Assembly (NCBI RefSeq): GCF_902826915.1
Contig: NZ_CADEGP010000010.1
Span: 1-56,430, forward strand
Direction of reading: 5' to 3'
Length of the DNA: 56,430 nt
Source of the DNA: an uncultured Nitrosomonas sp.
Lineage (GTDB): Bacteria; Pseudomonadota; Gammaproteobacteria; Burkholderiales; Nitrosomonadaceae
The position numbers and the translations under genes are program-made. This document shows, piece after piece, positions 1 to 56,430 of the stretch. Position 1 is the stretch's first letter; each line of letters opens with the position of its first letter. The notes under the pieces are model-generated. The model was given only the letters and a program-made list of their open reading frames with translations, did no database searches and had not been told where the DNA came from.

Positions 1-169
1 TCGCATGAATTCCAATATTTATAGGGTCTCCAAGCGTTTTGCAGGACTGACTAATCATGGGAGTTTTTCCAGAATCTTCTTTTTTAAGCCAACACCTTTT
101 TGTTTTTCTTAGTTGCTACAGAGAAGATTGTTGCGTGGATTATAGTTTCATTTGATGTAGACAAAATCT
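1..169. other. Left edge, no gene seen
   Basis: I see no supportable gene, RNA or hairpin in this short AT-rich stretch. It lies downstream of the large peptidase gene, which is transcribed leftward, and shows no clear terminator for it. Confidence 0.5.
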
Positions 170-3100
170 TTAACGCTGCACTAGCTTGACCTCGACCGAA
201 TAAAGTCGATCTTTGCGCTGGTACTGCAATTCAACTTTCTCTCCCGTTTTAAGCGTACGCAAAATATTTGCATACGACGCTAAATCGCTGATCTTTTGTC
301 CGGCTAGTTGAATCAATATGTCGCCGGGTTGGAGTTGTGCTTGTTGTGCCGGAGAGCCGGGGTTGACGTTGTCGACGCGCACGCCTTCGCCCTGGTATGA
401 GAAATCCGGGACGGTGCCGAGGCTGGCTGTGCGCTTTTCTCGGGTGCCGGTGGGTTCGGTTTGCGCATTTTGTGAGGACAGCGTGACCGTCAAGGGTTCG
501 ATGCGGTTGGCGAGGTATTCGGCGGCTTCCCTGAGAATCGCGGCGACTTTGATTAGTCCGGCGGAGTCGATTTTATCGACGGTGTCGCCAGGAGCGTGAA
601 AATCCTCGTGCGCGCTGGCAAAGAACTGCACCGCGGGAATACCGGCTTGGATGAAGGCAGTCTGGTCGCTGGAGCCGAAATCGTCTTGCACAGCGTTGAC
701 CGGAATGCCGGTGACAAAGCCTGCGCCCCGGAAAATATGCACCAATTCGCGCGCGGTGCCGGTGCCAAACACTGTGACCGGGTTATTTTCCAGTCGTCCC
801 ACGGTATCCAGATTCAGCATAGCAATGATTTTTTCGCTGGGGTAATCTTTGCCGTTGCCAATGTAATGTTTGGAACCCAATAAATTAGCCTCTTCGCCAG
901 TGAACGCGATAAAAATCATGCTGCGTTCCGGTTGCCATTTGCCAACGACTTGGCGCGCCAGTTCGAGCATCACGGCGACGCCGCTGGCGTTGTCGTCCGC
1001 GCCATAATGAATCTTGCCCTGATTCGCGGCGCGCACGTCCGGCCAGCCCATGCCGAGATGGTCGTAATGTGCGCCGATGATCAGACTTTGTCCGGCGAGT
1101 TGCGGATTGGTGCCGGGCAGAATGCCGATCACGTTACGCAAAGAAATGTTGCCTTTGGGTGCGCCAACATCTTGCTGCCAGGTTTGGAAATAACTGTTAC
1201 CGTCGCCGCCAGGTTCTAAGCCGATTTGCTGAAATTGTTTGGCGATATACGCGGCAGCGATATCCAGTTCCGGCGTACCCAGTTCGCGTCCCTTGAACAA
1301 ATCGCTGGCTAAATGCACGATGTCTTCCATCATGCGGCTTTCAGAGAAAACCGGCGGCAGTTCCGCCAATGCGCGGCGCGGTTTGGTAATGCCAGTATGC
1401 AGTTTCTGGACAGGATGATTGTCTTTCTGCTTGATCCACTGCGTCAGCGGTGATTGCGTGATTGGCCATTGCCCCTTGTCGATATTGGTCAATTCGTCAC
1501 CTTTGAACACCAGATAGCTGTATTTGCGGTAATGTGGCAATTTATTGGCGAGTTCTGCAATCGCATTGGAATTGCCAGCAGCGACCCATAACAGCGTTTT
1601 GTCCGGATTGGACGGTTGTCGGGCGGTCAACATAACGGCATGATCAATCTGTGGATAGATTTTTTGAAACAGTTGCAATTGCTTGTGTCGATGGGCAACG
1701 CCGCGATCTGCCAGGTTTTTGGTAACCGCGTCGGCGAATTTATTCTGCCATCCCATGATCCAGATGGTGCGATCTGCGGGTAAAGTCTGTAGTTGATCGT
1801 CGGTGATGACTTCCAGCGGACTCGATTGAGTTTTCTGCCAGTTCATGGCCAATTTACGATACGCTGCCAAAACAGACTGATTTTCCTTTGCAGGCAAAAT
1901 CAGCAACGGCTTTTCCGCACCAAAACCTTGCGACAATGCGGATGGAATCTCACGACTATCCAGGCGCCGGAATACATCGAAATGCGGATCAAGATCAATA
2001 CGCACCGGACGGGCTTGGAAATTCATTTCAATGGTTTGTGTGCGTTGATCAACCATAATGTGCGATTCCAACGCCATATCTTCGCCCTCCAGCGTAACGG
2101 AAATGGGCACCCTCAAACGATAAAGATCGCCCGGTTGTGATTGCTCGACGGTGAGTGTGAGCTTGAACCCTTGCTCCGTTTGATCAGTCTCGGCATTACG
2201 CAGCACCAGATCGGGCGCTCCGGCACGATGCACCCATTGCTCAAACTGTTGTGCAAGATCCAGCCCAGTAATTGAATTGAATGTTGCGAGCAAATCCGCA
2301 AATGTCGCTTGTTTGAACTTGAATTGCTGATAAAACTGCCGCAGTACGCGGGTAAAAGCCTCGTCACCCAATTCCTGGCGCAGCATGTGAAAAAACATCA
2401 TAGTCTTGCCGTAACCGACGGCTTCCGAACTGGCACTATGACGCGACACGAAGCGGATGATTGGAAAGTCTTTTTCCTTACTAACAAAATCTGCATATTT
2501 TTGTAGCACGTCACGGCGGTATTCGTCGCCTTTGCCACGCTGCTCGTTGACCAGATGATCGGCCAGATATGCGGTTAATCCTTCTGCCCAGTTGCCTCTG
2601 GCGTAATCGACGAACACGCCGTTGCCCCAATAATTGTGCAGGATCTCATGTGGATACGAGGAATGCAGAATGAACGGGAAGCGAATCACTCTGGGGCCAA
2701 GCAGCGTAAACGACGGCATGCCGTAACCGCTTTCCCAGAAATTCTCGACCAGCGCGAATTTGTTGTACGGATAAGGGCCGATCAGCTTGTTGTACATCGC
2801 AATGTATTGCGCCGTCGCGTCCAGATACTTCTGCGCCAGCGCTGGGTCGCTACTGCGCAAATAAACCATTGCATTTACCGCGCCGGCAGATTGTGTGTAA
2901 CGCTGATACCGTCCCGCGACGAGATAGATATCATCCTGCGGTTGTTTTTCCTCCCAAACCACGTGTTGCATCGTGTTGGTTCTGTTTTCGCGCAGCATCG
3001 TGCCTTGACTCACCACATCCCAATCGGGTGGCACTTGAATATCCAGTTGGAACGATACCAACGCATTGCCGAACTGCGGGTACCATGCACTGGAATTAGC

Positions 3101-3556
3101 CAAGAATACGCCTTCCGGTGAAATCGTCCCCGGCGTTGAACCAAAACTGCGCGAATACTCTTGCCCCGGCCCTTGTACTGTGTGATGAATTTTGCCGCTG
3201 AATTGCAGCGTGATTGCTTGCTGGCCGGGTGGCAATGTCATCGTGTAACGCCGGATCGAAATCGGCCTGGATTTTAGCGCAACTTCGTTTTCATCTCTCT
3301 GGATTGCAGCGCCTTCTATATGCGTAATCGCTAAACCGGCGTGTAGAAAGAACTCAAGTTGCACCGGTTCTTTTGCATTACGCGCCCAATTAGGGAGTTG
3401 GATCCGATCCTTGACTTGGATCTCCGAGGTGTCCGGTGATAGTTGGATTTGCATCTGGTGATGGAAAGTTGAGGTGCTGGCGGATGCAGCCATACTGTAG
3501 AACATGTGAGTGACAATAAATATACATGTCACAGCAAGGTTAACTAATTTTTGCAT
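170..3556 (-). CDS. Secreted M1-like / M28 peptidase fusion with C-terminal PDZ domain
   Basis: Protein of 1128 residues with an N-terminal signal peptide (hydrophobic residues 5-22, cleavage near SMAASA). The N-terminal half is an M1 (gluzincin) aminopeptidase-like domain: zinc motif HEILH at 303-307, then GNWAEG with the third ligand E325. The second half is an M28 zinc aminopeptidase: HYDHLG with H830, GADDNASG with D854, FTGEE with base E888 and ligand E889, NLDTVG with D917, and H987 in the HEDFH segment. A PDZ domain fills about 1045-1128 ([20 protein letters not shown]). All key residues of both peptidase types are present, so both may be active in the periplasm or outside the cell; substrates are unknown. 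Residues 1-700 resemble the 679-residue protein at 39153-41192. No clear Shine-Dalgarno is seen before the ATG. The neighbouring propeller gene is divergent, about 160 bases away. Confidence 0.88.
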
Positions 3557-3716
3557 TTTTTATTAAAATCTATTGGATAGGTTATAAATTTGGCCATTCG
3601 GATAAAGACGTTGCGTGGTCGCTTACTGCATTCTATAACATTGAGTGTTTACTTTCCTTTTGTGCCTATGTTTAAATGTTTTTTTAATTATTTGGTAACA
3701 AGGTATTTTTAATTCT

Positions 3717-4802
3717 ATGAGAAATTTTATACAAGTAACATCCTGTGGCTTGTTGCTGCCATTGGTCTTTCTGACCACAGCCAACGCCAGTGCAATTGAC
3801 TTTATCACCGACGAGCAGCAGCTGTCCGTCAAAGAAAAAAGAGCCGGAGAGGCGTATTACCGTGCGGATGCGAAATGGATGATTTATCAGGCGGAAGTAG
3901 CGGATGACAATCCGTTTTATCAGATTTTCCTGAAGAATATTAACAGCGGTGTGGTGCAGCAGGTATCACCGGGTACCGGTAAAACCACCTGTGCGTGGGT
4001 GCACCCGGCACAGGAAAAAGTCCTGTTTTCATCGACCCATGAAGATGCGCAAGCCAAGGCCAAGATGGTCGCAGAGATTGAGCGCCGTAAGTCCGGTGAG
4101 CAGAAGTCTTACGCATGGGATTACGATGAGTTTTACGATATTTACGAGACCGATTTTTCCGGCGGCAATATCAGAAATCTGACCAAAACATTGGGGTACG
4201 ACGCCGAAGCTTCATGGTCTCCAGATGGCAAGTTGATCGCATTTGCATCCAATCGTCGCGCGTACAGCGACGAATTATCCAATGAAGAAGCTGCATTGTT
4301 CAAAACTAATCCAGCTTCGATGATTGATATTTACATCATGAATGCCGATGGTTCCAACGTCAAAAGGCTGACGCACACAGAAAGCTACGATGGCGGCCCA
4401 TTCTTCAGCCCCGATGGGAAACGCATCGTATGGCGGCGGTTTTCGGATAGTGGCCGCGAAGCGGAAATATTCACCATGAACATCGATGGCAGCGATCAAA
4501 AGCAAATCACGCATCTGAATGTCATGTCGTGGGCACCTTTTTATCATCCTTCCGGCAAGTACATTATTTTTGCGACCAATTTACACGGACATCGCAATTT
4601 TGAATTGTACATTGTCGATGTCGACGGGCAAAAAGAACCGGTTCGTGTGACCGATAAAGAAGGTTTTGACGGCTTGCCGGTATTTACGCCGGATGGCAAC
4701 CATATCACCTGGACCAGTGACCGCACCCCGGAGAAGAAGGGGCTGTTGTTTCATGGTAACTGGAATCACGCGAAAGCACTGGAAAGTCTTTCGTTGAAAT
4801 AG
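3717..4802 (+). CDS. Secreted TolB-like beta-propeller (PD40 repeat) protein
   Basis: A 361-residue protein with a signal peptide (cleavage near ANASA at residues 23-27). It contains at least four PD40/WD40-like blades with the typical core: SWSPDGKLIAFASNR, FFSPDGKRIVWRR, FYHPSGKYIIFATN and VFTPDGNHITWTSDR, spaced about 50 residues apart, each followed by an IYIMNADGSN-type strand. This is the repeat of TolB and of the propeller of prolyl-oligopeptidase-type proteins, but there is no TolB N-terminal domain and no hydrolase domain. Function is unknown; a periplasmic scaffold or binding role is likely. It is divergent from the M1-M28 peptidase, and a shared role in periplasmic peptide handling is only a guess. 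An AAGG sequence lies about 12 bases before the ATG, so the ribosome site is weak. A terminator follows at 4826. Confidence 0.8.
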   Translation: MRNFIQVTSCGLLLPLVFLTTANASAIDFITDEQQLSVKEKRAGEAYYRADAKWMIYQAEVADDNPFYQIFLKNINSGVVQQVSPGTGKTTCAWVHPAQEKVLFSSTHEDAQAKAKMVAEIERRKSGEQKSYAWDYDEFYDIYETDFSGGNIRNLTKTLGYDAEASWSPDGKLIAFASNRRAYSDELSNEEAALFKTNPASMIDIYIMNADGSNVKRLTHTESYDGGPFFSPDGKRIVWRRFSDSGREAEIFTMNIDGSDQKQITHLNVMSWAPFYHPSGKYIIFATNLHGHRNFELYIVDVDGQKEPVRVTDKEGFDGLPVFTPDGNHITWTSDRTPEKKGLLFHGNWNHAKALESLSLK

Positions 4803-4825
4803 TCAGGCATTGACGGCTTCTAATA

Positions 4826-4876
4826 CAGTGAGAAATCTATGGAATGGTTATCATCGATTTTCTCACTGCGTTTTTT
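4826..4876 (+). terminator. Rho-independent terminator after the propeller gene
   Basis: The arms CAGTGAGAAATC (4826-4837) and GATTTTCTCACTG (4856-4868) pair with one bulged base, and a run of six T follows at 4871-4876. It lies 24 bases after the stop codon of the TolB-like gene. Confidence 0.8.
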
Positions 4877-4950
4877 ATCTGTTTTTGCCTTAATCAGCTG
4901 CTTCGCATTTTTTCAACAAATACATTAATATACAATCGGTTGTAGTATTG

Positions 4951-6273
4951 TTAACTGACTTCTGATGTGTCAGAGAAGAACTTTTCTCTGCGCTTTTGCT
5001 CATCAAAATAAAGCGATTCGTTGGGTTCGAGTCGATATCCTAGGCTTCGAATTTGCCGCCATATATCAGGAAACATTTTCATTCGTTTAAAACGCCGGGC
5101 ATTCTTTTTGAAATCTCGTTTATTGTTTGATTTGTATAATAATTCGAATAGCATCAACCATGTGGGTATATCATGTTGATTAGTCGCTAATTGTTTCTGG
5201 AGTAATTCAATGGCGGCCTCAGGTTTTTCCTGTTCGATTAATGTGCGTGCTGCGGACATCGTCTGTTCAGGCGGTGCAGGGGAGTTTTCTTCGGTTTGGG
5301 CAATTTTTTCGGTGTGTTGCAGTAAAACTGCAGCATAGCGATGCCGCGCAGTCGTAAATGATTCATCCGAGGACGGCATAAGTCTTTGTTTCATCTTTTT
5401 ATGATTGCGTAGCATCATAAAAATGATTAGTAAAGTCAGTAAAATTCCAAATAGAAAAGCAGTATCCGACAATAAATCCAGATCTATTGGAACAATATTG
5501 AATTCATCCGGATTTGCTGAATTTTCAATCGGGTGTAGGATGTTTTCTAGGGGGGCAAAAACGCCATCTATCGGCTGTGTGTTGTCTTCGGGTTGTGCCA
5601 CTGGATCGATGTGAGACTCGATCTCAGCGTCCATAATAAATGCAATGCTCTCAATTTGTTGTTCTTGCGCCATCGCGGCTTCGGATAACAATAAAGATTG
5701 GATTGCGGCAATCTGTGTTTCCATTGACTCAATGCGCTGGGTGAGCAAACTGAGTTGATTGGCTTCGCTATCAGCAGTTTGTTCTAATTGTGCAACCAGA
5801 TTGAGTGTCAGTTGATGATTTGCTGATTCGGATTTGGCTGATTCTATGGTTGTTTCTTGCGGCTTGTATTCAGATGGTTTTTTTGTGGATTTGCTTTGTC
5901 GCGATTGAGCCGCAGGTTTTGCGTAGGCGCTAATTGTTCTTAAATCCGGAATATGGAGCGTTGTGCCAGCGGGTATGGGTTGATAAATGCCATCCGGAAA
6001 ATGTTTCGAGTTAATTCGAATGATGGCACGAATGAGATGATCTTGTGCAGCGGTATTTTCAGGATATATCAGACGTGCGATCTGCAATATATCTTCACCA
6101 GGTCGAATTTGCCACGGTATTCCAGGTCTTGAACTTTCTTGCTTGGAAACATGAATCTGGCTAGACGAATGACTATCCAGCTCAGAATATGAAACAGGTA
6201 CTTCAGCCAAAACTGAAGTACCTGTTAGAAAGAAAAGAAAGATGGTAATTAATTTACCAATAATTGCAACCAT
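4951..6273 (-). CDS. FimV-like LysM-domain membrane protein
   Basis: A 440-residue protein built like FimV/TspA polar or pilus-assembly factors. It has a signal peptide or anchor (residues 5-23), then a FimV-type LysM segment at about 50-110 (IRPGEDILQIARLIYP, then IPAGTTLHIPD), a Glu/Gln-rich coiled coil at about 155-205, an acidic Pro-rich stretch, one transmembrane helix at 271-288, and a cytoplasmic C-terminal part with a TPR-like helical repeat at about 340-400 (EKPEAAIELLQKQLA). FimV proteins bind peptidoglycan and act in type IV pilus assembly and polar organisation. It is much shorter than Pseudomonas FimV (over 900 residues). It follows the DUF4124 gene by 18 bases on the same strand, probably as an operon. 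The family assignment is by architecture. Confidence 0.7.
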   Translation of the reverse strand: MVAIIGKLITIFLFFLTGTSVLAEVPVSYSELDSHSSSQIHVSKQESSRPGIPWQIRPGEDILQIARLIYPENTAAQDHLIRAIIRINSKHFPDGIYQPIPAGTTLHIPDLRTISAYAKPAAQSRQSKSTKKPSEYKPQETTIESAKSESANHQLTLNLVAQLEQTADSEANQLSLLTQRIESMETQIAAIQSLLLSEAAMAQEQQIESIAFIMDAEIESHIDPVAQPEDNTQPIDGVFAPLENILHPIENSANPDEFNIVPIDLDLLSDTAFLFGILLTLLIIFMMLRNHKKMKQRLMPSSDESFTTARHRYAAVLLQHTEKIAQTEENSPAPPEQTMSAARTLIEQEKPEAAIELLQKQLATNQHDIPTWLMLFELLYKSNNKRDFKKNARRFKRMKMFPDIWRQIRSLGYRLEPNESLYFDEQKRREKFFSDTSEVS

Positions 6274-6291
6274 TTAATTTAAGAATATCGA

Positions 6292-6744
6292 TTATTTACA
6301 GAATGTAGCTATTGCTTTATTCGCGTCATCAATTCTTCTTTGGCGCAGGTCATCGTCCACATAGACCATTCCACCAGCACCGTCGGGAATCGTTAAACGG
6401 GGCGAATCGGCGTACATTCTAAGCTGAGTCTGAGCTTCCGTACATTTTTTCTTGTTTACATCAGCTTGCGCCTGATCTTTGGCTTCGTTTTCTTGCCTTT
6501 GTTTTCTGCGTTTTTCAAATTCATCCCGTGCATCTGATGGATTGTTTGCTTGATTGCCTTGGTGGCTGCCGGTAGCCGGTGCTGTGTTGATATTTAACTG
6601 TTGTCCCTGCTGTGTATTTACACCAGGAGGGGGTGGTTGATCGGTGTAATGTATTTTGCCGGTTTCATCCACCCATTTGTAAATTTGCGCACTGACAGAA
6701 GTGCTAAATAGCAAGGCGATTACAGTCAATACAAAAATTCTCAT
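6292..6744 (-). CDS. DUF4124 periplasmic protein
   Basis: A small secreted protein of 150 residues. The start at 6744 is chosen because a TGGAG ribosome site lies 6 bases upstream and the signal peptide MRIFVLTVIALLFSTSVSA follows at once; a longer frame opens 12 codons earlier without a better site. After cleavage comes the DUF4124 core IYKWVDETGKIHYTDQPPP, the hallmark of this domain in proteobacterial envelope proteins. A Gln/Asn-rich linker, a Lys/Glu/Arg-rich helix and a short C-terminal segment with one cysteine pair (KKC, FCK) follow. The domain's role is unknown. It is upstream of, and probably co-transcribed with, the FimV-like gene. Confidence 0.78.
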   Translation of the reverse strand: MRIFVLTVIALLFSTSVSAQIYKWVDETGKIHYTDQPPPPGVNTQQGQQLNINTAPATGSHQGNQANNPSDARDEFEKRRKQRQENEAKDQAQADVNKKKCTEAQTQLRMYADSPRLTIPDGAGGMVYVDDDLRQRRIDDANKAIATFCK

Positions 6745-6804
6745 TGCATGCTCCAGAAAAATAATCGATCTGAAATACATCGGTCTCGTATTTAGGCAAC
6801 CTAA

Positions 6805-8379
<1,575 letters not shown>

Positions 8380-8391
8380 CAACACATCATA

Positions 8392-9954
8392 ATGCATCAA
8401 AAAATCCTGATTCTGGACTTTGGTTCTCAATACACACAACTGATTGCCCGTCGTATTCGCGAAACGAATGTGTATTGCGAATTGCATCCGTATGACGTTG
8501 ATGCGAAATTTATCAAGACTTTTGCACCTAACGGCATTATTCTTTCCGGTGGTCCCGCTTCGGTTATCGAGGACGAAACGCCGCGTGCGCCGCAAATCGT
8601 ATTTGAATTGGGCGTTCCGGTACTGGGTATCTGTTATGGCATGCAAGCCATGGCGGCACAGTTAGGCGGTTCGGTAGAAAATGTCCCAGTTCGTGAATTT
8701 GGTTATGCGGAAATTCAAACGACGCAGCGTGGCGCGTTGTTTCAGGAGATTAAAGACCGCACTAGCGTGGGTGGAAGTAACATTCTGGATGTCTGGATGA
8801 GTCATGGTGATGCCGTGATTGCATTACCGCAAGGGTTTGAGGTTATGGCGTATAACGCCGCTACGCCTATTGCTGCCATGGCGGACGACAGGCGTCGATT
8901 CTACGGCATCCAATTTCATCCCGAAGTCACGCATACGCTGCAAGGCAAAGCGATAATCGACCGGTTTGTGCACGATATTTGCGGCCTGGGGCGCGACTGG
9001 AACATGCCGGACTATGTCGAGGAGGCGATTAATAGAATACGTGCTGCCGTTGGCAGTGATCAGGTCATTTTGGGGTTGTCCGGCGGTGTCGATTCATCGG
9101 TAGCAGCGGCGTTGATTCATCGTGCCATTGGCGATCAATTGACCTGTGTATTCGTCGACAATGGTTTGCTGCGTGCCAATGAAGCCAGACAGGTGAAGGA
9201 TGCTTTCGCGGTTAATCTGGCAGTTAAAGTGATTCATGTTGATGCCAGCCGTGATTTCTATCGCAGTCTTGCCGGCATTAGCGATCCGGAAGCCAAACGC
9301 AAGATCATCGGACGCGAATTTGTCGAGGTATTTCAACGTGAATCGGAAAAAATCAACGATGCCAAGTGGCTCGCGCAAGGCACGATTTATCCCGATGTGA
9401 TCGAATCTGCCGGTGGCAAAACCAAGAAAGCGCACACGATCAAATCACATCATAATGTCGGCGGATTGCCGGAAACATTGCATCTCAAACTGCTCGAGCC
9501 ATTACGGGAATTGTTTAAAGACGAAGTGCGCGAGCTCGGATTGGTATTGGGTTTGCCGCGCGAAATGGTGTTTCGTCACCCGTTCCCAGGCCCTGGGCTG
9601 GGTGTGCGTATTTTGGGTGAAGTCAAATACGAATATGCCGAACTGCTCAGACACGCCGATCAAATATTTATCGAAGAACTGCAGCGTTCCGGTTGGTATG
9701 ACAAAACTTCGCAAGCCTTTGCGGTTTTTCTGCCGGTCAAATCCGTTGGCGTGATGGGGGACGGGCGTACTTACGAATATGTTATTGCGCTTCGAGCTGT
9801 GCAAACTCAGGATTTTATGACCGCCAACTGGGCGGAGTTACCGTATTCGTTACTCAGCAAGGTTTCTAATCGTATTATCAATGAAATTCGCGGCATCAAT
9901 CGCGTCGTTTATGATATTTCCGGGAAGCCGCCGGCGACGATAGAATGGGAGTAG
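8392..9954 (+). CDS. guaA: GMP synthase (glutamine-hydrolysing)
   Basis: Converts XMP to GMP using ATP and ammonia from glutamine. At 520 residues it has full length. An N-terminal class I glutamine amidotransferase domain carries the triad C81 (LGICYGMQ), H176 and E178 (IQFHPE). The ATP-pyrophosphatase domain has the P-loop SGGVDSS at 230-236, and the C-terminal dimerisation domain ends PPATIEWE, the usual GuaA terminus. The start lies 12 bases after guaB with no strong ribosome site of its own, which suggests translational coupling. The last 10 bases overlap the next gene. Confidence 0.98.
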
Positions 9955-12419
9955 AGCGTAAATTCAAACGACCAGTAAGCTGGCTGGCAGGCAGGGAGCT
10001 TCTGGCCAGCCTTGAGAGTACTCTGAACTATGTATTAAATGGTGAAAAGCAGGATTCCCGAGATTGGATGTTTGCAGAAGCCATTACACCTCCACACTGT
10101 AATAGTGATGAACAAGATTCATACTGGTTTGATTATATTGCGGATACTGGTGATGGTTCTAGAGCGGTCTATAATGTTGCCTATTTGTGCCTGAGTGAGC
10201 TGTGGCTTAAGGGGGATGGAAAGACAGCAGAGGGGCAAGTTTCATTAAGTCAAACTGGCGAATTTAATCAGCGACTGCCGCGCGGTGAATTTTTGTTTGT
10301 CGGTGGGGATACGGCTTATCATGTGGCGGATATCGCTGCCTTGAAAGAGCGCTTTCAAACACCTTTTAACTGGGCTTATGAGGATATTGTCACCACAGGG
10401 AAAAAGGTTGAGCAGCGCCCAATTTATGGTATCCCTGCTAATCATGATTATTATGATGCGTTAGATGGTTTTAATCGGCAATTCTGCAGTCCAATGACAC
10501 CAGATATTCATCCTCTTGTTCGTGCTCAAGAGGATCTTAAAGATCCTCAACTCGGATTGCATGGTTTTAGACGTGAACAAAAATCAAGTTATGTTTCGCT
10601 GCAGTTGCCTTTTGGCTGGATGCTGTGGGGGCTTGATTCACAAAAAGGCAAGATGGATAAGCGTCAACAGGCTTTTTTCGTCAATCAATTTTGTGGTAAA
10701 TTTACCCAGGACGGCAGCTTATTTGATGAAAATAAAAAAAAGGAAGTGCAAGCAACGCTTCGCACCGCAATTCCCGATAAATTAATTGTCGCAACACCTG
10801 AACCCAGCACCGTATTTGGGAAGCGTGCAGCAAGCGATGCTGCTATGACAGAATCGTTTTTGCGACTGGGATTAGAACCCAGTTTCTTGCATGATGGAAG
10901 GCTGAGCCAAAACAAATGCCGTTTGGATATTTCAGGAGATGTCCATCATTATGAGCGTTATTGGGGCAATATTAATGAGCATGGCGAATCCGGCAATTAT
11001 GCTTCCGTGGTGGCAGGCGGTGGTGGTGCTTTTTTGCATCCAAGTCATACGGATGCGGGCGAAATTAAGAAGCAAAGGGTTTATCCAGTTGCGATAGATT
11101 CTCATCGTGAAGTGACACAGCGGATTCTCAATCCCTGGCAGATCTTTCTGGGAGGGTATGCGTGGTTAATCGGGGCAATGGTTGGTTTCATAACCTATTT
11201 CGCAGTGACCATTCCACAAAGCACGTGGTCTTTATTTGAACTTGTGCCCAATAACTTACGGCCAGTCTGGGGAGGTCAGGACGTTCTGGCGCGCATTCAG
11301 ATAGCGCTGACTCTTGCGGATATCGACGCAACCCTCAGCGGATATTGGATTGATTTGATTTACCTCCTTTTGTTTGTTGCATTTCTGGTCGCATGGCGGC
11401 TCATGAGTATCCCGGAGTTATTGAAAGTTAAATATAGTGATTCATGGGATATCTGGAACAGGCGTCTGACAACATTTCTCATCCCTGTTGTATTGTGGCT
11501 TATTCCCTTATTAATTATGATCCTGGAGCCGGGAGAATCGACTCCTCCATCATTCCTGGCAGCTATTTTGATGGGTTTGTCGTGTGTGGCAGGGCTACTG
11601 ATATTCAGTCTTATTCGAAGTTACAGTGATATTTTATTCGAACGCTCCAGAATCAGAAAAGAAACCTGGTTGGATTTTATTCCTTTATGGATACTGAGCG
11701 TGATGGGAATCTTTTATATGGCTGTGGGTTTTCTGCATTATGGCTTATACAAAGCATCGATCATGAGTTTTGATTTGTTGGTCATCGTTGTCTGGTCATT
11801 AGTAATTCTTGGCTTAGCCGCATTTCCGTTTTTTGCACCGGATAAGCTCGGAGTGGCTAAAGCCAATGTAGGCAAATTTCTGGCTATAGGTCTTTGGCAT
11901 GCCATCCTGCAAATCTCAATACCGGTGTGTTTGGCTTTGTATGTCGATTGGACAAACTGGCTGATTATTTGCGGTGCTGCGATAGCCATAACTGTGATTG
12001 CCGGGCACTTGTTTACGTCTCAATATTTTTTCAGGGAATTTTCAGCTGATGTTCAGAAAAAAATTGGCCAAGGGTTATTGCTTGCCTGGATTGTGATCGG
12101 AATGGCCGTATTCTTTGCTACCATGCAAGGCGAGCCTGTTGCGATAGATGCATCGCGTTTGCTGATGGCTTTTTTGTCGGGTGCGGTATTTGGTTGTATC
12201 TGGCTAGGCTGGTATTTGGCAGTATCCTTGGCGTTTAATTGCCATAACAATGAGGCTGGGGGCGGTGCGCGATCCGAGAAATTTCGCCACATGATCCGTA
12301 TTAAACTAACCGAAGATACATTAACCGGTTATGTTATTGGGATAGAAACACCAGAAAAAGACATCAGTAAGACTAAAATTTGCCTCGTTGATGTGTTTAC
12401 CCTGCAGGCCAGAAAATAG
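9945..12419 (+). CDS. Membrane-bound calcineurin-like metallophosphoesterase
   Basis: An 824-residue protein in two halves. Residues 1-380 form a metallophosphoesterase domain with the metal-binding blocks in order: DTGDG (67-71), GGDT (120-123), NHD (166-168) and GDVHHYERY (331-339), then a Gly-rich GGGGAF loop. Residues about 400-770 hold roughly ten hydrophobic helices, followed by a short soluble tail. There is no signal peptide, so the enzyme domain probably faces the cytoplasm. The substrate is unknown; such enzymes cut phosphomono- or diesters, including nucleotides. The ATG overlaps the last 10 bases of guaA, so expression is probably tied to GMP synthesis. A nucleotide substrate is suggested by context only. 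The first block reads DTGDG rather than the common DxH. Confidence 0.75.
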
Positions 12420-12451
12420 TGGAATTGCGTTAATCTCTTCCGGGTTTAATT

Positions 12452-12471
12452 CCTCGCTGCTTGCGGCGGGG
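12452..12471 (+). terminator. Possible hairpin between convergent genes
   Basis: CCTCGCTGC (12452-12460) can pair with GCGGCGGGG (12463-12471) if two G-U pairs are allowed, with a very tight loop. A T-rich stretch (GCTTTATT) follows. It lies between the phosphoesterase gene and the convergent acnA. It may be a weak terminator or a dispersed palindromic repeat. Confidence 0.3.
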
Positions 12472-12490
12472 TGTGCTTTATTCCTTCCGT

Positions 12491-15427
12491 TTAAGATTGG
12501 TTCATCAAATCTCTCAGCACATAAGGCAAAATACCACCATGCTTGTAATAATCGATCTCAATCGCAGTATCGATACGGCATAGTAATTGCACCGATTGGC
12601 TACTACCGTCTTTCTTGTGTATCACCAACGTGACATCTTTTTGTGGTTGAATATCATTCAGACCTGAAATATCGAATTGTTCATCACCTTTGATTCCAAG
12701 CGTTTCAACGCTGTCATCTTCCTTGAATTGTAGCGGCAGGACGCCCATGCCAATCAGGTTGCTGCGGTGAATGCGTTCAAAACTGGCGGCGATCACCGCT
12801 TTGACACCCAGAAGTTGTGTGCCTTTGGCGGCCCAGTCGCGGCTTGAGCCAGTGCCGTATTCCTTGCCGCCGAAAACAACGGTGGAAATGCCTTGTGTGC
12901 GATATTTCATTGCGGCATCATAAATGCTCATTTGCTCAGGTGCAGCGCCGTTTGTGCCCTGATAGAGCGTGACACCACCTTCACTGTCGGGGATCATTAG
13001 ATTTCGGATGCGTACATTGGCAAAGGTGCCGCGCATCATTACTTCATGGTTGCCGCGGCGGGCGCCATAGCTATTAAAGTCTGTCTTTGTGATATTGTGA
13101 TTTAGCAGATATTGGCCAGCCGGAGAAGTATCTTTAATTGAGCCAGCTGGGCTGATATGATCGGTGGTCACGGAATTACCGAATACGCCCAGTGCAAAGG
13201 CATTCTTGATATCGTTGCTGTCACTGGTTGCTGCTGGTTGCAGCGAAAAATTCTCAAAGAAAGGCGGTTCGGCAATGTAAGTGGATTGTGGCCAGTTGTA
13301 GGTTTGTCCTGTGATAGCGGTGACGTTATTCCACAGGTCATGATTCTTGGTGAGGTTGCTGTAGAGTTGCCGGAAAGTATCCGCATTCGTGGCAAATTTC
13401 ATCAGCGCATAAATTTCCGCGCTGCTGGGCCAGATATCTTTAAGCCAAACCGGTTGATTATTTTTTCCGATGCCGATTGGTTCGGTAGTAAGATCTTTGA
13501 GCATCGAGCCTGCGATGGCATAAGCAACCACGAGCGGTGGAGATGCTAGAAAATTGGCGTGGATATTTGAATGAATGCGTGCTTCAAAATTGCGATTTCC
13601 CGATAGTACCGCAGCACAAACCAGATCATTCTTCACAATCGTTTCTTCAATCGGTTCTGCCAAAGGCCCGCTATTGCCGATACAGGTGGTGCAGCCATAG
13701 CCGACTAGATTAAATCCCAATTGCTCCAGATAAGGCAGCAATCCGGTAACGGTCAGATAATCGGTAACCACGCGTGAACCCGGCGCAAGCGAGGTTTTAA
13801 TGTGGTGTTTGACCGATAATCCTTTCTCGACAGCTTTCTTAGCCAGTAACCCGGCGGCGAGCAGCACGCTGGGGTTGGAGGTGTTAGTACAGGATGTGAT
13901 GGCGGCAATTAGGACATCGCCGTGACCTAATTCAATCGAGAAACCGTTCAATTTATGCGGAGATAATTCGATCGAATCGGATGTTGGCCGATTGCTGGTC
14001 ATTTCGGCGACGTTGCGGGAGGTCATTCGCCGTTCGACAGGTGCCGTGTTGTGCGCTGTTGGTGCGTTATCCTCTCTCAATGCGTTATCGGGAACGGGTG
14101 ACGACAACCGGCTATCATCTGGTTCACAGGCGTCGATGTTTGTGCATACCTCGGGATCCTGAGCGCGGCTGCTGCGTGTCAAGTAACGCTGATTGAGATC
14201 GTGATCTTGTTTGCCGTAGCCGCTTTCTTTGGCGGGTTTGTTGAAGAGTTCAGTAAATCTGGATTTGATCGCACTCAATTCAATACGATCCTGTGGTCGT
14301 TTGGGGCCTGCCAAGGATGGTGCAACAGAATTTAGATCAAGCGTCAACTCGCTACTATAGTCGATGTCGCCTTGACGGGGAATGCCATACATTTGCTGTG
14401 CTTGAAAATAACTTTGGAATGCTTTGATTTCTTCTTCATTCCGTCCTGTGCCTTTAAAGTATTCGACGGTGACATCATCAACCGGAAAAAAACCCATCGT
14501 AGCGCCATATTCGGGTGCCATATTGGCAATGGTGGCACGGTCGGGCAATGTCAACGAGGCAGTCCCCGCGCCGAAAAACTCAACAAATTTGCCGACTACA
14601 TTGGCTTCACGCAGCATTTCGGTGACTGTCAGCACCAAATCGGTTGCAGTAACGCCTTCACGTAATTGGCCGGTCAAATTCACGCCGACTACATCGGGCG
14701 TGAGGAAATAAACCGGTTGCCCTAGCATGCCAGCTTCCGCTTCAATACCGCCGACACCCCAACCGACTACGCCGATTCCGTTGATCATCGTAGTATGCGA
14801 GTCGGTGCCGACCAAGGTATCCGGATAAATCAGTCCATTTTTTTGATGTACACCGCGCGCAAGATATTCCAGATTGACCTGATGCACGATCCCGATTCCG
14901 GGCGGGATGACCTTGAAAGTGTCAAATGCCTGCATGCCCCACTTAATGAACTGATAGCGTTCGTTGTTGCGGGAAAACTCAATTTCCATGTTGTAATTCA
15001 GCGCATCTTTGTTGCCGTAATGATCAACCTGAATCGAATGATCCACCACCAGATCAACTGGTACCAATGGTTCGATTAGCTTAGGGTCTTTTCCCAGTTT
15101 GACTGCCGCGCTACGCATGGCGGCGAGATCTACCAACAACGGTACCCCGGTGAAATCTTGCAGTACAATGCGAGAAACAACAAACGGTATTTCATCTACC
15201 CTGGGGGCATCCGGTTTCCACTCCGCCAATTGACGGACATGTGCTTCGGTGATTTTTTTATTGTCATAATTGCGTAAAACAGACTCTAGAACAATGCGGA
15301 TCGAAATCGGCAGGCGGGAAATTTTCCCGGCACCGTTTTTTTCCAATGCTGGGAGTGAGTAATATTTCGCGCGATTTCCTTGGGGAAGGTTGAGTTCATG
15401 CAGGCTGTTGAATAAATTGTGATTCAT
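12491..15427 (-). CDS. acnA: Aconitate hydratase A
   Basis: Interconverts citrate and isocitrate in the TCA cycle; contains a [4Fe-4S] cluster. The cluster cysteines are C513 ([10 protein letters not shown]), C579 and C582 ([12 protein letters not shown]). The substrate-loop [21 protein letters not shown] and the swivel-domain [13 protein letters not shown] are intact. At 978 residues it is longer than the usual 890-900, because about 75 residues of polar, Arg/Asp/Pro-rich sequence (about 405-490, DNA about 13960-14215) are inserted before the [11 protein letters not shown] block. The frame is open through the insert, so the protein is probably made. The gene stands alone, convergent with the phosphoesterase and divergent from the FmdB gene. 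Confidence 0.95.
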
Positions 15428-15689
15428 GGCAATGTTCCTGAAGATAAGCGCGACTGGACAGATAAATAAAAGATTCTGACCATAATATATAATTTTGATC
15501 CAACAAAGTCACGTATAGGCTGAATGTTTTCCCTATCTGTAGGTGTAAATGAAACATAATTTATCTCCATTATGACAATTTTCGCACAACGCCGCGCATT
15601 GACAACAATTGAGAAAATAGGATTATGTTACGGTGGGTGTGAATTCTTGTTCCATAGCGATTGCACACTTAAAATAAAACAGGTTAAGG

Positions 15690-15695
15690 TATAAT
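15690..15695 (+). promoter_or_regulatory. Candidate -10 box for the fmdB-aspS-nudB operon
   Basis: A perfect TATAAT lies 36 bases before the FmdB ATG. The best -35-like hexamer (TTGCAC, 15661-15666) is 23 bases away, too far for a normal sigma-70 site, so the -35 is uncertain. The rest of the 304-base gap between acnA and this gene (15428-15731) holds no other feature I can name; it must contain the divergent promoters. Confidence 0.35.
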
Positions 15696-15731
15696 CCCCG
15701 GTTTCTCAATTTTGAATTGTTGGAGGTCTCT

Positions 15732-16055
15732 ATGCCTATTTATGAATATCTTTGCAATTCATGTGGTGCCGAGAAAGAACATTTGCAAAAGATTAGCGAT
15801 GCACCCATTACAGCATGCCCTGTGTGTGGCAGTAATAATTATACAAAACTGATTTCTGCTGCAGGATTTCAATTGAAGGGCAGCGGTTGGTACGTTACTG
15901 ATTTTAAGAACAAGGCGAAACCAGCAGATACTAAGACTGAGCCTGCTGCAAAAGAAAATACCGCAAGTACTCCATTAGCAACACCCGCAGCTGCGGATAC
16001 GGCTACGAAAAAAGAGAGTAGTCCGACAACGAAGACTGCTGCAGCTGCTGATTGA
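15732..16055 (+). CDS. FmdB-family zinc ribbon protein
   Basis: A 107-residue protein. The ATG at 15732 is preferred: GGAGG lies 5 bases upstream and gives the family start MPIYEYLCNSCGAE; a start 5 codons earlier is not supported. Two CxxC pairs (CNSC, CPVC) form a zinc ribbon within the first 40 residues, followed by the conserved ISAAGFQLKGSGWYVTDF. The tail from about residue 60 is low-complexity Ala/Thr/Lys/Pro and probably disordered. FmdB-type proteins are widespread and of unclear function (a regulator role was proposed in methylotrophs). The position just before aspS is common in proteobacteria. Confidence 0.88.
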   Translation: MPIYEYLCNSCGAEKEHLQKISDAPITACPVCGSNNYTKLISAAGFQLKGSGWYVTDFKNKAKPADTKTEPAAKENTASTPLATPAAADTATKKESSPTTKTAAAAD

Positions 16056-16128
16056 CCTGAGTGTCACCATATTGCGGCGATATAAACCAGAAATTATCAA
16101 TCTCCTTACTTAGATCATTGAAAGAATT

Positions 16129-17916
16129 ATGCGTACAAACTACTGTGGCGCCATTAATACCGAATATTTAGATAAAACAGTCACTCTTTTCGGTTGGGTA
16201 CACCGGCGCAGAGATCACGGCGGGGTGATATTCATTGATCTGCGTGATCGTGAAGGTTTGGTACAAGTTGTATGTGATCCCGATAACGTGGAAACATTTC
16301 AGGCGGCAGAAAAAATACGCAATGAATATGTACTGAAAATTACTGGCAAGGTGCGAAGACGACCTGAAGGAACGATTAACACGTCTTTGGTCAGCGGGGA
16401 GATCGAGATTCTGGTGGCAGCTATTGAGGTATTGAACACTTCATTGACACCACCTTTTTTGATGGATGATGACAATATCAGTGAAGTTGTGCGACTGGAG
16501 CATCGCTATCTGGATCTACGCCGCCCGGCGATGCAATCGAATCTTCGTTTACGGCATAAAGTTGCTATGGCGGTTCGGGTATTCCTGGATCAACATGGTT
16601 TTTTAGATATTGAGACACCGATGCTGACTAAATCCACGCCTGAAGGTGCGCGGGATTATCTGGTGCCGTCACGGGTTAATGCCGGTCATTTTTTTGCCTT
16701 GCCGCAATCACCGCAATTATTCAAACAACTGCTGATGGTATCTGGTTTTGATCGCTATTATCAGATTACTCGTTGTTTCCGTGATGAAGATTTGCGCGCG
16801 GACCGACAGCCTGAATTCACCCAGATCGATATAGAAACTTCATTTCTGTCAGAGAATGAAATCATGTCTTTGATGGAAGAGATGATGCGCGGACTATTCA
16901 AGAATGTGAGTAATGTGGATTTGCCCAATCCATTTCCACGGCTGAGTTACGCCGAAGCGATGTTCAAATATGGTTCTGATAAACCAGATTTGCGCGTTTC
17001 ACTAGAGTTTACTGAGTTAACCGACATCATGAGAGAAGTTTCTTTTAAGGTATTCCGTGAAGCTGCCGAAAAAGCGGATGGACGGGTAGCGGCTTTGCGG
17101 GTGCCTAAGGGTGGTGCATTATCGCGCAAGGAAATTGATGATTATACGTCGTTTGTTGCAATTTATGGCGCTAAGGGTTTGGCGTATATTAAGATTAATC
17201 GTCTCTCCGATGGTGTGGAAGGACTGCAGTCACCGATTCTGAAATTCCTGCCGGAAGATACGATTCAAACTATTCTGGCCCGTACCAAGGCTCAAGATGG
17301 CGATTTAATTTTTTTCGGTGCGGATAAAACCAAAATTGTTAATGAGTCTTTGGGCGCATTACGTATTAAAGTTGGGCATCAACACGGTCATGCTGAATCC
17401 GGATGGAAACCGTTATGGGTGGTTGATTTTCCCATGTTCGAGCGTGACGAGGAAGAAAATCGCTGGCAGGCATTGCACCATCCTTTCACATCACCGGCTG
17501 ATGGACATGAGGATTTACTCGAAAACCATCCCGGTCAGGCGTTATCCAAAGCCTATGATATGGTTCTGAATGGTTCCGAGATTGGTGGTGGCTCAGTGCG
17601 GATTCATCGCCAGGATATTCAGTCCAAGGTGTTTCGTGCTTTAAATATCTCCGAACAAGAGGCCCAAGAAAAATTTGGCTTTTTGTTAGAAGCGCTTCAG
17701 TATGGTGCTCCACCGCATGGTGGCATCGCGTTTGGATTGGATCGTATTCTAGCCATGATGACCGGCTCAGAATCAATTCGCGATGTCATTGCCTTTCCTA
17801 AAACCCAACGTGCGCAGTGCCTGTTGACTCATGCGCCCAGCACTGTCGATGAAAAGCAATTAAGAGAACTCAATATTCGCTTACGCCAAGTTGAAACTAA
17901 ATCAAGTAGTGGGTAG
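16129..17916 (+). CDS. aspS: Aspartyl-tRNA synthetase, probably nondiscriminating type
   Basis: Charges tRNA(Asp) with aspartate. The 595-residue length and domain order fit the bacterial type: an N-terminal OB-fold anticodon domain (1-110), class II catalytic core with motif 2 [18 protein letters not shown] and motif 3 [13 protein letters not shown], and the bacterial GAD insertion domain. The anticodon domain carries His30 (RRRDHGG) and Gly81 (RRPEG), the two residues associated with relaxed anticodon recognition in Pseudomonas aeruginosa; discriminating E. coli AspRS has Leu and Lys at the matching places. I infer that it also makes Asp-tRNA(Asn) for conversion by GatCAB. It is 11 bases before nudB. 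Confidence 0.97.
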
Positions 17917-17927
17917 CCGTTGCTTCA

Positions 17928-18383
17928 ATGTATAAGACTCCGGTTTCTGTTCTGGTTGTTATTCATACAGTTGATTTGCAGGTATTATTATTAGAGCGCG
18001 CGGATCATCCGGGTTTCTGGCAATCGGTTACAGGTAGCCAGGATCCTGGCGAAACACTACTTCAGACTGCAATGCGGGAAGTGTCCGAGGAAACCGGATT
18101 AAGCCCAACTAGTTATGTTCTGACTAATTGGCAGATTGAGAATTGCTACGAAATTTACCAAGAATGGCGCTGGCGTTATGGGCCGGATGTAAGATTCAAT
18201 ACTGAGCATGTATTCGGTTTGTGTTTGCCGGACATAACGCCGATTATGATCTCTGCCAGAGAACATTTAAATTATATCTGGCTGCCATGGCAGCAAGCGG
18301 CCGAGAAAGTATTTTCAAGCAGTAATGCCGAGGCTATTCTAAATTTACCAGCACGAGTGGAATTTGTTCAAAACAACTCCTAG
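17928..18383 (+). CDS. nudB: Dihydroneopterin triphosphate diphosphatase (Nudix)
   Basis: A 151-residue Nudix hydrolase that removes pyrophosphate from dihydroneopterin triphosphate in folate synthesis. The Nudix box is complete: G at about 36 in GSQDPGET, then REVSEETG. The region EWRWRYGPDVRFNTEHVFGL and the E..NYIWLPWQQA segment match NudB rather than other Nudix subfamilies. The aspS-nudB order is also that of E. coli, which supports the name. It starts 11 bases after aspS and is probably co-translated. No terminator is evident after it. Confidence 0.93.
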   Translation: MYKTPVSVLVVIHTVDLQVLLLERADHPGFWQSVTGSQDPGETLLQTAMREVSEETGLSPTSYVLTNWQIENCYEIYQEWRWRYGPDVRFNTEHVFGLCLPDITPIMISAREHLNYIWLPWQQAAEKVFSSSNAEAILNLPARVEFVQNNS

Positions 18384-18458
18384 CCAACGGAATAGCTTCC
18401 TTCCTCACCTCTGTAGTGCATAGTTGGCGTCTTACATTTTAAGCTTTAGGCAAATTGG

Positions 18459-19466
18459 CTATCGGTCTAATACTATTCGATATCTCGCCTTACCAGAACG
18501 AAGGTGTTCTATGGCATCGTTGACTTTATTCATCGGATAATGCTCGGTCACTGGTGTCACATCATGACGTGCAGCAAACTCAAGCATTTTACGGATGGTT
18601 TCGGGGCTACCGACCGGTGACGAACTAACTGACAATTGGCCAAACATCATTGGAATAAGATTCAGATCCAAAGGATCTGTGACTGCACCTAACATGTGTA
18701 ATCTGCCGCGTGGTTTGAGCAAACTAATATAGCTATTCCAATCAAGCCTGACGTTGACGGTCGAGAGCAACAAATCAAAGCGGTTTGCAGCACCTTTGAT
18801 GGCTCCAGGTTTACGTGAATTGATCGTGTCGTGAGCTCCAAGATCCAAGGCTTCTTGCTCTTTCGCCTCCTCTGAGGTAAAGGCAGTGACATGACAGCCC
18901 CAAGCTCGTGCAAACTTGATAGCCAAGTGTCCCAAGCCGCCAATCCCGATTACACCAACGCTGTCTGTTGGCGAAATGCCGAACTGAACCAAGGGATTAA
19001 ACACCGTTATTCCGCCGCAGAGTAATGGACCTGCGATCTTGGCATTCAGGGCATCGGGCAGTTTAGCAACACTCGTGTTATGCGCGCGTACTGTATCGGC
19101 AAACCCGCCGTGACGACCGACAATTGTGGACTCAGCACTTGAACATAAATTGTGATTTCCACCGAGACACTGGTTGCAAGTCATGCAGTATCCTGCGTGC
19201 CAACCCAAGCCGACCCGATCACCCACTGAGAAATGTGAAACGTGGTCACCGATTCTTGAGATTTTTCCTGTTACTTCGTGTCCTGGAACTAAAGGAAATC
19301 GGGTTATACCCCATGCATCATCGAGCATACTTAGATCGCTGTGGCAGATGCCACAGGATTCCACCGTGATATCTACTTCTTCCGGGCCAATTGATCCTAG
19401 TTCATACTCAAAGGGTTCTAAGGCACCATTGGCTTTTCTGGCTGCATATGCATGAACTGTACTCAC
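18459..19466 (-). CDS. Zinc-dependent NADP-type alcohol dehydrogenase (YahK/CAD-like)
   Basis: Medium-chain dehydrogenase that oxidises alcohols or reduces aldehydes. The GTG at 19466 is preferred: GAGGAG lies 7 bases upstream, giving [14 protein letters not shown], the usual start of this group, in a 335-residue protein; an ATG 18 codons upstream has no such site. Catalytic zinc site CGICHSD with GHEVTG, structural zinc cysteines CMTCNQC...NLC, and Rossmann motif GIGGLGHLA are intact. The sequence resembles YahK and cinnamyl-alcohol dehydrogenases, which prefer NADPH and broad aldehydes. It lies 244 bases downstream of the multicopper oxidase on the same strand; whether they share a transcript is unclear. 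Confidence 0.88.
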
Positions 19467-19710
19467 TTTCAGGCTCCTCTTATTGTTAACCAGGTTCTTT
19501 GCTGGGATTGGACTGACCAATCGATTTTTGCTTCAGAAGTATCCAGTACATATTACTATTTTCTGAAAAGAAAAGTGACAATCCGCACATAAAAGGAAGG
19601 GAGCAGTCATTCACAGGTTTTCTCTTTTTACATCTCCGGAATCAAAAACATCGACTAATGCCTGACCTATTTCAGGCTCGTTTCCATAAAACGCAGCACA
19701 ATCTTTGTAT

Positions 19711-21360
19711 CTAGCTTATAAAGAAATTGCGCATCATGCCCATATCTTCATGTTCTAAATTGTGACAATGGTAGAGAAATAATCCGTTATAGTCATTAAA
19801 TGGTTTGATGATTTCAATCTCTTCCCCGGGCATAACCAAAACAGTGTCCTTCCAGCCGGTATTAATAAATCCATCTTTGATAGTATCGTACCCACTATCT
19901 TGATGGTTTTGCGTTCGCGATAAGATTTGAAATTGCTGACCATGTAAATGAATAGGGTGCGGTAAAGACATCATCATACCCATGCCACCGCCACCGCCAC
20001 CGCCACCGCCACCGCCACCGCCACCGCCACCGCCACGCATACCTCCGCGTCTGCTTCGATTCTCGTGGAATATTCTGATTTTTTGAATGGTGTTCAGCGG
20101 GATTTTTTCAAGCTCACTGTAGCCGTGCATGTCAAATGTACGACCATTTAATTGGAATGCCATGTGCCGCATACCGATGGCAATAGGAACAGTTTTGTCG
20201 GGATTGGTAATATCATGGGCTGTTAAGCGGCGTATTGGAACAAGTTCGTCTGGCAGTTTTGGTGAATCACTGATTTGTTCGGTGATACGAAAATTGGCAA
20301 TAGAGATAACTTCATCCTGGCCGGATGCACTACCCATCATACCCATTCCTCCGCGATCATGGCGCATTCCACTTCTCATACCAGCAATCATATGTGAAGT
20401 AGATTCCTGATAGGTCAAACTTTGTAGTGTAAGATCAGAGCCTAGTTTACGTCCGCTAAAATCGATCCATAACTCAATACGTTCAGCAGGCGCAAGCATG
20501 ACATAGGGCAAAGTTATTGGTTTTTCCAGTAGTCCGCCATCTGTTCCGATCGCGGTTACAACTGTCCCATCACTCCAGCCTAATTTGTAAATTCTTGAGT
20601 TTGATCCATTCAATATACGCAAGCGGTAGGTTCTGGTTTTTACAGAGATTGTATTGTCTTTTTGACCATTCACAAGAATGATGTCACCCAGGAAACCCCT
20701 TATTCTTTGATGCATGCCAAGAATGTAGCGCAATTGATTGCCACTGGAAAAACTGCGATCCTGAATGACAAGAGGAATATCATATTCGCCGCTGGGTAAA
20801 TCCAGCTTACGCTCAGCTTCATCCGTTATAGTAATGAGTCCAGCCAATCCCTGATATACCTGAGGTGCGGTTAATTCATGCGTATGTGGGTGGTACCAAT
20901 TGGTTCCGGCGGGATTCTTTACCTCAAATTCATACACGTACCGCTCTCCACGATAAATGGCATACATTGGGTGCCCATCCATCAGGTGCGGTACATGCAT
21001 GCCATGCCAGTGAGTGATGCAGGGTTCTGATAATTGATTATAAAAATATATTCGAACATTCTGGCCTTGCTCGAAATTGAGAATCGGCCCTAGGTAGCCT
21101 GGTAGTTCTTTAAGTGTCGTTTGAGGTCCTTTCAGCAATTTTCCGGTGTATTTATAAACATGGGTAAGAGCACCCGGCAGGATAGGGGCATCAGCCGCTT
21201 GAGCCGTCAGTGCGATTTCGACATCAGCCTTAAACGAATTATTGGGTGTCTTGTTAATTTTTCGGTTTTCAGCAAGAACGAAGCCAGGCATCGTGGCAGC
21301 TAGCGTGCTCAATGTTGCATATTGCAGGAATTGACGTTTTTTATAATCAATGTCTGTCAT
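19711..21360 (-). CDS. Multicopper oxidase with poly-Gly segment
   Basis: A 549-residue periplasmic copper oxidase. AGAGG precedes the ATG. The N-terminus KKRQFLQYATLSTLAATMPG looks like a Tat signal with KR in place of RR. Copper ligands occur as HWHGMH (about 118), HPHTH (about 158), HPIHLHG (about 467) and HCHNLEHEDMGMM (about 532) with an axial Met, so all T1, T2 and T3 sites are present. It has two Met-rich stretches, one with HMIAGMRSGMRHDRGGMGMM and one after the poly-Gly, as in CueO-like cuprous oxidases. It probably oxidises Cu(I) or phenolic or metal substrates; CueO-like copper tolerance is the best guess. The poly-Gly run (residues 443-459) sits just before the third copper block. 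Confidence 0.88.
   Translation of the reverse strand: MTDIDYKKRQFLQYATLSTLAATMPGFVLAENRKINKTPNNSFKADVEIALTAQAADAPILPGALTHVYKYTGKLLKGPQTTLKELPGYLGPILNFEQGQNVRIYFYNQLSEPCITHWHGMHVPHLMDGHPMYAIYRGERYVYEFEVKNPAGTNWYHPHTHELTAPQVYQGLAGLITITDEAERKLDLPSGEYDIPLVIQDRSFSSGNQLRYILGMHQRIRGFLGDIILVNGQKDNTISVKTRTYRLRILNGSNSRIYKLGWSDGTVVTAIGTDGGLLEKPITLPYVMLAPAERIELWIDFSGRKLGSDLTLQSLTYQESTSHMIAGMRSGMRHDRGGMGMMGSASGQDEVISIANFRITEQISDSPKLPDELVPIRRLTAHDITNPDKTVPIAIGMRHMAFQLNGRTFDMHGYSELEKIPLNTIQKIRIFHENRSRRGGMRGGGGGGGGGGGGGGGGGMGMMMSLPHPIHLHGQQFQILSRTQNHQDSGYDTIKDGFINTGWKDTVLVMPGEEIEIIKPFNDYNGLFLYHCHNLEHEDMGMMRNFFIS
19985..20032. repeat. Hexanucleotide microsatellite (CCACCG) x 8
   Basis: Eight perfect copies of CCACCG in tandem, plus a partial ninth. 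On the coding strand they read alternating GGT and GGC, giving 17 Gly in a row in the multicopper oxidase. Gain or loss of a unit would add or remove two Gly without a frameshift. Confidence 0.97.
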
Positions 21361-21564
21361 GATTAACCTCTCGCGCTACAACGAAAAAACTTGTGTGTGG
21401 TTTGGAAACTAAGCTTATATCCAGTACTCTGGATTCTAAGAATAACAGCTTTCAACTCAACTGTAATTTAACTGTAATTCAGAAAATAGCGTACTAAATC
21501 TGACAAAATAAGTATTAGATCCAGATCAAAGAAAGCTAATGTTATTAATTATAACTTTTCCGAT

Positions 21565-21921
21565 GTGATGGCGCGTGTTCAGCATGTGATCAAAACGGTT
21601 GAGCCGCACGATTCAGTTGAGCGCTATACCCAATTAGGCGTCGAGGTATTGCAAGGCAAAGCTCGAATTACTTCACCGTGGTCGGTGGAGATCAACGGAC
21701 AATCCCTGACAACACGCGCCATTGTCATTGCCATCGGTGCACATCCGATGGTGCCGAAAATCCCGGGACTGGAATCCGTGCGTTATTACACTTCTGATGC
21801 GCCCTGGTCACTGACCGAACGTCCGGGGCGCTTGATTGTGCTGGGTGGCGGGCCGATAGGCTGCAAACTGGCGCAAGCATTTGCCCGGTTAGATCTTGGT
21901 TTTATCAAGCAGAGTCAGTAG
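21565..21921 (+). pseudogene. Fragment of a mercuric reductase-like FAD/NAD oxidoreductase
   Basis: The sequence ERYTQLGVEVLQGKARITSP, then AIVIAIGAHPMVPKIPGLE, and the Rossmann motif VLGGGPIGCKLAQAFARL are typical of the middle part (roughly residues 100-220) of pyridine-nucleotide disulphide oxidoreductases of the mercuric reductase/dihydrolipoamide dehydrogenase group. The N-terminal FAD-binding and redox-cysteine region is missing, with unrelated sequence before it. Homology ends at about 21895, where the transposase remnant begins. It cannot make an active enzyme. The reading frame itself is clean, so the truncation may be fairly recent. Confidence 0.8.
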
Positions 21922-22572
21922 TGATTTCAACAGCTAAACCAAGCCATTATTATCAACCAGCGTATGCTGTTTATAACCAAACACAGATTTACCATTTTTT
22001 TTAACCCAGCGTGCTTCTGCATCTACGCCGGGTTGAGCAACTTCAATAACGCGCATAGCCGCTTTCGCCTCTGCTTCATCGTCTCGATTCTCCCGATCTG
22101 CAACCATTTCATACAATGGCCTGGTCTTTGGTTTACGCGGGCTGTGCGTGATACTGGCGTCGACGTGACAGCCCTGAGTCACCATGATGTCGTGCCCTTG
22201 GATCTGTTGATTGATCTTCTTCAGCAAATCATCCCAGGCATGCGCTTGTGGTAATCGTGTCCTGAAACGAGACAGTACCGAATGATCTGGAACATCGTGT
22301 TCCAGATTTAGGCTCAAAAATCGCATTACGTACATTCGCGTTAGCCATGTCTTCAACGGATCATCACTGAGTCCACCGTGCCAGATTCTTGCCAGCAACA
22401 TCTTGAACAGCAGCAACCCGGGATAGGCAGGACAGCCTGCGGCATCATATGTGGGGGCATAATGTTCAGCGATTGCTTTTTCTATCGGTTCCCAATCAAT
22501 CAGGTAATCGATTTGATTAAGAAAGTTTCCTTTGCGGGTGCGGCGGGTGACATCAAACTTAGAAAAACTCAT
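21900..22572 (-). mobile_element. Truncated IS5-family transposase remnant
   Basis: The 212-residue frame (stop at 21934) starts SFSKFDVTRRTRKGNFLNQI and continues with DHSVLSRFRTRL and CHVDASITHSPRKPKT, as in IS5-type transposases, which are normally 320-340 residues. The first catalytic Asp is in the HVDAS block. The frame then breaks at VDNNGLV. A few bases later another frame reads SLLTLLDKTKI, which resembles a segment about 20 residues further on, so there is a small deletion plus frameshift. The remaining third with the second Asp and the catalytic Glu is absent, replaced by the oxidoreductase fragment. No terminal inverted repeats can be defined because one end is lost. It is inactive. 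Confidence 0.85.
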
Positions 22573-23113
22573 ATCAATTAACTCAACAATATGATTTAGA
22601 ACATTATTATGTCATCATTCACACCTGAAAATGACTCTAACCGTGCAAAGCTCTTTCCTGGTCGACAGGATCAGCAAAAACAAAATACTTATTCTTACCA
22701 TCAAATGCTTGGGAGTACTTCAGGGGCGACTAGATAATCCATCTCGATAAAATTCTTTACGCTGAGTGTAAATGTTGTTTATTGTGCACAAGCTTGAATC
22801 ATTTGTGAATTTCTTCGATAAATCGATAGTGACCAGTTGAATATTCGCTTTAAATATACTTAAATGACCAGTGCAATTGAATATGCATTACTTGTAGATA
22901 TGGGAAAGTGTTTGTATTGCGCCAGTAAAATAGAAAATACACTGTAGTTATTGCGTTTTATTACTAATGAAATATCGTAAATGTGATGTATGGTGTCAGC
23001 TCATGCTATTAACCAATTCATTATCTTATTAATTTTTTGAGTAATTACGAATTGCTTGAAAAATTCAATTAAATGTGGATACGGTAAATTTTAAAACCAA
23101 ACTGGGTGATTCT
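22573..23113. other. AT-rich intergenic region beside the IS remnant
   Basis: About 540 bases without a supportable gene. A 30-codon open frame on the minus strand (22640-22729) reads YSQAFDGKNKYFVFADPVDQ in its middle and looks protein-like, possibly a second decayed gene, but it is too short to name. A near-direct repeat occurs at 22830-22844 (TGACCAGTTGAATAT) and 22865-22884 (the same with GCAA inserted). The promoter of the downstream acyltransferase cluster must lie here, but I cannot point to it. Confidence 0.4.
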
Positions 23114-23884
23114 ATGAGTGATTTGTATCAAAACTTTCAGAAATTCTTTGAACTTGTTGTCGCTGATACCGCTGAGCTGTTGGAGCATGTTTATAGGATT
23201 CGCTATCAGGTATTGTGTGTTGAACAACGTTTGCCTGGCTTTGATCCGATGCTGTGTCCGGATCAGAAGGAAATGGATAGTTATGATAGTCACTCATCAC
23301 ACATTCTTTTGCGTTATCGTCCTTCCAAGGCATATATTGGTACCGTAAGACTGATTTTGCCTGACTCATCCAGGCCCGAGAAGCTTCTGCCAGTACAGTT
23401 GTATGGACAACTGGATCCAACGCTATGTGATGTCAAAGCGTTGCCTCGCCAACATACTGCTGAAATTTCACGTTTCCTGGTTGTCAGTCAGTTTGATCGG
23501 CGTAGGGGAGACCGTCGCAAGCAAAACGAAGAAATCGACGGGGAAAAAAGAGAAGTGCAAGATCGGCGTTCCTCTGATCGTCGCTCTTCGCTTAGTATTG
23601 GATTGGTGCTTATGGCGGGCGTCATGCGCATGTCAGTCAAATATGACATCAGACATTGGTTGTCGGTAGCAGATCCTGCGCTAAATAAATTGATGGGTTT
23701 TTATGGTTTGAACTTTAATCCGATTGGCCCCCCGGTTGATTATCACGGTATTCGCAGGCCTTATTATGTGAAAGTAGAGGATGCTTTGGAAAGAATGTAT
23801 GAAGTACACCGCGGCGCATGGGAGGTTGTGACCGATAATGGTGAATATAACCTCAATCATTACTCATTAATGGAACATCCTTAA
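23114..23884 (+). CDS. PEP-CTERM/exosortase system-associated acyltransferase
   Basis: A 256-residue GNAT/autoinducer-synthase-fold protein. The hallmark parts are the N-terminal YRIRYQVLCVEQRLPGF, the central YIGTVRLILPD, AEISRFLV, and a C-terminal NPIGPPVDYHGIRRPYY. These match the family that accompanies exosortase (EpsH) and PEP-CTERM exopolysaccharide loci. The ATG at 23114 is preferred over an in-frame GTG 13 codons upstream. Between AEISRFLV and the next strand there is a charged insert (residues about 128-158) with repeated DRR motifs. The real acyl substrate is unknown. No exosortase or PEP-CTERM protein is seen in the window, so partners must be elsewhere. It lies 16 bases before the PstS-like gene. 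Confidence 0.85.
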   Translation: MSDLYQNFQKFFELVVADTAELLEHVYRIRYQVLCVEQRLPGFDPMLCPDQKEMDSYDSHSSHILLRYRPSKAYIGTVRLILPDSSRPEKLLPVQLYGQLDPTLCDVKALPRQHTAEISRFLVVSQFDRRRGDRRKQNEEIDGEKREVQDRRSSDRRSSLSIGLVLMAGVMRMSVKYDIRHWLSVADPALNKLMGFYGLNFNPIGPPVDYHGIRRPYYVKVEDALERMYEVHRGAWEVVTDNGEYNLNHYSLMEHP

Positions 23885-23900
23885 ATTAGGGACTTGTTTC

Positions 23901-24386
23901 TTGAATTTACTTCATCTTTTAATACAAGCTCGAATATCAAGCTACCTTTTGTCAAGAGCCAGATCATACTTTTGGTTTGTGATATTTGTCGGCCTTTTAG
24001 GTGTTAAGGCTGATGCCAGGGCGAATGATCATTTTGAGATTGTGACCAACCCGAATGTCAGTGAAGTGGCGCTTTCGGCTAACTCATTGCGCTCCATTTT
24101 TAGTATGAGCCTGAAAACTTGGCCGAATGGAACCAAGATTCGGGTATTCGTATTGTCCGATGATGATCAATTGCATAAAGCGGTTTCGAAGGGAAAACTG
24201 AATGTATTTCCTTATCAGTTAAGGTCCACCTGGGATCGTTTAGTATTTTCGGGTACGGGTCAGGCGCCTGTCAGAGTTAATTCAATAGAAGAGATGCTTG
24301 ATAAGGTTGCCAATACCCCAGGGGCGATAGGTTATTTGTGGAGAGCCAATATTAATGAAAATGTTAACGTGCTCCAGATTAAATAG
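23901..24386 (+). CDS. PstS-like periplasmic phosphate-binding-domain protein
   Basis: A 161-residue secreted protein. After a hydrophobic signal (about residues 24-42, ending ADARA) comes a single short domain: FEIVTNPNVSEVALSANSLRSIFSMSLKTWPNGTKIRVFV, with a central STWDRLVFSGTGQAP and a C-terminal PGAIGYL. This is the small PBP-like fold related to PstS that often precedes porins. It is about half the length of transport PstS, so it may bind an anion without serving an ABC importer; no pst transporter genes are adjacent. The start at 23901 is a TTG with weak ribosome site; another TTG at 23947 is possible. Its last 32 bases overlap the porin gene, so the two are co-expressed. Confidence 0.72.
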   Translation: MNLLHLLIQARISSYLLSRARSYFWFVIFVGLLGVKADARANDHFEIVTNPNVSEVALSANSLRSIFSMSLKTWPNGTKIRVFVLSDDDQLHKAVSKGKLNVFPYQLRSTWDRLVFSGTGQAPVRVNSIEEMLDKVANTPGAIGYLWRANINENVNVLQIK

Positions 24387-25770
24387 CTACTTTGGCAATC
24401 CATCCAAATGGGTTGCCAAGGGGGTTATTTTGTTATTTGTGATTGGAAATGTTTCTGCTCAAGCTCAGGAATCTCCAACGCAAAAACAATCTGAATTGAT
24501 CAGGCCGCGTAGTGAAAGGTTGAGAAGTACAGATTTACTTGCTCAAGCTACCGAGACTGAGGTCAGTAGTGTTACCGAAAAAACCGGATTGGTAAGTACT
24601 GCGATGCAATGGTTACGTTCGACAGACCGCCCAGGGGATTTACAGTTTCATGGCTTTGTCAGCCAGGCTTATATCACAACTTCCGATAATGATGTTTTTG
24701 GAAATAGTGACAAAGGTGGTAGTTTCGGTTTGACTGAAGCTGGATTCAATGCTTCGGTGCGGCCGCTTCCGAGGCTGCAGTTGTCGGCGCAGGTGTTGTC
24801 ACGTCGTGCTGGTGAAGGAAATTCGGGTGAGCCGCGCCTTGATTATGCTATTTTCGACTATCAGTTGTATGCTCACGAAGCAAACCAATTTGGTATTCGA
24901 GTGGGTCGATTGAAGAATCCCTTCGGTTTTTATAATGAAACCCGAGATGTGGCGTTTACGCGCCCCAGCATTCTTTTGCCACAGTCGATCTATTTTGATC
25001 GCACTCGAAATTTGGGGCTTTCAAGTGATTCGGTGCAACTCTATGGTGATACTGCGGTGGTTGATTGGGGTACATTTTCTGCCCAATTTGGCATAACGTT
25101 GCCAGTTGTAGGTGATAAGGACACTGAAAGTTCGCTTCTTGGTGATGTACGAAAAGGGCATTTAAATCGAGAAATCTCGTATATTGGTCGTGGAATATTT
25201 GAGACGAATGACAAGCGTCTTCGTTTGGGTATCAGTGGAATATGGCTGAATACATCCTACGATCCTAATAACCGATTGAATGATCCCTTGGGACCAGGTG
25301 CATTGCAGTTCACACCAGTGATTTTTTCTGCCCAGTATAATGCAGAGCGGTGGACGTTGACTTCCGAATATGCGATACGTCCCTTCGACTATAATAATGG
25401 TTTTAGAACGCCGCCAGCCCCCCGGGGACTCAACGGGATAGACATCGTTGGCGAGAGTTATTACTTCCAGGGTGAATATCGTTTTACTCCAAAATGGGAA
25501 GGTATTGTACGGTATGATGCTCTATTTACTGATCGATCTGACCGAGACGGAAGTGAATTTGCAAAGATTTCTGGCGGAATATCTCATACACGTTTTGCCA
25601 AAGACATTACCGTAGGCTTACGCTGGAATGTTACTCCGGCGTTCATGCTGCGTGCTGAATATCATTATGTGAATGGAACTGCTTGGCTATCAAGATTGGA
25701 TAATCCATCGCCTTTAGACACAGAACAACACTGGCATCTTTATGGGATTCTGGGTTCTTATCGTTTCTAG
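24355..25770 (+). CDS. Outer-membrane porin-like beta-barrel protein
   Basis: A 471-residue protein with a signal peptide (about 21-38, ending VSAQAQ). From about residue 95 it shows alternating amphipathic strands: LQFHGFVSQAYITTSDND, GFNASVRPLPRLQLSAQVLS, FGIRVGRLKNPFGFYNETRD, then VGLRWNVTPAFMLRAEYHYV. It ends with the C-terminal SYRF, the Phe signature read by the BAM assembly machinery. It is probably a specific or general porin; anion selectivity (OprO/OprP-like) is suggested only by the PstS-like neighbour. Start overlaps the previous gene by 32 bases; GGAGAG lies 11 bases upstream. The c-di-GMP enzyme begins 11 bases after its stop. Confidence 0.78.
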   Translation: MKMLTCSRLNSYFGNPSKWVAKGVILLFVIGNVSAQAQESPTQKQSELIRPRSERLRSTDLLAQATETEVSSVTEKTGLVSTAMQWLRSTDRPGDLQFHGFVSQAYITTSDNDVFGNSDKGGSFGLTEAGFNASVRPLPRLQLSAQVLSRRAGEGNSGEPRLDYAIFDYQLYAHEANQFGIRVGRLKNPFGFYNETRDVAFTRPSILLPQSIYFDRTRNLGLSSDSVQLYGDTAVVDWGTFSAQFGITLPVVGDKDTESSLLGDVRKGHLNREISYIGRGIFETNDKRLRLGISGIWLNTSYDPNNRLNDPLGPGALQFTPVIFSAQYNAERWTLTSEYAIRPFDYNNGFRTPPAPRGLNGIDIVGESYYFQGEYRFTPKWEGIVRYDALFTDRSDRDGSEFAKISGGISHTRFAKDITVGLRWNVTPAFMLRAEYHYVNGTAWLSRLDNPSPLDTEQHWHLYGILGSYRF

Positions 25771-25781
25771 GCAGGTTCCTG

Positions 25782-28682
25782 ATGGAAACTAATTCCGGGG
25801 TTAAATTGGAAAAAGCGTCTATTGTACCGAACTATCAGGGCCGCAGGTTCCGCAGCCTGAGATGGAAAATTTCATTCAGCAGCAGTTTGATATTACTGGC
25901 CGTTGTGATGCTGTTTTGTTTTGTTAGCTATCTGAGTTTGATGGCTAATTTTGACAATCAGCGAGAGGATGATTACCGGCGGTATTCCAGAGAAGTCAAT
26001 AGTTTGATCCAGAATACTACGCAGAATTTATATCAGCTTGCTGAAATGATTCCGTTTCTGGATGGCATGAAAAAAGCTTTGTTGATGAATGACGAGGAAA
26101 CCATTAGCAATGCTTTTGATGCACATTGGGCGTTGCTGCAATTTCATAATAGTGTTGAATTCATTCATTTTTATAACCCATCGAATCAACTGAGCGCCAG
26201 TTGGGATAGTTTGGCTGCCAATATCGATGATGGTATTTTACTGTCGGATTGGGTGGGTCAGGTTAATCAATCCGAACGGCCGATAAATCCGTTACTCTGC
26301 CGGGAAAGTTGTATCCAATACATCGTTGCGCCTTTGCTGGTAGAAGGAAAGAAAGCGGGTGTCGTCGTCATGGGAATTTCTTTGGCGGATGTGCTTTTAG
26401 CTTTTAAGCGGTTATCCGGTGCCGATATGGGGTTGTTGGTCAAGGAGCCGGATAGTTTACAAAATGGCGATTCTGATCTCTTGTATTGGAATATCTATAT
26501 TTCAGCACTGACCAACAAAGAAAGAAATCTTGAGATTCTCAAAAAGGCGGCTCAGAACTATAAAGATATGACTGCACTGAGCGATGGCGCTCAGGTTCAC
26601 CGGAATGATCAGTATTTTCAATTAAAAGTATTTCCACTCAATTCATATGAGCTAGATAAAGCTCATTTGGTTGTCATCATGGATGTTACGGCTGCAGTAA
26701 TTAATATTCATGATTCAATCTGGAAAATTGCATTAATCGGTTTGCTTGGGCTAATTTGCTCTGAGATTTTGTTATTTTTTATTTTTACCAGGCTATTGGC
26801 AAAGCTCAAAGATGTCGCGTTTGTACTCCCGCTTCTTGCCAATGGACAGTTTGAGAAATTCCGCTTATCGCTGGCCTCTACAGGTCGTGTGCAACGTTTC
26901 CGAGATGAGGTCGATACGTTGTCGGAAGCGGCTGTGTCTTTATCGCTGCAGCTGGAAAAACTACAGCAAGAAGTATCAAGCCGTACCGCAATGCTTATTG
27001 AACAAAAGAATGCACTCAGTAAAGAACGAGATTTTGTGAAGAATTTACTAGATACGGCGCAGGCGATCGTATTAACACAGGATTCTGACGGCGAAATTAT
27101 GTCATTAAACGCTTATGGAGAAATGCTAACTCGTTATTCGGAAGGTGAATTATTTGGTAAATCTTTTCTGGATATCTTAATTCCGGATTATGAATTGCAT
27201 GACTTATTTTTCCACATTCAAGAAGTTCATGCCGGACAAAGGATGCAATTGCGCCATGAGGCTATTACACATTGTAAAGATGGAACAACACGTCATGTCG
27301 CTTGGCTGCATTCTCATTTGCCCCGGAATTCTCCCGGCGAGCCGTCAATTTTATCAGTCGGTCTGGATGTTACCGAGTATAAGCGGGTTGAAGGGCATTT
27401 AGCTTGGCTAGCGGATCATGATCCGTTGACTAATTTGTATAACCGGCGCCGTTTTAGTGAAGAGTTGGAGCAGGTGCTTAGTCGGGCTGAACGGTATGAC
27501 CATCCAGGTGCGTTGTTATTTTTTGATTTGGATCGCTTTAAGTATATCAATGATACCAGTGGGCACCAAGCCGGCGACACGTTGCTTAAAATGGTTTCAA
27601 GCATGCTGGCGCAAAACATTAGGGCGGATGACATTACAGGGCGTCTGGGAGGAGATGAGTTTGCGATTATTTTGCCGGAAATTAATGCTAATGGGGCGAT
27701 AGGCGTCGCTAAGAAGGTACTGGATCAACTGAGTTTGGCACAATTAACAATCAATAATCGTACCCATAAAATTTCGGCCAGCATCGGGATTGCCTTATTT
27801 CCAGAACACGGCGCCAATATACATGATTTGCTGGCGGCGGCTGACCTTGCCATGTATCAGGCAAAAGCGATGGGGCGGAATGCCTGGTACCTGTTCTCGG
27901 ATAAAGACAGCAGTCGCGAACGCATTCATACGTTGGTGTATTGGAAAGAGAAGATCGAATACTCGCATGTACATGATAATTTTATATTGTATTTACAACC
28001 GATTATGCATGTTAAATCGAAAGAAATTTCACATTATGAAGTATTGCTGCGCATGCAAGACATCGATGGCACGGTGCTATCGCCGGCAGACTTTATTCCC
28101 GCTGCAGAGCATACTGGGTTAATTCATGCAATTGATCATATGGTATTGCGCAAAGCCATAGCGCAAGTGGCTGAAATTTACCAGGCTGGATTTAAAGTTA
28201 ATTTTTCGATTAACCTGTCTGCGCATGCCTTCAATGACCCTGAATTGTTGCCTATACTTAAGGCAGAATTGACATTGCATGAAATGGATCCGGCATGTTT
28301 GATGTTTGAAATCACTGAAACAGCAGCGCTTGAAGATTTGCCTGGAGCGCGCGGATTGATGGTGGAAATTATAGAATTAGGATGTGGCTTTGTGTTGGAT
28401 GATTTTGGGGTTGGTTTTTCGTCGTTTTATTATTTGCGGGAATTGCCGGTTGAGGTTGTCAAAATTGATGGCTCGTTTATACGTAACTTAAGCGAGAATA
28501 GTGATGATCTTATTCTGGTGAATGCACTCTGCAGTGTTGCAAGAGGTTTTGGCAAAAAAATTACAGCTGAATTTGTCGAAAGCGCAGAAATACTTTCCTT
28601 GATAGAGAAAATGGATATCGATTATGCTCAGGGGTATTACATAGGGAAGCCAGCACCTGCAAGTCAATTTCTGACGAAATAG
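25782..28682 (+). CDS. dCache-PAS-GGDEF-EAL membrane c-di-GMP enzyme
   Basis: A 966-residue inner-membrane signalling protein. Domains in order: TM1 (about 31-53); periplasmic Cache-like sensor (54-307) with CRESCIQYIVAPLLV and GADMGLLV motifs of the dCache_3 type; TM2 (about 309-335); coiled linker; PAS (about 417-540, DSDGEIMSLNAYGEM); GGDEF (about 545-705) with GGDEF at 623-627 and an inhibitory RxxD site (RADD, 614-617) five residues before it; EAL (about 720-960) with E753-V-L, DDFGVGFSSFYYL and KIDGSF. Both catalytic halves look intact, so it could make or degrade c-di-GMP according to a periplasmic ligand. It is the third gene of the PstS-like/porin operon, and that context suggests its ligand may be the same small molecule. 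Confidence 0.9.
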   Translation: METNSGVKLEKASIVPNYQGRRFRSLRWKISFSSSLILLAVVMLFCFVSYLSLMANFDNQREDDYRRYSREVNSLIQNTTQNLYQLAEMIPFLDGMKKALLMNDEETISNAFDAHWALLQFHNSVEFIHFYNPSNQLSASWDSLAANIDDGILLSDWVGQVNQSERPINPLLCRESCIQYIVAPLLVEGKKAGVVVMGISLADVLLAFKRLSGADMGLLVKEPDSLQNGDSDLLYWNIYISALTNKERNLEILKKAAQNYKDMTALSDGAQVHRNDQYFQLKVFPLNSYELDKAHLVVIMDVTAAVINIHDSIWKIALIGLLGLICSEILLFFIFTRLLAKLKDVAFVLPLLANGQFEKFRLSLASTGRVQRFRDEVDTLSEAAVSLSLQLEKLQQEVSSRTAMLIEQKNALSKERDFVKNLLDTAQAIVLTQDSDGEIMSLNAYGEMLTRYSEGELFGKSFLDILIPDYELHDLFFHIQEVHAGQRMQLRHEAITHCKDGTTRHVAWLHSHLPRNSPGEPSILSVGLDVTEYKRVEGHLAWLADHDPLTNLYNRRRFSEELEQVLSRAERYDHPGALLFFDLDRFKYINDTSGHQAGDTLLKMVSSMLAQNIRADDITGRLGGDEFAIILPEINANGAIGVAKKVLDQLSLAQLTINNRTHKISASIGIALFPEHGANIHDLLAAADLAMYQAKAMGRNAWYLFSDKDSSRERIHTLVYWKEKIEYSHVHDNFILYLQPIMHVKSKEISHYEVLLRMQDIDGTVLSPADFIPAAEHTGLIHAIDHMVLRKAIAQVAEIYQAGFKVNFSINLSAHAFNDPELLPILKAELTLHEMDPACLMFEITETAALEDLPGARGLMVEIIELGCGFVLDDFGVGFSSFYYLRELPVEVVKIDGSFIRNLSENSDDLILVNALCSVARGFGKKITAEFVESAEILSLIEKMDIDYAQGYYIGKPAPASQFLTK

Positions 28683-28743
28683 TGATTAATGATCCAGGCG
28701 TAGCAATTGTCATAGCTTATTCGACAGACATTTATCCAGAATA

Positions 28744-29787
28744 ATGGTAAATCAATGGAGCGATATCAGCGCGGGATTTCGCAACCGTAGGATTCTTCGG
28801 GTCTTGCTGACCGTGTTGGCGTTCTTGTTCATTCATCCCGTATTTGCGGATAAGGTTACCGGTATTTTCTCTGCACAGCAGTCTTGCCCAGCCTTTGTTT
28901 CAAAAAATAAGTCGACCAACCCGGATAATGCACAAATTGTGGTGGGCAATCAGTATGAGATTATCGAGGTTATCAATCCAAATCACCCTGTCTGGTATCG
29001 AGTTGTCTTACCCAATGTAAATCCTAAAGCGCGATGGGTAGGTGCGGCATGTGGTCAGGCACATTTATCAGGCCAAAGCTCGAAAGTTAACGGAAGTGGC
29101 GAGGGAGGTAATGGCTGTAATGTTGCAGGTGAGGCGGATAGCTATGTGCTGGCACTGTCTTGGCAACCTGCTTTCTGTGAAACTAAATCAGATAAACCGG
29201 AATGTAAAATTTCAGATCCGCATGCTTATCAAGCCAGGCATTTTGCGTTACATGGTTTATGGCCGAACAAAAAAAACTGTAATAAAAATTATGCATTTTG
29301 CGGTTCAGTAAAAAAGAAGGAAGATGAGTTTTGTGATTATCCGGTCGTTCAATTGGGTGCCGCGTCTCAAGTATCACTGGCCGAGGTAATGCCCAGTGTG
29401 GTAGCTGGTTCTTGTCTGGAGCGGCATCAGTGGCATAAGCATGGTACCTGTCAGGGAAACTGGTCAGTGAGTGAATTTTTTGATGTATCTGTTGATTTGG
29501 CTCGGCAATTTAATGATTCCGGCATGGCTTATTTTATGAATCGCAGGATTGATCAACAGGTACGTACCGAAGATTTTCTCAATCGCTTGGGAGTGGTTTT
29601 GGGTTCTGCTGCCAGAGACCGAATTAAACTGGATTGTAATCGGCAAGGAATGCTAATGGAAATTCAGTTGAGTTTGTCAGCTGAGTTAATCCCAGGTGCT
29701 GATCTTGAAAATCTGATCATGGATGCGCCAGTGCAAGAAAAATCCAATTGTGGAGAAACTTTCCGGGTTGATCGCATTGGGCAATAA
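28744..29787 (+). CDS. Secreted ribonuclease T2 with N-terminal SH3-like domain
   Basis: A 347-residue protein with a signal peptide (hydrophobic 18-35, cleavage at FADK). Residues about 37-105 form an SH3-like module (VGNQYEIIEVINPNHPVWYRV). Residues 125-345 are an RNase T2 domain: CAS I HGLWP with catalytic H170 and CAS II HQWHKHGTC with H228 and H233. The CAS II position that is usually Glu is Gln (Q229). Many cysteines suggest disulphides and periplasmic or extracellular location. T2 enzymes cut RNA through a cyclic phosphate and can scavenge nucleotides and phosphate. That role would fit the PstS-like and porin genes just upstream, although the 61-base gap leaves co-transcription open. 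Confidence 0.85.
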   Translation: MVNQWSDISAGFRNRRILRVLLTVLAFLFIHPVFADKVTGIFSAQQSCPAFVSKNKSTNPDNAQIVVGNQYEIIEVINPNHPVWYRVVLPNVNPKARWVGAACGQAHLSGQSSKVNGSGEGGNGCNVAGEADSYVLALSWQPAFCETKSDKPECKISDPHAYQARHFALHGLWPNKKNCNKNYAFCGSVKKKEDEFCDYPVVQLGAASQVSLAEVMPSVVAGSCLERHQWHKHGTCQGNWSVSEFFDVSVDLARQFNDSGMAYFMNRRIDQQVRTEDFLNRLGVVLGSAARDRIKLDCNRQGMLMEIQLSLSAELIPGADLENLIMDAPVQEKSNCGETFRVDRIGQ

Positions 29788-30270
29788 CCCTCGTCCAAGG
29801 AAAAGCAAAAATTACCCACGGCAGATTTCAGTTTAATCTCGATATCTGCAGAAGATTAAACTAGATTTAGGCATGTTTCTTTATTGCGAAATACCGCCAT
29901 AATTGTCGTCAGTTCTCCTGTTTACTATCCTGTGCGTATTTTATAATACCAAATAAAGTAGGGTTAATCAGATGGTCTTTCGGTTACTGCTGCTCAAAAA
30001 ATAACATTTAGATATTTCTTCTCGGGGTAGGAAAATTGGTTTTCTATTTGTAAGATTATTATGAAAAATACTCAGAACCCCGTAGTTATATATACAACAG
30101 ATGAGTTTAGTCCGGATATTTAGTATCAAAAAGGATTCAGGTGGTTGTGAGTAATTGAGTGACAAACTTGAAATTTATTGTAAGCGGTTAATTTTAGATC
30201 ATTAAGCTTATGTTATTGCTTATATTTATGCTGCTAGAGTTTCAGTCGGGTAATGGTATGGAGTGGTAAT
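29788..30270. other. Intergenic region before the diguanylate cyclase
   Basis: About 480 bases, AT-rich, with no gene I can support. Apart from the inverted repeat at 29830-29862 I see no named site. The promoter of the following diguanylate cyclase must be here. Confidence 0.4.
29830..29862. repeat. Perfect 10-bp inverted repeat
   Basis: AGTTTAATCT (29830-29839) and AGATTAAACT (29853-29862) are exact reverse complements around a 13-base spacer, 43 bases after the RNase T2 stop. No T-run follows, so it may be a weak terminator, an RNA processing hairpin or an operator. Confidence 0.6.
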
Positions 30271-32181
30271 ATGAATCAATTTGCTAATGCTAGTCCATCC
30301 GTGATCGCTCGTGAGACATTAAAGCAGCTTGCGATACTCAAAATACAACCTACTCCCGAAAATTATCTTAAGCTATACAATAAAATCGCAGGTAATCCAG
30401 ATAATAATTTATCTGGCATTACTGCAAAAATGCTCCTAGAGCTGGCGAAAGAATTTCCGTGTCACACGCCGAATCTACTTAATTGTGTTAATAACTTAGA
30501 GCAGGCTGTCAAAGATAACAACTGGCATAGTTATAAATCTGTATTGATAAAATGTGTTGCGACTGTAACAGGTTCTACCACGACTGCTTCACCGATTGAT
30601 ACTGCGCAATCTATACCTGGAGCATCCTGGGTAAAAGTTATTAACAGCTTATTCGATGATGTCGTTAGTTCGGAGAAATTTTCTGAAAGTGCAAATAAAA
30701 GAAAAAAAATAAAACAGATGCTAGTTGAATTTTCTGGCAGTCCTGAACTTATTCATAGTGAATTAATGGCATTAGTTCAGTCGTGGAAGTCCTCGAATTG
30801 GGCTTTTCAAGAGTCAGAAGGTAATGTCGAAAATATATCGATATCAGCATCAGGTGCAAATTCTTCTATGCAAAAATCACATTTCAAAGAAGATATTCTG
30901 GCGCAAGAATGTGAAATCAGCAGCTATACAGATCAGTTGTTAGAATTGCTGGCACAGATTCTAGATCAAATTATTGCTAATCAGGTTGCAGATAAGATTC
31001 TGGCAGACGAAGCTAGATCTTTAGGTAAGCAGGTTAAAAAAATTCAAAGTAAGCTAGCAATGGAGCAGTTTATCGCCAGCTTTCGGAAATTTTGTATTAG
31101 GCTAGAATTGGGTAATGAAGACAAAACGAGTATACAGCAGGGCTTGCTTAATTTGTTAAACATGCTGATGGATAGTACAAGCGAATTATTGTCGGAAGAT
31201 CAGTGGATTAAAACGCAGATTTCCAAGCTGAAGAAAGTCATGTCTAAGCCATTGGATATGCAGCTAATAGCGCAAGCTGAATTTTCGCTCGAAAAAATAA
31301 TACAGAGACAGGCCAAAGTAAAGCAAAGCCTGAACAAGACAAGGGAAACCATGCGGCAAATGGTAGCCTCACTAATTTCCAATCTTGAGGAACTTTCAGA
31401 TGCCACGGGTGGGTATCATGAAAAATTAGAATGTTATTCCGAAAGAATCAGTAAAGCTAATAATATTGAAGATATAAATCAATTACTTACTGAGATAATG
31501 CAAGAAACTAAAAAAGTGCAAAATAATGTGCTTAATCATCGCAATGATCTGGCATTTGTGCGCGCAGAAATTGACGAAGCACAAAATCAAATCAATCAGC
31601 TTGAAATACAATTGCAAGAAATGAGCGAACAAGTGCAAGAAGATCATCTCACAGGTGCATTGAATCGACGAGGATTAGATACTGCATTTAAACGTGAGGT
31701 TGTACAGTTAACTCGCAGCGAGGGAACACTCTGCTTTGCTTTATTGGATATTGATAATTTTAAACAGTTAAACGATACGCATGGGCATCATGTGGGTGAT
31801 GACGCGTTGAAATACTTGGTTGAGGCAGTCAAAGAAACTGTGCGCCGGGATGATGTAATATCACGCTATGGTGGAGAGGAATTTGCAATTTTGTTACCTA
31901 ATTCCGGGTTAAAAACGGCGATATCAACGGTTGCAAGGATACGGCGCTATTTAACCAAGAAATTCTTTCTGCATGGAAATGATCGATTGTTGATTACATT
32001 TAGCGCTGGTGTTGCGCAATTGCAGCCGGGGGAATCACAGGATAGCTTGTTCAAGCGAGCTGACGAAGCGTTATATTTTGCTAAAAGAAATGGCAAGAAT
32101 CAGATTGTTGCAGCCGAAGAGACTGTCACAGCCGCTGAAGATTGTAAAAGCCAGAATAAAGATTCAGTTAGCACTGTTTGA
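30271..32181 (+). CDS. Cytoplasmic diguanylate cyclase with coiled-coil N-terminus
   Basis: A 636-residue protein that makes c-di-GMP from two GTP. The ATG at 30271 is chosen because GGAG lies 7 bases before it; an ATG 6 codons upstream is also in frame. The N-terminal 460 residues have no TM segment and are mostly helical, beginning SPSVIARETLKQLAILKIQP and TPENYLKLYNKIAG, a start shared by a betaproteobacterial group of diguanylate cyclases, and ending in a long coiled coil (HRNDLAFVRAEIDEAQNQIN). The GGDEF domain starts at DHLTGALNRRGLD; the active site is GGEEF at about 534-538 with RxxD (RRDD) five residues before it, so product inhibition is expected. The gene stands alone. Confidence 0.9.
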   Translation: MNQFANASPSVIARETLKQLAILKIQPTPENYLKLYNKIAGNPDNNLSGITAKMLLELAKEFPCHTPNLLNCVNNLEQAVKDNNWHSYKSVLIKCVATVTGSTTTASPIDTAQSIPGASWVKVINSLFDDVVSSEKFSESANKRKKIKQMLVEFSGSPELIHSELMALVQSWKSSNWAFQESEGNVENISISASGANSSMQKSHFKEDILAQECEISSYTDQLLELLAQILDQIIANQVADKILADEARSLGKQVKKIQSKLAMEQFIASFRKFCIRLELGNEDKTSIQQGLLNLLNMLMDSTSELLSEDQWIKTQISKLKKVMSKPLDMQLIAQAEFSLEKIIQRQAKVKQSLNKTRETMRQMVASLISNLEELSDATGGYHEKLECYSERISKANNIEDINQLLTEIMQETKKVQNNVLNHRNDLAFVRAEIDEAQNQINQLEIQLQEMSEQVQEDHLTGALNRRGLDTAFKREVVQLTRSEGTLCFALLDIDNFKQLNDTHGHHVGDDALKYLVEAVKETVRRDDVISRYGGEEFAILLPNSGLKTAISTVARIRRYLTKKFFLHGNDRLLITFSAGVAQLQPGESQDSLFKRADEALYFAKRNGKNQIVAAEETVTAAEDCKSQNKDSVSTV

Positions 32182-32231
32182 TCTAATGTAATTACGGAAA
32201 TCTCCAGGGCTAAATATCAGTAGACCGAACA

Positions 32232-33794
32232 TCACTTGCCTTGCTTGTGCGCCAATATTATTTTCTTCACTCTTGTTGACTCGTTTTGGGAAGTCCACTT
32301 ATTGAGCAGCAATCGCGCCACACCGATAACTTCTGATGCAACCATTCCCAGCGGCCCATAATTTTGCTGTAATAGATGATCTGCTGCAGCGCCATGCAAG
32401 TAGACCGCAGGCAATAGTGCCTGATCAGGATTTAAACCTTGTGCGATCAGTGCGCCAATAAATCCGGCTAATACATCGCCAGTGCCGGCGGTACTCAACC
32501 CAGGATTACCGCTAGTATTCAGATAACGCTTTCCATCCGGGAAACAACAAATGCTGCCAGCGCCTTTCAACACGGTATAACAATTGAAGTGTTGTGAGAT
32601 TTGATTCGCAGCATGCATGCGATCGTTTTGCACGGTCGCAGTGTCGGTATTTAAAAGTCGTGCAGCCTCGGCAGGATGTGGAGTCAGGATACTGGAAGCG
32701 CTGCGCTGGCTGAGTTTTTTAGCTAATTTTTGATGCTGTGCAATCAAGTTGAGCGCATCGGCATCTATCACGAGTACCTGTTTACTCTTTAATGCTTGTT
32801 CCAGCCACGACAAGGCTTCCTTGGATTGTCCCAAACCGGGGCCAATGACTAGGCAATTCAAACATTCCAACGCGAAAAGCTCAGACGGGTGGCGTAACAT
32901 CAATTCCGGTTGTGAAAGATCGACCGGTGGCGCGTTATCGGCTAGTAAACCGAGATAGACTCGCCCCGCGCCCAGATGCAATGCCGATCGGCCTGCCAGT
33001 AGTGCGGCGCCTATCATGCCGGTAGAGCCACCGAGAATCGCTACGTTACCGTATGAACCTTTATGGCTATTCGCTGCGCGGGGCGGCGGCAGAAATGATT
33101 GTGCAAGGTACTTATTTAACAGCCATATATTAGGTTCTGGTAGTGAAAGTAACTGAATATTCAGATCGCGCAACACTATTTCGCCGCAGCATTCCGACCC
33201 AAAGTTGGTAAACAGCCCGGGTTTCAGACCAATAAATGTTACGGTGATACTGGCGCGGATTGCTGTGCCATAAATACAGCCATTATCGCTGCCGAGACCG
33301 GAGGGAATATCCAGGGATACGATGGGAACATTCATGCGATTGACGGTATCCACCCATTCGCGATACTTGTCTTCGATGGGGCGGCTTCGAGAATGATCCA
33401 GGCCGATGCCGAATAGGCCGTCAATCACCACATCCCAGTTTGGATCGCTATCGGGTATGTCAGTGAGAATTTCACCACCAGTATCGATCCAGGCTTGCAT
33501 GGCTTGTTTAGCATCTGGTGGAGCGATATTGCGGTCGCCGTTGAAAACCACAGTAACCGCATTTCCCCATTCCTTCAAATACCGCGCTACAACGAAAGCA
33601 TCGCCGCCGTTATTGCCCGGGCCAGCGAGCACCAATGCATGGTGGCCAGGTTTTTTGTGTAATTGGTCGCGGATGATTTGTGCGGCGGCCAGACCTGCCT
33701 TTTCCATTAGCCGGGGAGGTTCGGGCAGCAGGGTGGCCAGGTGTTCTATTTCGCGTATTTCTGCGGTAAGCCAAATCGGATCAGCAGTCATCAT
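32232..33794 (-). CDS. nnr: Bifunctional NAD(P)HX epimerase / ADP-dependent dehydratase
   Basis: Repairs hydrated NADH and NADPH. An N-terminal YjeF_N epimerase (about 1-215: GPGNNGGDAFVVARYL, IDGLFGIGL, LDIPSGL) is followed by a C-terminal dehydratase of ribokinase-like fold (about 235-500: GSYGNVAILGGSTGMIGAA, GPGLGQSKEAL, DADALN, LTPHPAEAARLL, and the catalytic GTGDVLAGFIGAL). Length and order are those of E. coli Nnr (YjeF). The start is uncertain: two adjacent ATG codons (33794 and 33791) are most likely, giving about 520 residues, while a GTG 5 codons upstream is possible. It is divergent from purL with an 86-base gap. Confidence 0.93.
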   Translation of the reverse strand: MMTADPIWLTAEIREIEHLATLLPEPPRLMEKAGLAAAQIIRDQLHKKPGHHALVLAGPGNNGGDAFVVARYLKEWGNAVTVVFNGDRNIAPPDAKQAMQAWIDTGGEILTDIPDSDPNWDVVIDGLFGIGLDHSRSRPIEDKYREWVDTVNRMNVPIVSLDIPSGLGSDNGCIYGTAIRASITVTFIGLKPGLFTNFGSECCGEIVLRDLNIQLLSLPEPNIWLLNKYLAQSFLPPPRAANSHKGSYGNVAILGGSTGMIGAALLAGRSALHLGAGRVYLGLLADNAPPVDLSQPELMLRHPSELFALECLNCLVIGPGLGQSKEALSWLEQALKSKQVLVIDADALNLIAQHQKLAKKLSQRSASSILTPHPAEAARLLNTDTATVQNDRMHAANQISQHFNCYTVLKGAGSICCFPDGKRYLNTSGNPGLSTAGTGDVLAGFIGALIAQGLNPDQALLPAVYLHGAAADHLLQQNYGPLGMVASEVIGVARLLLNKWTSQNESTRVKKIILAHKQGK

Positions 33795-33880
33795 ATTTCT
33801 CACACTCACGGGATGATCAGCGATAAGTACATCTTCTCGTGTAAAATTGCAATCTTTAAATAATTGCTTTATTTTCTCTG

Positions 33881-36800
33881 ATGCTCCAATTTTGTGGTGG
33901 ACGTGCCCTTTCTCCGTTTCGTCTGGAGAAATTACTTAATCAAATTAGAACCCTCAATCTGCCAGTAACAGCCATTCATACAGAATATTGGCATTTTTGT
34001 TCGGTGACGCGTAATTTGCACGATAATGAACTGAATGTGCTGAGAAAAATACTTAACCACAATCAGGTGCAGGAAGAGGAATACCATTCAGGCGAGTTTC
34101 TTTTAGTTTTGCCGCGTCCGGGCACAATTTCACCGTGGTCTACAAAAGCGACGGATATTGCCCAGCATTGCGGTTTAACCACTGTTGAACGTATTGAGCG
34201 CGGGATTGCGTATTATATCCAATGCAGCGCACAACTTTCGATTGATGATAAATCTCATCTCGTTTCTTTGCTGCATGACCGTATGACCGAAGCTGCGTTT
34301 TCTTCATTTGATGATGTCGCCAAACTATTCCAGCATTTTCCGCCGCAGTCGCTCAACACGATTGATGTGATGCACGGTGGTATTGAGGCTTTATTACAGG
34401 CAAATCAAAATATGGGATTGGCCTTGTCATTGGATGAGATTGAGTACTTGTTGAATCATTTTCAGCACATGCAGCGCAATCCAACCGATGTCGAATTGAT
34501 GATGTTCGCGCAGGCCAATTCCGAGCATTGTCGCCATAAAATATTCAACGCAGACTGGATTGTTGATGGCAAGGCTCAGGATAAATCGCTGTTTGCTATG
34601 ATACGCAACACGCATCAAAGTCATCCGCAAGGCACGCTGGTGGCATATGCCGATAATGCCAGCGTCATTGAGGGAGCAAAAATAAAGCGCTTTTATCCGG
34701 ATAGTCAGCGAGCATATGGTTACGCCGAGGAAAAAACGCATGTGTTGATGAAAGTGGAGACACACAACCATCCGACTGCGATTTCACCGTTTCCAGGTGC
34801 TGCAACGGGTGTCGGCGGTGAAATTCGCGATGAAGGCGCAACGGGTCGGGGTGCAAAACCAAAAGCCGGATTATGCGGTTTTTCGGTATCCAATCTGAAT
34901 ATTCCGGAGTTTGTGCAACCGTGGGAGTACGATGGAACCGATAATCAAGCAACCTATGGTAAGCCCGGACGCATCGCATCAGCGTTACAGATTATGCTGG
35001 AAGGTCCGATTGGCGGGGCGGCATTCAACAATGAATTCGGACGCCCCAATTTAGCGGGTTATTTCCGCACTTTTGAAGAGCGCCTGGGCGGAGAAATGCG
35101 TGGTTATCACAAGCCAATCATGCTGGCGGGTGGCGTCGGCCAGATTTCAGATTTGCATGTGCGTAAGGAAAAATTCCCTGCAGGCTCGTTGCTGATTCAA
35201 CTGGGTGGACCGAGTATGCTGATTGGTTTGGGTGGTGGCGCAGCTTCCAGCATGGATACCGGTAGCAATACCGAAGCATTGGATTTTGATTCGGTGCAAC
35301 GAGGTAATCCGGAAATGCAACGGCGTGCGCAGGAAGTTATCGATCGCTGTTGGCAACTACCGCGAAGCGGTATTGAGAATCCGATTTTATTTATCCATGA
35401 CGTGGGAGCGGGAGGCTTATCCAATGCGTTCCCAGAATTGGTGCATGACTCTGGCCGTGGTGGGCGTTTTAATTTGCACAATGTTCCTTCCGAAGAAACC
35501 AGTTTGTCACCGATGCAGATTTGGAGCAATGAGGCACAGGAGCGCTACGTTCTGGCGATCAAACCAGAATCTCTGGCGTTGTTCCAAAGCATTTGCGAGC
35601 GCGAACGCTGCCCGTTCGCCGTAGTGGGTGAAGCCACGAGCGACGAACAATTGGTGGTAATCGATGCGCAATCCCTTACAGCGCCGGTTGATATGCCGTT
35701 GCCAGTGCTACTTGGCAAGCCGCCAAAAATGACGCGCGACGTTGCTCATCATATTCGAATACTTCCGATAATTGATTGGCAGGGTGTGAATTTGACCGAG
35801 GCCGTCTATCGAGTGCTACATTTGCCTGCGGTGGCCGATAAAACTTTCTTAATTACCATCGGCGATCGCAGTGTCGGCGGCCTATCAGCGCGTGATCAGA
35901 TGGTTGGTCCATGGCAAATCCCAGTTGCCGACGTTGCGGTGACCAGCATGGGGTATCAGACCTATTTGGGGGAGGCATTTGCCATTGGCGAACGTACGCC
36001 ATTGGCTTTGATAGATTTCAAAGCGGCAGCGCGCATGGCGGTGGGTGAGGCGATTACAAATATTGCGGCGGCATCAATTGGCAAAATTGAAAAGATTAAA
36101 TTGTCGGCCAATTGGATGGCCGCAGCCGGACATTCAGGTGAAGACGCCGGATTGTATGACGCAGTGCATACTGTTGGTATGGAATTGTGCCCACAACTAG
36201 GCATTAGCATACCGGTCGGAAAAGATTCGATGTCGATGAAAACTGCCTGGGAAGAATCGGGGTCGCGCAAGGAAGTTACGGCACCGTTATCGCTGATTAT
36301 CACTGCTTTTGCAACAGTGAAGGACGTGCGCAAAACCCTGATACCACAATTACGCACCGATTGCGGCGATACTGAATTGATTCTGATTGATTTGGGGCAA
36401 GGCCAAAATCGACTTGGTGGTTCATCATTGGCGCAGGTGTATAAGCAAGTTGGCAATATTGCGCCGAATATTGACGGCAAAACCGGCGCACAACGCTTAC
36501 GAAATTTTTTCAACGCGATTCAGCAGCTCAACGAAATGGACAAGCTGCTCGCATACCACGACCGTTCCGATGGCGGCTTATTCGTGACATTATGTGAAAT
36601 GGCTTTTGCCGGACATACTGGCTTGACCGTGAATCTGGATCAGTTGTGCTTTGATCCGCACAGCTGTGATATCGATGGATCGGAATTGCGACCTGAGCAA
36701 TTGGAGGGGCGTTTCCTAGAACACCTTTTGGCGGTACTTTTCAATGAAGAACTGGGTGCTGTGATTCAAATTGCAGCTACACAGCACCGGGAGGTGCTGC

Positions 36801-37864
36801 AGGTGTTAACCGAGGCTGGGTTGCGAGATGTCAGTTTCACCATCGGCCACTTGAATAAAACCGATGAAGTCCGCTTGATGCGCAATAACAAGCCGGTGTT
36901 GGCGGAGAAGCGGGTGGATTTGCAACGTGCCTGGTCGGAAACCACGTATCAGATGCAAAAGCTGCGTGATAATCCAACTTGTGCGCAGCAGGAATATGAC
37001 CGGATTCTTAATGCGGATGACCCAGGATTGCAGGTTACATTAAGTTATGCTGTTGATGACGATATCGCTGCGCCTTTCGTTCAAACGGGAGTGCGTCCGC
37101 GTATGGCGATATTGCGTGAGCAAGGCGTGAATGGACATGTGGAAATGGCGGCGGCTTTCGATCATGCTGGTTTTGCCGCGATCGACGTGCATATGAGCGA
37201 TATCCTGTCAGGTCGATTGTTATTAAAAGATTTTATGGGATTGGTTGCATGTGGCGGATTTTCCTATGGCGATGTGCTGGGCGCGGGTGAAGGCTGGGCT
37301 AAATCAATTTTGTTCAATCCACGCGCACGTGAAGAATTCGAAGCATTTTTTCAGCGCAGCGATACATTTGCACTCGGGGTGTGCAACGGTTGCCAAATGA
37401 TGAGTAATCTGCATGAGATCATACCAGGTACAGAGCATTGGCCGCGCTTCAAACGCAATCTATCGGAGCAATTTGAGGCGCGCTTTGTCATGGTGGAGGT
37501 ACAACCCAGTCCATCGCTATTTTTTGATGGCATGGCCGGAAGCCGAATGCCGATCACGGTGGCGCATGGTGAAGGTAAGGTGGAATTTTCCGGTCAGTCT
37601 GAAAACATTGCATCCTTAGTGACCCTACGATTTGTAGATAACCACGGACAAGTAACCGAGCAGTATCCTGATAATCCGAATGGATCGCTCCAAGGCATCA
37701 CCGGATTGACTACCTCGGATGGACGTTTTAATGTGTTGATGCCGCATCCGGAAAGGGTATTTCGAGTGACGCAACATTCCTGGTATCCTGATGCTCGCTC
37801 TGGTTGGATAGAGGATGGGCCTTGGATGCGTTTGTTTCGAAATGCACGTAAATGGGTTGGATGA
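33881..37864 (+). CDS. purL: Phosphoribosylformylglycinamidine synthase (large PurL)
   Basis: Converts FGAR to FGAM with glutamine and ATP, step four of purine synthesis. The 1327 residues match the long single-chain PurL of proteobacteria: N-terminal PurS-like domain (1-150), linker, two AIRS-like ATP/FGAR halves ([14 protein letters not shown] and [13 protein letters not shown] blocks; the [20 protein letters not shown] segment of the active site is clear), and a C-terminal class I glutaminase with GVCNGCQMM and MPHPER. Frame is intact with no lost residue among these. It leads a same-strand run with the ChaN-like gene (41-base gap) and the M1-like peptidase. Confidence 0.97.
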
Positions 37865-37905
37865 CCCTCTGATTTTATGAATCTGTTAACAGGATAATCA
37901 AAGAA

Positions 37906-39138
37906 ATGGCAAATTTTAATGTAAACCGCTGTAGCAGAATTATTAGCGTGACCGTCTTGCTACTGAGTCTATGCGTAAATACCGCATTGGCAAACGCCAT
38001 TACTCCAGCAAAAAAACCGGTACCAAAAGATTGCGTGCCATTGGGGGATTGGGTAGTTCCAGGTTTGGGTAAAACCTCACAACAGGAAATCATCGCACGT
38101 GCAACGAAGGCTTCGGTGGTGCTGTTGGGCGAAACGCATGTCAATGCGGATCATCATCGTTGGCAGTTACAAACATTGGTGGCTTTACACGTCGTGCGCC
38201 CCAATATGGTGATTGGATTCGAGATGTTCCCACGTCGCGTGCAAGCAGCATTGGATAAATGGATTGCCGGCGAGCTGGGTGAAAAGGAATTCCTTCGTGC
38301 AGCTGAGTGGGATCGGGTTTGGAATACGGATGCCAATCTATATTTACCTCTGTTTCATTTTGCGCGGATGAATCGTATCCCAATGGTCGCATTGAATATT
38401 GAAACAAAATTGCGCCATCAAGTGGCAGAAAAGGGCTTTTATGGCGTTCCGTTGGAAGAACGAGAAGGGGTGACGCGTCCGGCGGAGCCAAGTCAGGCGT
38501 ATATGGATTTTTTACTGCCGATTTACAAGCAACATGACCGCAAAGACAAGAAAACAGGCGAAATTACACCAGATGATCCGGATTTCCGTCGTTTTATCGG
38601 TGGGCAACAATTATGGGATCGTGCCATGGCCCAGGTACTGCAACAAGCCACAACAGAATCTACCGATCCGGAAAAACCGCTGGTTGTGGGGGTTATGGGT
38701 ACGGGCCATGTGCTGCACGGTTTTGGTGTGACGCATCAACTACATGACCTAGGTATCCAGAATGTTATTGCATTGTTACCGTGGGATAGCAGTAAATCTT
38801 GTAAGCAGTTAGTTGAAGGTGTTGCTGACGCTGTTTTTGGCGTGTTGCCGCATGTTTCTGAGTCTTTCAGACCGCAATTTCAGCGCTTGGGAATACGCTA
38901 CGAAATGGGTCGGGGCGGAGCAGTGGTGCTGCAAGTCGAGAAAAATAGCATTGCCGAAGCTGCGGAATTCATGGCTTCAGATGTAATTCTGGAAATGGCC
39001 GGTGTGCCGATCAAAGCTACCGAAGATGTGATTAATGTTGTAAAACGGCAAGCGCCCGGAACCTGGTTGCCGATCAAAATCGAGCGAGATGGTATAGAAG
39101 TGCTAGTCATTGCAAAATTTCCTACTTTGAATCTTTAA
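37906..39138 (+). CDS. ChaN-family (Cofac_haem_bdg) protein with C-terminal PDZ domain
   Basis: A 410-residue secreted protein with a type I signal peptide (hydrophobic 13-30, ALANA); the cysteine there does not fit a lipobox well. The ChaN-like domain runs from about 45 to 305: ASVVLLGETHVNADHHRWQL, NMVIGFEMFPRRVQ and VGVMGTGHVLHGFG are its conserved blocks. Campylobacter ChaN binds haem at the outer membrane and is iron-regulated. A PDZ-like domain follows at about 325-410 (GGAVVLQVEKNSIAEAAEFM, DVILEMAGVPI). It lies 41 bases after purL and 14 bases before the M1-like peptidase, so it probably works with that peptidase; the PDZ could bring substrates to it. That partnership is inference. 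Confidence 0.82.
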   Translation: MANFNVNRCSRIISVTVLLLSLCVNTALANAITPAKKPVPKDCVPLGDWVVPGLGKTSQQEIIARATKASVVLLGETHVNADHHRWQLQTLVALHVVRPNMVIGFEMFPRRVQAALDKWIAGELGEKEFLRAAEWDRVWNTDANLYLPLFHFARMNRIPMVALNIETKLRHQVAEKGFYGVPLEEREGVTRPAEPSQAYMDFLLPIYKQHDRKDKKTGEITPDDPDFRRFIGGQQLWDRAMAQVLQQATTESTDPEKPLVVGVMGTGHVLHGFGVTHQLHDLGIQNVIALLPWDSSKSCKQLVEGVADAVFGVLPHVSESFRPQFQRLGIRYEMGRGGAVVLQVEKNSIAEAAEFMASDVILEMAGVPIKATEDVINVVKRQAPGTWLPIKIERDGIEVLVIAKFPTLNL

Positions 39139-39152
39139 TTTTATTTCAATCT

Positions 39153-41192
39153 ATGACAGTTGATAGTTTAATTAAAAGTTGCTTTTTATTTCTGTTTTTT
39201 TACTCTGTGTCAGGGCAGGTATTGTCGATGCCTGTACCAATGAATTTTAATGACGTCGAGTACGATATCACGGTAAAAATTGACCCTGTAAATCGCACCA
39301 TCGTAGGAAAAAGCCTTATTACCGTTCACAATCCACGAGAGTTGCAATTGATGCTGGGAGCGGCCTATGAAGTGACTCAAGCGGAGTTTAATGATGGGCC
39401 ACTGGGCGTTGGCCGTGAGCAAATCAATCAAATGCATATCTGGAACATTCCGGTTCATTTCAGGAATCAAATCCAGTTTCTGATACAGTGGAAAGGGACA
39501 TTGGCTGCACTGGATACTTCTCTGGATCATCAGCAGACATTAGGAAAGCCGGTCGCGGTAAGTGGTGAATCTGGTTCGTTTTTACCGGATGGATCGAATT
39601 GGTATCCGCGCATAGTTGGACATTTGGCGCGATATAAGATCAGCATTGAACTGCCGAGCGGTCAGAAAGGCTTGGTGGCAGGCCAATTGATGAAAGAAAG
39701 TGAATCGGAGCAAGGTTATTACGCTGCTTTTGAATTTTTTCATCCAACCGAAGGGATTGATCTGATGACAGGACCGTATGTGATTGAAACACAGACTCAC
39801 CAGAGTGTTAATCACAAACCAATTCAATTACGCACCTACTTTCATCCACAAATTAGTAATTTATCAAAGGATTATCTGGATGCGGTGAAGCGCTATTTGA
39901 ATCTCTACGAATCCTGGATTGGCGAATATCCCTACACTGAATTCAGTGTGGTTTCGAGCCCTACGCCGACCGGATTTGGTATGCCTACATTGACTTATCT
40001 TGGCATTGATGTGTTGCGATTGCCGTTTATCCGCGATACTTCGCTCGGTCACGAAGTGTTGCACAATTGGTGGGGTAATGGGGTTTATCCAGACTATTCG
40101 AGTGGCAACTGGTCGGAAGGATTGACCACATTCATGGCCGATTATACCTATAAAGAACAGGAAAGCAGCGAAGCTGCACGTGAAATGAGATTAGGGTGGG
40201 TACGTGACTTTGCCGCATTGCAACCAGGTCAGGATGCCCCATTAACAGCATTTACTTCACGTACGCATGGTGCATCCAAAATTGTCGGTTATAACAAAGC
40301 TGCCATGTTTTTCTTTATGCTGCGGGATCATCTAGGTGACATGGTTTTTCAGCGCGGCATCCAGGGGATGTGGAAAGTGCAGCGCTTTAGAATTACTTCG
40401 TGGCAAGAGTTGCAGAAAGTATTTGAGATGATTTCGGGACAGAATCTCCAACCATTTTTTTCTCAATGGTTGGAACGTACCGGTGCGCCGGCTATTACGA
40501 TCAGTGAGGTAAAAAATATTGCGATAGATTCCGGTTATGAATTATCAATTACTCTGAAACAATCCGGACCAGCGTATCAATTGCGCGTTCCAGTAGTAAT
40601 TGAAAATTCACAGGGTACAACAACACACATACTTGATTCGCATCAAGAACAGCAGATTTTTACGCTGAAATTAACGGATAAACCATTATCGGTTTCGCTG
40701 GACCCGGATTTGCGCCTATTTCGCCAACTGGCGCTTGATGAAGCGCCACCAATCCTGCGCGAAGTGATGGTTAACGCCGCTACGCAGACAGTTTTATTAT
40801 CTGCTAAAGCCGAGATTCGTAAAATTGCTGAAATTCTTGCGGATAAATTGCAAGGCCGCAAACCACAAATCGCTGCGCTGCGTGAACCACTTTCCACGGC
40901 GCCTACGCTGGTTATCGGCCTGGAATCGGAAGTTGATGCCTGGCTTGCTGCTAACCAGCTGTCCGCCAGGCCAGATGAAATCAATAACAAGGGTACTGCG
41001 CAAGTCTGGACCTTAGCTCGTGATGAAGAAGCATCATTGGCGGTTATCTCCGCTCAAGATGCTGCATCACTCGAAGCCTTGATCCGACCGCTACCACATT
41101 ACGGACGACAAAGTTATCTTGCGTTTGATGGCCGGCAAGCAATAGAGAAAGGTGTTTGGCCCATACAGGTGCAAAAGGTAGCGGTTGAATGA
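39153..41192 (+). CDS. Secreted M1-like zinc peptidase
   Basis: A 679-residue protein with a signal peptide (hydrophobic 8-25). The gluzincin site is HEVLH (300-304) followed by GNWSEG with the third ligand E322, and the NWWGNGVYPDYSSGNW spacing equals that of the M1-M28-PDZ protein at 170-3556. The upstream strand FGMPTLTYLGIDVLRLPF and the downstream block ending LPHYGRQSYLAFDG also match its residues 270-700, so the two are paralogues. It lacks the M28 and PDZ domains. Weak ribosome site; it starts 14 bases after the ChaN-PDZ gene and is probably translated with it. No terminator is evident before the convergent efflux operon. Confidence 0.85.
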   Translation: MTVDSLIKSCFLFLFFYSVSGQVLSMPVPMNFNDVEYDITVKIDPVNRTIVGKSLITVHNPRELQLMLGAAYEVTQAEFNDGPLGVGREQINQMHIWNIPVHFRNQIQFLIQWKGTLAALDTSLDHQQTLGKPVAVSGESGSFLPDGSNWYPRIVGHLARYKISIELPSGQKGLVAGQLMKESESEQGYYAAFEFFHPTEGIDLMTGPYVIETQTHQSVNHKPIQLRTYFHPQISNLSKDYLDAVKRYLNLYESWIGEYPYTEFSVVSSPTPTGFGMPTLTYLGIDVLRLPFIRDTSLGHEVLHNWWGNGVYPDYSSGNWSEGLTTFMADYTYKEQESSEAAREMRLGWVRDFAALQPGQDAPLTAFTSRTHGASKIVGYNKAAMFFFMLRDHLGDMVFQRGIQGMWKVQRFRITSWQELQKVFEMISGQNLQPFFSQWLERTGAPAITISEVKNIAIDSGYELSITLKQSGPAYQLRVPVVIENSQGTTTHILDSHQEQQIFTLKLTDKPLSVSLDPDLRLFRQLALDEAPPILREVMVNAATQTVLLSAKAEIRKIAEILADKLQGRKPQIAALREPLSTAPTLVIGLESEVDAWLAANQLSARPDEINNKGTAQVWTLARDEEASLAVISAQDAASLEALIRPLPHYGRQSYLAFDGRQAIEKGVWPIQVQKVAVE

Positions 41193-41252
41193 TATACGTA
41201 TTGAACGCAACAGCCGGTAATCGGTATCTTACAGCGGACCAGAAATAAGATT

Positions 41253-44200
41253 TCACGCAGCCGGGGGAGATAGTTTCTCGGTTTGAGCTGGCGGTACTTC
41301 ATCAGTTTTATCATCAAACCATCGATACAGCATTGGCATGACCACCATGGTCATCATCGTTGCTGTAGTTAATCCGCATATGACCACGATGGCCAAGGGC
41401 TTTTGCACTTCAGAACCCAGCCCTGTAGCCGCCAGAAACGGAGCCAAGCCTAGCACGGTAGTCGCCGCAGTCATCATGACTGGCCGGAAGCGCTGCTCAC
41501 AGGCTTTTCTGACTGCTTCTTCGACAGTTAAGCCTTTATTTCGCAACTCCCGCACGAAAGAAATTAGTACCACGCCATTCAGTATGGAAGTACCCCACAC
41601 CGCAATAAAGCCGACTGATGCCGGAACTGATAGATACTGACCGGACACAAAAAGCCCGACAACACCACCGACGGAAGCAAACGGTAATACCAGATAAATC
41701 AGCCCGGCCAGCTTGACTGAGTTGAATAACATGAATAACAAGAAGAAAATAGCTGCCAGTGTAACCGGCACGATCACGGAAAGGGTTGCCATTGCGCGTT
41801 GCATATTTTCAAACTGTCCACCCCAGACAAAATAATAACCCGTAGGTAGTTTAATTTCATTAGCAGTACGTTCCTGTAGCTCTTCCACGAATCCACCCAT
41901 ATCGCGTCCGTGCACATTAGCACCCACCACAACGCGGCGCTTGGCAAATTCACGCGAAATAATCGCTGGGCCGTCAATTACTTTTATTTCTGCTACAGCA
42001 CTGAGTGGTACTAACATACCGCCTTGTGCAATTTTACCTTCTGCTGTCATCTTGGCGGGTCTTAATAAAAGATCCTTGATCGCTTCCACATCATGGCGAA
42101 ATTCCTCTGGAAATCTTAACAGCAGTGTGAAACGACGTTCACCTTCAAAAACCTGAGTAACGGCCTTGCCACCAATTGCTGTGGAAATCAGTTCATTGAC
42201 GTCTGAAACATTGATACCATGCCGTGCAATGGCACGGCGATCAATATTGATCGTCAGCTCTTGCTGTCCTGATAAGCGTTCAATTCGGATATCTCTGGCA
42301 CCAGCTGTCGATTTAACAATACGAGCCACTTGCTCAGATAGCTTACGCAATTGCTCCAGATCGTCACCAAATATTTTGATTGCTACTTGCGAGCGGACAC
42401 CAGTGACCATTTCATCCACGCGTTGTGCAATCGGTTGCGATAGTACGATATTGACACCAGGCAACACCTCCAATGCTTTACGGATATCTTCCTCGATTTC
42501 TTCCTGAGTTCGGCCCGATCCTTCCAAATCCAAGTTGGCAATAGGGTCGGATTCATTTTGCGATGCGGGATCCGCGGGCGTATCTCCACGACCCAGTTTA
42601 GACACTACGCTCCTAACTCCTGGAATTGCAGCGATTAACTGCATTGCTTCTGTTTCCAGTTTGATAGCTTCATCCAATGAGATGGAAGGTGCGCGAATAA
42701 TCACTGGCGTCACCGAGCCTTCCTTCATGATCGGGATAAAGGATGTACCCAGAAAAGGAAACAACGCAAATGCGAACATCAGAGAACTTATGGCGATAAC
42801 CATAGTTTTTTTCTGATTGTGCATGGCCAGATTAAAAACACGCAAGTACGCGCCTTTCAAGACAGCAACAATTTTTGTGTCTTGCTCACCCCCACCTTGC
42901 AGAAGATAATCACTCAATACCGGTGATATTAATAATGATACGAAAAGAGCGACCAGCAGTGCGATAGCAATTGTAACTGCCAGTGGACTAAAGGTTTTTC
43001 CTTCCATGCCTTCGAGTGTCATTAACGGCAGGAATACAAGTATCGTAACGAACACGCCAAAAATGACCGGTGTGCCGACTTCAGCAACCGCACTCACAAT
43101 GACATCAAACTTGGACTGGCCTGTGTCTTTTGCCTGGCCGAGACGCTGATAAATATTTTCAACGACGACTACGGTGGGATCAACCATCATACCTAGTGCA
43201 ATTGTTAACCCACCTAATGACATCAAATTGGCGGGCATGCCGTTGTAATTCATCACCATGAAAGTTATCAGCGGCGTGATAATCAAAGTAAAGCAAACGA
43301 CAATGCTGGTTCGGATGGTTCCCAGAAAAATCGATAGCACTACTATGACTAGAATCAGAGATTGCATTAGAGTATTTTGTACTGTGGATAACGCGCCATC
43401 CACCAGTTCGGTGCGATCATAAAACGGCACGATTTGCAAACCATCCGGCAACAACCCGCGATCGTTGATTTCAGCGACTTTTTCCTTAATCCTGCCAACA
43501 ATCTCCTTGGCATTGCCGTCACGCAGCATCATCACTATACCTGCAACTGATTCGGTATAGCCATTCTTGATACTGGCTCCTTGACGGACTTCACCCCCAA
43601 AAGTAACTTCGGCAACATCACGTACATAAATCGGAACACCATCCATTTCTCTGAGCACAATGTTGCGAATGTCGTCCAGCGTAGCAATCAGACCCACACC
43701 ACGGATCAGGTATTGTTCATAGTGCAATGCCAGTATATTTCCACTCGCATTGGAATTATTGCTGGCCAGAGCACGGTCCACATCCGTCAGTGTCAGATTA
43801 TAATGTCGCAGCTTGTTGGGACTGGCATAGACCTGATATTCCTTAACGTGCCCGCCCATTGAGTTGATTTCTGCTACGCCACGAATTGATCGTAACAATG
43901 GACGGACTACCCAGTCTTGAATAGTGCGGCGTTCGGTGAGTTCTTCAGTGGTTAGAGCACGTGTACCGTCGTCTGGATGCTCGATGGTATATTGATAGAC
44001 CTCGCCTAATCCGGTAGAAACCGGCCCAAGTACTGGTGTAATGCCGGGTATTAAGCGAGGTGTGACATCAATGATGCGCTCCATGACTAGCTGACGCGCA
44101 AAAAATACATCTGTCTGATCAGTGAAAACCAGGGTAATCAGCGATAGTCCGCTTTTGTTCAATGAGCGCATTTCGACCAAGCCTGGTAGACCGGTCATGG

Positions 44201-44414
44201 CAATCTCAACCGGCACCGTGACTAACCGTTCCATTTCTTCTGGGCTACGGCCAATGGCGACCGTAGCCACTTGCACCTGTATATTGGTGACATCAGGGAA
44301 GGCGTCCACCGACAGGTTTTTTGCGGCAAATCCACCAGCGACACACAACAATAGACCAATTACTAATACCAACAAACGCTGGTTTAATGCCGCACGTACT
44401 ATAGCAGCCATCAT
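41253..44414 (-). CDS. Heavy-metal RND efflux pump, CzcA/CusA family
   Basis: The inner-membrane proton-driven pump of a tripartite metal exporter; 1053 residues is the family length. It begins MAAIVRAALNQRLLVLV and has VDAFPDVTNIQVQV and LAGLPGLVEMRS-type porter motifs, and the C-terminal RFRPVMMTAATTVLGLAPF segment. The TM4 signature reads ALGMMVDPTVVVVEN: Asp and Glu of the proton relay are present, but the first Asp seen in divalent-metal CzcA pumps (DFG...D) is replaced by Ala-Leu, as in CusA-like and other non-Czc groups. Substrate is therefore not assigned. It follows the adaptor gene by 2 bases. No metal-responsive regulator is seen next to the operon. Confidence 0.9.
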   Translation of the reverse strand: MMAAIVRAALNQRLLVLVIGLLLCVAGGFAAKNLSVDAFPDVTNIQVQVATVAIGRSPEEMERLVTVPVEIAMTGLPGLVEMRSLNKSGLSLITLVFTDQTDVFFARQLVMERIIDVTPRLIPGITPVLGPVSTGLGEVYQYTIEHPDDGTRALTTEELTERRTIQDWVVRPLLRSIRGVAEINSMGGHVKEYQVYASPNKLRHYNLTLTDVDRALASNNSNASGNILALHYEQYLIRGVGLIATLDDIRNIVLREMDGVPIYVRDVAEVTFGGEVRQGASIKNGYTESVAGIVMMLRDGNAKEIVGRIKEKVAEINDRGLLPDGLQIVPFYDRTELVDGALSTVQNTLMQSLILVIVVLSIFLGTIRTSIVVCFTLIITPLITFMVMNYNGMPANLMSLGGLTIALGMMVDPTVVVVENIYQRLGQAKDTGQSKFDVIVSAVAEVGTPVIFGVFVTILVFLPLMTLEGMEGKTFSPLAVTIAIALLVALFVSLLISPVLSDYLLQGGGEQDTKIVAVLKGAYLRVFNLAMHNQKKTMVIAISSLMFAFALFPFLGTSFIPIMKEGSVTPVIIRAPSISLDEAIKLETEAMQLIAAIPGVRSVVSKLGRGDTPADPASQNESDPIANLDLEGSGRTQEEIEEDIRKALEVLPGVNIVLSQPIAQRVDEMVTGVRSQVAIKIFGDDLEQLRKLSEQVARIVKSTAGARDIRIERLSGQQELTINIDRRAIARHGINVSDVNELISTAIGGKAVTQVFEGERRFTLLLRFPEEFRHDVEAIKDLLLRPAKMTAEGKIAQGGMLVPLSAVAEIKVIDGPAIISREFAKRRVVVGANVHGRDMGGFVEELQERTANEIKLPTGYYFVWGGQFENMQRAMATLSVIVPVTLAAIFFLLFMLFNSVKLAGLIYLVLPFASVGGVVGLFVSGQYLSVPASVGFIAVWGTSILNGVVLISFVRELRNKGLTVEEAVRKACEQRFRPVMMTAATTVLGLAPFLAATGLGSEVQKPLAIVVICGLTTATMMTMVVMPMLYRWFDDKTDEVPPAQTEKLSPPAA

Positions 44415-44416
44415 GA

Positions 44417-45589
44417 TTATTCCAATTCAGCCAGCTTGCGCTCGCTGTCTAAATGAAAAGCACCTGTCATTACAATTCGTTGATCAATTGATAGCCCATT
44501 TAGCACAGGACGGTAATCAGCCACTTCTGGACCCAGTTCGACAGGCACACGTTGAAATTGGTTATCACTGATCGCGACAAAAACATAATCTTGGTTTAAT
44601 TCGCGAACAATTGCTGCTTCCGGGACAACTAGGTTTTTATGCTGTGTATCGGTGATATGCATATTGGCCAGCATATCCGGCTTCAATTTCCGATCTGGGT
44701 TTTCCACCATTACCCGGGTCATTACGGTACGAGTCAGACGATTAACGGTATCCGAGACAAATATTATGACGCCATCAAAATCAGCACCGCCTATTGCGGG
44801 TACATTGATTTCTACATGCTGTTCCAATCGCACGTCACGCGCAATTTGTTCTGGTACATCGCCAACCACCCAGACGTGAGAAAGATCAGCAATCTGAAAT
44901 AACGGATCGGAAGGTTGTACCACTTGGCCCACCATCACATTACGTGCAATGACATACCCTTCCCGGGTGGCTTTGATATCCAACCACGGAAGAATTTTTC
45001 CTTTCTTGGACAATTCTTTTAATTCAGCGTCAGTCATTCCAAATAATCTCAACTGATCGGTGGCTGCGCCTAGTTCAGCCTGGGCAATTTCCAATTCGGA
45101 TTGACGTCGTTCCACTTCAGCTTGAGCGATCGCATCAGCAGCAAACAAATGGTGCGCACGCTCAGCTGCTTTCTGAGTTACAACAACGCGTGAAGATGCA
45201 CGCAAATAAGCCAACTGCGATTGTGTTAGATCTGGGCTGGTAATGCGAGCTAATGGTTCGCCTGCCTGAACGTAATCGCCTAAGATGACAAACAGATTGA
45301 TAATTCTCCCGGTTACATAAGAACCAATTTGCGCGGTTCTTTCTTCATCGACTTGTACTCTGCTCGGGACAAGAATTTTATCCGCAAGATCAATTAAAGC
45401 AGGTTGTCCGATCTTTAAACGGTTTGCTAGCTCGGGTCGGATAGTAATGCTGTTGATATCTCGGTCTTCTTCGGCGCTGCTTTGAGCTATTTCTTTATCA
45501 GAGGTTTTGGTTGATTCGTTTTTATCGCACCCTGTTAATAGTAGTGTAGAAAAAACAATGAAGTTGATTAAAATTAGTTTGAAACTCAT
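44417..45589 (-). CDS. Membrane-fusion lipoprotein, CzcB/CusB family
   Basis: A 390-residue periplasmic adaptor that links pump and outer-membrane channel. The N-terminus has a lipobox TLLLTGC, so it is a lipoprotein. Domains: barrel-sandwich half (VTGRIINLFVILGDYVQAGEPLARI), helical hairpin (about 135-195, AERAHHLFAADAIAQAEVERR), second barrel half (ATREGYVIARNVMVGQVVQ), beta-barrel (ADLSHVWVVGDVPEQIA) and membrane-proximal domain ending in GAFHLDSERKLAELE. No metal-binding His-rich stretch is seen. Its ATG overlaps the TGA of the channel gene (ATGA), showing tight operon coupling. Confidence 0.9.
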   Translation of the reverse strand: MSFKLILINFIVFSTLLLTGCDKNESTKTSDKEIAQSSAEEDRDINSITIRPELANRLKIGQPALIDLADKILVPSRVQVDEERTAQIGSYVTGRIINLFVILGDYVQAGEPLARITSPDLTQSQLAYLRASSRVVVTQKAAERAHHLFAADAIAQAEVERRQSELEIAQAELGAATDQLRLFGMTDAELKELSKKGKILPWLDIKATREGYVIARNVMVGQVVQPSDPLFQIADLSHVWVVGDVPEQIARDVRLEQHVEINVPAIGGADFDGVIIFVSDTVNRLTRTVMTRVMVENPDRKLKPDMLANMHITDTQHKNLVVPEAAIVRELNQDYVFVAISDNQFQRVPVELGPEVADYRPVLNGLSIDQRIVMTGAFHLDSERKLAELE

Positions 45590-46866
45590 TCTGGAATTAG
45601 CTCCTTGGGATAATGTGCGCGCAATCGGTCAATTTCGACAGCCGATGATTGAAGATCAAAACGTGCTAGCAAGGCATCACCTAAGATTCCTCGGAGTATA
45701 CGTTGCGAATCCAAAAATTCGATCAAACCCCGCTCACCAAACTTGTAAGCGGCTTCGGCAACTTTTACTGCATTTTCTGCTTCTTTGATTAAACCGCCTT
45801 CAAACATGTCTACGCGTCGTCGCGCGATCTGCAGAGACTGCCATGCTGCTTCGAATAATTGACTGATTTCGTAGCGGCGATATTCAAGTGTTTCACGTAT
45901 CCGTGCGGAATCATAAATGGCTGTGTCAATTTCGCCGCGACGTTGATAGAGCAAAGGGATTCTAACGCTTATGCCCGCTAGATTGGACGTGAACTGCGCG
46001 TCTTGATAATTGGAATATAAAAAATTAATTTGCGGCAGCACCGAAGCTTTTTCCTGGCTAATTCGTAATTTGGCACGCTCTTGTTCTGCCTGCAAACGGA
46101 TGACATCCGGATTTACGGATGGTACTTCCTGACGTAATGTGTCCAATGGCGGTAAATTAATCGGATCTTTCAGAGAAGCTTGAATCTCAAAATCAATTGG
46201 AATGGCTCCTGCCGTCAGTTGCAGTAACGCTACTCGAGCGCGCTGTGCTGTTAACTGTGCAGCTTCCATGCGATTAGCTGTGCTTTGTAATTCGGTATCT
46301 GCCCGAATGAGTTCAAAGCGCGCGACTTCCCCCCTTTCGACATTGGCTGCAATACGACGCCGTACTTCTTTCAATAAGTCGTAAATGTTCTGTTCCAATG
46401 TAGCTTGCTCTATTCGTAACAATAATTCATAGGCTCTAACTCTCAGTTGCGCTGCTAAATCTGCGCGTATTTGATCAAAGCTGGCACGGCTTGCATCAAC
46501 GACAGCTTCTGATGCACCAATCCGGGCACTGCGCATAAAAGGATTTTCGATTCCCTGGTTAACTGTTAAGGTGCGCTGCACAGTTCCTGGTCCAGTAAGA
46601 TCAAAAGGAAGGCGCCTGTCATCTGGACCAGCAATTACAGTTACTTCAGGGTTGAGAAATGCAGATGCGGCGATTACACCTGCTTTGGCCATATTCACTT
46701 GCGAACGAGCGGCTTGCACGAGCCCATTTGCTTGTAATCCCACACGTTGTAATTCTTCAATTGTAAGGCGAGCTGGTGGCTGGGCATATACAAATGGCGC
46801 TGGAAATATTAAGAGGATACCTAGTAGAAAGTACCAAAATGAGAAAATCTGCATCGAGTTCTTCAT
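45586..46866 (-). CDS. Outer-membrane efflux channel, CzcC/TolC family
   Basis: A 426-residue TolC-like channel, first gene of the efflux operon. The ATG at 46866 is preferred because the signal peptide MQIFSFWYFLLGILLIFPAP starts four codons later; an in-frame ATG 32 codons upstream would bury it. Two long helical hairpins, each with the LxxEElQRVGLQANGLV and VQAARSQVNMAKAGVIAAS type repeat, are typical; the second begins near VNPDVIRLQAEQERAKLRIS. No N-terminal lipid-attachment cysteine is seen. It ends in the 4-base overlap with the adaptor gene. Confidence 0.86.
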   Translation of the reverse strand: MKNSMQIFSFWYFLLGILLIFPAPFVYAQPPARLTIEELQRVGLQANGLVQAARSQVNMAKAGVIAASAFLNPEVTVIAGPDDRRLPFDLTGPGTVQRTLTVNQGIENPFMRSARIGASEAVVDASRASFDQIRADLAAQLRVRAYELLLRIEQATLEQNIYDLLKEVRRRIAANVERGEVARFELIRADTELQSTANRMEAAQLTAQRARVALLQLTAGAIPIDFEIQASLKDPINLPPLDTLRQEVPSVNPDVIRLQAEQERAKLRISQEKASVLPQINFLYSNYQDAQFTSNLAGISVRIPLLYQRRGEIDTAIYDSARIRETLEYRRYEISQLFEAAWQSLQIARRRVDMFEGGLIKEAENAVKVAEAAYKFGERGLIEFLDSQRILRGILGDALLARFDLQSSAVEIDRLRAHYPKELIPE

Positions 46867-47086
46867 AATTATTAAGAAATTTCTTCTGTGCTTATTCTTC
46901 GCATAAAATTGATTGGCAATCATATATGAAAAATAAGATTCATTAGTATCAATATTAGGCATAATAGGGTTTTAAATCGTTGTTTTGAAGCAATACCTGC
47001 AATATCAATTGTTAAAAGGCTATTCGGATGTCCTGGATTTAATCAAATAAATCCTGAATGCTTGCTGAACAATCACAATACACCGC

Positions 47087-49159
47087 ATGAAATTTAAGTT
47101 TATCAATTATTACTTTTACCTAAAGTTTTTAACGACGATTCTAGTTTTATCATCGGTGATTTGGCTGATTGCCGGAATAGCTCTAGGGGTATATGAATTT
47201 CGTGATAATGACCCTAACCGGGGTGTCATTTCGAGTGGTATCGATAAATTTGGTGATCAATTTTCTCAAACAATTTACCTTGATCAGGGTTGGTCGACAT
47301 CCGATAGTTTGTGGTTTTATAATACGACGCAGGGTTCTAATTTATTACCGTACAGCTTCTTTCTTGTATTGGAGCAGCCTGATTCATCTGCTTTATTTCG
47401 CAATAATGAAAACATAGACCGTTATGGCTATTTGCCGCAACGTCCAACCACAAGCAATCCAGATGGTCTGCCCGTTGGCATGGTGCAAGATGAGTATCAA
47501 GGCAAGACATTTATGGGCTTTACTTGCGCAGCTTGCCATACAACCCAAATCAATTACCAGGGCACCGGAATTCGTATCGATGGCGGTCCGGCAAATTCGG
47601 ATATGGAAATTTTCATGATGGATTTGGCGGAAGCATTGCATGTCACCTTGGAGGACTCAGAGAAACGTGACCGTTTCGTTGCTAACGTATTGAGGCAAGG
47701 TCAATATAAGGAAACAAATGAAGTGGTGATGGATCTCAAGAAATACACGCAGCGAATCAAAACTTATACCATCATCAACATCCCAAGAGATACTAAACGA
47801 TCATTGACTCGTTATGGCTATGCGCGATTGGATGCGTTTGGAAGAATCTATAATCGTGTGCTTGAACACATCATGAGTGCACAACAATTGCGCGAATTGC
47901 TTACGGAAATTCTGACCCCGGAAGAATTGATTGAAATAATGCCAGATGTGGAATCCGTTCTCAGCAGCGCAAATCGCGACCACATTATTGAAAGGATTCA
48001 AGCCTATTTGACTGGCAAGCAGATCATTCGGTTGCGCAACAAAATCTATAATCCAGCCGATGCGCCGGTGAGTTATCCATTCCTGTGGGATATACCGCAG
48101 CATGATTACGTTCAATGGAATGGTAGAGTCGACAACAGCGGATTAGGTCCCATGGCCAGGAATGCAGGTCAGATGATTGGTGTTTTTGGTACACTGGATT
48201 GGCAAGAAGGAGATGGCTTTACGTTGTCTTCAGTTATTGGCGGACAAGGATTTGGTTCAAAGCATATTGATTTCCGGTCTTCTATTGATATTAGAAATTT
48301 GCGTCGAGTGGAGAGGCATCTGCGTAAATTAACTTCGCCGCAGTGGCCTGAGCATGTTTTGCCTAAAATCGATAAAGCACGAATGGCTAAAGGTGCGAAG
48401 TTGTTCTCCCAATATTGCGCATCGTGCCACGGTCACATTGATCGCATTGATCCAGATCGTCGCGTTGTGGCTAAAATGATTGATGTTTCGTTTGTTGGAA
48501 CGGATTCTAAGATGGCTGACAATGGGATTGAGTATATCGGGTATAGCGGTATTTTGCGGAATCAATATGTCGGTGCCAGTACAGGAAACCTCTTGTTGCA
48601 ACGTGAAGCGCCAGTGGTAGCACTATTAACTTCAGCTACGCGCAATGTGGTGACGACACCTGATCCAGATAAATGGTTTGTGCGCAGATGGTTCGAGCGA
48701 TCGCTTGATATTGCCTATACATTTCTTGATAATGAAGTGCAATCTTCCCTGAAACATGGCAATTATGTTCCTGATACAACCGACAATCCTTTTGCTTCAG
48801 TTTTGGCTTATAAAGCTCGCCCGCTCAACGGTATCTGGGCGACTGCTCCTTATCTGCATAATGGCTCCATTCCAACATTGTATGATTTGTTGTTGCCTAA
48901 ACGGCGACCTGATGATCCTGTAGAAGGCGAATATCGTCCGGATGAATTTATGGTGGGATCGCGCGAGTTTGATCCAGTGAAAGTTGGATTAAAATCCACG
49001 GGCTATAATGGCTTTTTGTTTCGTACACATATTTGGGGTAACAATAATGGTGGTCACGAGTTTGCTTCTGGCAGGATGCCTCAGCCTGATGGGATGTTTC
49101 TTCCAGCTTTGACTGGAGAACAGCGACTTGATCTTGTTGAATACCTTAAATCACTCTGA
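47087..49159 (+). CDS. RoxA-like dihaem c-type cytochrome
   Basis: A 690-residue protein with an N-terminal membrane anchor or signal (residues 13-35) and two c-haem sites: C147-A-A-C150-H151 and C444-A-S-C447-H448. The C-terminal motif PLNGIWATAPYLHNGSIPTL followed by a YDLL segment is the one shared by MauG/cytochrome c peroxidase relatives and by rubber oxygenases RoxA/RoxB, and total length also fits the Rox group better than the 330-350 residues of ordinary dihaem peroxidases. It could be a peroxidase or a dioxygenase acting in the periplasm. The substrate in this organism is unknown. The gene stands alone with no clear ribosome site. Confidence 0.85.
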   Translation: MKFKFINYYFYLKFLTTILVLSSVIWLIAGIALGVYEFRDNDPNRGVISSGIDKFGDQFSQTIYLDQGWSTSDSLWFYNTTQGSNLLPYSFFLVLEQPDSSALFRNNENIDRYGYLPQRPTTSNPDGLPVGMVQDEYQGKTFMGFTCAACHTTQINYQGTGIRIDGGPANSDMEIFMMDLAEALHVTLEDSEKRDRFVANVLRQGQYKETNEVVMDLKKYTQRIKTYTIINIPRDTKRSLTRYGYARLDAFGRIYNRVLEHIMSAQQLRELLTEILTPEELIEIMPDVESVLSSANRDHIIERIQAYLTGKQIIRLRNKIYNPADAPVSYPFLWDIPQHDYVQWNGRVDNSGLGPMARNAGQMIGVFGTLDWQEGDGFTLSSVIGGQGFGSKHIDFRSSIDIRNLRRVERHLRKLTSPQWPEHVLPKIDKARMAKGAKLFSQYCASCHGHIDRIDPDRRVVAKMIDVSFVGTDSKMADNGIEYIGYSGILRNQYVGASTGNLLLQREAPVVALLTSATRNVVTTPDPDKWFVRRWFERSLDIAYTFLDNEVQSSLKHGNYVPDTTDNPFASVLAYKARPLNGIWATAPYLHNGSIPTLYDLLLPKRRPDDPVEGEYRPDEFMVGSREFDPVKVGLKSTGYNGFLFRTHIWGNNNGGHEFASGRMPQPDGMFLPALTGEQRLDLVEYLKSL

Positions 49160-49208
49160 AGTGTAGGTAAGAAATGATTTTGCATAGTCTAAGATTAAAC
49201 ACTGCTGC

Positions 49209-49607
49209 CTAATGCCCAGTATTCTTAAATCTTATTTTCCATTGATGCAGTAACAGTGCAAGTGTCAGTTTTGTTACAGACCATGCTACTTCTGTTTCCT
49301 CAGGGACTGGAGATTCTTCCAAATAAGTGACTTTGCCAGTTGGAATTACCTTGAGTTGATTATTGTAAGCAAAATCCATCATAAATTGATACATGGCTGG
49401 ATTGATATCTTTTAGTGCGGTTTTTACATGAACACCTATCTTTCCTTCATATATAACAGGCTGAGCATACTCTGAGTATTCCCAGCGGCCATTGCGATTA
49501 TAGATGGCAAGTGCCCCGCATAGCCGTTCCGACCAATCACTGGGTCGAAATGGGCGGCCCTCGATGGTAATTCCCAGAATCAGTAATTCTTTGTACTGGT
49601 TTTTCAT
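49209..49607 (-). CDS. DUF3579 family protein
   Basis: A 132-residue cytoplasmic protein. The block ITIEGRPFRPSDWSERLCGAL and the later CxV-like KIGVHVKTALKDINPAMYQF with FAYNNQLKVIPTG match DUF3579, a small family mostly in betaproteobacteria. No known function, TM segment or catalytic motif is visible. It converges on the RoxA-like gene across 49 bases. The upstream region up to 49841 has no clear promoter. Confidence 0.8.
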   Translation of the reverse strand: MKNQYKELLILGITIEGRPFRPSDWSERLCGALAIYNRNGRWEYSEYAQPVIYEGKIGVHVKTALKDINPAMYQFMMDFAYNNQLKVIPTGKVTYLEESPVPEETEVAWSVTKLTLALLLHQWKIRFKNTGH

Positions 49608-50015
49608 GAATGTAGTAGTAATAATGCGAGAAAAAATAAAAGATTAGAAACACTATACAATCGATCTTGGTTAGCTTGACTGGCCTGTGGTGAGGGAGTG
49701 TTAGAATGATATATTTTGTGAGTATGCCGTGATTTCATCAGTGAATCTTTTCCGTTTGAATTTATGCTGTCATATCGGCAAATCTTAAGAAAAATGAATA
49801 GCGTTTTGATTAAAAGCTAAAATAGTCGGCCGGAAAAAGAGAAACCCGCTATAGCGGGTTTCTTTGAGGAATACTTGAATTTTTGGATTATGCAACTGTT
49901 TTTGCATTCGACGGCGACTAGCTGGGAACAGGTCGTAGTAGTGCTGTGATCTTTTCTTAAGCTAATACCCGCCTAGCTTTGATGACGCTGAAGCTTCTGT
50001 CGTGTTTGTTAGCGC
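49608..50015. other. Intergenic region between DUF3579 gene and aroC
   Basis: About 400 bases. It holds a clear hairpin terminator (49834-49862). Between the hairpin and aroC there is no frame longer than about 25 codons on either strand that looks real. Confidence 0.45.
49834..49862 (-). terminator. Rho-independent terminator downstream of aroC
   Basis: Arms GAAACCCGC (49841-49849) and GCGGGTTTC (49854-49862) pair perfectly. Read leftward, the hairpin is followed by TCTTTTTCC (A-run at 49834-49838 on the plus strand), which fits termination of aroC about 150 bases after its stop. In the plus direction the T-run is short. Confidence 0.75.
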
Positions 50016-51185
50016 TTAGACATCTTCTTCAGGCTCCGGGTCTTCTCTCGAAGGTGCTTGAGATGCCGCTGCAGATTTTTCTACAGCATTTGCGCTACTG
50101 GGAATTTTGGGTGTTTTGCACTGCACATCGGCATTCTGTGCGCGGTGTCGCAAAGCATGATCCATCAATACCAGTGCAAGCATGGCCTCGATAATCGGTG
50201 TGGCACGGATACCAACGCAAGGATCATGCCGCCCGTGCGTTTCGACAATGACCGGATCGCCGTTCTTATCAATTGAACGCCGCCCGAGACGAATGCTGGA
50301 TGTCGGTTTGATCGCAACATTGGCGGTGATGTCCTGACCAGTTGAAATGCCCCCAAGAATGCCGCCTGCGTTATTACTTAAGAAGCCATTCGGTGTCATT
50401 TCGTCGGAATGTTCGGTGCCTCTTTGTGTTACGCTGGCGAAACCTGCGCCGATTTCGACTCCTTTTACTGCGTTGATGCTCATCATGGCGTAGGCGATTT
50501 CGGCATCCAATCGGTCGTTTACTGGTTCGCCCCAGCCGACTGGTACATGCTGTGCCACTACGCTGATTTTGGCGCCCACCGAATCGCCCGACTTACGCAG
50601 TTGATCCATAAATGTTTCCAGGCGATCTGAATAACTACTGTCAGCAACGAAAAAAGGATTCTGACTGATATCCTCCCAGCATTTGAATGGGATTCCAATC
50701 GGTCCCAGCTGCGCCATATAGCCGCGAACAACAATGTCAAATTTTTCGTGCAGCCACTTTTTTGCAATCGCACCGGCGGCAACGCGCACCGCAGTTTCAC
50801 GTGCCGATGCACGGCCACCACCACGATAATCGCGAACGCCATATTTCTGCCAGTAGGTGTAATCTGCATGGCCGGGACGAAACGTATCCATGATTTTACT
50901 GTAATCCTTGCTGCGCTGGTCTTCATTGCGTATCAGTAATGCAATGGGCGTGCCGGTGGTTTGTCCTTCGAATACGCCAGATAAAATTTCTACCGTATCG
51001 GATTCACGCCGTTGTGTGACATGACGCGACGTGCCGGGTTTTCGTCGATCTAATTCAAGTTGGATTTCTTCAGTGCTGATGACTAGGCCCGGAGGGCAAC
51101 CATCGACAATGCAACCAATTGCGGGACCGTGTGATTCACCAAATGAGGTTACGGTAAAAAGCGTGCCAAATGTATTGCCAGACAT
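50016..51185 (-). CDS. aroC: Chorismate synthase
   Basis: Makes chorismate from EPSP with reduced FMN, the last step of the shikimate pathway. Conserved blocks: [78 protein letters not shown] and the FMN-site [14 protein letters not shown]. Typical length is about 360, here 389: the last 30 residues form a low-complexity Ala/Ser/Glu/Pro tail ending EDPEPEEDV. It is divergent from hemF (229-base gap). Confidence 0.97.
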
Positions 51186-51414
51186 TCTCTTATTCTCTTA
51201 TAACGAATTGTGCGAGTCTATCATACGTGTTCGTTCTTTTTTGTGTCGAAAAATAGGAGCAGAGTTATATACATGCAAATAATTCAAATTTGGCTTGAGA
51301 AAAATCAACAATGAAATGCAATTGTCATGATATACCTGCGATAAAATGGAGCTTATTGTCTGGAATACGCGAGATTTTAGCCATATTTACTGAGTATTAT
51401 CAATAGGAGTTTGC

Positions 51415-52311
51415 ATGAATACACCACGAGTCATAGAGTTTCTTATTAATTTGCAAAATAACATCATCGGTAGACTGGAACAGGTGGACGGCAAAACGTT
51501 CAAACGTGATCAGTGGGATCGCCCGGAAGGAGGTGGTGGCATGAGCAGTGTCATCGAAGAAGGGAATGTACTAGAGCGCGGCGGGGTTAATTTTTCCCAT
51601 GTGTATGGTGCCGGATTACCTGCATCGGCCACTGCTGCTCGCCCTGAACTCGCAGGCCGATCATTTGAAGCGATGGGCGTGTCGTTGGTTTTGCATCCGC
51701 GTAATCCTTATGCGCCAACCGTGCATATGAATGTACGCTACTTAGAGGCGCACAAGGAAGGCGCTGAACCCGTTTGGTGGTTTGGTGGTGGTATGGATCT
51801 GACACCTTATTATGGATATGAAGAAGATGCAGTTCATTTTCATCAAACTTGCAAAGACGCACTACAACCCTTTGGTGAGGATTGTTATCCACGCTTTAAA
51901 AAATGGTGCGATGAGTACTTCTATTTGAAGCATCGCAAAGAGCCTCGTGGTATTGGTGGTGTGTTCTTCGATGATTTGAATCAACCTGATTTTGACACCT
52001 GCTTTAAACTTATACGTAATGTAAGTGAAAACTTTCTTAACGCCTACTGCCCTATATTAGAGCGCCGCAAGGACACTTCATATGGTGAACGCGAGAGGGA
52101 TTTTCAGGCGTATCGGCGTGGACGTTATGTGGAATTTAATCTGGTGTGGGATCGTGGGACTCTGTTCGGCTTGCAAACAGGCGGTCGTACTGAATCTATT
52201 CTGATGTCTTTGCCACCGATTGTGAAATGGCGCTATGACTGGACGCCGGCGACAGGTAGCGCTGAGAATAAGTTATATACGGATTTTCTGATTGGTAAGG
52301 ATTGGGTGTAA
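51415..52311 (+). CDS. hemF: Oxygen-dependent coproporphyrinogen III oxidase
   Basis: Converts coproporphyrinogen III to protoporphyrinogen IX with O2, in haem synthesis. Length (298) is normal. Signature blocks are [61 protein letters not shown] and [20 protein letters not shown]. The catalytic His in NFSHV and the metal-site residues in the VHMNVRY and WWFGG blocks are present. AGGAG lies 5 bases before the ATG. Using the aerobic enzyme fits an aerobe with heavy cytochrome demand. The symporter begins 7 bases after its stop. Confidence 0.98.
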
Positions 52312-52318
52312 TTAATCT

Positions 52319-53566
52319 GTGAACAAAATATCACTTAATAATCAGATTTTGTTTGGTGTTGTAGTGGGTGTATTACTGGGTTTCTGGTTTACAGCGCTGG
52401 AGCAGCAATCGACGATTATACAAAGTGGACTGTATATCGCAAAACTGGTGGGTACATTATTCACTGATTTGTTGCGAATGGTATTGATTCCACTGGTATT
52501 TACATCAATCGTGGTCGGTGTGGCCAATTTACGCTCACATCGACAAATGAATCGCGTCTGGCAGGTGGCGCTGATTTTCTTTACTTCCACGATGATGCTT
52601 GCGCTGATCTTGGGATTGACCTCCGCCAACTTGTTGCAGCCTGGGGGCGAATTGCAGATTACAATGTTCCAGGATGCGATGCAGAGTTTTCAGGCAACAC
52701 AAATGTCATTACCGGATTTTTTTGCACAGTTCATGCGCTCGCTGTTTCAGAATCCAATCGCTGCTTTAGCGCAAAGTAATGTGCTGGCGGTGGTATTATT
52801 TGCTTTGTTATTGGGTATTGCGTTGGTCGTGGGTGGAGAACGTTATCGCAATATCCTGACGCTGATGCAGGAGTTTCTGGAATTGATACTAATGCTGGTT
52901 GGCTGGATCATGCGTCTGGCGCCACTCGGTATTATGGCTTTGGTATTGCAGCTGGTGGCTACGCAAGATGCCGGATTGCTGTCAACGATGATTAAGTTTG
53001 TGGCGATCGTATCAGGAACCACTTTACTGCATGGATTGGTGATTTTGCCAATGATCCTCTATCTGACTACGGGTATGACACCCTTCAAATTCTGGCTGGG
53101 CGCGCGTGAAGCATTGATCACTGCTTTTGCGACCAGTTCCAGCGCCGCAACGCTGCCGGTTACACTACGCTGCGCTGAACAACATTTGCATGTCAAGCGT
53201 GACGTTGCCGGATTTGTGATTCCGCTGGGCGCTACCATGAATATGGATGGCACAGCGTTGTATGAAGCGGTTGCAGCTTTGTTTATCGCTAATCTGGTTG
53301 GCATTGAACTTAGCTTGACGCAACAATTGATTGTATTTGTGACCGCCATGCTGGCAGCAATTGGTGCACCGGGCATTCCAAGCGCAGGGATGGTGACGAT
53401 GGTGGTGGTGTTGCAATCTGTCGGATTGCCGGTTGAAGCGATCGCAATATTGTTGCCCGTCGATCGTATACTCGATACATTGCGTACTGCGGTCAATGTG
53501 GAAGGGGATATGGTGGGCAGCCTGGTGGTGCAGCACTGGATCAATAAAGATAAGCTTGGCAAATAG
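52319..53566 (+). CDS. Dicarboxylate/amino acid:cation symporter (DAACS family)
   Basis: A 415-residue integral membrane protein of the glutamate/dicarboxylate transporter family, with eight TM helices and two re-entrant loops expected. The serine-rich re-entrant motif reads ATSSSAATLPVTLRCAE and the sodium/substrate motif GATMNMDGTALYEAVAALF; a third conserved block is LPVDRILDTLRTAVNVEGD. Substrate (glutamate, aspartate, succinate or other C4 acid) cannot be fixed. It starts with GTG 7 bases after hemF and may be co-transcribed with it. Its end is 19 bases from the convergent HD-GYP gene, with no visible terminator. Confidence 0.92.
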   Translation: MNKISLNNQILFGVVVGVLLGFWFTALEQQSTIIQSGLYIAKLVGTLFTDLLRMVLIPLVFTSIVVGVANLRSHRQMNRVWQVALIFFTSTMMLALILGLTSANLLQPGGELQITMFQDAMQSFQATQMSLPDFFAQFMRSLFQNPIAALAQSNVLAVVLFALLLGIALVVGGERYRNILTLMQEFLELILMLVGWIMRLAPLGIMALVLQLVATQDAGLLSTMIKFVAIVSGTTLLHGLVILPMILYLTTGMTPFKFWLGAREALITAFATSSSAATLPVTLRCAEQHLHVKRDVAGFVIPLGATMNMDGTALYEAVAALFIANLVGIELSLTQQLIVFVTAMLAAIGAPGIPSAGMVTMVVVLQSVGLPVEAIAILLPVDRILDTLRTAVNVEGDMVGSLVVQHWINKDKLGK

Positions 53567-53585
53567 ATTTAAGTTCTTTTGAGTA

Positions 53586-54734
53586 TTAGATCAGATCATT
53601 ATCGCGGAAGCGTTGCTGGATTTCCAAAACTTTGTCGGCGTTATTTATCAACGCTTCGACGCAATCACGATCTAATTTGGAATTGGACATTTGCCGTAAT
53701 ACCGCAAAAGCTTCTTCATTACTCCATGGCGCTTTATACGAACGGCGCGAGGTCAATGCATCAAACACATCCGCAACGGCGCTGATGCGTGCCTCTATCG
53801 GAATTTCTTCGCCTTTTAAGCCACCAGGATAACCACTGCCATCTACTGCTTCATGGTGGTATTCAGCGATGTTACGCAGGATGTTAGTGTGGCCAAATGC
53901 GCCCAGGCCAAAATCATCCAGTACGGAATCGATAATTTCACGACCTTTTACCGGATGCGTTTTCATAATATCGAACTCTGCCGCATCTAATTTGCTGGGC
54001 TTGCGCAGAATATTATCCGGAATTCCAATCTTGCCAACATCATGCATGGGTGAAAACAGAAATATATGTTCGATCTGTTCATCGGTTATTCCATAACTGG
54101 ATGCGAGTTTACGTGCAATCAATCGCGCATAATGGGCAGTTCGGTCGATATGTGAGCCCGTTTCAAGATCACGATAATGCGTCATGCTTCGGGCCGCACG
54201 AACTGCAGCCAATAAAGTGCGAATAGCAGTTAATTCGCTAATGACCATCAAAGCGATTAAATGACCGTAAATATCAATCTGGCGCAGTGTTTGCGGGGTA
54301 AATGGGTGCTCCTGCAGCGAGTTAAAAAAAAGAAATCCTACGAAAACACCACTTTGATAGAGTGGCATCGTGTAGCTGGATTTATACCCTTTGGCGGCTA
54401 CTCGTTTGGTGTGCTCATGTGTGCCGTGAGAGAAAATATCAAGATCCTGCACTAAACGCGGGCGGCGATGTTCGATAATAGTCAATAAAGACGGTGCTGC
54501 GCTCAGTGGTGCCTCGTAGGTGGTCACCGGATTTTCGTTACCTTCAGTGCTATGCGTATAGGTTTTGAGCATCTCGGTTTTTTCATCGTACAAAGCAATG
54601 GCCAACCGATCAATGAAGAGAAAATCCTGGCGGATGACTTGATGCAGAAAGCGTAACTTCTCTGTCAGCGGCAAATTCTCATGTAAATTGGCCAGAGTGT
54701 CTTGGTGTGTAAACAGATCTTCTTCCGATTGCAT
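53586..54734 (-). CDS. GAF-like / HD-GYP c-di-GMP phosphodiesterase
   Basis: A 382-residue cytoplasmic protein. AAAGGA lies 6 bases before the ATG. Residues about 20-165 are a GAF-like sensor domain (DFLFIDRLAIALYDEKTEM), followed by the HD-GYP domain (about 185-375). The metal-binding MHDVGKIGIPDNILRKP (about 230), MKTHPVKGREII, YHHEAVDGSGYPGG with the GYP triplet at about 302, and ISAVADVFDALTSRRSYK are intact. It should hydrolyse c-di-GMP to pGpG or GMP. It is the third c-di-GMP protein in the window and is divergent from a RIO kinase across a palindrome. Confidence 0.93.
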   Translation of the reverse strand: MQSEEDLFTHQDTLANLHENLPLTEKLRFLHQVIRQDFLFIDRLAIALYDEKTEMLKTYTHSTEGNENPVTTYEAPLSAAPSLLTIIEHRRPRLVQDLDIFSHGTHEHTKRVAAKGYKSSYTMPLYQSGVFVGFLFFNSLQEHPFTPQTLRQIDIYGHLIALMVISELTAIRTLLAAVRAARSMTHYRDLETGSHIDRTAHYARLIARKLASSYGITDEQIEHIFLFSPMHDVGKIGIPDNILRKPSKLDAAEFDIMKTHPVKGREIIDSVLDDFGLGAFGHTNILRNIAEYHHEAVDGSGYPGGLKGEEIPIEARISAVADVFDALTSRRSYKAPWSNEEAFAVLRQMSNSKLDRDCVEALINNADKVLEIQQRFRDNDLI

Positions 54735-55045
54735 AACAGTCCTTTCATCAGGTGAAGGGTCGCGAGGCCTAGGCTATTGCGGCAATAATGATTGTGATTA
54801 TATTGGGACAAAGCAATAAATTTTCACATCATTTTAGACGATTTGTCATGAATGCGACAAATTGTCGCGCGACAATTTGTCACATTCCAAAAACCAATCA
54901 ATCTTTCTACAATTCGCATAACGTGGTTAATCCAGATTGGAATAGCTAGCGGATATCACGAGAGGTTTATAAGTATTATTTTCGTCAATAACACAGGAGG
55001 ATGAGAAGCGTATAGGAATACCTTGATGCGCTTGCATAATGCCCT
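54735..55045. other. Divergent intergenic region HD-GYP / RIO kinase
   Basis: About 310 bases. It contains the long palindrome (54850-54887) and must hold both divergent promoters; no good sigma-70 pair is obvious. An AGGAGG at about 54996 is followed directly by ATG AGA AGC GTA TAG, a four-codon frame. A seven-codon frame (55026-55049, MRLHNAL) has AGGA about 10 bases upstream, and its TGA overlaps the ATG of the RIO kinase (ATGA). Confidence 0.5.
54850..54887. promoter_or_regulatory. 38-bp palindrome, candidate operator
   Basis: The centre 54856-54881 is a perfect 26-base palindrome, half-site GACAAATTGTCGC. Outside it, one mismatched pair (C54855/A54882) is followed by five more paired bases (54850-54854 with 54883-54887). 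A third TTGTC half-site lies just upstream at 54843-54847. There is no T-run, so an operator for a dimeric repressor or a cruciform is more likely than a terminator. It lies 115 bases from the HD-GYP start and 158 from the RIO kinase. Confidence 0.7.
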
Positions 55046-55912
55046 ATGAAAATACCTACAAGACTCGAGCCACTAATTGAAGAAGGTTTGATCGACAGCG
55101 TAATTTGTCAGCTCATGAGCGGCAAGGAAGCGATGATTTATATGGTCAGCAGTGGAGGCCGTGCCCGTTGCGCTAAAGTTTACAAAGATAGTAATAAGCG
55201 TGATTTTCATCACTGTTCTAGTTACACAGAGGGGCGTAAAATTAAAAATAGTCGGCGTGCACGGGCGATGGAGAAAGGTAGCCATTATGGTCGCAGTGCG
55301 CGTGAAGAAGCATGGCAAAGCACTGAAGTTGACATGTTATGTCGACTTGCGACGGTCGGGATTCGCGTGCCAAAATTCTATAATCTTTTTGCTGGTGTCC
55401 TGCTTATGGAATTGATCACGGATTCTGAAGGAAATGTGGCACCTCGATTGAGTGAATTAATACTGACACCCAAGCAGGCACGTACCTATCACAAAATTTT
55501 GATTGACCAGATTGTGCAAATGCTATGTGTCGGAATTGTTCATGGAGATCTTTCACCCTACAATGTACTGGTTGATGGAGAAGGACCGGTGATTATTGAT
55601 CTGCCGCAAGCTGTGAGTGCTACGGAGAATCATCAAGCGCGCATCATGATAAAACGCGATATCGATAATTTGACAGCTTATTTCAGCCGATTTGCTCCGG
55701 AATTGGCGCATTCAGATTATGCTGCTGAGATATGGTCTTACTATCAACGCGGTCAGTTGCCGCAGGCGCGTTTAACCGGAAATGTTAAACAGCAAGAAAA
55801 ACCGGTAAATGTTGGTAATGTTCTCCAGATCATCGACTCAGTACTCAGAAAAGAAGTTGCCTGGCAGCGCCATAAGCAAACAAAATGGAATAACCATTCT
55901 TCGCAGTATTGA
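55046..55912 (+). CDS. RIO-type serine/threonine kinase
   Basis: A 288-residue protein of the RIO1-like kinase family. The ATP loop SGKEAMIYMV (25-34) with lysine K44 in CAKVYK, catalytic loop HGDLSPYN with D168 and N173, and metal site IDLPQAV with D185 are all present. The RGR-type loop and activation-loop structure follow the RIO fold, which lacks the usual activation segment. In archaea and eukaryotes RIO kinases act in ribosome maturation; in bacteria the targets are unknown. It is divergent from the HD-GYP gene. The ATG overlaps a seven-codon upstream frame. The C-terminal 40 residues are Lys/Gln-rich. Confidence 0.9.
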   Translation: MKIPTRLEPLIEEGLIDSVICQLMSGKEAMIYMVSSGGRARCAKVYKDSNKRDFHHCSSYTEGRKIKNSRRARAMEKGSHYGRSAREEAWQSTEVDMLCRLATVGIRVPKFYNLFAGVLLMELITDSEGNVAPRLSELILTPKQARTYHKILIDQIVQMLCVGIVHGDLSPYNVLVDGEGPVIIDLPQAVSATENHQARIMIKRDIDNLTAYFSRFAPELAHSDYAAEIWSYYQRGQLPQARLTGNVKQQEKPVNVGNVLQIIDSVLRKEVAWQRHKQTKWNNHSSQY

Positions 55913-55952
55913 GTATTTGTTCACCGATATCAGTATAGAGTGAAGATGTTGA

Positions 55953-55983
55953 TTGACTGGTGTGTGATTGCTTGTGTTATAAT
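55953..55983 (+). promoter_or_regulatory. Promoter of the initiator tRNA
   Basis: A -35 TTGACT (55953-55958) and perfect -10 TATAAT (55978-55983) are separated by 19 bases. A TG motif one base before the -10 (TGTTATAAT) gives an extended -10. The mature tRNA begins 12 bases after the -10, so only a short leader is processed. Confidence 0.75.
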
Positions 55984-55994
55984 TCCGCTCCTGA

Positions 55995-56071
<77 letters not shown>

Positions 56072-56430
56072 TCTATCCTTGCTGAGAATCGCCGTTTCAT
56101 GCGGCTTTTCAGCTGATTCAGATTTACGGGATGAACGTGCATTTAGGTTAACCATCTCGTTCTTGTCTGACAAATCCTCTTTCGAGGAAATTTCGTCAGC
56201 ATTAGAATCTTTCTGACAACCATGTTTTTGATCACCTGATTCGGTCATCATTTTGACTTGCTGCAACAAAGGATCATGATCGCTAATCTTTTGCTGCTTG
56301 CCTGCCGCAACTGTCAAAATTCCGGCAAGGTCGCCATGCAGGTCGATGGCGTATTCTGTTCCTGACGCTTTGGGCGTTGACGCTAACCCAAAACTGACCA
56401 GAAAGAGCTGTTTGTGCTAATTGAATTTTG
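56072..56430 (-). pseudogene. Possible tail of a phage-type serine recombinase, partial
   Basis: On the minus strand the frame entering from the right edge reads LFLVSFGLASTPKASGTEY and AIDLHGDLAGIL, then DPLLQQVKM. From memory this resembles the C-terminal end of serine recombinases carried by prophages and islands, some of which converge on a tRNA gene and use the antisense tRNA for their last codons. An in-frame stop occurs about 15 bases from the window edge, and the Lys/Glu/Ser-rich stretch between about 56090 and 56245 is not family-like, so decay is likely. The gene's main part, if any, lies outside the window. The identification is by recall only. Confidence 0.35.
56082..56112 (+). 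terminator. Terminator after tRNA-fMet
   Basis: CTGAGAA (56082-56088) pairs with TTTTCAG (56106-56112, one G-U), and GCCG (56091-56094) pairs with CGGC (56102-56105) around the loop TTTCATG, with two bases bulged. The T-run is within the outer arm. Confidence 0.5.

Follow-up and report, generated by a model that had tools for sequence, protein, structure and literature searches.

A block of four same-strand genes was found in a contig of the genus Nitrosomonas, encoding an acyltransferase, a small periplasmic-type protein related to PstS (half-PstS below), an outer-membrane porin and a membrane receptor. The gene module is real and widespread: half-PstS proteins, which are predicted to be one-lobed, are nearly always encoded beside a porin and often joined to exchangeable receptors. 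The explanation that we prefer is that the block encodes a relay receptor, in which half-PstS would dock on the receptor and switch c-di-GMP according to a solute admitted by the porin. We hold it with middling confidence, because the predicted sensor fold is a near-tie and some places have no receptor. Under the terms searched, no description of the half-PstS/porin/receptor module was found in the open-licence literature.

The window, that is, the whole stretch of 56,430 nucleotides analysed here, is one complete contig (C10), and the named loci closest to it are from Nitrosomonas sp. and N. ureae. The block starts with an exosortase-type acyltransferase gene (23075..23884), followed after 16 bases by the half-PstS gene (23901..24386, TTG start, 161 aa). 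The latter overlaps the porin gene (24355..25770, 471 aa) by 32 bases, and an 11-base gap separates the porin gene from the receptor gene (25782..28682, 966 aa). All four are on the plus strand, and the ORF calls thus agree with the three-gene arrangement of the earlier note, where the acyltransferase had been an upstream neighbour; it is a conserved fourth gene of the block. The absence of an ABC importer was also confirmed: none, including PstCAB, was observed among the seven genes at 21565-32181 scanned with Pfam, the rest of the window having been viewed as ORFs only. No Rfam family reached the gathering score in 21300-30300, and promoter- and terminator-like patterns around the block gave no signal above that of shuffled sequences.

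Several other features surround these genes. A stable hairpin of 14 pairs (24390-24421) lies just 3' of the half-PstS stop codon, within the start of the porin gene. It was rejected as a conserved element, since among 17 folded sequences only those of the window and of locus L031 have it in full, L032 having part of it. Upstream of the block, a transposase gene, judged by its look (21934-22572, minus strand), adjoins a short piece of a pyridine nucleotide-disulphide oxidoreductase (21565-21921, Pfam) at the site where L031 carries exosortase-A-associated genes. A multicopper-oxidase-like ORF, also judged by its look, occupies 19711-21360 and contains some 17 consecutive glycines. Near downstream of the block, another GGDEF protein of 642 aa (30253-32181) is encoded, here as in L031 and L032; it has long coiled-coil-like matches and no EAL domain by Pfam.

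Half-PstS was found in 37 of 61 related genomes, namely 35 of 37 from the same genus and 2 of 24 from outside it. The matches had E < 1e-20 in 34 same-genus genomes, and both out-of-genus matches were weak. A porin gene stands directly beside half-PstS in all 33 named loci. The genome survey that the earlier note had proposed as a check bore out the gene order: half-PstS, porin, receptor is kept in 31 of the 31 loci with room for it, L046 and L054 stopping at or within the porin. Thirty of the named loci (the Nitrosomonas-type loci) are from Nitrosomonas or near kin; the others, L060 (Rhabdochromatium), L062 and L063, carry gammaproteobacterial labels, and their receptors have only 25-45% identity. 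In 27 of the 30 Nitrosomonas-type loci the gene immediately preceding half-PstS, in the same orientation, is that of the acyltransferase, with gaps of -47 to 280 bases. The three exceptions are contig ends: L037 holds a cut piece of the gene, and L041 and L061 have no room for it, as their contigs start with or inside the half-PstS gene. The RNase T2 gene, which had been suggested as a downstream addition, was rejected as a part of the module, as it lies directly 3' of the receptor in only two (L031 and L032) of the 24 Nitrosomonas-type loci with a gene listed after the receptor.

In a survey of 370 genomes across the class, a half-PstS profile built from 20 sequences matched 121 places in 82 genomes. 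Of the corresponding stretches 80 (L093-L172) were examined, chiefly those with the highest-ranking matches. The near group consists of L060, L062, L063 and the stretches for places with scores of at least 97 bits, and the distant group of the rest. In the near group (35 places, of which 33 are distinct, L062/L109 and L063/L116 being the same contigs taken twice) the layout is mostly half-PstS, porin, receptor; in the distant group (53 places) it is mostly porin, then half-PstS. A same-strand porin gene occurs within 400 bases in 30/30 Nitrosomonas-type, 34/35 near and 47/53 distant places versus 1/386 control genes from the same loci; genes were called, and porins, MCPs and kinases recognised, with a home-made caller and home-made profiles derived from the surveyed loci, which favours porin detection, and Pfam agrees for the partners tested. 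For a same-strand signal gene within 3.7 kb the corresponding numbers are 26/30, 25/35 and 25/53 versus 65/386. Among the distinct near places, 32 of 33 have the porin and 24 of 33 the signal gene. The four Nitrosomonas-type places without a signal gene are contig ends. In ten near places a signal gene on the same strand as half-PstS is missing. The contig ends too early in L093, L094 and L062/L109, the last two still showing the sensor domain; L099 has its receptor on the other strand; in L108 a second copy follows in tandem; and no explanation of this kind was found for L114, L119, L120 and L122. A profile search at the phylum level found half-PstS in 103 of 397 genomes, with neighbourhoods read for L201-L213. 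In L163 (2300-7700), a 297-aa PstS-like protein of two-lobe size, a GGDEF-EAL protein, a porin and half-PstS are encoded in a row on one strand, and this locus thus holds the full and half forms together.

These loci have a constant core, porin and half-PstS, and an exchangeable receptor, the pair being common to chemoreceptors and kinases as well as to c-di-GMP enzymes. Pfam domains of the 20 near receptors scanned (from 23, leaving out L096, L104 and L105) were dCache_3 in 18, GGDEF in 18, EAL in 16 and those of a hybrid kinase in two. All 17 distant chemoreceptor partners have HAMP and MCPsignal domains, mostly with no named sensor domain, and the eight distant GGDEF partners have EAL in seven cases and dCache_1 in five. 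Plasmids carry such genes too. Two Pseudomonas aeruginosa plasmids have MCP, porin and half-PstS; in a Pseudoalteromonas xiamenensis plasmid record the MCP gene is divergent from porin and half-PstS; and a Caballeronia plasmid record contains a 378-aa protein matching the home-made porin profile, half-PstS and an EAL protein. In two other plasmid records half-PstS has no annotated porin, one having an opposite-strand MCP and one no receptor in the stretch. The latter, an Alteromonas mediterranea plasmid (L196, NZ_CP018030.1), has the type IV CRISPR genes csf1-3 and csf5 next to its half-PstS gene and an ORF of 386 aa. In five of the six annotated plasmid records half-PstS bears the label 'phosphate ABC transporter substrate-binding protein'.

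Over 41 loci all protein distances correlate, as expected from shared descent. In 17 gamma loci the half-PstS distance follows that of the receptor periplasmic part given the catalytic part (partial correlation 0.47; the reverse, -0.02). The porin is followed about equally well (0.44), and the co-variation is no more than suggestive.

In the window, half-PstS matches PBP_like_2 (PF12849) with 25.2 bits, just below the 27-bit cut-off, over profile positions 92-187 of 267. For its mature part, approximately residues 43-161, one PstS lobe is predicted in place of the two hinge-joined lobes of the PstS type; solute-binding proteins are described as two-lobed (PMC9602780). The label 'anion-binding-like' given by the earlier note fails at the level of residues: in a register read from a profile alignment at probability 90.5, the PstS phosphate contacts Arg135, Ser139 and Thr141 align with Leu85, Asp89 and Leu91. 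A string R-x3-S-G-T (residues 113-119), invariant in the 20 profile sequences, was considered as the PstS phosphate motif and rejected, as the profile alignments place the true position near 85-91. His92 (codon 24174..24176, plus strand) is nearly invariant (29/30 Nitrosomonas-type and 29/32 near proteins). Candidate fusions of half-PstS were also rejected, the long frames being mostly stop-to-stop frames overlapping the porin, and two others having no second Pfam domain.

The receptor contains dCache_3 (25980..26696), PAS, GGDEF (27411..27881; PF00990, 168.5 bits) and EAL (27972..28652; PF00563, 215.3 bits) domains, all encoded on the plus strand. The GGDEF and RxxD residues are intact, as had been claimed, in the form RADD-x5-GGDEF. 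The EAL domain likewise has its catalytic motif, with the signature reading E-V-L rather than E-A-L; MbaA has the same EVL signature (PMC8967002). The dCache_3 match upholds the description of the sensor as periplasmic and Cache-like. Its predicted fold is LuxQ-like, resembling receptors read through a docked binding protein, in a near-tie with directly binding Cache domains. A C-x3-C pair within it (Cys173 and Cys177, 26298..26312) is kept in 25/25 Nitrosomonas-type and 20/22 near receptors and is possibly a disulphide, metal or redox site. In N. ureae Nm13 (L032:9913-12812) the GGDEF and EAL parts of the receptor are in different frames, reflecting either a genuine split or an error in the sequence.

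Docking of binding proteins on chemoreceptors, kinases and GGDEF-EAL enzymes is established (PMC8967002 and PMC9602780). In the loci with room, the gene of a periplasmic protein accompanies that of a membrane GGDEF-EAL protein, with the porin gene between them, and in the window the receptor has both catalytic motifs. In the relay that we propose, the dedicated porin would let an outside solute into the periplasm, and the single lobe of half-PstS would dock on the LuxQ-like periplasmic domain, switching the receptor between making and breaking c-di-GMP according to the solute. As one lobe is unable to close on a ligand alone, the other half of the site would come from a partner: the receptor, a second copy of half-PstS or the porin. 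As the output we propose cell attachment and production of extracellular matrix; the exosortase-type acyltransferase encoded in the block fits this. In other genomes, the same porin/half-PstS pair would feed chemoreceptors, and thus swimming, or hybrid kinases.

One alternative is that half-PstS is primarily a partner of the porin (a plug, a gate or an assembly helper), and that the receptor, where present, reports the state of the porin and not a free ligand. Adjacency to the porin is near-invariant and a receptor is often not found; moreover, many loci, that of the window among them, have overlapping half-PstS and porin genes, and half-PstS distances follow those of the porin given the cyclase (partial correlation 0.44 in the gamma loci and 0.62 overall). 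However, we know of no PstS lobe that works with a porin, and being joined to three receptor classes is the behaviour of a docking binding protein. We regard this alternative as unlikely, if with some weight.

The reading of the earlier note, that the porin admits phosphate or a related anion, the PstS-like protein presents it and the sensor responds, is in our opinion quite unlikely. What stands of it is the joint occurrence of porin, binding-type protein and sensor, now as a conserved block with a LuxQ-like predicted sensor fold; the phosphate theme does not stand, and phosphate is poorly supported as the ligand. The predicted PstS fold is consistent with it, but there is one lobe only, the phosphate contacts are replaced, at least four full-length PstS-family proteins are encoded elsewhere in the genome, and the RNase T2 neighbour is not conserved. 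The window porin matches the phosphate-porin family Porin_O_P (PF07396) with 27.3 bits against a cut-off of 20.9, but only over residues 360-440 (81 residues). Of 18 porins scanned with Pfam, 14 have a porin-family match: five to Porin_O_P, eight to the general Porin_4 and one to BBP2 (the categories may overlap), so that the phosphate-porin type is not shared by all porins in the wider family. In the distant group, position 89 is still Ser in 21/53 proteins and position 92 is Arg or Lys in 45/53, leaving room for an anion site there.

The signal might also be made by the cell itself, the product of the acyltransferase, an N-acyl amino acid, leaving the cell and being read by porin, half-PstS and receptor, which would then set c-di-GMP. 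A precedent is provided by operons in which a signal synthase gene is combined with those of a binding protein and a GGDEF-EAL receptor. The window acyltransferase scores 251.7 bits with TIGR03694 (cut-off 111.95), which we take to be the N-acyl amino acid synthase family described by Craig et al. 2011. An acyltransferase gene lies within 4.6 kb in 28/30 Nitrosomonas-type, 11/35 near and 0/53 distant places; the eleven near ones are upstream on the same strand in four cases, upstream on the other strand in four, and beyond the receptor in three. Of the 30 genomes with the near-type operon, that of the window included, 20 have a TIGR03694 match over cut-off, as compared with 19 of 170 operon-free class genomes, an odds ratio of about 16 for a statistic that ignores relatedness. 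Among 184 class genomes in all, 27 have such a match; by our reading, 14 of the 184 carry the operon and contribute eight of the 27. In eight of the 19 operon genomes other than that of the window the sole over-cut-off copy adjoins the operon; on the other hand, in eight of these 19 the copies lie only elsewhere, and ten of the 30 operon genomes have none over cut-off. In L031 genes of an exosortase-A-associated ligase and decarboxylase (TIGR03098, TIGR03099) precede that of the acyltransferase, which may thus serve the matrix only, yet in the genome of the window the exosortase-associated ligase is on another contig and the acyltransferase has stayed with the block. A PilZ-fused N-acyl amino acid synthase ties such enzymes to c-di-GMP elsewhere (PMC4897644). 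A long acyl chain, though, fits a porin and a PstS lobe poorly, and we consider a self-made signal improbable. Similarly doubtful is the most far-reaching picture, an envelope-spanning device whose dedicated porin, and lobe completing its ligand site only on the receptor, would be plugged into chemotaxis, kinase and c-di-GMP signalling across Proteobacteria, with Nitrosomonas running a quorum-type loop on the N-acyl amino acid that the acyltransferase would produce.

Least probable is mere co-regulation, the uptake genes and a Cache receptor being devoted to one nutrient, which the receptor would sense directly and without physical contact: the near-tie with directly binding Cache domains is consistent with it, but no inner-membrane importer is seen with the half-PstS/porin pair, and the gene order is conserved while receptors are swapped.

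If docking of half-PstS is demonstrated, the relay receptor would couple entry through the outer membrane to signalling in a simpler way, and many genomes would carry it, misleadingly labelled as a phosphate-transporter component. It would also be a candidate outside input to c-di-GMP for ammonia oxidisers, and the acyltransferase would be a testable link to matrix formation.

The closest known system is NspS-MbaA of Vibrio cholerae and Sinorhizobium, where the gene of the binding protein overlaps or adjoins that of a bifunctional GGDEF-EAL receptor and docking sets its activity (PMC8967002). The present loci similarly combine genes of a binding-type protein and of a GGDEF-EAL receptor with the EVL signature, docking here being only proposed. 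Unlike half-PstS, a single PstS lobe with a fixed porin, NspS is a two-lobed polyamine binder that is not PstS-like, and to our knowledge NspS-MbaA has no porin gene. The predicted sensor fold, with its near-tie, recalls LuxP-LuxQ, but LuxP has two lobes, LuxQ is a kinase, and no LuxQ match is among the Pfam matches listed for the receptor. In ScrABC of Vibrio parahaemolyticus, a signal-making enzyme, a periplasmic protein and a GGDEF-EAL receptor are encoded in one operon, as in the present block with its putative signal synthase. However, ScrA is a PLP-type enzyme and not an acyltransferase, whereas the first gene here encodes a GNAT-type acyltransferase, and we know of no porin in ScrABC. 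PstS of Pseudomonas aeruginosa, read by the transmembrane chemoreceptor CtpL, is another case of a PstS fold, here a predicted one, combined with a transmembrane receptor; but that PstS is full and has its importer, and half-PstS is one lobe without the phosphate contacts. The likeness of the window porin to the phosphate porins OprP/OprO is its over-cut-off PF07396 match, confined to residues 360-440. Relative to binding-protein-relayed signalling, the new elements are the single lobe and the constant porin.
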